Shown here piece by piece: positions 1 to 39,675 of a stretch of DNA of 39,675 bases. Numbering within the stretch: position 1 is the stretch's first letter; each line of letters starts with the position of its first letter. Source of the stretch: an uncultured Bacteroidia bacterium (GTDB lineage: Bacteria; Bacteroidota; Bacteroidia; Bacteroidales; UBA932); NCBI GenBank assembly GCA_902778855.1, contig CACYZM010000021.1:1-39675 (forward strand). The letters run 5' to 3'. Under the pieces are notes generated by a model. The model was not told the origin of the DNA, made no database searches, and was given only the letters and a program-made list of their open reading frames with translations. Made by a program: the position numbers and the translations under genes.

Positions 1-1
1 G

Positions 2-646
2 ATATCGGCCATCCTGATGCTGATCATCCAGCAAGTGATGTTCTATGGCATGGGCATGTCCGTAGGGACGATGCGCGAGGAGAACCGCAGTTTCGCCTCT
101 CTGCCGGATACTCTGACGGGAAGGGGCGTGGGCCGTGTGGTCCTCGGACGCGGAGCCGTTTACTGGCTGCTTTTCATGATCATCGGCATCTACGTGTGCT
201 GCGTCGTTCCGGCGATGTTCGGCTTTCCGCAGCGGGGCCGTTTTCAGGACGTTCTCATCCTGCTCGCCTTGTTCGTCACCGTTTGCATCTTTTTCTCCAT
301 GACCTGGACGACGCTGGTGACGCGGCGTGAATCTGCCTTTCTGTTGTTCCTGTTCATGTCGCCGGTATGTGTGTTCCTGACGGGTTTCAGCTGGCCGACG
401 ACGGCCTTCCCGGGTTTCTGGAAACTGTTCTCCTACCTGTTCCCGTCCACCTTCGGCTGTCAGGCTTTCATCAACCTGAACACGGCGGGTGCTCCGCTCC
501 AGGTCGTCGCTCCGCAGCTCCGCGCCCTGTGCATCCAAGGGGTGGTTTATTACATCCTTGCCTGTGCGGCGGTGTATGTGGAGAATTTCGTAGGCAGGAA
601 GTCCAACACGACCCGGTTGAACTCGTCGGGCATTTGTTCGCGATAA
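2..646 (+). CDS. ABC-2 type transporter permease, C-terminal part (5' truncated by window)
   Basis: This is the C-terminal part of a membrane permease. The open frame runs back to the first bases of the window (I-S-A-I-L before the first Met), so the start lies outside. Several hydrophobic segments are visible (around VYWLLFMIIGIYVCCVV, LILLALFVTVCIFF, FLLFLFMSPVCVFLTGF and the C-terminal VVYYILACAAVYV). The layout, with an FSWPTTAFP loop before the penultimate helix, is that of ABC-2/YhgE-type permeases that work with an ATPase in drug, polysaccharide or lipid export. In Bacteroidota such genes often follow an HlyD-like membrane-fusion gene, which would lie upstream and cannot be seen. It converges on the lipoprotein gene ending at 675. 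The family is fairly sure; the substrate is unknown. Confidence 0.75.
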   Translation: MSAILMLIIQQVMFYGMGMSVGTMREENRSFASLPDTLTGRGVGRVVLGRGAVYWLLFMIIGIYVCCVVPAMFGFPQRGRFQDVLILLALFVTVCIFFSMTWTTLVTRRESAFLLFLFMSPVCVFLTGFSWPTTAFPGFWKLFSYLFPSTFGCQAFINLNTAGAPLQVVAPQLRALCIQGVVYYILACAAVYVENFVGRKSNTTRLNSSGICSR

Positions 647-674
647 GGTAAACCTTGCTTTTTATGCCTTGTTT

Positions 675-1529
675 TCAGAACTTGAAGCTGAAGCGGTAGA
701 TTTTGGGAGAGTCTTCGTCGCTGCCGACCCAGACATAACCATGGGTGCGGTCGACGCAGATGGATTCGGCGTTTTCGATGGAAGGAATGTCGTAGGAGGC
801 CAGCAGGTCGAAGGTCTCGGCTGAAAAAAGGAAAAGTTTGCAGGCGTCGGAGTCGGTGACCCAGAGCCAGTTCTTCACGGGATCGTAGCAGAGCCCGGCG
901 ATTTCTTCGATCAGGGACGTCTCGTCCATCAGACTCCGGCGGGAGACGATGGTCCCGTCGAGCTTGCAGGTCCAGAGCAGAGCGTCTTCCTGACTGCCGA
1001 CGAAGAGGAGACTGTCCTTGTAAAAACTGATGCCTTCCAGCCCGTTGTTGTCGAAGTCCTCCTCTACGGCTTCCTTGATATAAAACAAGGTATCGAGCGT
1101 CTGATAGTCGGGGGCCTTGAGTCGGCAGACCATCTGGTCGCCCTCGACGGCGATGTACAGGTCGCCGGTGGCGGGGTTGAGGGTAATGCCTTCAGCGTCC
1201 AATCTGGTTTTTAAGACGGGCGTAACGACGCCGGAGAACGATACTTTGCAGATCGCCCCTTCGTCGCCGACGGCCCAGAGCGCTGTCGAGTCTTTCGTCA
1301 TACACAGGCCGGATAACTCCTCGACCCGCGCCTTGATGACCTGGCAGGCGCCCATTTCGGGCACCTTCCGGGGCTTTCCGCCGCTCGACTTTTCGGTTTT
1401 CTCTTTCTGCTCCGGCTTGGCGATGCCCCGATTGGCCAGCGGGTCTTCACACGCGCAAGCCCCTGCCAGGAGCAGCAGGGGCATCAGGCGCAGGAAGATT
1501 CGGATCACGAAACGGGTGACGCTATTCAC
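675..1529 (-). CDS. SdiA-regulated-type beta-propeller lipoprotein
   Basis: A 284-residue secreted protein starting at a GTG (complement of 1527-1529) that overlaps the end of the upstream transporter frame (ancestral stop at 1522), which suggests translational coupling. The N-terminus has a basic segment, a hydrophobic core and a Cys cluster (LLLLAGACAC), so lipidation at the outer membrane is likely, although the lipobox is not canonical. A charged Lys/Glu linker follows (residues about 35-55). The rest has recurring blade-like units (ELSGLCMTKDSTALWAVGDEG, LDAEGITLNPATGDLYIA, NGLEGISF, EIAGLCYDP, ESICVDRTHGYVWVGSDE) typical of the SdiA-regulated/phytase-like propeller family. Members are extracytoplasmic and mostly uncharacterised. 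It is the last gene of the minus-strand arm of the PUL; its role there is unknown. Confidence 0.8.
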   Translation of the reverse strand: MNSVTRFVIRIFLRLMPLLLLAGACACEDPLANRGIAKPEQKEKTEKSSGGKPRKVPEMGACQVIKARVEELSGLCMTKDSTALWAVGDEGAICKVSFSGVVTPVLKTRLDAEGITLNPATGDLYIAVEGDQMVCRLKAPDYQTLDTLFYIKEAVEEDFDNNGLEGISFYKDSLLFVGSQEDALLWTCKLDGTIVSRRSLMDETSLIEEIAGLCYDPVKNWLWVTDSDACKLFLFSAETFDLLASYDIPSIENAESICVDRTHGYVWVGSDEDSPKIYRFSFKF

Positions 1530-2339
1530 GGCTGAAGATCAGCACGCAGCTGATGGCTGCCACGATACCGATGATCTGCGGGACCGTGGGGATGGCTGCG
1601 TAGAGGATGAGGGAAGCATGGCTTTGCCGTAGCGGTTGGCGTACACCAGGGTGAAGGCGCCGATGGCGTTCAGGATCTGGACGAAGAACACCTTCGTCAG
1701 CTCGCCCCAGCCCTGCGAGGTGATGCCGGAACCGTCGCCCATCAGCAGGGCCACGGGAATCAGCAGCACCGCCGCGATGGCCATATACACGAATACGCTT
1801 TCGGCGTCGGGCGTGGAATTGTTGGCCAACTTCATCACAAAGGCCTGGATACCCCAGCAGATGAACACGACCGAGGCGTACACGATCCAGATCCAGCTCT
1901 TGGCATTGCCGTCCGTATTGTCGGGCAGGGCGAAGCACACGAGCGCCACGAACGCCAGGGCGATACCCACGATGCCCAGCTTGGAAACCCTTTCCTTCAG
2001 GAAAATGGCCGACAGCAGCACGGTCACGATCGGGGCGACCGAAATCATCGGCATCACCAGGTAGGCCGGTGCGTAGTCCAGGGCCAGGAACAGCACCAGC
2101 TGTCCGCCGGCGCCCAGCAGACCCACGGCCAAGCTCAGAAGCGTGGGCTTGGTGCGGATGTCCAGTTTGAACTTGATGTTGATGAGCGCGGCGATGGCGC
2201 AGGGGATCATGCTCAGGGCCCAGACGACGTAGACCAGGTTCTTGGGAAGGGTGGTCTGGTCGGAGAAGGCGCCCCAGACGCCCCAGGTGATCATGGTGAT
2301 CAGGGCGTAAAGCAGCCAGTTGTGTTTTTTTTCTGCCAT
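1522..2339 (-). pseudogene. DMT/EamA-family transporter, frameshifted near 1617
   Basis: A multi-spanning inner-membrane transporter of the drug/metabolite superfamily, about ten helices, starting ITMITWGVWGAFSDQ. The frame from the ATG at 2339 is convincing to the conserved YANRYGKA near 1620, then degenerates into a Ser/Pro-rich tail ending at 1539. The overlapping minus frame supplies the expected last helix (ASLILYAAIPTVPQIIGIV...) and stops at 1522. Adding one base at about 1617 gives a continuous 272-residue protein, normal for the family. The gene sits between the repressor (12 bp gap) and the propeller lipoprotein, so an import role for the PUL's monosaccharide is a reasonable inference. 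The break could be a real mutation or an assembly indel. Confidence 0.75.
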
Positions 2340-2351
2340 GGCGAATAATGA

Positions 2352-3143
2352 TTATTGATCGACGTCCACGATGTGCAGCGTGATCTGCGATTTTTCGATG
2401 TATTCCTTGAATTCGGGGGAGATGTGATTGTCGGTGACGATGGTCGTGATCTTGTCGAGCGAGGCGATATGCGCGAAGGTCCGGCGTCCGAATTTGCTGG
2501 AGTCGAACACGGCGATCACTTCCTTGGCGGCGCCGATCATGGCCTGGTTGAGGCTGGCCTCTTCCAGACTGGGGGTGGAGAGGCCGTCTTTGATGCTGAT
2601 GCTGTCGACGCCGAGGAACAGTTTGTCGCAGAAAATGTTTTTGAGCGCGGATTCGGAGATCATGCCGACCGTGGAGTGGGAGACGGCGCGCATCGTGCCG
2701 CCGAGCACGATGACCGTGAAGCGGTTGTAGTTGTTGAGCGTGATGGCGATGTCCAGCGCGTTGGTGATGATGGTCAGGTGGTTGAACCCTTCCAGATTTT
2801 TGGCGACTTCCATGGTCGTGGTGCCGGAATCGAAGATGATCCGTTCCCCGTCGTGGATCATGGAGGCCGCATATTTGCCGATCAGCTGTTTTTCCCGGGC
2901 GTGGAGCCGCTGCTTGCTGCTGATCGACATGTCATCGAAATCGTCCGATTGGTGAAGGATGATGGCGCCGCCTTTTACCCGGACCAGCAGCTTGCGCTCT
3001 TCCAGGACGGCGAGGTCTTTCCGGATGGACACTTCGGACACGCCGAAAACCTCGACCAGTTGTTCCACGAAGACACGGCCCTCCGTGTGGAGCATGTTCA
3101 ATATTTTGCTTCTTCTTTCTTCAATGGAATATTTTCTTTTCAT
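2352..3143 (-). CDS. DeoR/AgaR-family transcriptional repressor
   Basis: A 263-residue regulator of the DeoR family. Residues about 6-60 form the N-terminal winged helix-turn-helix, with the family signature around VSEVSIRKDLAVLE (35-48). The C-terminal part is the DeoR sensor domain of the sugar-isomerase-like fold, with DSGTTT at about 105-110, ITNALDIA, LGGTMR and the closing VFDSSKFGRR segment. Family members bind phosphorylated sugars and release DNA. It is divergent from agaS, separated by a 272-bp AT-rich region carrying repeated TTTCGTTTC motifs, so it very probably controls both arms of the PUL and senses an intermediate such as a hexosamine or tagatose phosphate (inference). A transporter and lipoprotein gene lie downstream in the same operon. 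Confidence 0.92.
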   Translation of the reverse strand: MKRKYSIEERRSKILNMLHTEGRVFVEQLVEVFGVSEVSIRKDLAVLEERKLLVRVKGGAIILHQSDDFDDMSISSKQRLHAREKQLIGKYAASMIHDGERIIFDSGTTTMEVAKNLEGFNHLTIITNALDIAITLNNYNRFTVIVLGGTMRAVSHSTVGMISESALKNIFCDKLFLGVDSISIKDGLSTPSLEEASLNQAMIGAAKEVIAVFDSSKFGRRTFAHIASLDKITTIVTDNHISPEFKEYIEKSQITLHIVDVDQ

Positions 3144-3168
3144 GGTGGTGCGATTTATCGGGTTGGAG

Positions 3169-3282
3169 CGAAAGTTTTGGTTTCGTTTCTAAAGAAACAC
3201 TTGCAAGATAGTAATTATTCTTTTGATTCGAAAATTTAGTTTTCAAAAGTTTCGGAATTAAAGAATAAACTTTCGTTTCAAA
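3169..3282. promoter_or_regulatory. Candidate operator region with repeated TTTCGTTTC motifs
   Basis: Two identical TTTCGTTTC copies lie at 3181-3189 and 3271-3279. The opposite orientation (CGAAA) is seen at 3169-3173 and 3229-3233, and a related GTTTCGGAATT stands at 3249-3259. The region lies between the divergent repressor gene and agaS and upstream of the predicted agaS promoter. DeoR-type repressors commonly use several dispersed short sites, so these are plausible operators. No binding evidence is available. Confidence 0.45.
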
Positions 3283-3332
3283 CCGAATTCCTAACGCAAA
3301 CTTACAAAAAATAAGAAAATAACCCAAAATTT

Positions 3333-3364
3333 TTTGTCGAAAAATAAATTTATTGTTAGATTTG
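3333..3364 (+). promoter_or_regulatory. Bacteroides-type promoter for agaS and the PUL operon
   Basis: TTTG at 3333-3336 and TAGATTTG at 3357-3364 match the Bacteroides consensus TTTG / TAnnTTTG with the expected 20-bp spacer. Transcription would begin around 3370, giving a leader of about 45 nt before the ATG at 3416. Confidence 0.7.
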
Positions 3365-3415
3365 CACTAACGAGTAAAATCGGATAATCCGAGTTAACGA
3401 TAATACCTTTATATT

Positions 3416-4459
3416 ATGCTCACATTGGACTGCCATACAATCCGCGAGATTGCCCATCAGCCGAAGATGTGGAGAGAAACATTCGGCGTCGTCAGCGCAA
3501 ATCGGGCCGGGATCCAAAAATTCTTTGCCGCCAACGGTCTTGGCAAGGATACCCGCATCGTGCTGACCGGAGCCGGCACCTCGGCCTTCGTGGCCGATAC
3601 CGCTGTCTGCCTGTTCATGCAGGACGGCTTCAGCAAGGCCCGCTCCGTCGCCACGACCGACATCGTGTCGGCGCCCCATTCCTTCCTCAGTCCGGATGAC
3701 AAACTCTTTGTCTCCTTCGCCCGTTCCGGCAACAGCCCCGAAAGCGTTGCCGCCTATCGGATTGCCCGCAAATTCTGTCCGGGTGCCCGTCACCTGATCA
3801 TTACCTGCAACCCCGACGGCTGCCTGGCCCGGGAGGCCGATCCGAATGATGACTTCGTCGTCGTTCTTCCCGACGGGACGAACGACCGGAGCTTGGCCAT
3901 GACCAGCAGTTTCACCTCCATGCTGATCGCCTGCCTGCTGTGCAAGAACATCGATACACTCGAAGCCGAGCAGGCCCGGCTGGAAGCCGCCGCCGCTTTC
4001 GCCTCCCGCATCCTGGAAGACGATGTGACGGAAGCCCTGCAGAAAACCACGGAGAAAAACATCTGCCGCGCCGTGTTCCTCGGCTCCGGCCCCCTCAAGG
4101 GCATCGCCTGCGAAAGCCACCTCAAGCTGCAGGAACTGACCGACGGCCAGATCATGTGCTCGTTCGACTCCTTCATGGGCCTGCGTCACGGCCCCAAGGC
4201 TGTCGTGAACGAACGCACGCTTGTCGTTTACCTGATGAGCGACGATCCCTACACGCGCCGCTATGAACTGGACCTGATCGAACAGGTCGACCGCGAAAAC
4301 CGTCCCGCTGCGCAGATCATCGTTTCCCTCACTCCCTCGGGCGTGAAGGGTGTCGATCCCTGGCAAAAGGCCTTAATCCCGACAAGCCTTCGGTGCGGGG
4401 CACGATCTCCCGCGTGGTCAGCGGCGTTAAAATTTATGAGTATTAAAAAACAAGTATGA
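3416..4459 (+). pseudogene. agaS: AgaS-type ketose/aldose isomerase-deaminase, 3' part disrupted
   Basis: A tandem SIS-domain enzyme of the AgaS family (galactosamine-6-phosphate deaminase/isomerase, giving tagatose-6-phosphate). The first SIS domain carries VLTGAGTSAFVADT, SFARSGNSPESVAAYR and TSSFTSM; the second carries FLGSGPLKGIACESHLKLQELT, GLRHGPKAVV and SDDPYTRRYELDLI, all typical. After GVDPWQK (about 4369) the frame leaves the family: it ends in an unrelated tail at 4459. The adjacent plus frame encodes the genuine family C-terminus GLNPDKPSVRG, then SRVVSGVKIYEY, with a stop at 4444-4446. The two parts abut directly, although family members have several dozen residues between them, so an out-of-frame deletion rather than a single indel is indicated. 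It is the first gene of the PUL operon. The enzyme as read is probably inactive or altered, unless the assembly is wrong. Confidence 0.8.
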
Positions 4460-5715
4460 AGATGAGTACCAGAACGAACATAGATGAGACTCCCAAATTG
4501 AGAAGACTGCTGGACCGTATCGGGGAACTGAAAGCGGCGGGTCATAAGCCGATGACCCTCCTTGCCGTCTGCCCGAACTCTCCAGCAGTCATCAAGGCGG
4601 CCTTCCGCGCCGCCAAACGCAACAATGCGCCGATCCTGTTTGCCGCCACGCTCAACCAGGTTGACTGTGACGGCGGCTATACCGGCATGACCCAGGAAGA
4701 CTTCGTCCGCGTGATGAAGGTGGAAGCCGCCCGAAACCACTACACCGGACCGTTCCTGGCCTGCATCGACCATGGCGGACCCTGGCTCAAAGATATCCAG
4801 ACCCTCGAAATGTGGCCTTACGAGAAGGCGATGGAAGGGGTCAAGCGCTCCTATGAGGCGGCGCTGCTGGCCGGCTACGAACTGATCCACGTCGATCCGA
4901 CCGTGGACCGCTTCCTGCCCAAAGGCAAAATCATCGACATCGAAGTGGTCGCCGCACGGACGATCGAACTGATCACCCATATCGAGAATTTCCGCAAAGA
5001 GCGGGGGCTCGCTCCCATTGCCTACGAAGTCGGCACGGAAGAAGTGCACGGCGGTCTGGCCGACATGTCTGTCTTCAACAAGTTCCTCGGCCTGCTCAAG
5101 GAAGGCCTTGCGAAGAACGGTTGCTCCGACGCCTGGCCGTGCTTCGTCGTCGGCAAGGTCGGTACGGACCTCCATACCACCTTCTTCGATCCCGACGTGG
5201 CGCGCCAGCTGACCTCGACGGTCGCCCAGTACGGCAGCTTTATCAAGGGCCACTACACCGACGACGTGGAGAATCCCGAAGAATACCCGGTCACCGGCAT
5301 GGGCGCCGCCAACGTCGGTCCGGAATTCACCGTTTCGGAATACAACGCCCTGGAAGAACTGGAAGCCGTGGAGGATGAACTGTATGCGGCGGGCCGCGTC
5401 CCGATGCATTCCCATATGACGGCCATCCTCAAGCGCCTCGTCGTCGAGTCGGGCCGCTGGAAGAAGTGGGTGCACGGCAACGAGTCGCCCGACGACTTCG
5501 CCTCCATCACCCCGGACCGCCAGCGCTGGCTCATCCAGACCGGCGCCCGCTACATCTGGCAGAAGCCCGAAGCCGTGGCCGCCCGCCGGATGCTCTACGA
5601 CAACCTGGCCCTCAACGGCATCGACGCCGAAGGCATCGTGCTCTCCACGATCGAGCGGGCCATCGACAAATATTACGTCGCCTTCAACCTGGTCAACCTC
5701 AACGCCCTCTTATGA
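4456..5715 (+). CDS. gatZ: Class II D-tagatose-bisphosphate aldolase, non-catalytic subunit family (GatZ/KbaZ)
   Basis: A 419-residue cytoplasmic protein of the GatZ/KbaZ family. Recognisable blocks include PMTLLAVCPNSPAVIKAAFR, the DCDGGYTGMT region, ACIDHGGPW, ELIHVDPTVDR, AYEVGTEEVHGGL, VVGKVGTDLHTTFFD and the C-terminal IDKYYVAFNLVNLN. In enterobacteria the subunit stabilises the catalytic partner GatY/KbaY, which splits tagatose-1,6-bisphosphate into dihydroxyacetone phosphate and glyceraldehyde-3-phosphate. No GatY-like gene is in the window, so the partner is elsewhere or this protein works alone. It begins just after the damaged agaS and overlaps the following kinase by ATGA (5712-5715). 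An in-frame ATG two codons later (4462) could be the true start. Confidence 0.88.
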   Translation: MKMSTRTNIDETPKLRRLLDRIGELKAAGHKPMTLLAVCPNSPAVIKAAFRAAKRNNAPILFAATLNQVDCDGGYTGMTQEDFVRVMKVEAARNHYTGPFLACIDHGGPWLKDIQTLEMWPYEKAMEGVKRSYEAALLAGYELIHVDPTVDRFLPKGKIIDIEVVAARTIELITHIENFRKERGLAPIAYEVGTEEVHGGLADMSVFNKFLGLLKEGLAKNGCSDAWPCFVVGKVGTDLHTTFFDPDVARQLTSTVAQYGSFIKGHYTDDVENPEEYPVTGMGAANVGPEFTVSEYNALEELEAVEDELYAAGRVPMHSHMTAILKRLVVESGRWKKWVHGNESPDDFASITPDRQRWLIQTGARYIWQKPEAVAARRMLYDNLALNGIDAEGIVLSTIERAIDKYYVAFNLVNLNALL

Positions 5716-6662
5716 AAAAGTTCGACATCCTGGCGCTCGGCGAGCTGAACGTGGACCTTCTCCTCAACCGGATCGGGGGCTTTCCCGAAATCGGCAAGGA
5801 GATCTTCGCCCAGGAGATGACCCTGACGCTCGGCAGTTCCACCGCCATCTTTGCGGCCAATGCCGCGACGCTCGGACCGAAGGTCTCGTTCCTCGGCATG
5901 ATCGGCCGCGACAGCTTCGGCGACGTGGTCAAATCGTCGCTGCGGCAGCGCAAGGTCGACATCTCCAACCTCATCGAGGTGGACGATGCCGCCACCGGCC
6001 TGACCGCCATCCTCAATTACGACAACGACCGGGCGAACGTCACGTATCCCGGCGCCATGAGCCGCATGGGTGTCAAGGATATCCGTCCGGAGATCATCCG
6101 CGAGGCGAAACACGTCCACATCTCCTCGATCTTCCTGCAGGAGACGCTTCACCGCGAACTCTACGAGATCGTGAAGCTCGTGAAGGACTGCGGCGCCACG
6201 CTTTCGATGGACGTCCAGTTCGACCCCGAGGAGACCTGGGAATTCGATTGCGCCCAGATTCTCCCGCTCGTGGACATCTTCATGCCCAACGAGCAGGAAC
6301 TGATGGCCATCACCCGCAAGGACTCCGTGGAAGAGGCCGTTGCGGTCATCCGGCCGTATGCCAACGTGACCGTCGTCAAGATGGGCACGCGCGGTTCGCT
6401 GGTCGTCACCCGCGAGCAGGAACACTTCCTGCCGGCCATGCTCAACAAATCGGTGGTCGACGCCATCGGCGCCGGCGACAGCTACAATGCCGGCTTCATC
6501 ACGGGCTATGTCCAGGGCAAAGACCTGGAGACATGCCAGTGGCTCGGCAACCTCACCGGTGCGATCAACACCACGGCCGCCGGCGGCACGGGCGCCTTCT
6601 CCTCGAAGGAAGCCGTCTGCCAGGCCGCACAGCAATATTTCGGACAGAAACTGGTCTTATGA
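5712..6662 (+). CDS. PfkB-family carbohydrate kinase (likely tagatose-6-phosphate or related sugar kinase)
   Basis: A 316-residue ribokinase-fold kinase. The ATG at 5712 overlaps the aldolase stop (ATGA). The open frame extends further upstream, but only this start gives the family N-terminus (DILALGELNVDLLL). Visible are the G-S-S substrate region (residues 41-43), PNEQEL (192-197) and the second PfkB signature DAIGAGDSYNAGF (250-262) with catalytic Asp256. Given AgaS and GatZ immediately upstream, phosphorylation of tagatose-6-phosphate to the 1,6-bisphosphate is the best guess; substrate identity cannot be read from sequence and fructose- or ribose-type substrates remain possible. It also overlaps the next gene by ATGA at 6659-6662, so the three genes are translationally coupled. 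Confidence 0.88.
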   Translation: MKKFDILALGELNVDLLLNRIGGFPEIGKEIFAQEMTLTLGSSTAIFAANAATLGPKVSFLGMIGRDSFGDVVKSSLRQRKVDISNLIEVDDAATGLTAILNYDNDRANVTYPGAMSRMGVKDIRPEIIREAKHVHISSIFLQETLHRELYEIVKLVKDCGATLSMDVQFDPEETWEFDCAQILPLVDIFMPNEQELMAITRKDSVEEAVAVIRPYANVTVVKMGTRGSLVVTREQEHFLPAMLNKSVVDAIGAGDSYNAGFITGYVQGKDLETCQWLGNLTGAINTTAAGGTGAFSSKEAVCQAAQQYFGQKLVL

Positions 6663-8707
6663 TGAAAACAAGATGCTTTGTCCTCTCGCTCGTCCTGGCC
6701 GCCCTGCCGTTCCTGACAGGTTGCGGTGGCAATGCCCTGCAGAACGGGGACATCTCCCTGTCCGCCGATAAGGACGGCAATCTGCAGCTGACTGCCGCAG
6801 GTGCGGTGACGCCCCTGCTGCAGGATGTCCCGGAATTGTCCGGCCTCCGGTCGGGCGGCGGACCTGTCGCCTTCTCGCCGGTCAGCGTCACGCGTCAGGA
6901 GGTCAGCGATTCCTTCGGGGAGGGCCGCAGCCTGGTGATGCGGAGTTCGTCCGCCGAAGGCTTGGTCCGTGTCGTGACCGTCGCTTCCTACGAACGCTTC
7001 CCGTCGACCCTGGTGGTCCGGGCCGTGTATGTCAACGGCTCGACCGCCGACATCGCCGTGGACGGCTGGTCGGTCTGCGACCTGAAGGTGAACGCCGCGG
7101 GCGACGATCCCTGCTTCTGGTCGTTCCAGGGGCAGTCGACGGAAGAACGCGACGACTGGCTCCTGCCGGTCGGCGACGGCTTCTTCCAGCAGAACTATAT
7201 GGGCATGAACAACTCCGACTATGGCGGCGGCGTTCCGGCCGTCTGCCTGTGGCGGCGCGATGCCGGCGTGATGATCGGTCATCTGGAGCCCAACCCGGTG
7301 CTGGTGAGCCTGCCCGTCTCCAAAAAGGCGGGAGAAGATTTCGCCACGATCGGCATCGAGAAAAAGTATGACGCGCCGGTGGTGCTGCATCCCGGCCAGA
7401 CTGTCGAGACCTGCCCGGCCTTCATCGCCGTGTTCCACGGCGACTGCTTCAGCGCCCTTCGCAACTATGCTTCCCTGCTGGAAGCGCAGGGTGTCGTGAT
7501 GCCCGAAAGCGAGCCGGCGGCCTTCGAGCCCGCCTGGTGCGCCTGGGGCTACGAGCGCCGCTTTACGATCGACGAGATCCTGGGCACGCTGCCGAAGGTC
7601 AAGGAGCTGGGCTTCAAGTGGGCCACGCTCGACGACGGCTACCAGATCGCCGAAGGCGACTGGGACCTTACGCCCGCCCGCTTCCCCCACGGAGACGCCG
7701 ATATGAAAATGCTGGTGGACCAGTTCCACGCCAACGGCCTCAAGGCCGAACTGTGGTGGGCGCCGCTGGCGGCCGACCCGGGTACCGCTTTCCTGAAGAA
7801 ATATCCCCAGTCCGTCATTCTGGACAAAGAGGGGAACCCGCAGGAAATCACCTGGTGGAACAGCTGGTATCTCTCGCCGGTCGATCCCGACGTCATCCGG
7901 GAACAGCAGGCTCTGGTGGCCAAGTTCCTGGGCGACTGGGGCTTCGACGGCCTGAAACTGGACGGTCAGCATATGAACGCCGTGGCACCGGACTACAACC
8001 CGGCCCATCATCCGGAAGATCCGGAAAAGGATGTCCGGGAACTGCCCGACTTCTTCAAGATGATCTACGAAACGGCCCGCGGCGTCAAACCGCATGCCGT
8101 GCTGCAGTTCTGCCCTTGCGGCGACTGCTTCTCCGTGTATCATCTGCCCTATGTCAACAAGACAGTCTCGTCCGATCCCGAAAGCAGCTGGCAGATCCGC
8201 ACCAAAGGCTATGTGCTCCGCGCCCTCGCGCCCCGCACGGCCTATTACGGCGACCACATCGAGCTTTCGGACGGCGGCAACGACTATCCGACCCAGCTGG
8301 GCATCGGCGCCGTCCTCGGCACCAAGTTCACCTGGCCCAAGGACAACCCGTACGTGCGCCACTCCTATGTGCTGACGCCCGAAAAGGAAGCCCTGCTGAA
8401 GAATGCGCTGGAGATCTATGAAACCAAGCGGCTCTCCGAAGGAGAACTCGTGCCGGGTCTCTATGACGTCTGCTACGACTTCCCCGAGACCTATGTCATC
8501 CGCAAGGACGACACGATGAACTATGCCTTCTATACGCGCGGACCGAAAGTGGAACGCGTGGAACTCCGGGGTCTTGAAAAAGGACGCGACTACCGGATTA
8601 CGGACTATTACAACCACGTGGATTACGGGGTGGTGACGGCATCGGAAAAGACGGTGCTCGACATCGCCTTCGACCACGCGCTGTTGTTGGAAGCGAAACA
8701 ACAGTAA
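6659..8707 (+). CDS. GH36-like alpha-galactosidase / alpha-N-acetylgalactosaminidase lipoprotein
   Basis: A 682-residue clan GH-D glycoside hydrolase. The signal peptide ends with lipobox LTGC (Cys22), so it is a lipoprotein, probably facing the periplasm or cell surface. Residues 25-280 form the N-terminal beta-sandwich. The (beta/alpha)8 barrel starts near PAWCAWGYERRF (291-302), followed by ATLDDGYQ (322-329), AELWWAPL (363-370), GLKLDGQ (431-437) and SSDPESS (504-510). By analogy with GH36, Asp435 in KLDGQ is the nucleophile and Asp506 the likely acid/base. A C-terminal beta domain follows. GH36 contains both alpha-galactosidases and alpha-N-acetylgalactosaminidases; the agaS and GH109 neighbours favour an alpha-GalNAc-containing substrate, but this is inference. 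Confidence 0.85.
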   Translation: MMKTRCFVLSLVLAALPFLTGCGGNALQNGDISLSADKDGNLQLTAAGAVTPLLQDVPELSGLRSGGGPVAFSPVSVTRQEVSDSFGEGRSLVMRSSSAEGLVRVVTVASYERFPSTLVVRAVYVNGSTADIAVDGWSVCDLKVNAAGDDPCFWSFQGQSTEERDDWLLPVGDGFFQQNYMGMNNSDYGGGVPAVCLWRRDAGVMIGHLEPNPVLVSLPVSKKAGEDFATIGIEKKYDAPVVLHPGQTVETCPAFIAVFHGDCFSALRNYASLLEAQGVVMPESEPAAFEPAWCAWGYERRFTIDEILGTLPKVKELGFKWATLDDGYQIAEGDWDLTPARFPHGDADMKMLVDQFHANGLKAELWWAPLAADPGTAFLKKYPQSVILDKEGNPQEITWWNSWYLSPVDPDVIREQQALVAKFLGDWGFDGLKLDGQHMNAVAPDYNPAHHPEDPEKDVRELPDFFKMIYETARGVKPHAVLQFCPCGDCFSVYHLPYVNKTVSSDPESSWQIRTKGYVLRALAPRTAYYGDHIELSDGGNDYPTQLGIGAVLGTKFTWPKDNPYVRHSYVLTPEKEALLKNALEIYETKRLSEGELVPGLYDVCYDFPETYVIRKDDTMNYAFYTRGPKVERVELRGLEKGRDYRITDYYNHVDYGVVTASEKTVLDIAFDHALLLEAKQQ

Positions 8708-8728
8708 CATCAACCATAAACACCATCT

Positions 8729-11662
8729 ATGAAACGATTGATCTTTCTCTTCGCCCTGCTGCTGACAGCGATGCAGCTCAATGCGCAGATTACGGTCAAG
8801 GGTACCGTTACCGCAGCGGACAACGGTGAGCCCATGATCGGAGCCAGCGTCATGGAAAAGGGCACGATGAACGGTACGGTCACGGGCGTTGACGGCACGT
8901 ATGCCCTCAGCGTGACGGACGGTAACGCCGTTCTGGTATTCACGACGATCGGTTTCAAGACCGTGGAAATCCCGGTGGCGAACCGAGCTCTCATCGACGT
9001 CGCACTCGATGTCGACCAGCAACTCCTCGACGAAATCGTCGTTGTGGGTTATTCCAGCAAGACCCGTGCGGAAATCACCTCTGCGGTGGCCGTCGTGGGC
9101 GCCGAAAAACTCAACGACGTGGTGACCAGCGACATCACCCACATGCTCCAGGGCAAGGTGGCCGGTGTCTCCGTCATCAACAGCAGCGGCCTGCCGGGCT
9201 CTTCGGCTTCCATCCGCATCCGTGGTACGTCGTCCCTGAACGCTCCGCAGGAGCCGCTCTACGTGGTCGACGGTATCATCGGCGGTTCCTATGATCCCAA
9301 TGACGTGGAGACCGTCACCGTCCTGAAGGACGCCGGTTCCACGGGTATGTACGGTGCCCAGGCCAACGGCGGTGTGATCGTCATCACCACCAAGAAAGCC
9401 AAGGGCGACCAGCTTCAGTTCAACTTCAAGTCGACCGTCGGTATGGCCCAGGCTGATTTCAGCCGCCAGCGCCTGATGAACTCCCGGCAGCTCTACCAGT
9501 ACTACCGCGAGTACTACCGCGACCCGGAGACGGGCCTCGTGGACGACGTCGCCATGCAGGCGGTTGCGCCGAAGTCGGTGATGGACACCGATACGGACTG
9601 GCGCGGTCTGGTCTATCGCAACGCGCTGCTGCACAGCCATCACCTCTCGGTGGCCGGCAGAACGGCGAAGAACTCCTTCTACAACAGTGTATCCTACTAC
9701 GATGAACAGGGTACCCTGAGATACACCGGCTACAAGAAGATCAACGTGCGTTCCAACAACACGATGTATCTGACCAAGTGGCTGACCATCACCAACAACG
9801 TCAACGTCTGGGCCGACAAGCAGGACCAGCCGGACGACCTGTTGGTTTACTATGTGCTCCAAGGTGTCGTGTGGGACAGCCCGTATGACGCCCAGGGCAA
9901 CCTCGTTCCTTTCACCGGCCGTACCGACCTGTATTCCCGTTACGACAAGAACCCGATGATCGGTTACTCCGACCGGAACAAGGACTCCCGGACTTCCAAG
10001 AGCTTCGGCGTGGACTACGACTTCGTGCTCACCGCCCAGATCACCCCTTGGCTCTCCTTCGTGTCGCAGACCCGTGCCAGCGCCGGTGCCTGGACCTTCG
10101 ATTACCACCGTACCGCCGACGTGGAATACATGCAGCCCGGCGACCAGGTGGAAGGCGAGCAGTCGCTCGACTATGGCGGCATCAGCACCAATATGTTCAA
10201 GGTCCAGAAGGACTGGGGCAAGCACTCGTTCGACGCCCTCGTCGGTTACGAAGCCCAGCGTTCCTGGTGGCAGAATGTGTATGGTGAAGGCAAGGGCCTC
10301 CCGTACGGCCTCTATGTGCTGAGCGTCGCTTCCGACAGTAAGGACGTGGCCGGCACCATGTCGGTGACGGGCATGCAGTCCTTCATCTCCCAGGCGGCTT
10401 ACAACTACGCCTCCAAGTACTTCCTCAACGCTTCGTTCCGTATCGACCAGTCTTCGACCTTCAACAAGCAGAACCGTACGGCCATGTTCCCGAGCGTTTC
10501 GGCGGCGTGGGTGGTCAGCAACGAGGATTTCTTCAACGCTTCGGCCATCACGAACCTCAAGTTCAAGATCAGCTGGGGTAAGACCGGTATGAAAGACATT
10601 GGCGCCAGCAAGTATCTCGAAGCGTTCTCCTACAGCACGCAGTACGACAACCACTCGGCCGCCACGGCAACCCAGATGGCGAACGCCAACCTGAAGTGGG
10701 AGCAGACCAACCAGTTCAACGTCGGTGCCGAAATCGGTATCCGCGACTGGCTGTCCCTCGACTTGAACTGGTATCGCAACAAGACCAACGACCTGCTCGT
10801 CTACCGCGACCTCCCGCCGTCCGGCGGCTTCTCGCAGCAGTGGCAGAACCTGGGTTCCGTGATCAATACCGGTTTCGAAGCTGCCGTGATGACGACCCCC
10901 GTCAAGACGCGTGACTTCCGTTGGGACGTTGACTTTGAAATCGCCTACAACAAGAACTGGCTGACCGGCTTCGGTGAAGGTGTTACCGTCACCAAGTCGA
11001 ACTACTCCGGTGTCTCGCAGGTCTACCACGACGGCGGCCAGCTGGCTACCTGGTACCTCCGCGAATATGCCGGCGTCGATCCGCAGACGGGCCGCAACCT
11101 CTACATCGACGCGAACGGCAACAAAACCACCGACTACGCTTCCGCCCGTTACATTGAGGCAGGCTCGCCGATCATCCCTTGGCAGGGCGGTCTCTCGACG
11201 GCTTTCAGCTGGAAGAACTTCCGCCTGTCCGCCACCAGCAACTTCGTCTGGGGCAACCAGCTCTACGGTCGCAGCCGCGCCAGCGAACTGGCCATCTGGG
11301 TCGAGAACTCCCTGCTGCCTTCCAACGAAGACAAGATCTGGCGCCGTCCCGGCGACATCGCCACGATCGGCTCGCCGACCTACGCACCGGCCACCCTCTA
11401 CCACACCGGTTACCTGGTGCCCGGCAACTACTTCAAGATCCGCAACGTCACCCTGTCCTACACCATGCCCAAGTCGATCATGAAGAACAACGGCCTGACC
11501 TTCTCGCTCTCCTGCGACAACGCGGCCACGTTCACGACGGTCTGGGGTGGTGACCCCGAAGTGGATATGACGGGTTCGGGCCTGATCGGTACCATCCAGG
11601 GCATCGACGACCGCTATCCGAACAAGCGGCAGTACATTTTCCAGGTCAACTTCACCTTCTAA
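8729..11662 (+). CDS. susC: SusC-type TonB-dependent outer-membrane glycan transporter
   Basis: A 977-residue SusC/RagA-family porin. In order: a signal peptide ending NAQ (about residue 20); a carboxypeptidase-regulatory-like domain (VKGTVTAADNGEPMIGASV, GTVTGVDGTYAL) to about 95; the TonB-box-like segment DEIVVVGY; the plug (MLQGKVAGVSV, SIRIRGTSSL, PLYVVDGI, VTVLKDAGSTGMYGAQ, ANGGVIVITTKK); and a C-terminal beta-barrel ending in an aromatic strand (YIFQVNFTF). It imports oligosaccharides bound by SusD across the outer membrane using TonB energy. SusD follows after 12 bp. No promoter is evident in the 21-bp gap before it, so it is probably transcribed with the upstream catabolic genes. Confidence 0.96.
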   Translation: MKRLIFLFALLLTAMQLNAQITVKGTVTAADNGEPMIGASVMEKGTMNGTVTGVDGTYALSVTDGNAVLVFTTIGFKTVEIPVANRALIDVALDVDQQLLDEIVVVGYSSKTRAEITSAVAVVGAEKLNDVVTSDITHMLQGKVAGVSVINSSGLPGSSASIRIRGTSSLNAPQEPLYVVDGIIGGSYDPNDVETVTVLKDAGSTGMYGAQANGGVIVITTKKAKGDQLQFNFKSTVGMAQADFSRQRLMNSRQLYQYYREYYRDPETGLVDDVAMQAVAPKSVMDTDTDWRGLVYRNALLHSHHLSVAGRTAKNSFYNSVSYYDEQGTLRYTGYKKINVRSNNTMYLTKWLTITNNVNVWADKQDQPDDLLVYYVLQGVVWDSPYDAQGNLVPFTGRTDLYSRYDKNPMIGYSDRNKDSRTSKSFGVDYDFVLTAQITPWLSFVSQTRASAGAWTFDYHRTADVEYMQPGDQVEGEQSLDYGGISTNMFKVQKDWGKHSFDALVGYEAQRSWWQNVYGEGKGLPYGLYVLSVASDSKDVAGTMSVTGMQSFISQAAYNYASKYFLNASFRIDQSSTFNKQNRTAMFPSVSAAWVVSNEDFFNASAITNLKFKISWGKTGMKDIGASKYLEAFSYSTQYDNHSAATATQMANANLKWEQTNQFNVGAEIGIRDWLSLDLNWYRNKTNDLLVYRDLPPSGGFSQQWQNLGSVINTGFEAAVMTTPVKTRDFRWDVDFEIAYNKNWLTGFGEGVTVTKSNYSGVSQVYHDGGQLATWYLREYAGVDPQTGRNLYIDANGNKTTDYASARYIEAGSPIIPWQGGLSTAFSWKNFRLSATSNFVWGNQLYGRSRASELAIWVENSLLPSNEDKIWRRPGDIATIGSPTYAPATLYHTGYLVPGNYFKIRNVTLSYTMPKSIMKNNGLTFSLSCDNAATFTTVWGGDPEVDMTGSGLIGTIQGIDDRYPNKRQYIFQVNFTF

Positions 11663-11674
11663 ATCCGGAATTCC

Positions 11675-13234
11675 ATGAAAAAGATATTTTCCATCCTGCT
11701 CGCCCTGGCAGTGTCCAGCTGCCTGTTTACGGCCTGCAACCTCGACATCGCTCCCGCCGACTCCCTGACCGGTGAGCAGATGACCGCATCTCCTTCGGGC
11801 CTGGAAGACATCCTCAACGGCTGCTACGCCACGATGAAGGACGATACCGACGAAAGCAACTATTGGTGGGGCCGCCAGTATTACCAGCTGGCCGACTTCG
11901 CCTCCGACGACGTGGTCTACGGCCACGAGACCTCCGACGACCTCAACATGATCTTCCGCTACGACGAGCGTTCTCCGGTGCTCGGTAACTTCCGCAGCTT
12001 CTGGGCCCTGAACTATAAGCTCATCTACTCCTGCAACGTGGCCCTCGCGACCATCGCGCAGAAGGAAGAACTGACGGAACAGGACATCTATCTGCGCGGC
12101 GAGGCCGAATTCTTCAAGGCCTTCTGCATGCACGCCCTGCTGAAGAACTATGCCAAGCAGTTCGACCCGGCTACCGCCAACAGCGACCTGGGCATCATCC
12201 TCCGCGAAGACAGCTCCGACTCGGAACTCAAGGACCGTGCAACGGTTGCCGAGAGCTACGACGCCATCATCGACCTGCTCCTCAAAGCCGAACAGGACTT
12301 CTCGGCCGGTTCCTTCCCCGATCGTGAATCGAACAAGGGTTTCGCCTCGCTGGGCGCCGCCCAGGCCATGCTGTCCCGCGTGTACATCTTCACGCAGGAT
12401 TGGCAGAAGGCTGCCGAGTACGCGACCAAGGTCATCAACAGCGGTGACTACGCCCTTGAATCCGCCAAGAAATTCCCGAGCTATTTCACCGAGACCTACA
12501 ACCGCGACGAAACCATCTGGTGCATGCGCATGATCGCCACCGACGACCAGGGCAGCGCCGCCGTCGCCTCGATGATCTACAACGGTGCTTCCGGTTGCTG
12601 GGGTGAGGAAGGCTACAGCAAGCCCCTGCTCGAGGACATGAACTTCGAGAAAGACCAGTACATCGACGTGGACTGCCGTTTCAGCTTCGTCTGCCCGGCC
12701 TACCTGAAGAACGGTCTGACGCTCTATCCTTGCTCCAAGCACACGTGGCAGGACGGCATCGCGACCCTTTGCTCGCACCCGCTGCTCCGTCTGGCTGAAG
12801 TGTATCTCAACCGGGCTGAGGCCTATGCCCACCTGAACAACGAAGCCGGTGCGCTGGCCGACCTGAATACGATCATCGACAGCCGTATGGATTACGACGT
12901 GGCTGCGTCGAAGGGCTTCTCGCCGAGCGACTACCACCTGACCAGCGCCAGCATCAAGACGAACCTCGTCGACCTGGTCCTGACCCAGAAGCGTATCGAA
13001 CTCGCTTTCGAAGGCTTCCGCATCTACGACCTGCTCCGTAACAAGAAAGACGTCATCCGCAACTACTGGGGCTTCCACACCAACTATGTCAACGGTCAGA
13101 GCACGGGCCTTGCCCCGGGTCTGAACGCGCCCGGTGTGAGCACGCCGTACAGCTATGGCCGTCTCGTTTGCCCGATTCCCCAGCAGGAAATCCTCAACAA
13201 CCCTGCATGTACCCAGAATGAAGCTTATAAATAA
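11675..13234 (+). CDS. susD: SusD-type surface glycan-binding lipoprotein
   Basis: A 519-residue SusD/RagB-family protein. The signal peptide ends LFTAC (Cys21), which becomes lipidated, and is followed by the usual short motif LDIAPADSLT. Helical TPR-like repeats follow (ILNGCYATMKDD, YLRGEAEFFKAFCMHALLKNYA, ASLGAAQAMLSRVYIFTQDWQKAAEYA). The C-terminal half has PLLRLAEVYLNRAEAYAHL, LVLTQKRIELAFEGFRIYDLLR and the closing PIPQQEILNNPACTQN, a hallmark of the family. It caps the SusC barrel and captures glycan. It is 9 bp upstream of the SusE-like gene in the same operon. Confidence 0.96.
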   Translation: MKKIFSILLALAVSSCLFTACNLDIAPADSLTGEQMTASPSGLEDILNGCYATMKDDTDESNYWWGRQYYQLADFASDDVVYGHETSDDLNMIFRYDERSPVLGNFRSFWALNYKLIYSCNVALATIAQKEELTEQDIYLRGEAEFFKAFCMHALLKNYAKQFDPATANSDLGIILREDSSDSELKDRATVAESYDAIIDLLLKAEQDFSAGSFPDRESNKGFASLGAAQAMLSRVYIFTQDWQKAAEYATKVINSGDYALESAKKFPSYFTETYNRDETIWCMRMIATDDQGSAAVASMIYNGASGCWGEEGYSKPLLEDMNFEKDQYIDVDCRFSFVCPAYLKNGLTLYPCSKHTWQDGIATLCSHPLLRLAEVYLNRAEAYAHLNNEAGALADLNTIIDSRMDYDVAASKGFSPSDYHLTSASIKTNLVDLVLTQKRIELAFEGFRIYDLLRNKKDVIRNYWGFHTNYVNGQSTGLAPGLNAPGVSTPYSYGRLVCPIPQQEILNNPACTQNEAYK

Positions 13235-13243
13235 GACCCTGTC

Positions 13244-14092
13244 ATGAAAAAGATCAGCATATTCTTAACGGCCCTTGTTCTGATGGTCTGCTCCCAGACG
13301 GCCTGCGTCCACCTCGGAGACCTTGACCTGGAACCGATTCCGGACATTTCGTTCACCTACGAATGCTCGGGCCTGACCTACACCTTCACTTCGGCCGACG
13401 CCCAGGATGTCAAATGGAACATCGTCGGCGAGACGGAGGGCAGCGGCAATACGTTTACCTATACCTTCAAGAAACCCGGCAGCTACTGGGTGTCGATGAG
13501 CGGCAGCTACAACGGCGAGCAGCAGACGGTCTCCACCAAGATCCTGGTGGCCAAGGCCTCGGCTGTGAAACTCGACGACGGAACCATCTCCGACTGGGAT
13601 GCCGTGACCTATCCCGATTTCATGCTCTACGGCAATGACGGCGTGAGCTACGGCAAGTTCGACTACGATGCGAACTACATCTACTTCATGTTCGTCCTCG
13701 AAGAACAGGATATGTTCGACATCAACCAGGCCATCTGGAACCTCCGTCTCGACTCCGATGACAACAGCCAGACCGGTTACTCCACCAAGAGCCTCGGTTG
13801 CGAATGGTACTACGAAGGCAACTGCTGCGGTGATGAACCTTGGTCCGACTGGTACATCGGCGGCGACGACCTCGAATGGACCGACGCGGTGAAGGAAGTG
13901 ATGGGTACGCGCGGTACGACCGCTGACGGCAAGTTCTTCTTCGAACTCGGCATCAGCCGCAAGACCTTTGGCGTCAAGACGGCCGCCGTGGCCTTCTTCA
14001 CCAAATTCTACAACAGCGATTGGGATGACGCCGTGGCCTTCTCCGACAAGGACGGCAACACCTCGATCCACCTTGGACTCGACAAGGACTAA
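13244..14092 (+). CDS. SusE/F-position surface lipoprotein with PKD-like and DOMON/CBM9-like domains
   Basis: A 282-residue lipoprotein (signal peptide ending SQTAC, Cys21). Residues about 33-103 look like a PKD/Ig-like domain (TYTFTSADAQDVKWNIVGE, TFTYTFKKPGSYWVSMSGSY). Residues about 108-282 resemble a DOMON/CBM9-type beta-sandwich that binds carbohydrate or cell-wall sugar (DGTISDWDAVTYPDFMLYG, DANYIYFMFVLEEQ, NLRLDSDDNSQTGY, FFELGISRKTFG). The position after SusD is that of SusE/SusF surface glycan-binding proteins, which hold substrate near the transporter. Sequence similarity to SusE itself is not evident, so assignment rests on context and domain pattern. Confidence 0.72.
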   Translation: MKKISIFLTALVLMVCSQTACVHLGDLDLEPIPDISFTYECSGLTYTFTSADAQDVKWNIVGETEGSGNTFTYTFKKPGSYWVSMSGSYNGEQQTVSTKILVAKASAVKLDDGTISDWDAVTYPDFMLYGNDGVSYGKFDYDANYIYFMFVLEEQDMFDINQAIWNLRLDSDDNSQTGYSTKSLGCEWYYEGNCCGDEPWSDWYIGGDDLEWTDAVKEVMGTRGTTADGKFFFELGISRKTFGVKTAAVAFFTKFYNSDWDDAVAFSDKDGNTSIHLGLDKD

Positions 14093-14095
14093 CGC

Positions 14096-15655
14096 GTGAA
14101 ACGGCGTGACTTCCTAAAGACGAGTCTCTTCGCTGCGGCCGCCGCCGGCATGGCGCCCGCTCTCCAGGCCTGGGTTCCCTCGCACAATTGGGAGCGGTAT
14201 GATTTCGGCGGCGGCCCGCAGGTGAAGGACCGGCTCTACCAGGGACCTTTCCCGCAGTATGAGCCGGAAGCCTTCTACGGCGGTTCGGTGGTTCAGTACA
14301 CCACACCGGGCCGGCAGATGCTCGACTGTTTCGGAATGGGGCTCACCTCCTATATCGCAGGAGATCTCGGAGCCCCTTCCGTGCCGGGCAAAAGCCTGGA
14401 ACGGGTGATCGACGAACTGGCCGCCTTCCCGCTGGCGACCAAACTGTATATCCGTCCCAACTGGCGCCATATCCAGAAACGGGCGGGCCGCCTCGATTTC
14501 GATGATTACTGGAAGATCACGTTCGAGAAAGCGGCCAAATATGGCAAGCGGGTGGGATTCCGCATTATGCTCAACAATCCCGACATCCTGGAGGACGCCC
14601 TGCCGGAATTCATGCTCAAGAAGGTCCCGATGCATAAGCTCAAGGGCACCTGGAAAGGCAATCCCAATGAGGTGCGTTACCAGAAAGTCCAGACGGTTCC
14701 CAAGTACGACGATCCGTATTTCCTCGCCTGCTACGAGGAGATGATGGCCCTGCTGGCGCAGGAGCTCAACGGAAGTCCGCTCGTGGAGTATATGGATACC
14801 TGTATGTACGGCTTCTGGGGCGAAGGCCACACCTGGCCGTACGAGGACCATCCTTTCGACGGGGATTTCGGCGGCGAGCCGACTTTCCTGAAAATGTACG
14901 ACATCCAGAACCGCTACTGGGACAAAGTCCCGTTGCTGACCAACACGCAGCCCGACTACAGCCGCGTGGGCAACTCTTCGGTGCTCGACCGGACCGTCCG
15001 CGACGGCAACTGGCTCCGGACCGACACCATTTTCATCGAGAACGAACAGATCGAGGCCCTGAGCAACCGTCCCGCCTGGACGGCCGCCGCGGTCGAATGC
15101 GGCCTCTCCGACGGCCGCGACGAAACGATGCACAGCGACGATGCGGGCATCCCCCGCAACGAAGCCATCATCTCCCACGTCAAGGACGTAGGAGCCAACT
15201 ATTTCTCCCTCTGGAACTGGCATCACATCAATGCCGACAATCTGTACCGCTACTATCGCAGGCATCCCGAAGGGTTGGATGACCTGGCCTCCAGCATCGG
15301 TTTCCGGGTCCGCCCCTCGTGGATCTGGGTATCGGGCGAGGACGACGGCCGGACCAACCTGATCTTCGGCATGGTCAACGACGGCATCGCCTGTGTGCCC
15401 GGCGTGCTGCGGCTGACCCTGTTCACCGACGACGGCAAGGTCAACATCAGCGGCTGCCTCGATGCGGGCTATCCCAAGACGCGCGGCGTCCGCCAGGCGA
15501 TGATGACGCTGCCCGCCGGCGTCGACTGGAACAGCGGTGCGCTGAAACTGAAAGCCGAACTCGAAGTCAAGGGCGTCCGCCATCCGGTCCCCTTCGCGGT
15601 CGCGCAAAAACTCAATCCCGACGGTTCCCTGACCATCCGGGGAGCCTATATGTAA
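14096..15655 (+). CDS. Tat-exported uncharacterised barrel protein, glycoside-hydrolase-like
   Basis: A 519-residue protein starting at GTG 14096, 3 bp after the SusE-like stop. The N-terminus KRRDFLKTSLFAAAAAG is a twin-arginine signal, so it is exported folded. I do not recognise a named family. Local patterns suggest a (beta/alpha)8 hydrolase: KLYIRPNWRHI (116-126), KRVGFRIMLNNPD (151-163), YMDTCMYGFWGEGHTWP (232-248) with Glu243, PLLTNTQPDYSR, DTIFIENEQIE (310-320) and YFSLWNWHHINADN. The WGEGH segment resembles the WGEWH of DUF4832-type barrels. A C-terminal beta domain begins near FRVRPSWIWV. In this PUL it could be an undescribed glycosidase for alpha-GalNAc-capped glycans; that is inference from position. 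Confidence 0.6.
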   Translation: MKRRDFLKTSLFAAAAAGMAPALQAWVPSHNWERYDFGGGPQVKDRLYQGPFPQYEPEAFYGGSVVQYTTPGRQMLDCFGMGLTSYIAGDLGAPSVPGKSLERVIDELAAFPLATKLYIRPNWRHIQKRAGRLDFDDYWKITFEKAAKYGKRVGFRIMLNNPDILEDALPEFMLKKVPMHKLKGTWKGNPNEVRYQKVQTVPKYDDPYFLACYEEMMALLAQELNGSPLVEYMDTCMYGFWGEGHTWPYEDHPFDGDFGGEPTFLKMYDIQNRYWDKVPLLTNTQPDYSRVGNSSVLDRTVRDGNWLRTDTIFIENEQIEALSNRPAWTAAAVECGLSDGRDETMHSDDAGIPRNEAIISHVKDVGANYFSLWNWHHINADNLYRYYRRHPEGLDDLASSIGFRVRPSWIWVSGEDDGRTNLIFGMVNDGIACVPGVLRLTLFTDDGKVNISGCLDAGYPKTRGVRQAMMTLPAGVDWNSGALKLKAELEVKGVRHPVPFAVAQKLNPDGSLTIRGAYM

Positions 15656-15663
15656 CCGACATC

Positions 15664-16803
15664 ATGAAATACACCCGATTTTTACTGCTTACCCTGGCGG
15701 TCGCTTCTCTCATTTGCTCCTGCAAGAAGGACAAGGAAGAGAATCCGCTCAGTTATTATGTAACCCCGTATCCGTATGACATCGTGAGTGTCGAAGAACC
15801 GCCCGCATCGAACGAGATCCGCAACGTCATTTTCCTGATCGGCGACGGCATGGGCCTCGAGCAGGTGAGTTGCGCCTGGGTGCTGAACCACGGCAAACTG
15901 AACCTCGACAATATGGGCGTCGTAGGCCTCTCGCGGACCTACAGCCTGAGCGACCTGATCACCGACTCCGCCGCAGGCGGCACGGCCCTGGCCGTGGGGC
16001 AGAAAACCGCCAACAGCCATATCGCCACCGATCCGGAAGGAAATCCCATTCCTTCGATGTTTGTCAAGGCGCAGGAGTTGGGAAAGAAGACGGGTGTCGT
16101 GGTGACCTGCCTGATGCCTGACGCCACCCCGTCGGTGTTCTGCAGCCACAGCGATAATCGCTACAAGTACGACGAGGTCGTCGATGGCTACGCCAAGAGC
16201 GGCGTTGACTTCATCGCCGGCGGCGGCCTGGACTATTTCGGCAAGAAACGCAAAGATGCGCGCAACGTCGCCGAAGAAATGGCCCGGGCGGGTTATGCCT
16301 TTGCGCAGACCGAGACGGAAATGATGGAGGCGCACCTGCCGATCCTGGCCCTGCTGGCCGACGACAACCTGCCCGTGTCCCTGGAACGCGGCGACCTGTT
16401 CCGGCATATGGCGGCCAAGGCCCTGGCAGAGCTTTCCGCCAACAGTGACAACGGGTTCGTCCTGATGATCGAAGGCTCCAGCATCGACGACTGGCTGCAC
16501 GAAAACCGGATTGACCTGGCGATGGAGGAACTCCTCGACTTCGACCGCGTCCTGGGCGACGTCCTTCAGTGGGCGGCTGCCGACGGCCATACGCTGGTCG
16601 TGGTGACGGCCGACCACGCGACGGGCGCCCTCACGCTCCAGGACGGTGATCTCGCCGAAGGCCGCATCGGCGTCGGTTTCGGCAACGATTCCCACAACGG
16701 CATCGCCGTTCCCTACTATGTGTGGGGTCCCGGCCGCAACAACTTCGGCGGCATCCTCGAAAATGCGGAACTCGGCGCACGCATCACGTCGTGCATCCGG
16801 TAA
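15664..16803 (+). CDS. PhoA-type alkaline phosphatase lipoprotein
   Basis: A 379-residue alkaline phosphatase superfamily enzyme. The start at 15664 gives a signal peptide ending SLICSC (Cys18 or Cys20), so it is probably a periplasmic or surface lipoprotein; the longer upstream frame is noise. Metal and active-site motifs are present: NVIFLIGDGMG (54-64, Asp61), LITDSAAGGTALAVG (98-112, nucleophile Ser102), IEGSSIDDWLHENRID, VVTADHATGAL and GNDSHNGIAVPYY. It would hydrolyse phosphomonoesters using zinc. Its place between two glycan-processing genes suggests removal of phosphate from the glycan or from released sugar phosphates, rather than general phosphate scavenging; I see no Pho-type regulation. 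Confidence 0.87.
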   Translation: MKYTRFLLLTLAVASLICSCKKDKEENPLSYYVTPYPYDIVSVEEPPASNEIRNVIFLIGDGMGLEQVSCAWVLNHGKLNLDNMGVVGLSRTYSLSDLITDSAAGGTALAVGQKTANSHIATDPEGNPIPSMFVKAQELGKKTGVVVTCLMPDATPSVFCSHSDNRYKYDEVVDGYAKSGVDFIAGGGLDYFGKKRKDARNVAEEMARAGYAFAQTETEMMEAHLPILALLADDNLPVSLERGDLFRHMAAKALAELSANSDNGFVLMIEGSSIDDWLHENRIDLAMEELLDFDRVLGDVLQWAAADGHTLVVVTADHATGALTLQDGDLAEGRIGVGFGNDSHNGIAVPYYVWGPGRNNFGGILENAELGARITSCIR

Positions 16804-16810
16804 AATTCAT

Positions 16811-16818
16811 TATCTTTG
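16811..16818 (+). promoter_or_regulatory. Candidate internal promoter -7 element before the GH109 gene
   Basis: TATCTTTG, the best form of the Bacteroides -7 element TAnnTTTG, lies in the 36-bp gap after the phosphatase and 21 bp before the next ATG. No good TTTG is found about 20 bp upstream (the region is the end of the phosphatase gene), so activity is uncertain. Confidence 0.45.
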
Positions 16819-16839
16819 TTCAGATAAACCCTTCCCGAC

Positions 16840-18243
16840 ATGAAAGCTAGATTCGTACTCATCTGCGCCGCCCTGGCCCTGCTGGCCGTCGGCTGCTGCA
16901 AACAACAAACTGCGGAAAACATCATCAAGACGCCCGTCCCCGCCCGCCCGGCCGGACAGACGGATGTGCTGGGCCTGACGGCCGAGCCCATCGAGACCGT
17001 CCGCATCGGCGTGGTCGGCCTCGGCATGCGCGGCAGCGAAGCCGTGCGTCGTCTGGTCCATATTCCCGGCGCCGAAATCACGGCCCTTTGCGACCTGCTG
17101 CCCGACCGCGTCGAAGCCAATCAGGCCCAGATGAAGGAATTGGGTAAGGGAGAAGTCACGGGTAAGTACAGCGGTACGCAGGAATCCTGGCGCGGCCTCT
17201 GCGAACAGGCCGACGTCGATCTGGTGTACATCTGCACCGACTGGCTCAACCACTATCCGATCGCGATGTATGCCATGGAATGCGGCAAGCACGTGGCCAT
17301 CGAAGTTCCCGCCGCCCTCGACCTCGACCAGATCTGGGGCCTGATCAACCAGTCGGAAAAGACCCGCCGGCACTGCATGATGCTGGAAAACTGCTGCTAC
17401 GACTTCTTCGAGATGACAACGCTCGAAATGGCCCAGCGCGGCCTCTTCGGCGAAGTGATCCACGTGGAAGGCGCCTACTGCCACAACCTCGATCCCTACT
17501 GGGACGAGTACTGGAACAACTGGCGGCTCGACTATAACCAGAAACATCGCGGCGACGTCTATCCGACCCACGGCATCGGCCCCGTCTGCCAGGTGCTCAA
17601 CATCCACCGCGGCGACCGTATGACGGCCCTCGTGTCAATGGACACCAAGTCGTTCAACGGCGCCAAGATCGCGGCGAACCACACCGGTATGGAGGTGCGC
17701 GAATTTGCCAATGGCGACCAGACTTCCACCCTCATCCGCACCGAAAAGGGCAAGACGATGCTCATCGAGCACGACGTGATGACCCCGCGTCCGTACAGCC
17801 GTATGTACCAGGTGGTCGGCACCGACGGCTATGCCGCCAAGTATCCGGTCGGCCAGTACTGCCTCCGCGTGGAGAAACCGGCCGACAAGGTGGACGCCCG
17901 TCACATCAGCGACGAGAAAGTGTATAGCGGCGCGGAAATGGAGGCCCTGCAGGCCGACTACCGCAACGCGATCCTCACGCCTGAGTTCGAGGCGCTGGCC
18001 AAGTCCGTCGGCGGCCACGGCGGCATGGACTTCATCATGGACTACCGCCTGGTGTACTGCCTGCACCACGGTCTGCCGCTCGACATGGACGTGTACGACC
18101 TGGCCGAGTGGTGCTGCGTGGCGCCGCTTTCCTGCATCTCCCTCGAGCACGGTTCGATGCCGGTCGAGGTGCCCGATTTCACCCGCGGCGCCTGGAACCG
18201 CGTGGACGGCTTCCACTACGCGCTGGCTAAAGAAGATAAATAG
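16840..18243 (+). CDS. GH109-type alpha-N-acetylgalactosaminidase (Gfo/Idh/MocA fold)
   Basis: A 467-residue NAD-dependent glycosidase of the GH109 type. The signal peptide ends LLAVGCC, so it is a lipoprotein. The Rossmann motif RIGVVGLGMRGSEAVRRL (55-72) binds NAD, which serves as internal redox catalyst. Family marks are YICTDWLNHYP (130-140), KHVAIEVPAAL (150-160), ENCCYDFFE, DEYWNNWRLDYN (222-233) and GDVYPTHGIGPV (238-249) with the catalytic-region Tyr241 and His244. Characterised GH109 enzymes remove alpha-linked GalNAc, for example from blood group A antigen and O-glycans. Together with agaS upstream and a sugar kinase 9 bp downstream, this strongly marks the locus as an alpha-GalNAc utilization system. 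Confidence 0.9.
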   Translation: MKARFVLICAALALLAVGCCKQQTAENIIKTPVPARPAGQTDVLGLTAEPIETVRIGVVGLGMRGSEAVRRLVHIPGAEITALCDLLPDRVEANQAQMKELGKGEVTGKYSGTQESWRGLCEQADVDLVYICTDWLNHYPIAMYAMECGKHVAIEVPAALDLDQIWGLINQSEKTRRHCMMLENCCYDFFEMTTLEMAQRGLFGEVIHVEGAYCHNLDPYWDEYWNNWRLDYNQKHRGDVYPTHGIGPVCQVLNIHRGDRMTALVSMDTKSFNGAKIAANHTGMEVREFANGDQTSTLIRTEKGKTMLIEHDVMTPRPYSRMYQVVGTDGYAAKYPVGQYCLRVEKPADKVDARHISDEKVYSGAEMEALQADYRNAILTPEFEALAKSVGGHGGMDFIMDYRLVYCLHHGLPLDMDVYDLAEWCCVAPLSCISLEHGSMPVEVPDFTRGAWNRVDGFHYALAKEDK

Positions 18244-18252
18244 ACATACCGT

Positions 18253-19347
18253 ATGGACGCTAGACTGCAACAGATTGTCGGTCACTTTGCCACGGAAGGC
18301 ACGGTAACCGACATCCGTCCGTTGGGGAACGGACTGATCAACGATACGTTCCTGGTCGTCACCGACGGCCCGGACAATTATGTCCTGCAGCGCATCAACC
18401 AATCCATTTTCCAGGATGTGGACCTGCTGCAGCACAACATCGACTGCGTGACGCGGCACATCCGCGAAAAGCTCGTGGCGGCCGGCGAAACCGACATCGA
18501 CCGCAAGGTGCTGCGTTTCCTCCCGGAACGCACGACGGGCAAGAGTTTCTGGACCGACGGCAAGGAATGGTGGCGTGTGTCGGTGTTCATCCGCGATGCG
18601 CTGACCTTCGAGGCCGTCACACCCGAATATGCCGGCTATGCCGGCGTGGCGTTCGGCCAGTTCGAGGCCATGCTGGCCGACCTGCCTGACAAACTGGGCG
18701 AACCGATCCCTGACTTCCACAACATGGAGCTGCGCGCGCGCCAGTTGCGCGAAGCGGTCGCGGCCGACGCGGCCGGCCGGATGGCCGACCCCGAGGTCCG
18801 CAGCCTCGTAGCGGAAATCCAGTCGTATGAGGAAGAAATGTGCAAGGCCGAGCGGATGTACCGCGAGGGCATCCTGCCCAAACGCATCTGCCACTGCGAC
18901 ACGAAGGTCAACAACATGCTCTTCGACCGCGACGGCAACATCCTCTGCGTCATCGACCTCGACACGGTGATGCCTTCGTTCGTCTTCTCCGACTTCGGCG
19001 ATTTCCTCCGCACGGCGGCCAACACGGGCGCCGAGGACGATCCGAACCTGGAGAACGTGTCGTTCAATATGGAAATCTTCAAGGCTTTCGCCAAGGGATA
19101 CCTTTCCACCGCCGGCGCGTTCCTCACGCCCGTGGAGCGGGAGAACCTGCCCTTCGCGGCCACGCTTTTCCCGTATATGCAGACCGTCCGCTTCTTCGCG
19201 GACTATATCAACGGCGATACGTACTACAAGATCAAATATCCGGAGCATAACCTGGTCCGTACCCGGGCGCAGTGGAAGCTGTTCCTCGATGCGCGGGCCA
19301 AGGTTCCGCAGATGGCGCTGTTTTTGCAGGCGGAATCCGACAAATAA
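18253..19347 (+). CDS. NahK-like anomeric N-acetylhexosamine kinase (aminoglycoside phosphotransferase fold)
   Basis: A 364-residue cytoplasmic kinase of the APH/choline-kinase fold. The N-terminal lobe has LGNGLINDTFLV (24-35) and NYVLQRINQSIFQDVDLLQHNI (42-63), very like N-acetylhexosamine 1-kinase. The catalytic loop is HCDTKVNNMLF (214-224, Asp216 and Asn220), followed by the metal-binding VIDLDTVMP (233-241). The C-terminal part (FFADYINGDTYYKI) also fits. NahK converts GalNAc or GlcNAc plus ATP to the 1-phosphate, for salvage into UDP-sugars or further catabolism. It is last in the PUL run, right after GH109, which would supply GalNAc. Specificity between GalNAc, GlcNAc and galactose cannot be decided here. 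Confidence 0.82.
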   Translation: MDARLQQIVGHFATEGTVTDIRPLGNGLINDTFLVVTDGPDNYVLQRINQSIFQDVDLLQHNIDCVTRHIREKLVAAGETDIDRKVLRFLPERTTGKSFWTDGKEWWRVSVFIRDALTFEAVTPEYAGYAGVAFGQFEAMLADLPDKLGEPIPDFHNMELRARQLREAVAADAAGRMADPEVRSLVAEIQSYEEEMCKAERMYREGILPKRICHCDTKVNNMLFDRDGNILCVIDLDTVMPSFVFSDFGDFLRTAANTGAEDDPNLENVSFNMEIFKAFAKGYLSTAGAFLTPVERENLPFAATLFPYMQTVRFFADYINGDTYYKIKYPEHNLVRTRAQWKLFLDARAKVPQMALFLQAESDK

Positions 19348-19364
19348 GTCCATTCAATACGGCA

Positions 19365-20243
19365 ATGAAACGAATCCTTACCCTTACTCTGGCTGCGGTC
19401 CTGGTTTTCCTGGCCGCAGCACCTGTGTCCGCACAGGATAAGACTATCAAGCGGAAAGTGGCCATCGGCCGCTTCACCAACGAGACCCAGTACGGCAAAG
19501 GCATTTTCTACGACAAGGAGAATGACCCGATGCGCAAACAGGCCCTCGACATCCTTTCGTCGAAACTCGCCCAGAGCGGTAAGTTCATCCTGCTGGAGCG
19601 GGAAGACCTCGACGTCCTGGTGGCTGAAGTCGGCACCAATATGAACAAGATCGGCGCCGACTACATCATCCTGGGCTCCATTACCGAATTCGGCCGCAAG
19701 AATGAAGGCCACGAACAGGTGTTCACCTCCACCAAGACCCAGACCGTCGAGGCGGGCGTAAGCATCCGTCTGGTTGATGCCGCCACCGGCCTGATCATCT
19801 ACTCCGACGAGGCGAAGGGCTATGCCGAAACCACGACCAAGCAGACGCTGGGCATCGGCGGCACGGCCGGTTTCGACGCCACCCTCAGCGACAAGGCCAT
19901 TTCCGCGGCCCTGTCCCAGCTGGTGGAGAACATCATCAACAAGTGCATGGACAAGCCTTGGCGCTCCTACCTGCTGGCTGAAGACGGCGGTTCCTACATC
20001 ATCGGCGGCGGCGCTTCGCAGGGCCTTGCCGTTGGTGACAAGTTCAATGTTTACAAGAAAGGCCGCAAGGTAAAGAACCCGCAGACCGGTATGGAGATCG
20101 AACTGCCCGGCACGCTGATCGGTGTGGTGACGGTCCAGACCATGATGGGCGATACGCCGGAGACCGAAATCTCCTTCTGCTCCTACAGCGGACAGGACAT
20201 CGACGAAAACCATCTGGAAGACTATTACATTTTGGACGAATAA
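19365..20243 (+). CDS. CsgG-family curli-secretion-like protein
   Basis: A 292-residue exported protein of the CsgG/HfaB family. The ATG at 19365 gives a clean signal peptide (TLTLAAVLVFLAAAPVSAQ), cleaved rather than lipidated, unlike CsgG itself. The core shows KRKVAIGRFTNET, ALDILSSKLAQSGKFILLER, DLDVLVAE, IGADYIILGSITEFG, TQTVEAGVSIRLVDAATGLIIYSDEAKGYA and the C-terminal GDKFNVYKKGRKVKNPQTG. CsgG makes a nonameric outer-membrane channel for curli subunits; no curlin gene is present. CsgG-like proteins next to DUF4810 and DUF799 proteins form a recurring three-gene group whose function is unknown, and that group is present here (next three entries). Confidence 0.85.
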   Translation: MKRILTLTLAAVLVFLAAAPVSAQDKTIKRKVAIGRFTNETQYGKGIFYDKENDPMRKQALDILSSKLAQSGKFILLEREDLDVLVAEVGTNMNKIGADYIILGSITEFGRKNEGHEQVFTSTKTQTVEAGVSIRLVDAATGLIIYSDEAKGYAETTTKQTLGIGGTAGFDATLSDKAISAALSQLVENIINKCMDKPWRSYLLAEDGGSYIIGGGASQGLAVGDKFNVYKKGRKVKNPQTGMEIELPGTLIGVVTVQTMMGDTPETEISFCSYSGQDIDENHLEDYYILDE

Positions 20244-20246
20244 GCC

Positions 20247-20585
20247 ATGAAGAAACTCCTTCTTTTCCTGAGTGCGGCCCTGCTGCTGACGGGCTGCGGC
20301 GTCGGTTCCCATACGGTTGTCTCCGGCCGTGCCGATGAGGCGGGCATCGTCTTCTTCGCCGACAAGTCGCTGGCGATCGATGTGACGATCGACAAGGATA
20401 CCTACCGTGTCAACACGGTCAAGGACAGCGATTTCAAGAGCAAACGCAACATCAAGCGGACGGCCGAGAACCTGATCGTCATCAAACCCGGCCAGCACGA
20501 TGTCAAGGTCCGCCTGCGGGGCGAGACCATCCTGACGCAGAAAATTTTCGTTTCGGCGGGTGATACGAAGGTCATCAACCTCTGA
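20247..20585 (+). CDS. Small lipoprotein, paralogue of the protein at 21756
   Basis: A 112-residue lipoprotein with signal peptide and lipobox LLTGC (Cys17) followed by GVG. The mature part is one small beta-rich domain (AGIVFFADKSLAIDVTIDKDTYRVNTVKD ... VIKPGQHDVKVRLRGETILTQKIFVSAG) with the rhythm of PEGA-type domains: a pedestal strand, then a KPGxHxVxV turn. It is inserted between the CsgG-like gene (3 bp gap) and the DUF4810-type gene (1 bp gap), so it is surely co-transcribed. A related protein closes the cluster, which suggests two versions of one accessory component. No function is known to me. Confidence 0.75.
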   Translation: MKKLLLFLSAALLLTGCGVGSHTVVSGRADEAGIVFFADKSLAIDVTIDKDTYRVNTVKDSDFKSKRNIKRTAENLIVIKPGQHDVKVRLRGETILTQKIFVSAGDTKVINL

Positions 20586-20586
20586 C

Positions 20587-21033
20587 ATGAAGCGGATCCT
20601 CATTTTCCTGGCGGCCGGCCTGCTGCTTTCCGCATGCGGGCCGACCGGCCAGGTTCTCTATTATTGGGGCGGCGGTCTTGACAACACGACGGAATACGAG
20701 CGTCGTGCCTACCGGCTCAGTGCCAGACAGACCCCGGAGAGCACCTGCGAAATGCTCCTGATGTACGAGAAACTCGTAACCCATCCGGGCGGTTTGCGTC
20801 AGGTTCCTCCGCCGGGCATCTGCGCCGAGTACGCCTGGCTGCTCGCGCAGCCCGAAACGGCGGCGATCTTTGCCGAACACGCCTCGGCCCGGCAGAAGGC
20901 GGCTTTCGCCTTCACCGACTACGGAACCGGCTTCCTGGAGCGCAGCCGCGAACTGTTCGAGATGGAGATGCACTATTACCCCGAATCGATGGTATTCATC
21001 AAGCCTCTGGCTGAAAGACTGTTCCGGCAATGA
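20587..21033 (+). CDS. DUF4810-type lipoprotein
   Basis: A 148-residue lipoprotein; the start at 20587 puts a standard signal peptide ending LLLSAC (Cys17) in frame. The mature part opens with YYWGGGLDNTTEYERRAYRL, a tyrosine/tryptophan-rich segment seen in DUF4810 proteins, then an alpha-helical middle containing CEMLLMYEKLV and a conserved PPPGICAEYAWLL motif, ending FLERSRELFEMEMHYYPESMVFIKPL. This family is genetically linked to CsgG-like and DUF799/GNA1162 proteins in many Gram-negative bacteria, which is what is seen here: its stop overlaps the next start (ATGA at 21030-21033). Its role is unknown, probably a periplasmic partner of the outer-membrane channel. Confidence 0.78.
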   Translation: MKRILIFLAAGLLLSACGPTGQVLYYWGGGLDNTTEYERRAYRLSARQTPESTCEMLLMYEKLVTHPGGLRQVPPPGICAEYAWLLAQPETAAIFAEHASARQKAAFAFTDYGTGFLERSRELFEMEMHYYPESMVFIKPLAERLFRQ

Positions 21034-21704
21034 AAAGAAGCGTTCTCCTTTTGCTGCTGGTGCTGATGGTTTCAGCCTGCGGCTCAACCGCATCCCTTAC
21101 TCGCCAGAGCCTCTATCCCGGTATGTACGAAGAGCGTCCGGTGACGCTGCTGGTGATGCCGCCGATCAACAATACGGCCAATGTGGACGCCAAGGAATCG
21201 CTCTATACGTCCATCAGCCGGCCGCTGATCGAAGCCGGCTACTATGTGATTCCCCCGACGCTGGCGATGGACGTTCTCCGGCAGGAGAGCGCCTACGACG
21301 CGGAACTCTTCCTCGACCGGCCGCTGCGCCAGTTCCACGATTTCTTCGGAGCCGATGCGGTCGTGTTCTCGGTCATCGAAGACTGGGCCAAGCAAGGCAT
21401 CGGCATCCATACGAAGATCCGTTACTTCATCCGCTCGACCGTGACTGACCGGGTCCTCTTCGACCGCACCTGCGACCTGTTCCTCGATCTCACGCCCGAT
21501 TCGGGGAATACCGGTGTGCTGGGCGCCCTGGTCGATCTGGCTGCCGCGGCACTGAGTACGGCCCTCACCGACCACATCGAAGCGGCCCGCAAGGCGAATT
21601 ACTACATTTTCCGGGATCTTCCCTCCGGGAAGTACGACGATCTTTACCTGAAGGACCAGGATTTCCGGGCCGAGCCCAGCAACGTGACCAAACACGTCAA
21701 ATAG
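21030..21704 (+). CDS. DUF799/GNA1162-type lipoprotein
   Basis: A 224-residue lipoprotein (lipobox MVSAC, Cys17) of the GNA1162/DUF799 family. Typical are YEERPVTLLVMPPINNTANVDAKE (the family name region), the TSISRPLIEAGYYVIPPTLAMDVL segment and GADAVVFSVIEDWAKQGIG. The fold resembles the TolB/CsgG N-terminal alpha/beta domain. The homologue in Neisseria meningitidis is a known surface antigen candidate. Overlap with the DUF4810 gene and the CsgG-like gene upstream completes the three-gene group. After it comes a 51-bp gap with only a poor promoter-like CATCTTTG (21714-21721). Confidence 0.82.
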   Translation: MKRSVLLLLLVLMVSACGSTASLTRQSLYPGMYEERPVTLLVMPPINNTANVDAKESLYTSISRPLIEAGYYVIPPTLAMDVLRQESAYDAELFLDRPLRQFHDFFGADAVVFSVIEDWAKQGIGIHTKIRYFIRSTVTDRVLFDRTCDLFLDLTPDSGNTGVLGALVDLAAAALSTALTDHIEAARKANYYIFRDLPSGKYDDLYLKDQDFRAEPSNVTKHVK

Positions 21705-21755
21705 TTGTGGCCTCATCTTTGCAATAGGAAGCCTCAAAGCATAAATCCTACGACC

Positions 21756-22151
21756 ATGAAACGTTTTTTGATTCTCCTCTCCGCCGTCTTGTTGGTGACG
21801 GGTTGCGGTGTCGGCTATTATTCGTATGAGCCTTCCTACGGCCATACCTATCCCAATTCCCGTCACCGTCATCACCCCAATTCCTCGGTGTCCCGGAACG
21901 AATTGGGGGGCCTGGCTTTCTTCGCCGACCGGTCGAAAAACATCGAAGTGTCGGTCGATCATCAGCACTTCCGCATCAAGACCTTGAAGTACAACGCCAG
22001 CCGCACCCGGCACAATTTCGAGAAAGCGATCGGGAACACGATCCCCGTCCGCCCCGGTATGCACACCGTCAGAGTCTGGCGCAATGGCCGTCTGATCTAT
22101 GACCAGCGGGTTTACATCTATTCGAACGACGTAAAGGCCGTCTATTTGTAA
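21756..22151 (+). CDS. Small His/Tyr-rich lipoprotein, paralogue of the protein at 20247
   Basis: A 131-residue lipoprotein (signal peptide ending LLVTGC, Cys17, then GVG). An N-terminal Tyr/His/Ser-rich stretch (YYSYEPSYGHTYPN, RHRHHPNSS, residues about 21-45) is absent from the paralogue and might bind metal. The rest aligns with the 112-residue protein: LGGLAFFADRSKNIEVSVDHQHFRIKTLK against AGIVFFADKSLAIDVTIDKDTYRVNTVK, and RPGMHTVRVWRNGRLIYDQRVYI against KPGQHDVKVRLRGETILTQKIFV. Its last 10 bp overlap the end of the convergent msrC gene. Confidence 0.72.
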   Translation: MKRFLILLSAVLLVTGCGVGYYSYEPSYGHTYPNSRHRHHPNSSVSRNELGGLAFFADRSKNIEVSVDHQHFRIKTLKYNASRTRHNFEKAIGNTIPVRPGMHTVRVWRNGRLIYDQRVYIYSNDVKAVYL

Positions 22152-22591
22152 GCGGCTGCCAGAATCCGGGTCAGCCAAACCTCATCGACAGCGTCGAACG
22201 TATCCCGTTCGGCGCTGTCGATGTCTAATTCGGCCACGACGGCGCCCGCTCGTGCGATCGGGATGACGATCTCGCTCCGCGACAGGGCGCTGCAGGCTAT
22301 ATGGCCCGGGAACTGGTCTACATCAGGAACGATGAGGGTGCGGGCTTCCTTCCAGGCGGTACCGCAGACGCCGCGGCCGAAGGCGATGCGGGTGCAGGCT
22401 ACGGGCCCCTGGAAAGGCCCGAGCACGAGTTCTTCCCCGACGACGCGGTAAAATCCCACCCAATGGAATCCGAATTTGGCATAGATGGCGGCGGCGATGT
22501 TGGCCATATTGGCGATTTCGTCGTTTTCGCCGGTGACGAGGCCTTCCACCTCCGTCAGCAGCTCCTGGTAGCGCGTTTCCTTATTTTTCAT
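22142..22591 (-). CDS. msrC: Free methionine-(R)-sulfoxide reductase (GAF domain)
   Basis: A 149-residue cytoplasmic GAF-domain enzyme that reduces free methionine-R-sulfoxide with thioredoxin. The protein follows the family closely: HWVGFYRV (43-50), LVLGPFQGPVACTRI (56-70), GRGVCGTAW (72-80), GHIACSALSRSEIVIPI (96-112) and AELDIDSAERDTFD. The three cysteines expected for catalysis and resolution are present (Cys66, Cys76, Cys100). It is a single gene, divergent from the peptidase at 22621 with a 29-bp shared promoter gap, so its leader must be very short. Confidence 0.93.
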   Translation of the reverse strand: MKNKETRYQELLTEVEGLVTGENDEIANMANIAAAIYAKFGFHWVGFYRVVGEELVLGPFQGPVACTRIAFGRGVCGTAWKEARTLIVPDVDQFPGHIACSALSRSEIVIPIARAGAVVAELDIDSAERDTFDAVDEVWLTRILAAAYK

Positions 22592-22606
22592 ATCTTTGTA
22601 AAGATA
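22591..22606. promoter_or_regulatory. Palindromic bidirectional promoter element between msrC and the peptidase gene
   Basis: TATCTTTGTAAAGATA is a perfect 7-bp inverted repeat around GT. The plus strand reads the ideal -7 element TATCTTTG, 22 bp before the ATG at 22621. The minus strand reads TATCTTTA, directly abutting the msrC start at 22591. No clear TTTG -33 box is seen on either side. Confidence 0.45.
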
Positions 22607-22620
22607 AGCATTTTTCCGTA

Positions 22621-24594
22621 ATGAAACGTTTCCTCCTCCTTTTCTCGATCCTGGTCATGATAATGAGTTGTAACAAGCAGCCGCAGTCGGTTTCGCCTGC
22701 AACGGCCGATCCGGCCGATCGCGGCGTCGCGCAATGCGCCGCGCTCTGGCGTGCCGAGGACGGTACGCAGGCCGATTTTGAAGCATTCGTCGAACAATGG
22801 CGCGCGAAGACCCCCGAAGCGCGCCGCGAACTGTTCGACAAACTGTCGCGCGCCCTGGAGATCTTCAATACCCAGCAAAACCAGCTGACCATCGAGCTCG
22901 GCAAACCGACGGTGCTCGCGGAGGGCGAGCCCGGCGAGATCGATTACCTGCTCAGCAGCTACGATGCCGGCGCCCATCTGTCAGACGACCTGTTCGCCAA
23001 CAAGGTGGCCTTCATCACGATCCTGAACTTCCCGCACTATACGCTGGCCGAAAAAAACGAGCTGGGCAAAAACTGGGACCGGCTGGAGTGGGCGTATGCC
23101 CGCCTCGGCGACTATTTCACCGAGCGCGTGCCGGCGTCCGTGAGCCAGGCCGTCACGGCGGCCCGCAGCGCGGCGGAGAGCTATGTCGACACTTACAACA
23201 TCAAGATGGGCCATCTGCTCACCGAGGAAGGGGAGCGTCTTTTCCCGGCGGACATGTCGCTTCTCTCGCACTGGAACCTGCGCGACGAACTCAAGTCGAA
23301 TTACGCCGACGTGCCCCACGCGAACGAGAAGCAGGAAATGATCTACCAGGTGATGGAGCGCATCGTCACGCAGGAGATTCCCGCCGCCGTGGTCAATAAT
23401 CCGGACTATGACTGGGCCCCGTACTCGAACCGGACCTGGAAAGACGGCAAGGAGGTCTCGCTCCCGGCCGAAGGGGACGTGCGCTACAGCCATATCCTCA
23501 ATCAATACCATACGTATCAGGAGCTCGACCGGTATTGCCCGTCGATGCCGACGGCCATCGCCCGGAACTTCGAAGGCAGCATCGAACTGCTCGACGGGGA
23601 AGTGGAAGACCTGTTCGTCCGTTTCATCACCTCGGAGCAGGTGAAGAAAGTGGGCGCCCTGATCCGCGAGCGCCTGGGCCGCGAACTGCGCCCCTATGAC
23701 ATCTGGTACGACGGCTTCAAGAGCCGCTCGGCCATTCCCGAAGACAAACTGACCGCCGAGACGCAGCGTCGCTACCCCGACGCCGAAGCGTTCCATCGCG
23801 ACATGCCGCGCATGCTCCGCAACCTGGGCTTCGACGCGGCGGAGGCGCAGTTCCTCGCCGACCACATCGTGGTCGAAGGGGCCCGCGGCTCCGGCCACGC
23901 CTGGGAATGCGTGGGCCGCACCGAGCCGGCCCGTCTCCGCACCCGCATCGGCGCCGGTGGCATGGACTACAAGGGTTATAACATCGCCGTCCACGAATTC
24001 GGCCACAATGTGGAGCAGGTCACCGACCTCTACCACATCGACTACTACCCGCTGGCCGGCGTTCCCAACACCGCCATTACCGAATCCATGGCTTTCCTCT
24101 TCCAGGTCCGCGACCTGCAGCTGCTCGGCTACGGCCGCCAGGAAATGGACGCCAACGCCACGCTCGACATCTTCTGGGGGATGTATGAGATTATGGGCGT
24201 CAGCCTGGTCGATATGTACACCTGGCGCTGGCTCTACGCCCATCCGAATACGACGGCCGCGGAGCTGCGCGACGCCGTGCTGGCCACGGCCCGCGAAGTC
24301 TGGAACAAGTACTACGAACCTGTGCTGGGTACGCACGACTCTTCGCTGCTGGCCATCTATTCGCATATGCTCGACTATCCGATGTACCTGCCCAACTATC
24401 CGATCGGGCACATCGTCCACTATCAGCTGGAGGAGCATCTGGCCCAGTGCGGCAGCGACGCGGCTTTCGCGGCCGAACTGCAGCGCATCTACCGCCAGGG
24501 CCGTCTGACGCCCCAGGCCTGGATGCAAGGCGCCGTGGGGTCGGAAATCAGCGTGGATCCGATCCTCACGGCGGTCGGTAAGATTCTGCCTTAA
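22621..24594 (+). CDS. HEFGH zinc metallopeptidase lipoprotein
   Basis: A 657-residue exported peptidase (signal peptide ending IMSC, Cys17). The zinc motif HEFGHN stands at residues 458-463, and a Glu in AITESMAFLF (Glu488) lies 25 residues after the second His, the gluzincin arrangement of the thermolysin and M3-like groups. The N-terminal 400 residues are mainly helical, as in oligopeptidases (YLLSSYDAGAHLSDDLFANKVAF, LGKNWDRLEWAYARLGDYF). MERIVTQEIPAAVVNN and the region NLGFDAAEAQFLADHIVVEGARGSGHA are notable. I recognise the clan but not the precise family; M3 is unlikely because the typical MFHEFGHALH is absent. Its neighbour is the divergent msrC. Confidence 0.75.
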   Translation: MKRFLLLFSILVMIMSCNKQPQSVSPATADPADRGVAQCAALWRAEDGTQADFEAFVEQWRAKTPEARRELFDKLSRALEIFNTQQNQLTIELGKPTVLAEGEPGEIDYLLSSYDAGAHLSDDLFANKVAFITILNFPHYTLAEKNELGKNWDRLEWAYARLGDYFTERVPASVSQAVTAARSAAESYVDTYNIKMGHLLTEEGERLFPADMSLLSHWNLRDELKSNYADVPHANEKQEMIYQVMERIVTQEIPAAVVNNPDYDWAPYSNRTWKDGKEVSLPAEGDVRYSHILNQYHTYQELDRYCPSMPTAIARNFEGSIELLDGEVEDLFVRFITSEQVKKVGALIRERLGRELRPYDIWYDGFKSRSAIPEDKLTAETQRRYPDAEAFHRDMPRMLRNLGFDAAEAQFLADHIVVEGARGSGHAWECVGRTEPARLRTRIGAGGMDYKGYNIAVHEFGHNVEQVTDLYHIDYYPLAGVPNTAITESMAFLFQVRDLQLLGYGRQEMDANATLDIFWGMYEIMGVSLVDMYTWRWLYAHPNTTAAELRDAVLATAREVWNKYYEPVLGTHDSSLLAIYSHMLDYPMYLPNYPIGHIVHYQLEEHLAQCGSDAAFAAELQRIYRQGRLTPQAWMQGAVGSEISVDPILTAVGKILP

Positions 24595-24597
24595 GAT

Positions 24598-25785
24598 TTA
24601 CGCCTGCAGGATGGCGTCGGCGAGGGCCTCGAGTTTCGGGAGGTCCTCGGCGTGCATGCGGCTGCGGATGGTGACGACCGGTTCAAGGACCGTCACCGCT
24701 TTCATCGCGCCGAACATTTCCTTCATCACGCGGGCGGCGCTGGGCGCCCAGCTGCCGTTCTCGACCAGCGCGACGGTACGCTGCTGGTAGCCCTTGGCCT
24801 GGAGCCGGTAGAGGAAGTCGTGCATCGGGGTGAACACGCCGCCGTCGTACGACGAGGCGCAGGCCACCATCTTGCCGTAGCGGAACGCGTCTTCCACGCA
24901 TTCGGCCAGGTCATCGCGGGTGATGTCGGCCACGGCGACTTTCGGGCAGCCTTTCTCTTTCAGGATTTCCGCCAGTTTCTCCGCCGCGGCGGCCGTACCG
25001 CCGTGGATGGAGGCGTAGGCCACGAAGACGCCCGGCGTTTCCACGCCGTAGCTGCTCCAGGTCTGGTAGAGACTGAGGTAGTAGCCCAGATTCTCGTTGA
25101 GGATGGGGCCGTGGAGCGGGCAGATCATCGCGGTTTCGACACCGGCGAGTTTCTTGAGCAGGTTCTGCACCTGCACGCCGTATTTTCCGCAGATGTTGAA
25201 ATAGTAGCGGCGGGCTTCGCAGGCCCAGTCGTCATCGTCGGAAGCCCAGAAGGCGATTTTCTCCATCGCGCCGAAACGGCCGAAGGCGTCGGCCGAGAAG
25301 AGGATCTTTTCGGAGGCCTCGTAAGAGACCATCACTTCCGGCCAGTGGACCATCGGGGCCATGACGAATTTCAGGGTGTGGCTGCCCAGGCAGAGCGTGT
25401 CGCCCTCCTTGACGGCCAGCGTCCGCCCTTCGAGCGCGATGCCCTCGAAGAACTGCGGGAGCATCTTGAGGGCCGCGGCCGTGGCCACCAGCGTCACGGA
25501 AGGATAGCGTTCGAGCATCCAGGCGATCAGGGCGGAGTGGTCGGGCTCCATATGGTGGACGATCAGGTAGTCGGGCTGGCGGTCGCCGAGCGCTTCGGCC
25601 AGGTTGGCCTTCCAGGCATCGCCTTTACGGCCGTCGGCCGTGTCGAGGACGGCGGTCTTTTCGTCGAGGATGACGTAGGAATTATAGGACATCCCTTCCG
25701 GGACCACATATTGGCTTTCGAACAGATCGAGGTCGAGGTCATCGACGCCGATGAATTTGACGGACGGGGTAATATCGGGAACCAT
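24598..25785 (-). CDS. FprA-family flavodiiron protein
   Basis: A 395-residue cytoplasmic A-type flavoprotein. The N-terminal metallo-beta-lactamase-like domain carries the diiron ligands HMEPDH (78-83: His78, Glu80, Asp82, His83), HWPEVMVSYE, SADAFGRFG and CPLHGPIL. The C-terminal flavodoxin domain (from about GVFVAYASIHGGTAAAAEKL) binds FMN. There is no rubredoxin extension, so an external rubredoxin or other donor is needed. Flavodiiron proteins reduce oxygen to water or nitric oxide to nitrous oxide, protecting anaerobes. The ATG at 25785 is preceded by an AT-rich 85-bp gap shared with the divergent dcp gene; the stop is 4 bp from the convergent peptidase stop at 24594. Confidence 0.93.
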   Translation of the reverse strand: MVPDITPSVKFIGVDDLDLDLFESQYVVPEGMSYNSYVILDEKTAVLDTADGRKGDAWKANLAEALGDRQPDYLIVHHMEPDHSALIAWMLERYPSVTLVATAAALKMLPQFFEGIALEGRTLAVKEGDTLCLGSHTLKFVMAPMVHWPEVMVSYEASEKILFSADAFGRFGAMEKIAFWASDDDDWACEARRYYFNICGKYGVQVQNLLKKLAGVETAMICPLHGPILNENLGYYLSLYQTWSSYGVETPGVFVAYASIHGGTAAAAEKLAEILKEKGCPKVAVADITRDDLAECVEDAFRYGKMVACASSYDGGVFTPMHDFLYRLQAKGYQQRTVALVENGSWAPSAARVMKEMFGAMKAVTVLEPVVTIRSRMHAEDLPKLEALADAILQA

Positions 25786-25811
25786 AGTCGTGTTTTTTAA
25801 AGTTTGAATAA

Positions 25812-25829
25812 CAAAAATACGTAATTTTG
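25812..25829. promoter_or_regulatory. Divergent -7 elements between the flavodiiron gene and dcp
   Basis: CAAAAATA at 25812-25819 reads TATTTTTG on the minus strand, for the flavodiiron gene. TAATTTTG at 25822-25829 reads on the plus strand, for dcp. Both fit TAnnTTTG. The only plus-strand TTTG (25803-25806) is 15 bp away, shorter than the usual 19-21, so strength is uncertain. Confidence 0.4.
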
Positions 25830-25870
25830 TAGAATGTTAGCATTTGAAACCATTTTATTACCAATAACCT

Positions 25871-27889
25871 ATGAAACGCATTCTTGCATTTGCAATCGCA
25901 CTTCTGGCCATGACAGCCTGTAACCAACGCACCAACCCGTTCCTGGAAGAATGGAACACGCCGTACGGCATCCCGCCGTTCGATCAGATCCAGATCACCG
26001 ATTACCTGCCCGCCCTGCAGGAGGGTATCAAGGCACATGATGCTGAGGTCCAGGCCATCATCGACAATCCCGAAGCCCCGACCTTCGACAATGTGATCGC
26101 CGCCTACGACGCTTCCGGCGACCTGCTCGCCAAAGTGAGCGGCGTCCTGTTCAACCTTGCCGAAACCGACAACTCCGACGCCCTCGAGAAAGTGGTCGAG
26201 GAAGCCACGACCCTTGTGGCGCAGCACGACAACGACCTGACCTTCAACAAGGCCCTCTTCGCCAAAGTCGAAGCCGTCAACAAGCAGAAAGACGCCCTCG
26301 GCCTGACCCGCGAGCAGGAAATGGTCCTCGACAAGATCTACCGCTCCTTCGCCGACAACGGCATCGCCCTCGACGAGGCCGGACAGGCCCGCATGAAGGA
26401 AATCAATACGGAACTCTCCACCCTGTCCAACCGCTTTGGCAACTATCTCCTCAAGGAGAACAACGCCTTCAAGGCCAAGTTCGGCATCTCCATCTCCGAA
26501 TACACCGATGCGATGACCACCGAGGAAGACCGCGCCAAACGCGAGGAGATGTTCCGCGCCTATTCGAACCGCGGCAACAACGGCGGCGAGACCGACACCA
26601 AAGAGATCATCCTCAACATCCTGAAGCTCAAACAGGAGAAAGCCAAGCTGCTGGGCTATCCCAACCCCGCCGCCCACATCTTGAGCGACAAGATGGCCAA
26701 GACGCCCGAAGCCGTGGACGCTTTCCTGGCCAACATCTTCAAGTATGCCGTGGCCCAGGCCAAGGCGGAAGTCAAGGAGATGCAGAAGGAAATGAACCTC
26801 GACATCGAGGCCGGCAAGGTCGAGAAAGGCGCCACCATCCAGCCTTGGGACTGGTTCTATTACGCCGAGAAGGTCCGCAAGGCCAAATATGCCCTCGACG
26901 AGGAGACCACCAAGCCGTATTTCCAGATGGAGAACGTGCGCCAGGGCGTGTTCAACAACGCTTCGAAGCTCTACGGACTGCAGTTCGAGAAGATTGAGGA
27001 TGCGCCGCTCTACAATCCCGACGTGGAAGTGTTCAAGGTGAGCGATGCCGACGGCTCGCTGATCGGCGTGCTGACCACCGACTACTTCCCGCGTGAAAGC
27101 AAGCGCGGCGGCGCCTGGATGAACAACATCCGCGACCAGTACGTGACCCTCGACGGCCAGATGGTCCGCCCGATCATCGTCAACGTGGGCAACTTCAACA
27201 AACCGACGGCCGATACGCCTTCGCTGCTGAGCCTCGACAACGTGGAGACGATGTTCCACGAGTTCGGCCACGCGCTGCACGGCCTGCTCAGCCAGTGCCA
27301 CTACCGCACGGTCAGCGGCACCGCCGTCGCCCGCGACTTTGTGGAACTGCCTTCACAGATCAACGAGAACTGGGCTTTCCAGAAAGAGGTCCTCGCCGGC
27401 TACGCCAAGCATTACCAGACGGGTGAAGTGATTCCCGAAGAGTTGGTCGACAAGATCATCGCCGCCGGCAACTTCAACCAGGGCTTCATGACCACCGAGC
27501 TCTGCGCCGCTTCCATCCTCGATATGAAATGGCACGAACTCGAATCGGTGGAAGGCATCGACATCGAAGCTTTCGAGAAGCAGGTCTGCCAGGAAATGGG
27601 CCTGATCGACGAGATCATCCCGCGCTACCGCACCACCTACTTCAACCATATCTTCAACAGCGGCTACAGTGCCGGCTACTACAGCTATCTCTGGGCCGAG
27701 GTGCTCGACAAGGACGCCTTTGAACTCTTTATGGAGAAAGGCATCTACGATCCCGCTACGGCGAAGAGTTTCCGCCAGAACATCCTCGAGAAGGGCGGCA
27801 GCGACGAGCCGATGACCCTCTACAAGAACTTCCGCGGCGCCGAACCCGATCCCGACGCCCTGCTCCGCGCCCGCGGACTGAAGAAATAA
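25871..27889 (+). CDS. dcp: M3-family peptidyl-dipeptidase (Dcp-like) lipoprotein
   Basis: A 672-residue zinc oligopeptidase of family M3. The signal peptide ends LLAMTAC (Cys17), so it is a lipoprotein, unlike the cytoplasmic E. coli Dcp. The helical N-terminal part opens NPFLEEWNTPYGIPPFDQI, typical of Dcp/OpdA. The active site MFHEFGHALHGLLSQ lies at 461-475 (zinc ligands His463 and His467, catalytic Glu464), followed by DFVELPSQINENWA with the third ligand Glu. The C-terminal RTTYFNHIFNSGYSAGYYSYLWAEVLD is a hallmark of the family. It releases C-terminal dipeptides from small peptides in the periplasm. It is 12 bp upstream of the kinase-AAA gene. Confidence 0.95.
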   Translation: MKRILAFAIALLAMTACNQRTNPFLEEWNTPYGIPPFDQIQITDYLPALQEGIKAHDAEVQAIIDNPEAPTFDNVIAAYDASGDLLAKVSGVLFNLAETDNSDALEKVVEEATTLVAQHDNDLTFNKALFAKVEAVNKQKDALGLTREQEMVLDKIYRSFADNGIALDEAGQARMKEINTELSTLSNRFGNYLLKENNAFKAKFGISISEYTDAMTTEEDRAKREEMFRAYSNRGNNGGETDTKEIILNILKLKQEKAKLLGYPNPAAHILSDKMAKTPEAVDAFLANIFKYAVAQAKAEVKEMQKEMNLDIEAGKVEKGATIQPWDWFYYAEKVRKAKYALDEETTKPYFQMENVRQGVFNNASKLYGLQFEKIEDAPLYNPDVEVFKVSDADGSLIGVLTTDYFPRESKRGGAWMNNIRDQYVTLDGQMVRPIIVNVGNFNKPTADTPSLLSLDNVETMFHEFGHALHGLLSQCHYRTVSGTAVARDFVELPSQINENWAFQKEVLAGYAKHYQTGEVIPEELVDKIIAAGNFNQGFMTTELCAASILDMKWHELESVEGIDIEAFEKQVCQEMGLIDEIIPRYRTTYFNHIFNSGYSAGYYSYLWAEVLDKDAFELFMEKGIYDPATAKSFRQNILEKGGSDEPMTLYKNFRGAEPDPDALLRARGLKK

Positions 27890-27901
27890 AGTCGCGATAC
27901 C

Positions 27902-29647
27902 ATGATCCGGCTCGGCAACGGCACTCCGGTCGGTCCTTACCGCATCCAGCGGTTCATTAAGGACAGCCTGCTCAACAGTTGCTATGTGGTTGATGACGGG
28001 AAGGACGGCCGTTTCTTCCTCAAACTGTTCGATCCCCAGGCCATCCCCGAGGAGTGGCTCGAGGGTGGGGAAGTGCGGGAGATTGTCATCAGCCGCGGTC
28101 TGGATAACGGGCAGGTTACTTCCTATGTGGCCGACGGGACGCTGACGGTCGACGGGGTGGCGTATCCCTATCTGGTGATGCAGTTCTACCACGGGATCCT
28201 CCTGTCGGAGATTCTCAAGAATCGGCAGTTCACGGCCGGCGAGGTCCGCAACATCGCCTGTTTTGTGCTGCAAGGCCTGGCATATCTCCGGGGCCGGGGT
28301 TTGAACCACAACGACATCACCCCGCGCAATATCTTGCTGGAAGCGTCATCCAATTCGCTGCAGCCCAAGATCATCGATCTGGGGCACGCGTGCCGGGAGA
28401 TCCGCGACGGCAATCCGCCTTTCCCGCTAGAAGACCTGAATCTGCTGTACACCGCACCCGAGGCGCTGGACGGCATTTTCACGGACGCAAGCGATGCGTT
28501 CTCCGTGGCCGCGCTGCTCTTCAAACTGATCTGCGGCCGCGAGCCCTGGAGCCTCCAGTTCGACGAACAGGAGACCTTCGAGGAGCGCCGCGGCCGGATG
28601 AAGGAGGCCCGACGCCGTGAGCCGGTCTGGCCTGCCGCACTGCACGCTACGGACCGCGTGCTGCAGAACATCGTGCTCAAGGGCCTGCAGCTGAATCCGG
28701 TCAACCGTCTTTCCACTGCGCAGATGCTTGAGATGCTGACCGGCCAAAGCGGCGCATCCACGCACGCTGCCGCACAGGCCCCGCGGCCGGAGCAGAAATC
28801 CGATCCTTCCGGCCTGAAAGCCACGACGGACGGTACGCAGCTCAACAAGACGGTCCAGCGCAAAGCCAGCGGCGGCGGCTTCGCCGACGTGGCCGGCATG
28901 GACGCGCTCAAGAAGATGCTCACCGAACGCGTGATCTGGGTGCTCCGCGACAAGGCGAAAGCGGCGAAGTACAAACTCCTGCCGCCCAACGGCATGCTGC
29001 TGTACGGCCCTCCGGGCTGCGGCAAGACGTATTTTGCCGAGAAGTTCGCCGAGGAATCGCATTTCAACTATATGATCGTCAACGGCTCCGACTTGGGCAG
29101 CACGTATATCCACGGGACCCAGGGCAAGATTGCCGCCCTGTTCCAGGAGGCGGCCTCCAAGGCACCGACCGTGCTGTGCTTCGACGAGTTCGATTCCTTC
29201 GTGCCGGCCCGTGGCAGCGAGGCTGCCCGGCACCGCCCGGAAGAAGTCAACGAATTCCTCTCGCAGCTCAACAACTGCGCCCGCCGGGGCATCTTCGTCA
29301 TCGGCACCACGAACCGGATGGATATGATCGACCCGGCCGTCCTGCGCAAGGGGCGTCTCGACCTCCACGTGGAGATTCCGGCGCCGGACCAGGAGACCCG
29401 CCGGCTGATGTTCGCCCATCATCTCAAGGGGCGTCCGCTGGCCGACGATCTCGACCTGGACCGGCTCGCCGCGCTGACCGACGGCTATGCCTCCTCAGAC
29501 ATCGCCTTCATCGCCAACGAGGCCGCGCTGGTGGCCGCCCTGGCCGATGAAAACATCGGACAGCGTCATCTGGAAGACGCCATCCGATGTAATCCGTCGT
29601 CCCTGGGCCGCAAGTCGACCCGGAACCCCATCGGTTTCAAGGGTTGA
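27902..29647 (+). CDS. Protein-kinase-like / AAA+ ATPase fusion protein
   Basis: A 581-residue cytoplasmic protein with no signal or membrane segment. Residues about 1-280 are a Ser/Thr-kinase-like domain: GPYRIQRFIK at the P-loop position (11-20), FFLKLFD with the probable ATP-site Lys41, the catalytic loop HNDITPRNILL (136-146: Asp138, Asn143), IIDLGHA for DFG (157-163) and TAPEALDG (184-191). The glycine-rich loop is poor and HRD is HND, so activity may be atypical. A linker (281-325) leads to an AAA+ domain of the FtsH/Cdc48 type: FADVAGMDALKKML (327-340), Walker A GPPGCGKT (369-376), Walker B VLCFDEFD (424-431), sensor VIGTTN (466-471), Arg-finger region LRKGRLD (481-487) and the lid. 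No protease domain follows. It may be co-transcribed with dcp; its 3' end overlaps the convergent HAD gene by 11 bp. Confidence 0.85.
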   Translation: MIRLGNGTPVGPYRIQRFIKDSLLNSCYVVDDGKDGRFFLKLFDPQAIPEEWLEGGEVREIVISRGLDNGQVTSYVADGTLTVDGVAYPYLVMQFYHGILLSEILKNRQFTAGEVRNIACFVLQGLAYLRGRGLNHNDITPRNILLEASSNSLQPKIIDLGHACREIRDGNPPFPLEDLNLLYTAPEALDGIFTDASDAFSVAALLFKLICGREPWSLQFDEQETFEERRGRMKEARRREPVWPAALHATDRVLQNIVLKGLQLNPVNRLSTAQMLEMLTGQSGASTHAAAQAPRPEQKSDPSGLKATTDGTQLNKTVQRKASGGGFADVAGMDALKKMLTERVIWVLRDKAKAAKYKLLPPNGMLLYGPPGCGKTYFAEKFAEESHFNYMIVNGSDLGSTYIHGTQGKIAALFQEAASKAPTVLCFDEFDSFVPARGSEAARHRPEEVNEFLSQLNNCARRGIFVIGTTNRMDMIDPAVLRKGRLDLHVEIPAPDQETRRLMFAHHLKGRPLADDLDLDRLAALTDGYASSDIAFIANEAALVAALADENIGQRHLEDAIRCNPSSLGRKSTRNPIGFKG

Positions 29648-30275
29648 CCAGCTTGCGGAGATCGTCCAGCAAGTAATCGGGAGAAGCGCCGGCCAGTTGG
29701 TCGGCGCTTTGGTTTCCATAGGTCACGCCGCAGGTGTGGCAACCCGCCGCCTTGCCCATTTCGATGTCGAAGGTGGTGTCGCCGATCACGAGCGTCTCTT
29801 CCGGCCGGGCGCCCATCTTGCCGAGGATGACATATACCAGGTCGGGCGCTGGCTTCGGCCGCGCCACGGTTTCGACGCCGAAGCAGCGCTCCGGCGGGAT
29901 GGCGTCGTCGATGCCGAGCCGGTGCATCAGCATCTCGAGCGAATGCTGTCCGCGGGAAGTGGCCACGGCCATCGGAATGCCCCGGGCCGCCAGTTCTTTC
30001 AGCGTTTCAGCGACGCCGGGGAACAGGACGATGGCCGGCACGCCGACGCTTTCGAAGATTTCCCGGTAGATGGCGACCGCGCGGTCGGCCTCTTCTTCGG
30101 AGAGGCCGGCACCACGGGTGAAATTCTCGCGCAGCGGCAAGCCGATGGTGGCTCCCAGCGCGGCCTCGTCGGCCGGCGGGAGCCCCATCCGCCGCAATAC
30201 TTCCTGGGCCGTCGCCAGAATCCCGGTCCGGGTGTCGGCGAGCGTGCCGTCGAAATCGAAGATCAGGCAGGGCAT
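29637..30275 (-). CDS. HAD-family phosphatase, phosphoglycolate-phosphatase-like
   Basis: A 212-residue cytoplasmic HAD hydrolase. Motif I is IFDFDGTLADT (5-15, nucleophile Asp7 and Asp9); motif II is the VATSRG segment; motif III Lys lies in RPKPAPDLVY; motif IV is VIGDTTFDIEMGKAAGC. The cap is of the Gph/PGMB kind (helical, between motifs I and II: GLPLRENFTRGAGLSEEEADR). The substrate is probably a small sugar phosphate, phosphoglycolate or pyrophosphate, which sequence cannot settle. It follows the aldo/keto reductase after 13 bp on the same strand, and its end overlaps the kinase-AAA gene tail-to-tail. Confidence 0.88.
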   Translation of the reverse strand: MPCLIFDFDGTLADTRTGILATAQEVLRRMGLPPADEAALGATIGLPLRENFTRGAGLSEEEADRAVAIYREIFESVGVPAIVLFPGVAETLKELAARGIPMAVATSRGQHSLEMLMHRLGIDDAIPPERCFGVETVARPKPAPDLVYVILGKMGARPEETLVIGDTTFDIEMGKAAGCHTCGVTYGNQSADQLAGASPDYLLDDLRKLVNP

Positions 30276-30288
30276 GACCGTTCAGGCA

Positions 30289-31680
30289 CTACAGCGGCGA
30301 CTTGTCGCGCCGGAGCACTTCGGTGAAGTCCTCGATGCGGCGCAACTGGACAGGGATGTTGATGCGCTGCGGGCAGGCGTCCACGCACTGGGTGCAGCCG
30401 ATGCAATGGTTGGCCTGCCGCATCCGTTCGACGTTCTTGTCGAGCGAGACCAGATAGGCCCGGCGCGCCTTGCGGTAGGCCGGATCCTGCCGGTCTTCCT
30501 GGATCATCGCCTCGTTCACGCATTTGTTATAGTGGACGAAAATGCCCGGGATGTCAACTCCATACGGGCACGGCATGCAGTACTTGCAGTCGTTGCACGG
30601 GATGATGGGGTGGTTGGCGTAGTCGTACGCAATCTCTTCCAGCAGTTTCAGGTCATCGTCCGTCAGCGGCTCCAGCGGGCTGAAGGTCGCCAGATTGTCG
30701 ACCAGGTGCTCCTTGTAGGTCATGCCGCTGAGCGCGCACATCACGCCGGGATAGGTTCCGCAGAAGCGGAAGGCCCAGGAGGCGAGCGATGCGTTCGGGT
30801 CGCGCGTGAGCAGCTTCTCGGAAGCATGCTGCGGCAGATTGACCAGGCGGCCGCCCAGCAGCGGCTCCATGATGACGACCCGGATGCCCCGGCGCTCAAG
30901 CTCATTGTAGAGATAGCTGGCGTTGACGTTGCGCCGCGAAATCAGTTGGGCGTGGTTCCAGTCCACGTAGTTCATCTGAATCTGGACGAAGTCCCAGAGC
31001 GGGCGGCCGCCCTGTTCGGCGTTTTCGTCGTGGAGCTTCAGCAGGTGGTCGAAGACCTGCTGGTCGCCGTGGAACGAGAAGCCCAGGTGCCGGATGCGGC
31101 CCGCTTCGCGCTCTTTCAGCAGGAAATCCAGGATCCCGTTTTCGAAGAAGCGTTTCTGAAGCACTTCCATGCTGGTCAGACTGTTGGTCGAACCGCCGAC
31201 GGAGTGCAGCAGGTAGTAGTCGATATGGTCGACCTGCATCGCCTCGAAGGAATGCTTGTACATCGTCAGCGCGGCTTCGCGGGAGTAGTCGCGGGTATTC
31301 GAGAGTTTGGTGGCGATCAGGAACTTGTCGCGCGGATGGCGGTTGAGGGCAATGCCGGTCACGCGCTCCGACTGGCCCTGTCCGTAGACCGGGGCGGTGT
31401 CGAAATAGGTGACGCCGTGTTCAATGGCGTAGTCCACCAGGGCGTTGACCTGTTCCTGGTCGATGACGGTCTTGCCTTCCGCGTCGGTCGTGGTCGGCCA
31501 GCGCATGCAGCCGTAGCCCAGCAGCGACACCTTGTCGCCGAGGCTGCTGGTGCGGTAGGTCATCTCGCCGGGTTCCTTTTTGGCGGCATTATTGGCCTGC
31601 GGGCCCTTGCCCGTGCAAGCGGCGACCGCCGTGGCGGCGGCACCGGCGCCGAAAATCTTGAGAAAATCGCGTCTTTCCAT
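30289..31680 (-). CDS. Tat-exported aldo/keto reductase with C-terminal 4Fe-4S domain
   Basis: A 463-residue protein. The ATG at 31680 starts a twin-arginine signal MERRDFLKIFGAGAAATA, with AVAAC as possible lipobox, so export in folded state is predicted; longer upstream frame is not needed. The aldo/keto reductase barrel has GYGCMRWP, VTYFDTAPVYGQGQSE (catalytic Asp and Tyr), KFLIATKLS, DYYLLHSVGG (the His) and MEPLLGGRLVN. At the C-terminus there are two cysteine clusters: CNDCKYCMPCPYG from Cys362 and CIGCTQCVDACP from Cys426, each able to bind 4Fe-4S. The gene is 2 bp downstream of the NapH-like membrane ferredoxin, which suggests an electron path between the quinone pool and a periplasmic reductase (inference). 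Confidence 0.88.
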   Translation of the reverse strand: MERRDFLKIFGAGAAATAVAACTGKGPQANNAAKKEPGEMTYRTSSLGDKVSLLGYGCMRWPTTTDAEGKTVIDQEQVNALVDYAIEHGVTYFDTAPVYGQGQSERVTGIALNRHPRDKFLIATKLSNTRDYSREAALTMYKHSFEAMQVDHIDYYLLHSVGGSTNSLTSMEVLQKRFFENGILDFLLKEREAGRIRHLGFSFHGDQQVFDHLLKLHDENAEQGGRPLWDFVQIQMNYVDWNHAQLISRRNVNASYLYNELERRGIRVVIMEPLLGGRLVNLPQHASEKLLTRDPNASLASWAFRFCGTYPGVMCALSGMTYKEHLVDNLATFSPLEPLTDDDLKLLEEIAYDYANHPIIPCNDCKYCMPCPYGVDIPGIFVHYNKCVNEAMIQEDRQDPAYRKARRAYLVSLDKNVERMRQANHCIGCTQCVDACPQRINIPVQLRRIEDFTEVLRRDKSPL

Positions 31681-31682
31681 GG

Positions 31683-33173
31683 TTATCTCTCCTTGTGGAC
31701 TTCGTGTCCTTCGACATAAATGGCGCTGACCGGACGGGCCGGGCAGTGATATTCGCAGGCGCCGCACCCGATGCACTGCGCGGGATCGACGGCGGGAACC
31801 TTGTGATTCGGATCGCCCTCTTTTTCCACCATCGTGATGGCACCGGTGGGGCAGTGGCGGGCGCAGTTGCCGCAATTCACGCCGTCGCGGTTCACGACGC
31901 AGTTCTCGGGAATCACCACGGCGTGGCCGATCTGGATGGCGCTCTTGTCGGCCACGCTTTCGACCAGGCTGATGGCGCCGGTCGGACAGACGGTCGAGCA
32001 GCGGTTGCAATCGATGCGGCAGAAGCCTTCGTCGAAGTGCATCTCGGGCTGCATCAGGTTCGCCAGGCGGGCGGACGGGCGCAGCACGTCATTGGGGCAT
32101 TCGCTCACGCACAGCTGGCAGGCGGTGCAATGGCTGTAGAAATGCTTCAGGCTCTGCGAGCCGGCCGGCACGGGCGTTACCGTGCGGGGCGGAACCTGTT
32201 TTTCCTGCAGGACAGCCAGGCCTTCGGCCAGTTTCTTCTTTTTCGCCTCGACGGTGGCGGCACCGGCAACCAGGGCCGTTCCGGCCAGGAACGCGCGGCG
32301 TCCCTTGTCGGCCGTGTCGTTTCCGGCTTGGGCGGGCGTCGCTTTCTTTCCCAAGGCGCATTTATACTGAATCGCCCCGCTGTTGCAGTTCTCGATGCAG
32401 TCGAAACACATCACGCAGCGGCTATAGTCGATCTTGTGATTTTTGGTGTCGATGCAGGAGGCCTTGCAGCGTTTGCCGCACAGCGTGCAGCCCGTGCATT
32501 TCTCCGTGTTGATGACCGGGCGGAAGAGCGAGAAGCGCGAGAGCAGGCCCAGCGTGGTGCCCACCGGGCAGACGGTGTTGCACCAGGTGCGTCCGCCGCG
32601 CCAGGCCATCACCACCACCACGATGAACGTGACCACGGCGACGATGAACACGGGCAGGCTCTTGAGGTAGACTTCGGTCGGATAGAACGCGTAGCTGCCC
32701 CAATGGGCCGAGAGGGCGGCCAGCAGGTTGTTGATCCAGCCGTATATGGGCGCGAAGAGGCTGGTCGCGATCCGGCCGTACGCGCTGTACGGCGCGATAA
32801 GGATCGCGATGGCGTTCAGGCCGAGGATCATCAGCACGATAAAGACGGCCAGCAGCCCGTAGCGAAGCCATTTTACCTCTTTTTTATATCCAAAGCGGTT
32901 TTTCTTGCCCTTACGGCGGCCGCTGAGCCAGGAGACGATGTCCTGGAATACGCCGAGCGGGCAGATCACGGAGCAATAGACACGGCCGAACAGCAGGGTC
33001 AGGATGACCAGGAACAGGATCACGCCGACGTTCAGGGCCAGCACCGCCGGCAGCAGCTGGATCTTGGCCATCCAGCCGAACCAGAGATGAACCGCGCCTG
33101 TAAAATCAAGGAAAAGCAGGGTGATCAGGAGGAAAAACAGCCCTGCCAGGACGATTCGGATTTTTCGTAACAT
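31683..33173 (-). CDS. NapH-like membrane polyferredoxin with internal twin-arginine motif
   Basis: A 496-residue iron-sulfur membrane protein. I use the ATG at 33173; a TTG two codons upstream (33179) is possible. The N-terminal half has about five membrane helices with NapH/CcoG-type motifs GRVYCSVICPLGVFQD and CNTVCPVG, then two ferredoxin clusters CTGCTLCGKRCKASC and CVMCFDCIENC. A linker then contains DKGRRAFLAGTALVAGAA, a twin-arginine-like signal in mid-protein. The C-terminal part adds four cysteine clusters (CTACQLCVSECP, CRIDCNRCSTVCP, CGNCARHCP, CIGCGACEYHCP), like NapG. It thus looks like NapH fused to an exported NapG-like polyferredoxin and should move electrons from quinol to periplasmic partners, perhaps the reductase encoded 2 bp downstream. 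Confidence 0.85.
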   Translation of the reverse strand: MLRKIRIVLAGLFFLLITLLFLDFTGAVHLWFGWMAKIQLLPAVLALNVGVILFLVILTLLFGRVYCSVICPLGVFQDIVSWLSGRRKGKKNRFGYKKEVKWLRYGLLAVFIVLMILGLNAIAILIAPYSAYGRIATSLFAPIYGWINNLLAALSAHWGSYAFYPTEVYLKSLPVFIVAVVTFIVVVVMAWRGGRTWCNTVCPVGTTLGLLSRFSLFRPVINTEKCTGCTLCGKRCKASCIDTKNHKIDYSRCVMCFDCIENCNSGAIQYKCALGKKATPAQAGNDTADKGRRAFLAGTALVAGAATVEAKKKKLAEGLAVLQEKQVPPRTVTPVPAGSQSLKHFYSHCTACQLCVSECPNDVLRPSARLANLMQPEMHFDEGFCRIDCNRCSTVCPTGAISLVESVADKSAIQIGHAVVIPENCVVNRDGVNCGNCARHCPTGAITMVEKEGDPNHKVPAVDPAQCIGCGACEYHCPARPVSAIYVEGHEVHKER

Positions 33174-33189
33174 CTTCAAGTGTTTTGTA

Positions 33190-33221
33190 CAAAGTTAAAA
33201 TAAAGTTGGAATATCCGCAAA
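33190..33221 (-). promoter_or_regulatory. Promoter for the NapH-like / reductase / HAD operon
   Basis: On the minus strand, TTTG (complement of 33218-33221) and TAACTTTG (complement of 33190-33197) are separated by 20 bp, a full match to the Bacteroides consensus. Transcription would start near 33184, giving a leader of about 10 nt to the ATG at 33173. Confidence 0.7.
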
Positions 33222-33237
33222 AAGTTGAGATTCTTAA

Positions 33238-33268
33238 TTTGAATTACGAAAAAAGATTCCTAACTTTG
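33238..33268 (+). promoter_or_regulatory. Promoter for the OmpA/TPR protein
   Basis: TTTG at 33238-33241 and TAACTTTG at 33261-33268 with a 19-bp spacer match the Bacteroides consensus. The leader to the ATG at 33351 is about 75-80 nt and AT-rich, which in this phylum favours strong translation. The -7 octamer is identical to that of the divergent operon. Confidence 0.75.
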
Positions 33269-33350
33269 GGGTTGCTAAGTATGTTAGGACGAAAGTGTAC
33301 CGGCATTTATTGCGTAAATAATTAATAGTTAACTAAATAAAACAAAAAAC

Positions 33351-34826
33351 ATGAAAAAATTGTTCACCTTGTTCGCAGCGGCAGCCCTGATGCTCGTTGG
33401 AACAGTCTCCGCTTTTGCAGCGGATAACACCTACAAGGTCTGCAACGGTAAGGTCACCGTGACGGTTACCGACCTTGCTCCGAACGCCGACGGCACGGCC
33501 CTGATCGCCTGCTACAACATCGACGTCGCCCCCGATGCGATCGACGAATGCTCCTCGCTCGTGATCACCCCGCTCGTCCGTGACGAGAACCACAACAAGA
33601 AACTCCTCGAGATGGTCGTCATCAACGGCCCCTCGCACAGAGTGAATATCGAATGGCTGCAGCGCGTATGCTACAGCGTATGCGATCCCAACCGTGTCCG
33701 CTTCTTCACCCAGAAAGAAGGTGAGGCCATGCACATCAAGACCTGCACCGAGGTCCCTTACGAAGCCGATTGGATGGACAACGACGCCGCTTTCTATGTG
33801 ACGACCCAGAAGGCTACCTACAAGCCGAACTGCATCCACAACTATCCCGGTGAAGAGTACATCTGCGACATTCCTTACCTGAAGGAGCCCCTCGTGGTCA
33901 ACCCTGTGCTCGTTCCGGTTCCGGTCGAGGCCGCTCTCGAAAACACCCGCGTCCTCCGCACCAAACTGTTCTACCCGGTCAACGTAACCAAGAAGGTCGA
34001 CAACTACCTTGAGAACGCCGAAGCCCTCGCTCTGCTCCAGACCCTCGATCAGGGCAACTTCGAAGTGACCAGCGTCGCCATCGAAGGCTGGGCCTCCCCG
34101 GAAGCCACGGTTCCTTACAACCAGCGCCTCTCCGACAACCGTGCGAAGACGGTCAAGAACATCATCGCCGAGCAGTATGACTTCCCGCAGGAAGTTTACA
34201 CCACGCAGGGCAACGGTGAGTACTGGGATTCCGTCATCGACTACGTCGCCAACACCAACGAACCCGTGGTGGCTGACAACCGTGAAGCCATCCAGGATGC
34301 CATCGCCGCCAATGGCGACCTCGACAAGCGTGAAGCCGCGATCAAGAAGATCGCCGGTGGCAAGCCGTACAAGGCCATCTTCGACGCTGTCTATCCGCGC
34401 AGCCGTTTCGCCGAAGCCATCGTGACCTTCAAGAACAAGGGTTACAACAAGGATGACTTCATGGCTCTCTACAAACAGGATCCCGCCAGCCTCTCCGCCG
34501 ACGAGTATGTGCTCCTGATCAAAGACGGCGCCCCGAAGGAAGTCGTCAACAGCGCAGTCGAGCTCTATCCGAACGACGCCCGCGTGGCCGCCGTGGCCGC
34601 TGAGCGTTTCTACAACGACGGTGACGTCGACAAGGCCATCGAGCTCTACAAGAAGGCCGGCAACACCGAGGAAGTCTACAACAACCTCGCTTGCTGCTAC
34701 CTCTGCAAGAGCGACTTCGACAACGCCAAGGCCTGCCTCGAAAAGGCTGAGAACCTCAAGGTTGCCGAAACCAACGCCAACGAGCTCCGCAAGGTGTACC
34801 TCAACAACAAGTTCTTCGGCAAATAA
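33351..34826 (+). CDS. Exported protein with OmpA-like domain and C-terminal TPRs (DUF3868-like N-terminus)
   Basis: A 491-residue exported protein with a cleavable signal (LFAAAALMLVGTVSAFAA). Residues about 25-130 form a beta-rich domain like the DUF3868 proteins of Bacteroidales (KVTVTVTDLAPNADG, CSSLVITPLVRDENHNKKL, VVINGPSHR). Residues about 225-320 contain an OmpA-C-like peptidoglycan-binding fold (VAIEGWASPEATVPYNQRLSDNRAKTVKNII). The C-terminal 120 residues form helical repeats (VELYPNDARVAAVAAERFYNDGDVDKAIELYKKAG, NLACCYLCKSDFDNAKACLEKAENL). Related proteins occur with fimbrial loci, but no fimbrillin is here. Codon choice is regular and the gene has its own strong promoter and terminator, consistent with an abundant envelope protein. 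Confidence 0.75.
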   Translation: MKKLFTLFAAAALMLVGTVSAFAADNTYKVCNGKVTVTVTDLAPNADGTALIACYNIDVAPDAIDECSSLVITPLVRDENHNKKLLEMVVINGPSHRVNIEWLQRVCYSVCDPNRVRFFTQKEGEAMHIKTCTEVPYEADWMDNDAAFYVTTQKATYKPNCIHNYPGEEYICDIPYLKEPLVVNPVLVPVPVEAALENTRVLRTKLFYPVNVTKKVDNYLENAEALALLQTLDQGNFEVTSVAIEGWASPEATVPYNQRLSDNRAKTVKNIIAEQYDFPQEVYTTQGNGEYWDSVIDYVANTNEPVVADNREAIQDAIAANGDLDKREAAIKKIAGGKPYKAIFDAVYPRSRFAEAIVTFKNKGYNKDDFMALYKQDPASLSADEYVLLIKDGAPKEVVNSAVELYPNDARVAAVAAERFYNDGDVDKAIELYKKAGNTEEVYNNLACCYLCKSDFDNAKACLEKAENLKVAETNANELRKVYLNNKFFGK

Positions 34827-34850
34827 TCGCTGAAGTCCTGACTCTGAAAG

Positions 34851-34880
34851 GGGAGGGTCACCCGACCCTCCCTCTTTTTT
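34851..34880 (+). terminator. Rho-independent terminator after the OmpA/TPR gene
   Basis: GGGAGGGTC (34851-34859), loop ACCC, GACCCTCCC (34864-34872) forms a perfect 9-bp stem followed by TCTTTTTT. It ends only two bases before the tRNA gene begins at 34883. Confidence 0.85.
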
Positions 34881-34882
34881 CT

Positions 34883-35191
34883 GCCCCGGTGGTGGAATGG
34901 TAGACACGAGGGACTTAGACATCATTTGAGTGCACGTTCCGAAAGGAGCGATGTAGAATGTCGTAAATTCAAGGAAGCCTTAACAGGTCATGCTGATGGT
35001 AATCTTGAGCCAAGCCTCCGGAAGGAGGAAGGTGCAGAGACTAGACACGACACACCTAAAGATTAGAATGATTCAGATCCAAGGTGAAGGAATAGTCCGG
35101 ACCACAAACAACGAATGGTGGCGAAAGCCATAGTGGTAAGAAAATCCCTTGGCCCGAAACGGCCGTGCGGGTTCGAGTCCCGCCCAGGGCA
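34883..35191 (+). tRNA. trnL(UAA): tRNA-Leu(UAA), split by a group I intron
   Basis: Exon 1 is 34883-34916 and exon 2 is 35141-35191; joined they give an 85-nt class II tRNA. The D-arm region is GTGGAATGGTAGACAC. The anticodon stem AGGGA/TCCCT closes the loop CTTAAAA, giving anticodon UAA. A long variable arm (GGCCcgaaacGGCC) and the T-arm GCGGG-TTCGAGT-CCCGC follow, then CCAGGGC and discriminator A (35191). CCA is not encoded. The acceptor stem GCCCCGG / CCAGGGC has one C-A mismatch at the fifth pair. The intron interrupts the anticodon between U34 and A35, exactly where the cyanobacterial and plastid tRNA-Leu(UAA) intron lies. No promoter is seen in the 56 bp between the upstream gene and the tRNA. 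Confidence 0.93.
34917..35140 (+). ncRNA. Self-splicing group I intron in the tRNA-Leu anticodon
   Basis: 224 nt, no open frame for a homing endonuclease. P1: exon ACTT (34913-34916) pairs with internal guide GAGT (34928-34931), with the required U-G at the splice site. P2-like hairpin GTTCC-GAAA-GGAGC (34936-34949). P3: TGTCGT (34959-34964) with ACGACA (35047-35052). P4: TTCAAG (34968-34973) with CTTGAG (35004-35009). P6 extension CCTCC-GGAA-GGAGG. P7, the guanosine site: GACTA (35039-35043) with TAGTC (35093-35097). P8: CACCT (35053-35057) with AGGTG (35082-35086). P9-region hairpins ACCAC/GTGGT and TGGC-GAAA-GCCA. The intron ends in the obligatory G (35140). The segments AATCTTGAGCC and GCAGAGACTA correspond to the conserved Q and R elements. 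The small size and position resemble subgroup IC3. Confidence 0.93.
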
Positions 35192-35197
35192 CTGATA

Positions 35198-35233
35198 GAG
35201 CTAACCGATTGATTTTGGCGGTTAGCTCTTTTT
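35198..35233 (+). terminator. Rho-independent terminator after tRNA-Leu
   Basis: GAGCTAACCG (35198-35207) pairs perfectly with CGGTTAGCTC (35219-35228), with an 11-nt loop, followed by TTTTT (35229-35233). It closes the tRNA transcript 7 nt after the discriminator base and lies just before the aldehyde dehydrogenase start. Confidence 0.9.
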
Positions 35234-35243
35234 GCATCGAACT

Positions 35244-36695
35244 ATGGATACATATCGCTTCACGCAGTCGGCGACAGACGGATACACCGAAGGCCGTATC
35301 CGGGAGATTGTGGCTGCCCAGCGACGGTTCTTCCGCAGCGGGGAGACGCTCCCCATCCGCTGGCGCATCACGCAACTCAAGCGGCTGAAGGCCGCCGTCC
35401 TCGCCCATGAGAAGGCGTTCGAGGAAGCCTTGGCCGAGGACCTCGGCCGCAGCACCGTTGAGGCCTACCTCTGCGACATCGGCCCCATCATTGTCGAAAT
35501 CAACGAAATGCTCGCCGGCTTGCGCCGCTGGGCGCGCCCGGAGTGCCATTTCAGCGGTCTGATGTGCTTCCCCAGCACGGTCACGAAGGTCTATAAGATG
35601 CCTTATGGCGTCTCCCTGGTCATCAGTCCTTTCAACTTCCCCATCCTCCTTACCATCGGCGTGGTGGCGGCGGCGATGGCGGGTGGAAACACCGTTGTCA
35701 TCAAGTCCAGCAGCAAGTCCGCTGCCTCGACGGCGGCGCTCAAGAAGTTCTTCGCCGAGGTCTTCCCGCCGGAATACGTCACCCTCATTGACGGTGGGCA
35801 CGACGTGGCCGACCTGTGCCTGGCCCAGCGCTTCGACAAGATCTTCTACACCGGCTCTCCGGCTGTTGGCAAGCACGTCCTTACCGAGGCGGCCAAAAAC
35901 CTCACCCCCGTGGCCCTGGAGCTAGGCGGCGAAACCGGCAACTGGTGCGTGGTCCGCAAGGACGCCGACCTGAAAGACGCCGCCCGGAAGATCGCCTTCT
36001 TCAAGCTCACCAACGCCGGCCAGATCTGCATCAACATCAACCAGATCGCAGTCGCCGAAGAGGTGGCGGAGCCATTCCTCGCAGCGCTCAAACTGGCTTT
36101 CGTCTCCCAGATCGGAGAGCACGCCGAGGACAATCCCGAGTATCCCAAGCTCATCACGGACGGCGCCTACGACAAATGCGCCCGCCTGGCCGACGAGTAC
36201 CGCGAACGGATCGTCTTCGGCGGTGTCGGCAACAAGAAAACCCGCCGCTACGCCCCCACGATGATCTACCCCGTGGGCATCGACGAGCACATCGTCCAGC
36301 ACGAGCTGTTCTGCCCCCTGCTGCCCATCGTCCCGTTCAAGGACGCGGAAGTGGACGCGCTGATGGAAACCGTCGCCGACCGCGAACATCCCCTGGCCAT
36401 ATACCTGTTCACCAGAGACATGCGGTGGGCGAACCGCGTCATGCAGACGCAGCAGTATGGCGGCGGTTGCATCAACGAGGTTTGCATCCATATGATGGTG
36501 AAGGGGGTTCCGTTCAACGGCACCGGCCATTCCGGCATGGGTGCCTACCATGGCGAATGGGGCTTCCGGGAGTTCACCCATCCGCAGACCGTCCTGAAAG
36601 GCCGCACTCGCTTCAACCTCCCGTTGAGGGAACACCCCTACGGCGGAAAAACGGGCGAGACAAAAATGAAGCTGTTGAAACTATTCGAGCGATAG
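35244..36695 (+). CDS. Aldehyde dehydrogenase (class 3-like)
   Basis: A 483-residue NAD(P)-dependent aldehyde dehydrogenase. I take ATG 35244; the frame could also begin at a TTG (35232), which falls in the terminator T-run and is unlikely. Family landmarks: WRITQLKRLKAAVLAHE, SPFNFPILLTIGVVAAAMAGGNTVVIKSS (cofactor site), FYTGSPAVGKHV, VALELGGETGNW with general-base Glu226, NAGQICININQ with nucleophile Cys262, and the C-terminal PFNGTGHSGMGAYHGEWGFREFTH typical of the short class 3/fatty-aldehyde group, which lacks the usual C-terminal extension. It oxidises aldehydes to acids; the substrate is not readable. It is flanked by the tRNA terminator and a convergent lipoprotein gene, so it is monocistronic, and no clear promoter lies in the short gap. 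Confidence 0.93.
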   Translation: MDTYRFTQSATDGYTEGRIREIVAAQRRFFRSGETLPIRWRITQLKRLKAAVLAHEKAFEEALAEDLGRSTVEAYLCDIGPIIVEINEMLAGLRRWARPECHFSGLMCFPSTVTKVYKMPYGVSLVISPFNFPILLTIGVVAAAMAGGNTVVIKSSSKSAASTAALKKFFAEVFPPEYVTLIDGGHDVADLCLAQRFDKIFYTGSPAVGKHVLTEAAKNLTPVALELGGETGNWCVVRKDADLKDAARKIAFFKLTNAGQICININQIAVAEEVAEPFLAALKLAFVSQIGEHAEDNPEYPKLITDGAYDKCARLADEYRERIVFGGVGNKKTRRYAPTMIYPVGIDEHIVQHELFCPLLPIVPFKDAEVDALMETVADREHPLAIYLFTRDMRWANRVMQTQQYGGGCINEVCIHMMVKGVPFNGTGHSGMGAYHGEWGFREFTHPQTVLKGRTRFNLPLREHPYGGKTGETKMKLLKLFER

Positions 36696-36713
36696 GACTA
36701 AGGTAATGCCCTC

Positions 36714-37110
36714 CTAATCGTACCGCAATTCAAAGGAGTACTCTTGCAGGATCGCGGGAGAGTATCCTGTCGAATGATGGTCTGCCGGAACATCGCGGGA
36801 TAGCCGGTAAACGTACTTGATGTGAAAGGACGAGTTTGTTTTTGAATTGGGTCACGGCTTTCTCGTCCTCCGGGCCGAAATTGCGGTCAATCACATCGAT
36901 CTGCCATAAATCATAGGTGTTAAGCTGCGCGAAGCCCTCCCGGATACCCAGGTAAAACGCGCGGATTTCCGGATCCGCAATTTCTCGGGGTTGCGTAAAA
37001 TCCTCTTCGTTGAAGTAGAAAAGGTAAGTGGTCACCGTAATCTCTTTCTCACACGAAACGAAGAGACCTACAGCGAGAACGAGCCCGAAGAAACATTTCA
37101 ATCCTTTCAT
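36714..37110 (-). pseudogene. Small lipoprotein of unknown function, frameshifted in a T/A homopolymer
   Basis: The signal peptide ends VGLFVSC (Cys20), so a lipoprotein is predicted. Recognisable sequence is KEITVTTYLFYFNEEDFTQPREIADPEIRAFYLGIREGFAQL, with no family I know. The frame from 37110 runs to a stop at 36730 but its last 35 residues (RLPAIPRCSGRPSFD...) are compositionally odd. If the five-T run at 36839-36843 (A-run in the gene) had four bases, the frame would continue FKTNSSFHIKYVYRLSRD, then ADHHSTGYSP and QEYSFELRYD, stopping at 36714-36716, a far more protein-like ending (131 residues). I infer a one-base indel, either a sequencing error or a real or switchable mutation. The gene lies tail-to-tail with the aldehyde dehydrogenase. 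Confidence 0.6.
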
Positions 37111-37133
37111 TCTATGGCGATTTATTGAATGAT

Positions 37134-37165
37134 CAAAGGTACCAAATTGATTTCAGAAGCCCAAG
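37134..37165 (-). promoter_or_regulatory. Promoter for the small lipoprotein gene
   Basis: On the minus strand, TACCTTTG (complement of 37134-37141) fits the -7 element, and CTTG (complement of 37162-37165), 20 bp upstream, is one base off TTTG. The -33 box falls inside the left arm of the inverted-repeat element. Confidence 0.5.
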
Positions 37166-37414
37166 GAGGGAAGGAACAATTCCGGAGCGAATTGGCGAAA
37201 AAGGGACGTGGGATGGCCTGTGCAGGGAGCGGTGGCCGTAAAAGAAGGGCCGCAGGCTTTCCTGCGGCCCTTTCTAGGCCATGACGGCGTTTTGTTCGAC
37301 GAACGTTCCGGGCCCTTGTGGCCCGGATAAGGAGGAGTTCGCCGTCAAGCGACCGATGCCGCTCCCTTTTTCGCCAGCCTGAGCGGAGGAATTGCTCCTT
37401 CCCGACAGGGCTTC
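37156..37414. repeat. 259-bp inverted-repeat element with nested hairpins (possible MITE or structured RNA)
   Basis: The two ends are inverted copies of each other. GAAGCCC (37156-37162) matches GGGCTTC (37408-37414); GGGAAGGAACAATTCC (37168-37183) matches 37388-37403 at 15 of 16; GGCGAAAAAGGGA (37194-37206) matches 37363-37375 exactly. Inside lie GGGAGCGG/CCGCTCCC (37225-37232 with 37359-37366), a perfect 12-bp hairpin AAGGGCCGCAGG-CTTT-CCTGCGGCCCTT (37245-37272), a GACGGCG/CGCCGTC stem (37283-37289 with 37340-37346), and within it TCCGGGCC-N5-GGCCCGGA (37307-37327). No convincing gene is present. It could be a non-autonomous mobile element or a branched non-coding RNA; with only one copy in view I cannot tell. 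Confidence 0.6.
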
Positions 37415-37431
37415 CCCATAATCTGATCTGT

Positions 37432-37549
37432 TGGACGCTCAGTCCATAATTCATCCATCTCATGGATCGTGCGTCCGGAAAAAGGGGGTTTCGAAGTCAT
37501 TCTTGGACGCTCGATCCATGAGACGGCGCATCCATTGACCGAGCGTCCA
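37432..37549. repeat. Four copies of a 16-bp motif TGGACGCTCGATCCAT in alternating orientation
   Basis: Copies: forward TGGACGCTCAGTCCAT (37432-37447), reverse ATGGATCGTGCGTCC (37462-37476), forward TGGACGCTCGATCCAT (37504-37519), reverse TTGACCGAGCGTCCA (37535-37549). They form two head-to-head pairs, each able to fold back on itself; a further hairpin ATCCAT-CTC-ATGGAT lies at 37453-37467. A degenerate trace (TTGGACCGCG at 37571-37580 and GTCGATCCAT at 37591-37600) reaches into the end of the next gene. Apart from this and the adjacent inverted-repeat element, the 37111-37581 gap holds nothing recognisable. Confidence 0.6.
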
Positions 37550-37581
37550 GCAGGGCGGCGCAGAAATCGATTGGACCGCGT

Positions 37582-37866
37582 TCAGTGGCGGTCGATCCAT
37601 TTCCAGAGGGCGTACATCAGGGCGCCCCAGGCGAGGAAGAGGAGGAGGTAGACGATGTAGGGGATGGAGGTGGGGTTGGGGTCGCCGGCGACGTCGAGAT
37701 GCTTGTCGAAGTCGGGAATGTCGGTGTAGTAGTAGGCGCCGGCGCCGAAGTCCAGGTCGGGAGAGAGACCGGCGCCGCGGACCATGATGACGACGGCAAC
37801 GATGAAAACAGCCACGGCGACGAGCGCCGTGGCTATCTTGTACATACGTTTGCCCTTGGGCGTCAT
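37582..37866 (-). CDS. Small two-helix membrane protein
   Basis: A 94-residue protein of unknown family. A first helix (KIATALVAVAVFIVAVVIMV, residues about 10-29) and a second (IPYIVYLLLFLAWGALMYAL, about 68-87) flank a polar loop with acidic and tyrosine residues (DLDFGAGAYYYTDIPDFDKH). Its ATG overlaps the stop of the YeiH-type gene by one base (TAATG at 37864-37868), so it is translationally coupled and could be a small subunit or accessory of that transporter. It resembles small proteins often annotated only as hypothetical in Bacteroidota. The stop lies next to the repeat-rich gap. Confidence 0.7.
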   Translation of the reverse strand: MTPKGKRMYKIATALVAVAVFIVAVVIMVRGAGLSPDLDFGAGAYYYTDIPDFDKHLDVAGDPNPTSIPYIVYLLLFLAWGALMYALWKWIDRH

Positions 37867-39194
37867 TACTTGAACAGATCCAATACGGGGACCTGGAAGA
37901 CCACGCCGCTCAGGAGGAACCAGACGGCGAACAGCGTCAGGGCGATGTTGAACACCTGACCGACGATGTAGAGCCAGAGGACCTTGCCGCCCTGCATCTG
38001 CTTGGCGATCTCCTTGAAGTTGGTGTCAAGACCGATGCTGGTGAAGGCCAGCACGAAACACCAGTTCTTGTACTGGTCGAGCACCTTGTTGATGGCGCCC
38101 ACCTGCTCGCCGCCGAAAATGGGCTGGATGACGAAGGAGGCGATCAGCGATGCCACGAAGAAACCGAGGATGAACTTCGGGAACCGCTTCCAGATTTCGC
38201 CGGCGCCCACTTTCTGCGCCCCGCTGTTCTCGACGCGGGTGGCGAAGAAGATGGCCACGAAGAAGGCGATGAACCCGATCAGGATGTTCTGGATGGATTT
38301 CACCAGGACGGCGGCCTGCTCGGCCTCGGGACCGAGGGCGTTGCCGGCGAGCACCACGGCGCCGGTCGAGTCGACCGTGCCGCCGATGAGCGCGCCGCCC
38401 ATCAGCTGGTTCATGCCGCAGGCCCGGATGATCATCGGCTCGAACACCATCATCAGGATGGTGAAGATGATCGAGATGGAAATGGCGATGGACAGGTCGT
38501 CTTTCTTGCACTTGGCGGCGGCGCCCGTCGCGATGGCGGCGGACGTGCCGCAGACCGACGTGGCGGCCGCGAGGGTCATGACCAGCGGCTTGTTCTGAAT
38601 CTTCAGCACCTTTGTTCCGAACCACCACATAAAGATGATGACGATGGGCGTCACGATCCAGGCGATGCCCAGCCCGTAGAGGCCGAACTTGGCGATGTTG
38701 GAGAACAGCACGGAGAAGCCCATGATCACAAGGCCGACCTTGATGTAGAATTCCGTCCGGATGGCCGGTTTCAGCCATTTGGGAACGCCAACCGTGTTGG
38801 ATATCAGCAGACCGACGATCAACGCCCAGAAGGCCCATTCGAGATACCGGTTCAGTGTGAATTCCGCACTGATCAGTCGGACCAGGAAGGCCAGCAGGAA
38901 GAGCCCCAGAAAGGCCGGTATGTATTTCTTGAGCGATTCTCCCTGGATCTTGACCGCACCGCCGAACAATACGAGCAGCACGCCGCAGGTGAGCAGGAAT
39001 TTGCCGAAGAACTTCCAGGTGAACTGGTCGCCCAGGCTCGCCGCCTTCGCGGCCTTCTCGCCGAGCGTCCAGGTACTGAATTTCAGCGCGGAAAAGTCGA
39101 ACCAGCCCGTCAGGACGGCCACGACTCCCACCAGGATGACGAGGAACCCGATCCAACAGGCCATCCAGTCATCCGATTTCCAATTCTCTTTCAT
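37866..39194 (-). CDS. yeiH: YeiH/UPF0324-family putative sulfate exporter
   Basis: A 442-residue polytopic inner-membrane protein of the YeiH family (UPF0324), with about eleven predicted helices. Family marks include FWALIVGLLISNTVGVP near the first third, EFYIKVGLVIMGFSVLFSNI, ATSVCGTSAAIATGAAAKCKKDD (the conserved CGxSA motif), FTILMMVFEPMI, GGTVDSTGAVVLAG and KFILGFFVASLIASF. The N-terminus (KENWKSDDWMACWIGFLVILVG) is longer than in E. coli YeiH, as is common in Bacteroidota. Proposed substrates are sulfate or other sulfur anions, but evidence is thin. It lies 24 bp downstream of the M28-type peptidase on the same strand and is coupled to the small membrane protein behind it. Confidence 0.88.
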   Translation of the reverse strand: MKENWKSDDWMACWIGFLVILVGVVAVLTGWFDFSALKFSTWTLGEKAAKAASLGDQFTWKFFGKFLLTCGVLLVLFGGAVKIQGESLKKYIPAFLGLFLLAFLVRLISAEFTLNRYLEWAFWALIVGLLISNTVGVPKWLKPAIRTEFYIKVGLVIMGFSVLFSNIAKFGLYGLGIAWIVTPIVIIFMWWFGTKVLKIQNKPLVMTLAAATSVCGTSAAIATGAAAKCKKDDLSIAISISIIFTILMMVFEPMIIRACGMNQLMGGALIGGTVDSTGAVVLAGNALGPEAEQAAVLVKSIQNILIGFIAFFVAIFFATRVENSGAQKVGAGEIWKRFPKFILGFFVASLIASFVIQPIFGGEQVGAINKVLDQYKNWCFVLAFTSIGLDTNFKEIAKQMQGGKVLWLYIVGQVFNIALTLFAVWFLLSGVVFQVPVLDLFK

Positions 39195-39218
39195 AGTTCA
39201 GGTTTTAGATGGTAGAGA

Positions 39219-39675
39219 CTATTCCTTGTACAGGCCTTCCCGGCTGAGCAGATGGTCGAGGTTGGCGATGCCGTAGAGCACGACGGCCGTGACGACGGCG
39301 GAGTGCTCCAGGTATTCGGGAATCAGTTTGTTGAAGATGTCGCGTTCGGTGTGCCAGATTTCACCGTACTCGAAATTGTAGCCTTTCGGGTCGGTCTCGC
39401 GGAAGCCAATGGTCGGAACGCCGTTCATCGCAAAATAGGCGTGGTCGCTGCCGCCTGCCCGGGTGGGACGCGCCTGAGGCTGGCCTTCCCGCTTGTTGAC
39501 GGTGAAGGGGAACTCAGGGTTGAGGTTCTCGAGCGGTTTGCAGATGGCCACATAGTCGTCGTACATCGCGGCGGGTACCGTCACGCTCGTGGCGCAGAGC
39601 GGGCCGCCGTCGCGGTTGATGTAGTTGGAGATCTTCTCGAGGGGAACCGTCTTGTTCTCCACGAAATACTTCGAA
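39219..39675 (-). CDS. M28-type zinc aminopeptidase, C-terminal part (5' end beyond window)
   Basis: The frame is open to the last bases of the window (SKYF before VENKTVPL), so this is the C-terminal 150 or so residues of a longer peptidase; the GTG at 39662 is not the start. The segment GGSDHAYFAMNGVPTIGFRETD contains the typical SDHxxF metal and substrate region of M28 exopeptidases, and EIWHTERDIFNKL corresponds to the YHTxxD element supplying the last zinc-ligand His. The C-terminal helices (YLEHSAVVTAVVLYGIANLDHLL) are usual. It probably removes N-terminal residues from peptides outside the cytoplasm; the signal sequence would lie outside the window. Confidence 0.8.
   Translation of the reverse strand, partial: SKYFVENKTVPLEKISNYINRDGGPLCATSVTVPAAMYDDYVAICKPLENLNPEFPFTVNKREGQPQARPTRAGGSDHAYFAMNGVPTIGFRETDPKGYNFEYGEIWHTERDIFNKLIPEYLEHSAVVTAVVLYGIANLDHLLSREGLYKE

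Follow-up and report, generated by a model that had tools for sequence, protein, structure and literature searches.

The window (the whole 39,675-nt stretch of DNA that we analysed) carries near its right end a tRNA-Leu(UAA) gene interrupted in the anticodon by a group I intron, as an earlier sequence-only reading had proposed. A covariance-model search of the window against Rfam returned a single family above its gathering score: RF00028, the group I intron model (Intron_gpI), at 34907-35115 of the forward strand (53.9 bits against a gathering score of 50, E 4e-11). With introns allowed, ARAGORN calls tRNA-Leu(taa) at 34883-35192 and places an intron of 224 nt directly behind the first base of the anticodon; with introns disallowed, it finds no tRNA at the locus. 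Its exon and intron bounds bear out the coordinates first proposed for the split gene (34883-35191), the length of the intron and the insertion site between U34 and A35. The last intron base is a G, at 35140; this base and the 5' exon terminus belonged to the patterns that selected most of the relatives described below, and their constancy there is not independent. Folding energy of the intron alone (z -3.1) is weak by itself. The features of the locus are as follows.

33351..34826, forward strand: upstream gene of 491 aa, which marks the locus in relatives with and without the intron (tblastn; TPR/OmpA-like by eye alone)
34883..34916, forward strand: tRNA-Leu(UAA) 5' exon, last base U34 (ARAGORN with introns; similar exon ends in relatives)
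34917..35140, forward strand: group I intron of 224 nt without an endonuclease gene (RF00028; ARAGORN i(35,224); covariation; HNH frame absent)
35141..35191, forward strand: tRNA-Leu(UAA) 3' exon, from A35 to discriminator A73 (sequence; ARAGORN)
34913..34931, forward strand: P1, in which exon bases ACUU (34913-34916) pair with the internal guide GAGU (34928-34931); a U.G pair marks the 5' splice site
34917-34927, forward strand: L1 loop, the position of the HNH gene in relatives
34934..34951, forward strand: P2 hairpin with GAAA loop (covariation)
34959..35052, forward strand: P3, strands 34959-34964 and 35047-35052, enclosing P4, P5, P6 and P6a (covariation)
34969-34973 with 35004-35008, forward strand: P4
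35009-35011 with 35031-35033, forward strand: P6
35015-35018 with 35025-35028, forward strand: P6a
35039..35097, forward strand: P7, strands GACUA (35039-35043) and UAGUC (35093-35097), crossing P3
35053-35057 with 35082-35086, forward strand: P8
35102-35105 with 35133-35136, forward strand: P9
35119-35130, forward strand: P9a hairpin with GAAA loop

Positions 34850-34873 form a strong terminator hairpin for the upstream gene, nine bases short of the tRNA start; no promoter for the tRNA was recognised. Acceptor pair 5-68 of the tRNA (34887 and 35186) is a C-A mismatch, a position that is T.G in 39 of 50 readable loci (a few of them repeated) and A-C in five others, three of which are intronless.

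Small group I introns of subgroup IC3 have a compact core, with GNRA loops on P2 and P9 that dock into P8 and P5. The window intron has GAAA loops on both P2 and P9a. All the elements that had been assigned by eye (P1, P3, P4, P7, P8 and the final G) are there, and P2, P5, P6, P6a, P9 and P9a besides; P7 is presumably the place where guanosine binds. We aligned the window intron with 49 introns at the same site from Bacteroidota, Pseudomonadota and Acidobacteriota, hand-picked among the short introns available. Across these 50 introns the 49-pair core from P1 to P9a is paired in 96.3% of 2,450 cells, and 32 of its 49 pairs show changes on both sides. None of 500 shuffles equalled the real core by any one of five measures. 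Sliding the structure along the alignment lowers pairing to 44% or less, a control that favours the real core, the structure having been written on the window sequence. P3 is the clearest helix, with changes on both sides in all six pairs and 100% of cells paired; P2 shows such changes in all seven of its pairs, with 90% of cells paired. The weak spots are the outermost pairs of P8 and P2, unpaired in 41 and 25 of the 50 introns, respectively. P6 and four of the five P7 pairs are invariant and thus uninformative as to covariation. All 50 introns have the U.G pair at their 5' splice site. In the window copy the core pairs are intact except for one mismatched outer pair in P2. Two lesser readings fall here, a chance structure being rejected by the covariation over 50 introns and a degenerate pseudogene by the intact core.

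The model match and the covarying core support the claim that this is probably a working ribozyme. Introns with such a core are removed by an established two-step reaction, and we infer the same course here: guanosine bound in P7 would attack after U34, and the freed U34 would attack after the last G, joining U34 to A35. An intron that removes itself from the transcript in this way would therefore impose a low cost on its host.

An intact second tRNA-Leu(UAA), together with no expression of this copy, had been named as an observation that would speak against the original proposal. The draft genome (98% complete, 79 contigs) holds one group I match. ARAGORN read all 43 other tRNA matches of the genome and found no tRNA-Leu(UAA) among them; the other tRNA-Leu genes are those for CAA, CAG, GAG and UAG. 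Because there is no UAA gene among those 43, the reading of UUA depends, as far as the draft shows, on the intron-split gene. The sequence-only reading had made both UUA and UUG hostage to splicing, which is right for UUA but not for UUG, a codon with its own tRNA-Leu(CAA). The dependence is real but light, with UUA making up 3 of 9,040 codons in 20 hand-picked ORFs of the window, some of which are possibly not genes.

The assignment of the host to Bacteroidota is supported by introns that trees show to be of the same type, found in Candidatus Cryptobacteroides onthequi and in records titled uncultured Bacteroidales or Bacteroidia. In the family of the window genome, 14 of 199 genomes match RF00028 and 12 of the matches are tRNA-Leu introns; within its genus the figures are 11 of 40 genomes, 10 in tRNA-Leu. 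A phylum-wide sample gave 26 matching genomes out of 296, with the intron of at least 7, the window's included, in tRNA-Leu(UAA). More widely, a pattern scan of named genomes for the intron core plus the Leu(UAA) 3' exon returned at least 120 matches, and the 5' exon was also detected in 107 of the 120 listed. By record title, the matches listed span six phyla: at least 68 are from Pseudomonadota, 33 from Bacteroidota, 11 from Acidobacteriota, 4 from Bacillota and 1 each from Bdellovibrionota and Chloroflexota, with 2 without rank. The pattern left out the usual cyanobacterial P7, which places cyanobacteria outside the sample. The insertion point had been described as a classic of cyanobacteria and plastids. 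The site is the same as that of the cyanobacterial intron, between U34 and A35, but it is not confined to those lineages. The cyanobacterial and plastid introns are indeed widespread, being present in most cyanobacteria and plastids according to one account (PMC4476775).

Some same-type introns contain an HNH endonuclease gene. By length, the 36 such introns comprise eight of 705-733 nt, two of 384 and 451 nt, 25 short ones and one (L042) cut by the contig end. Seven of the eight long introns have an open HNH frame of at least 194 codons in L1, the loop that separates the 5' splice site from the guide; the frame runs on through the ribozyme core to a stop in P6/P6a or P7. In the eighth, L147, the HNH match extends from residue 63 onward. 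Two more of the 36 hold a partial HNH gene, and some shorter introns, such as L135, retain scraps of the gene end. Neither the reading frames of the 224-nt window intron nor its comparison with the HNH proteins revealed an endonuclease gene. Positions 34917..35066 of the forward strand can be read as an HNH C-terminal tail (49 residues, 88% identical to L059), with a TAG stop that ends 74 nt before the end of the intron. We rejected this open frame as proof of a former HNH gene: introns devoid of the gene are also largely open there, via conservation of the core.

By Pfam, the HNH assignment lies near the cut-offs. The L059 protein passes both PF13392 (25.1 against 24.8) and PF01844 (23.6 against 21.4), while of the other three proteins compared L055 passes one and L056 and L086 pass none. 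A search with the HNH protein against solved structures gave no match at E 0.01. Related genes of Bacilli (L105, L132 and L200 [broken frame]) lie in L6 and not in L1, a difference that suggests repeated entry of such enzymes into same-site introns. One Saprospiraceae locus (L129) has an HNH relative 398-685 nt past the intron end of its tRNA-Leu, so the free-standing layout may occur in bacteria too.

Close relatives of the window genome carry filled and empty alleles of this gene at one locus, as is expected of a mobile intron. Within the genus, the uninterrupted gene pattern was found in 16 of 40 genomes, with no overlap with the 10 that bear the intron; 14 genomes gave neither. Among 17 intronless loci, 12 have the 491-aa upstream gene at a similar offset; among 37 loci with this type of intron, 9 do. 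The 37 include two repeated records (L158 and L166), short contigs and other genera, and in 28 of them no such gene shows up. For the genus alone, the upstream gene is so placed in 6 of the 9 intron loci tried. On a tree of this neighbouring gene (21 rows, in which L158 repeats L057), intron presence changes 7 times against a shuffled-label mean of 7.0: intron presence in the genus does not track the tree. The closest comparison is between genome G194, with the intron, and G092, without it. Up to the splice site, 18.9 kb of the two are 98.8% identical, and they agree in the last 36 bases on the 5' side and in the first 50 bases on the 3' side of the insertion; downstream they are 88% identical over 150 bases and then show no similarity in the 9 kb compared. 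This is an allele gained or lost recently, with a breakpoint near the tRNA, and recombination free of any endonuclease could also explain it. The flank after tRNA-Leu (downstream of 35200 in the window; L418-L421) differs between genomes even where the 18.9 kb upstream are kept, and it may be a hot spot of integration or recombination.

In two intron trees the family introns form one clade (starred support values of 100 and 99). A few phage introns are its neighbours, with a support of 88, and the family HNH proteins (97, also starred) group with phage HNH proteins at 93; these supports come from quick trees on short alignments (172-209 columns). The first intron tree omits L086, L105, L130, L132, L144, L151, L176, L182 and L200 (guide unusable or odd length) together with four duplicates, and the second omits 11 rows without the anchor motif and 40 duplicates. 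A third tree, confined to the family (17 rows), includes L054, which is absent from the other two. On this family-only tree the test rejects a single clade for each of two genera, the window's (p 0.028) and one other (p 0.008), and one intron group crosses genera at 99/96. By the AU test, neither a single clade of all Bacteroidota Leu introns (p 0.52) nor a single clade of all phage introns (p 0.20) is rejected, and several origins of either set are accordingly not upheld. The sequence-only reading had posed ancient inheritance against lateral transfer. At the genus level the intron is quickly gained or lost and the per-genus clades are rejected, but a single Bacteroidota clade is not rejected. 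Phages as the source of the Bacteroidales intron are, from these trees, a lead and not a result.

The phage copies themselves are numerous. A scan of viral sequences with the same pattern, allowing any base at the cyanobacterial position, returned at least 120 viral contigs. Among the 120 listed, 87 hold an intron-split tRNA-Leu(taa) according to ARAGORN and 18 a different tRNA with an intron; 15 gave none. The exact P7 motif of the Bacteroidales type occurred in none of the viral contigs, so a recent phage donor was not seen. Comparison with PHROGs of ten proteins from nine viral contigs matched eight to functional families and two to families of unknown function; the functions were rII (three contigs), DNA polymerase, helicase, ligase, endolysin and tRNA nucleotidyltransferase, some of which also occur in cells. 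A few of the viral contigs, whose introns group with those of Betaproteobacteria, may possibly be bacterial. An isolated phage is represented as well: in Agrobacterium phage Atu_ph07 an intron of 278 nt splits an unannotated tRNA-Leu(UAA) gene (L426 1160-1521; about 112.9-113.25 kb of MF403008.1). A 735-kb uncultured phage carries a tRNA-Leu(UAA) with a 205-nt intron. At L213, L240, L241 and similar loci, the phage tRNA with anticodon UAA and an intron has a short variable loop, unlike a normal tRNA-Leu, and its amino-acid identity is uncertain.

HNH relatives accompany many of these introns. They occur in 54 of the 120 viral loci listed (mean length 9 kb), 49 of the 54 within 0.8 kb of the intron end. 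In layout, 26 are antisense and 5 sense within 150 nt past the intron end, 16 are sense within the intron or just upstream, 2 lie within 1 kb and 5 are far. A reverse search starting from the HNH protein found 65 viral loci, 58 with hits of at least 100 residues. Of those 58, 37 lie no more than 200 nt from a tRNA-Leu(UAA) gene (27 split, 10 intact), 7 lie beside other tRNAs (three of them tRNA-Leu with other anticodons) and 14 beside none; after clustering at 90%, 18 of 37 clusters lie by tRNA-Leu(UAA) and 19 do not, counts obtained with queries that themselves came from such introns. One pair of viral loci, L355 and L362, differs by the intron: on the HNH side 535 nt are 92.5% identical, the 443 nt that follow are at 75%, and a 196-nt gap lies at the tRNA where L362 has its intron.

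Among named phages, 206 records have an HNH relative, all below 60% identity. In cyanophage S-CRM01, one of the four opened, the relative follows tRNA-Leu(CAA), and in Atu_ph07 (L425) it abuts tRNA-Leu(UAG), elsewhere than the intron locus. Dulem virus 42 and LR756511 have the relative without a tRNA within 1.5 kb; next to the one in Dulem virus 42, ARAGORN calls a possible tmRNA. For this HNH family, then, tRNA-Leu genes look like the usual neighbours, with UAA the commonest here; the family is not aimed at UAA alone, because two of the four named-phage relatives opened abut tRNA-Leu(CAA) or (UAG). Searched against named phages, the window intron gave partial matches in 63 records, 45 of them Staphylococcus phages and none covering 80%, and the flank of L213 gave no match.

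We consider it likely that the window holds a self-splicing group I intron in one state of a homing cycle at a single anticodon site, with phages as a plausible reservoir and carrier. The HNH enzyme would be expected to cut intronless tRNA-Leu(UAA) genes, and repair of the break would copy the intron into them. In this cycle the window copy would represent a passive stage, unable to home alone because it lacks the endonuclease, and phages with a split tRNA-Leu(UAA) gene and enzyme kin inside the intron or adjoining the tRNA could hold and carry the intron. The pattern of alleles and the enzyme genes point to homing at the anticodon. That a single HNH family repeatedly accompanies a single tRNA, whether in L1, in L6 or free-standing, is the best sign that tRNA-Leu(UAA) is a usual target. 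Because relatives come and go between close bacteria and occur in phage tRNA genes beside a matching enzyme gene, the data suggest a still-mobile element rather than an ancient relic. A bolder version, which we offer only tentatively, would have one endonuclease family aimed at tRNA-Leu, chiefly UAA, link cells and phages: the intron would shield the phage's own tRNA gene, cutting of the intronless gene of a host or a rival phage would drive the intron into chromosomes, and the enzyme gene would later be lost, as in the window.

The homing cycle has to be weighed against spread without an endonuclease, in which the tRNA-Leu locus and its intron are swapped among Bacteroidales by homologous recombination or integrating islands. 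Such passive exchange would suit a locus whose downstream flank differs between genomes while the upstream side is syntenic, and a full-length HNH gene is missing in 27 or 28 of the 36 copies (the count turning on L042). It gives no account, however, of the recurrence of one HNH family with tRNA-Leu(UAA) in three layouts, in cells and phages, or of the HNH gene remnants in shorter introns, and we regard it as rather unlikely. An intron inherited vertically from a Bacteroidota ancestor, or from an earlier one shared with the cyanobacterial introns, and since lost many times, with the HNH genes as later parasites, seems quite improbable. The same site is occupied in six phyla by title, a single Bacteroidota clade is not rejected and the family introns are one clade, all of which speak for inheritance. 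Yet within the genus presence is as scattered as under shuffled labels, single clades are rejected for two genera, among 199 family genomes only 12 hold the intron in tRNA-Leu and among 296 genomes of the phylum at least 7 do (some second matches being unplaced), and repeated precise loss needs a mechanism of its own. Least probable is a dead or mis-assembled copy, either a pseudogene with a degenerate intron or a binning error, a second and intact tRNA-Leu(UAA) being missing from the draft. The genome is indeed a draft in many contigs, and the acceptor stem has its C-A mismatch; against this, all core pairs but the one in outer P2 are intact, the contig is partly syntenic with relatives, the other 43 tRNA matches include no tRNA-Leu(UAA), and a mismatch at pair 5-68 recurs in five other loci, three of them without an intron.

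The homing reading bears on the common view of this site. In textbooks the tRNA-Leu(UAA) intron exemplifies a bacterial intron that is old and inherited; in gut Bacteroidales, the textbook site shows alleles present and absent between close relatives and whole and partial HNH genes, and a large phage pool exists beside them. The cyanobacterial and plastid intron is in the same gene and in the same place, with similar size and helix order. What sets the two apart is that same-type relatives of the window intron carry HNH genes and that alleles vary between close relatives; cyanobacterial tRNA-Leu(UAA) introns are not known to carry a homing endonuclease. Vepritskiy (2002) reportedly described a gammaproteobacterial group I intron in tRNA-Leu(UAA), a single case without an endonuclease. 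That intron reportedly occupies the same site as here in a non-cyanobacterial bacterium. The Azoarcus tRNA-Ile intron, compared by eye, has very similar core motifs and a small IC3 architecture, but it interrupts another tRNA and has no endonuclease. I-Ssp6803I is the PD-(D/E)XK endonuclease of the cyanobacterial tRNA-fMet intron. Like the enzymes here it is encoded by a group I intron of a tRNA gene and expected to cut the anticodon region; it differs in fold and in site, the enzymes here being HNH proteins at Leu(UAA).

Collaborative homing in phages, as set out in PMC10448857, offers a likeness in the free-standing HNH gene beside an intron-bearing gene, to which the allele pair L355/L362 corresponds; it differs in that the target here is a tRNA, and the enzyme family also occurs inside the intron, in bacteria and phages. 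According to a 2014 review (PMC3984707), every phage intron seen until then interrupts a gene for a protein, and evidence that bacterial introns move between species is scarce; both statements are now directly testable with these loci, including that of the isolated phage Atu_ph07. Two other papers describe many introns in crAss-like phages, in core protein genes (PMC7886860), and group I introns in fMet and Ile2 tRNA genes (PMC8450103). Our literature search covered titles and the beginnings of abstracts, largely of non-subscription papers; among these we recognised none that describes a group I intron in tRNA-Leu of Bacteroidota, or one of tRNA-Leu that bears an HNH gene.

Group I introns of Bacteroidota are not limited to tRNA-Leu(UAA). 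Two family matches to RF00028 (L043 and L044) were dropped for want of tRNA exons and for a coding-like sequence by eye, and one genus match (L058) for 23S-type intron motifs by eye and absent tRNA exons. Other sites in the phylum, named from their flanks by eye with a few unplaced, are tRNA-Arg(UCU) (L064, L067-L069, L072, L073, L084), the initiator tRNA (L070, L076, L080, L087-L089), tRNA-Gln (L062, L065) and 23S rRNA. One Bacteroidia tRNA-Leu(UAA) intron with an HNH gene (L086, genome G397; end at 1792, reverse strand) seemingly lies one base earlier, between U33 and U34. Some Bacteroidota genomes carry group I introns in two tRNAs at once.
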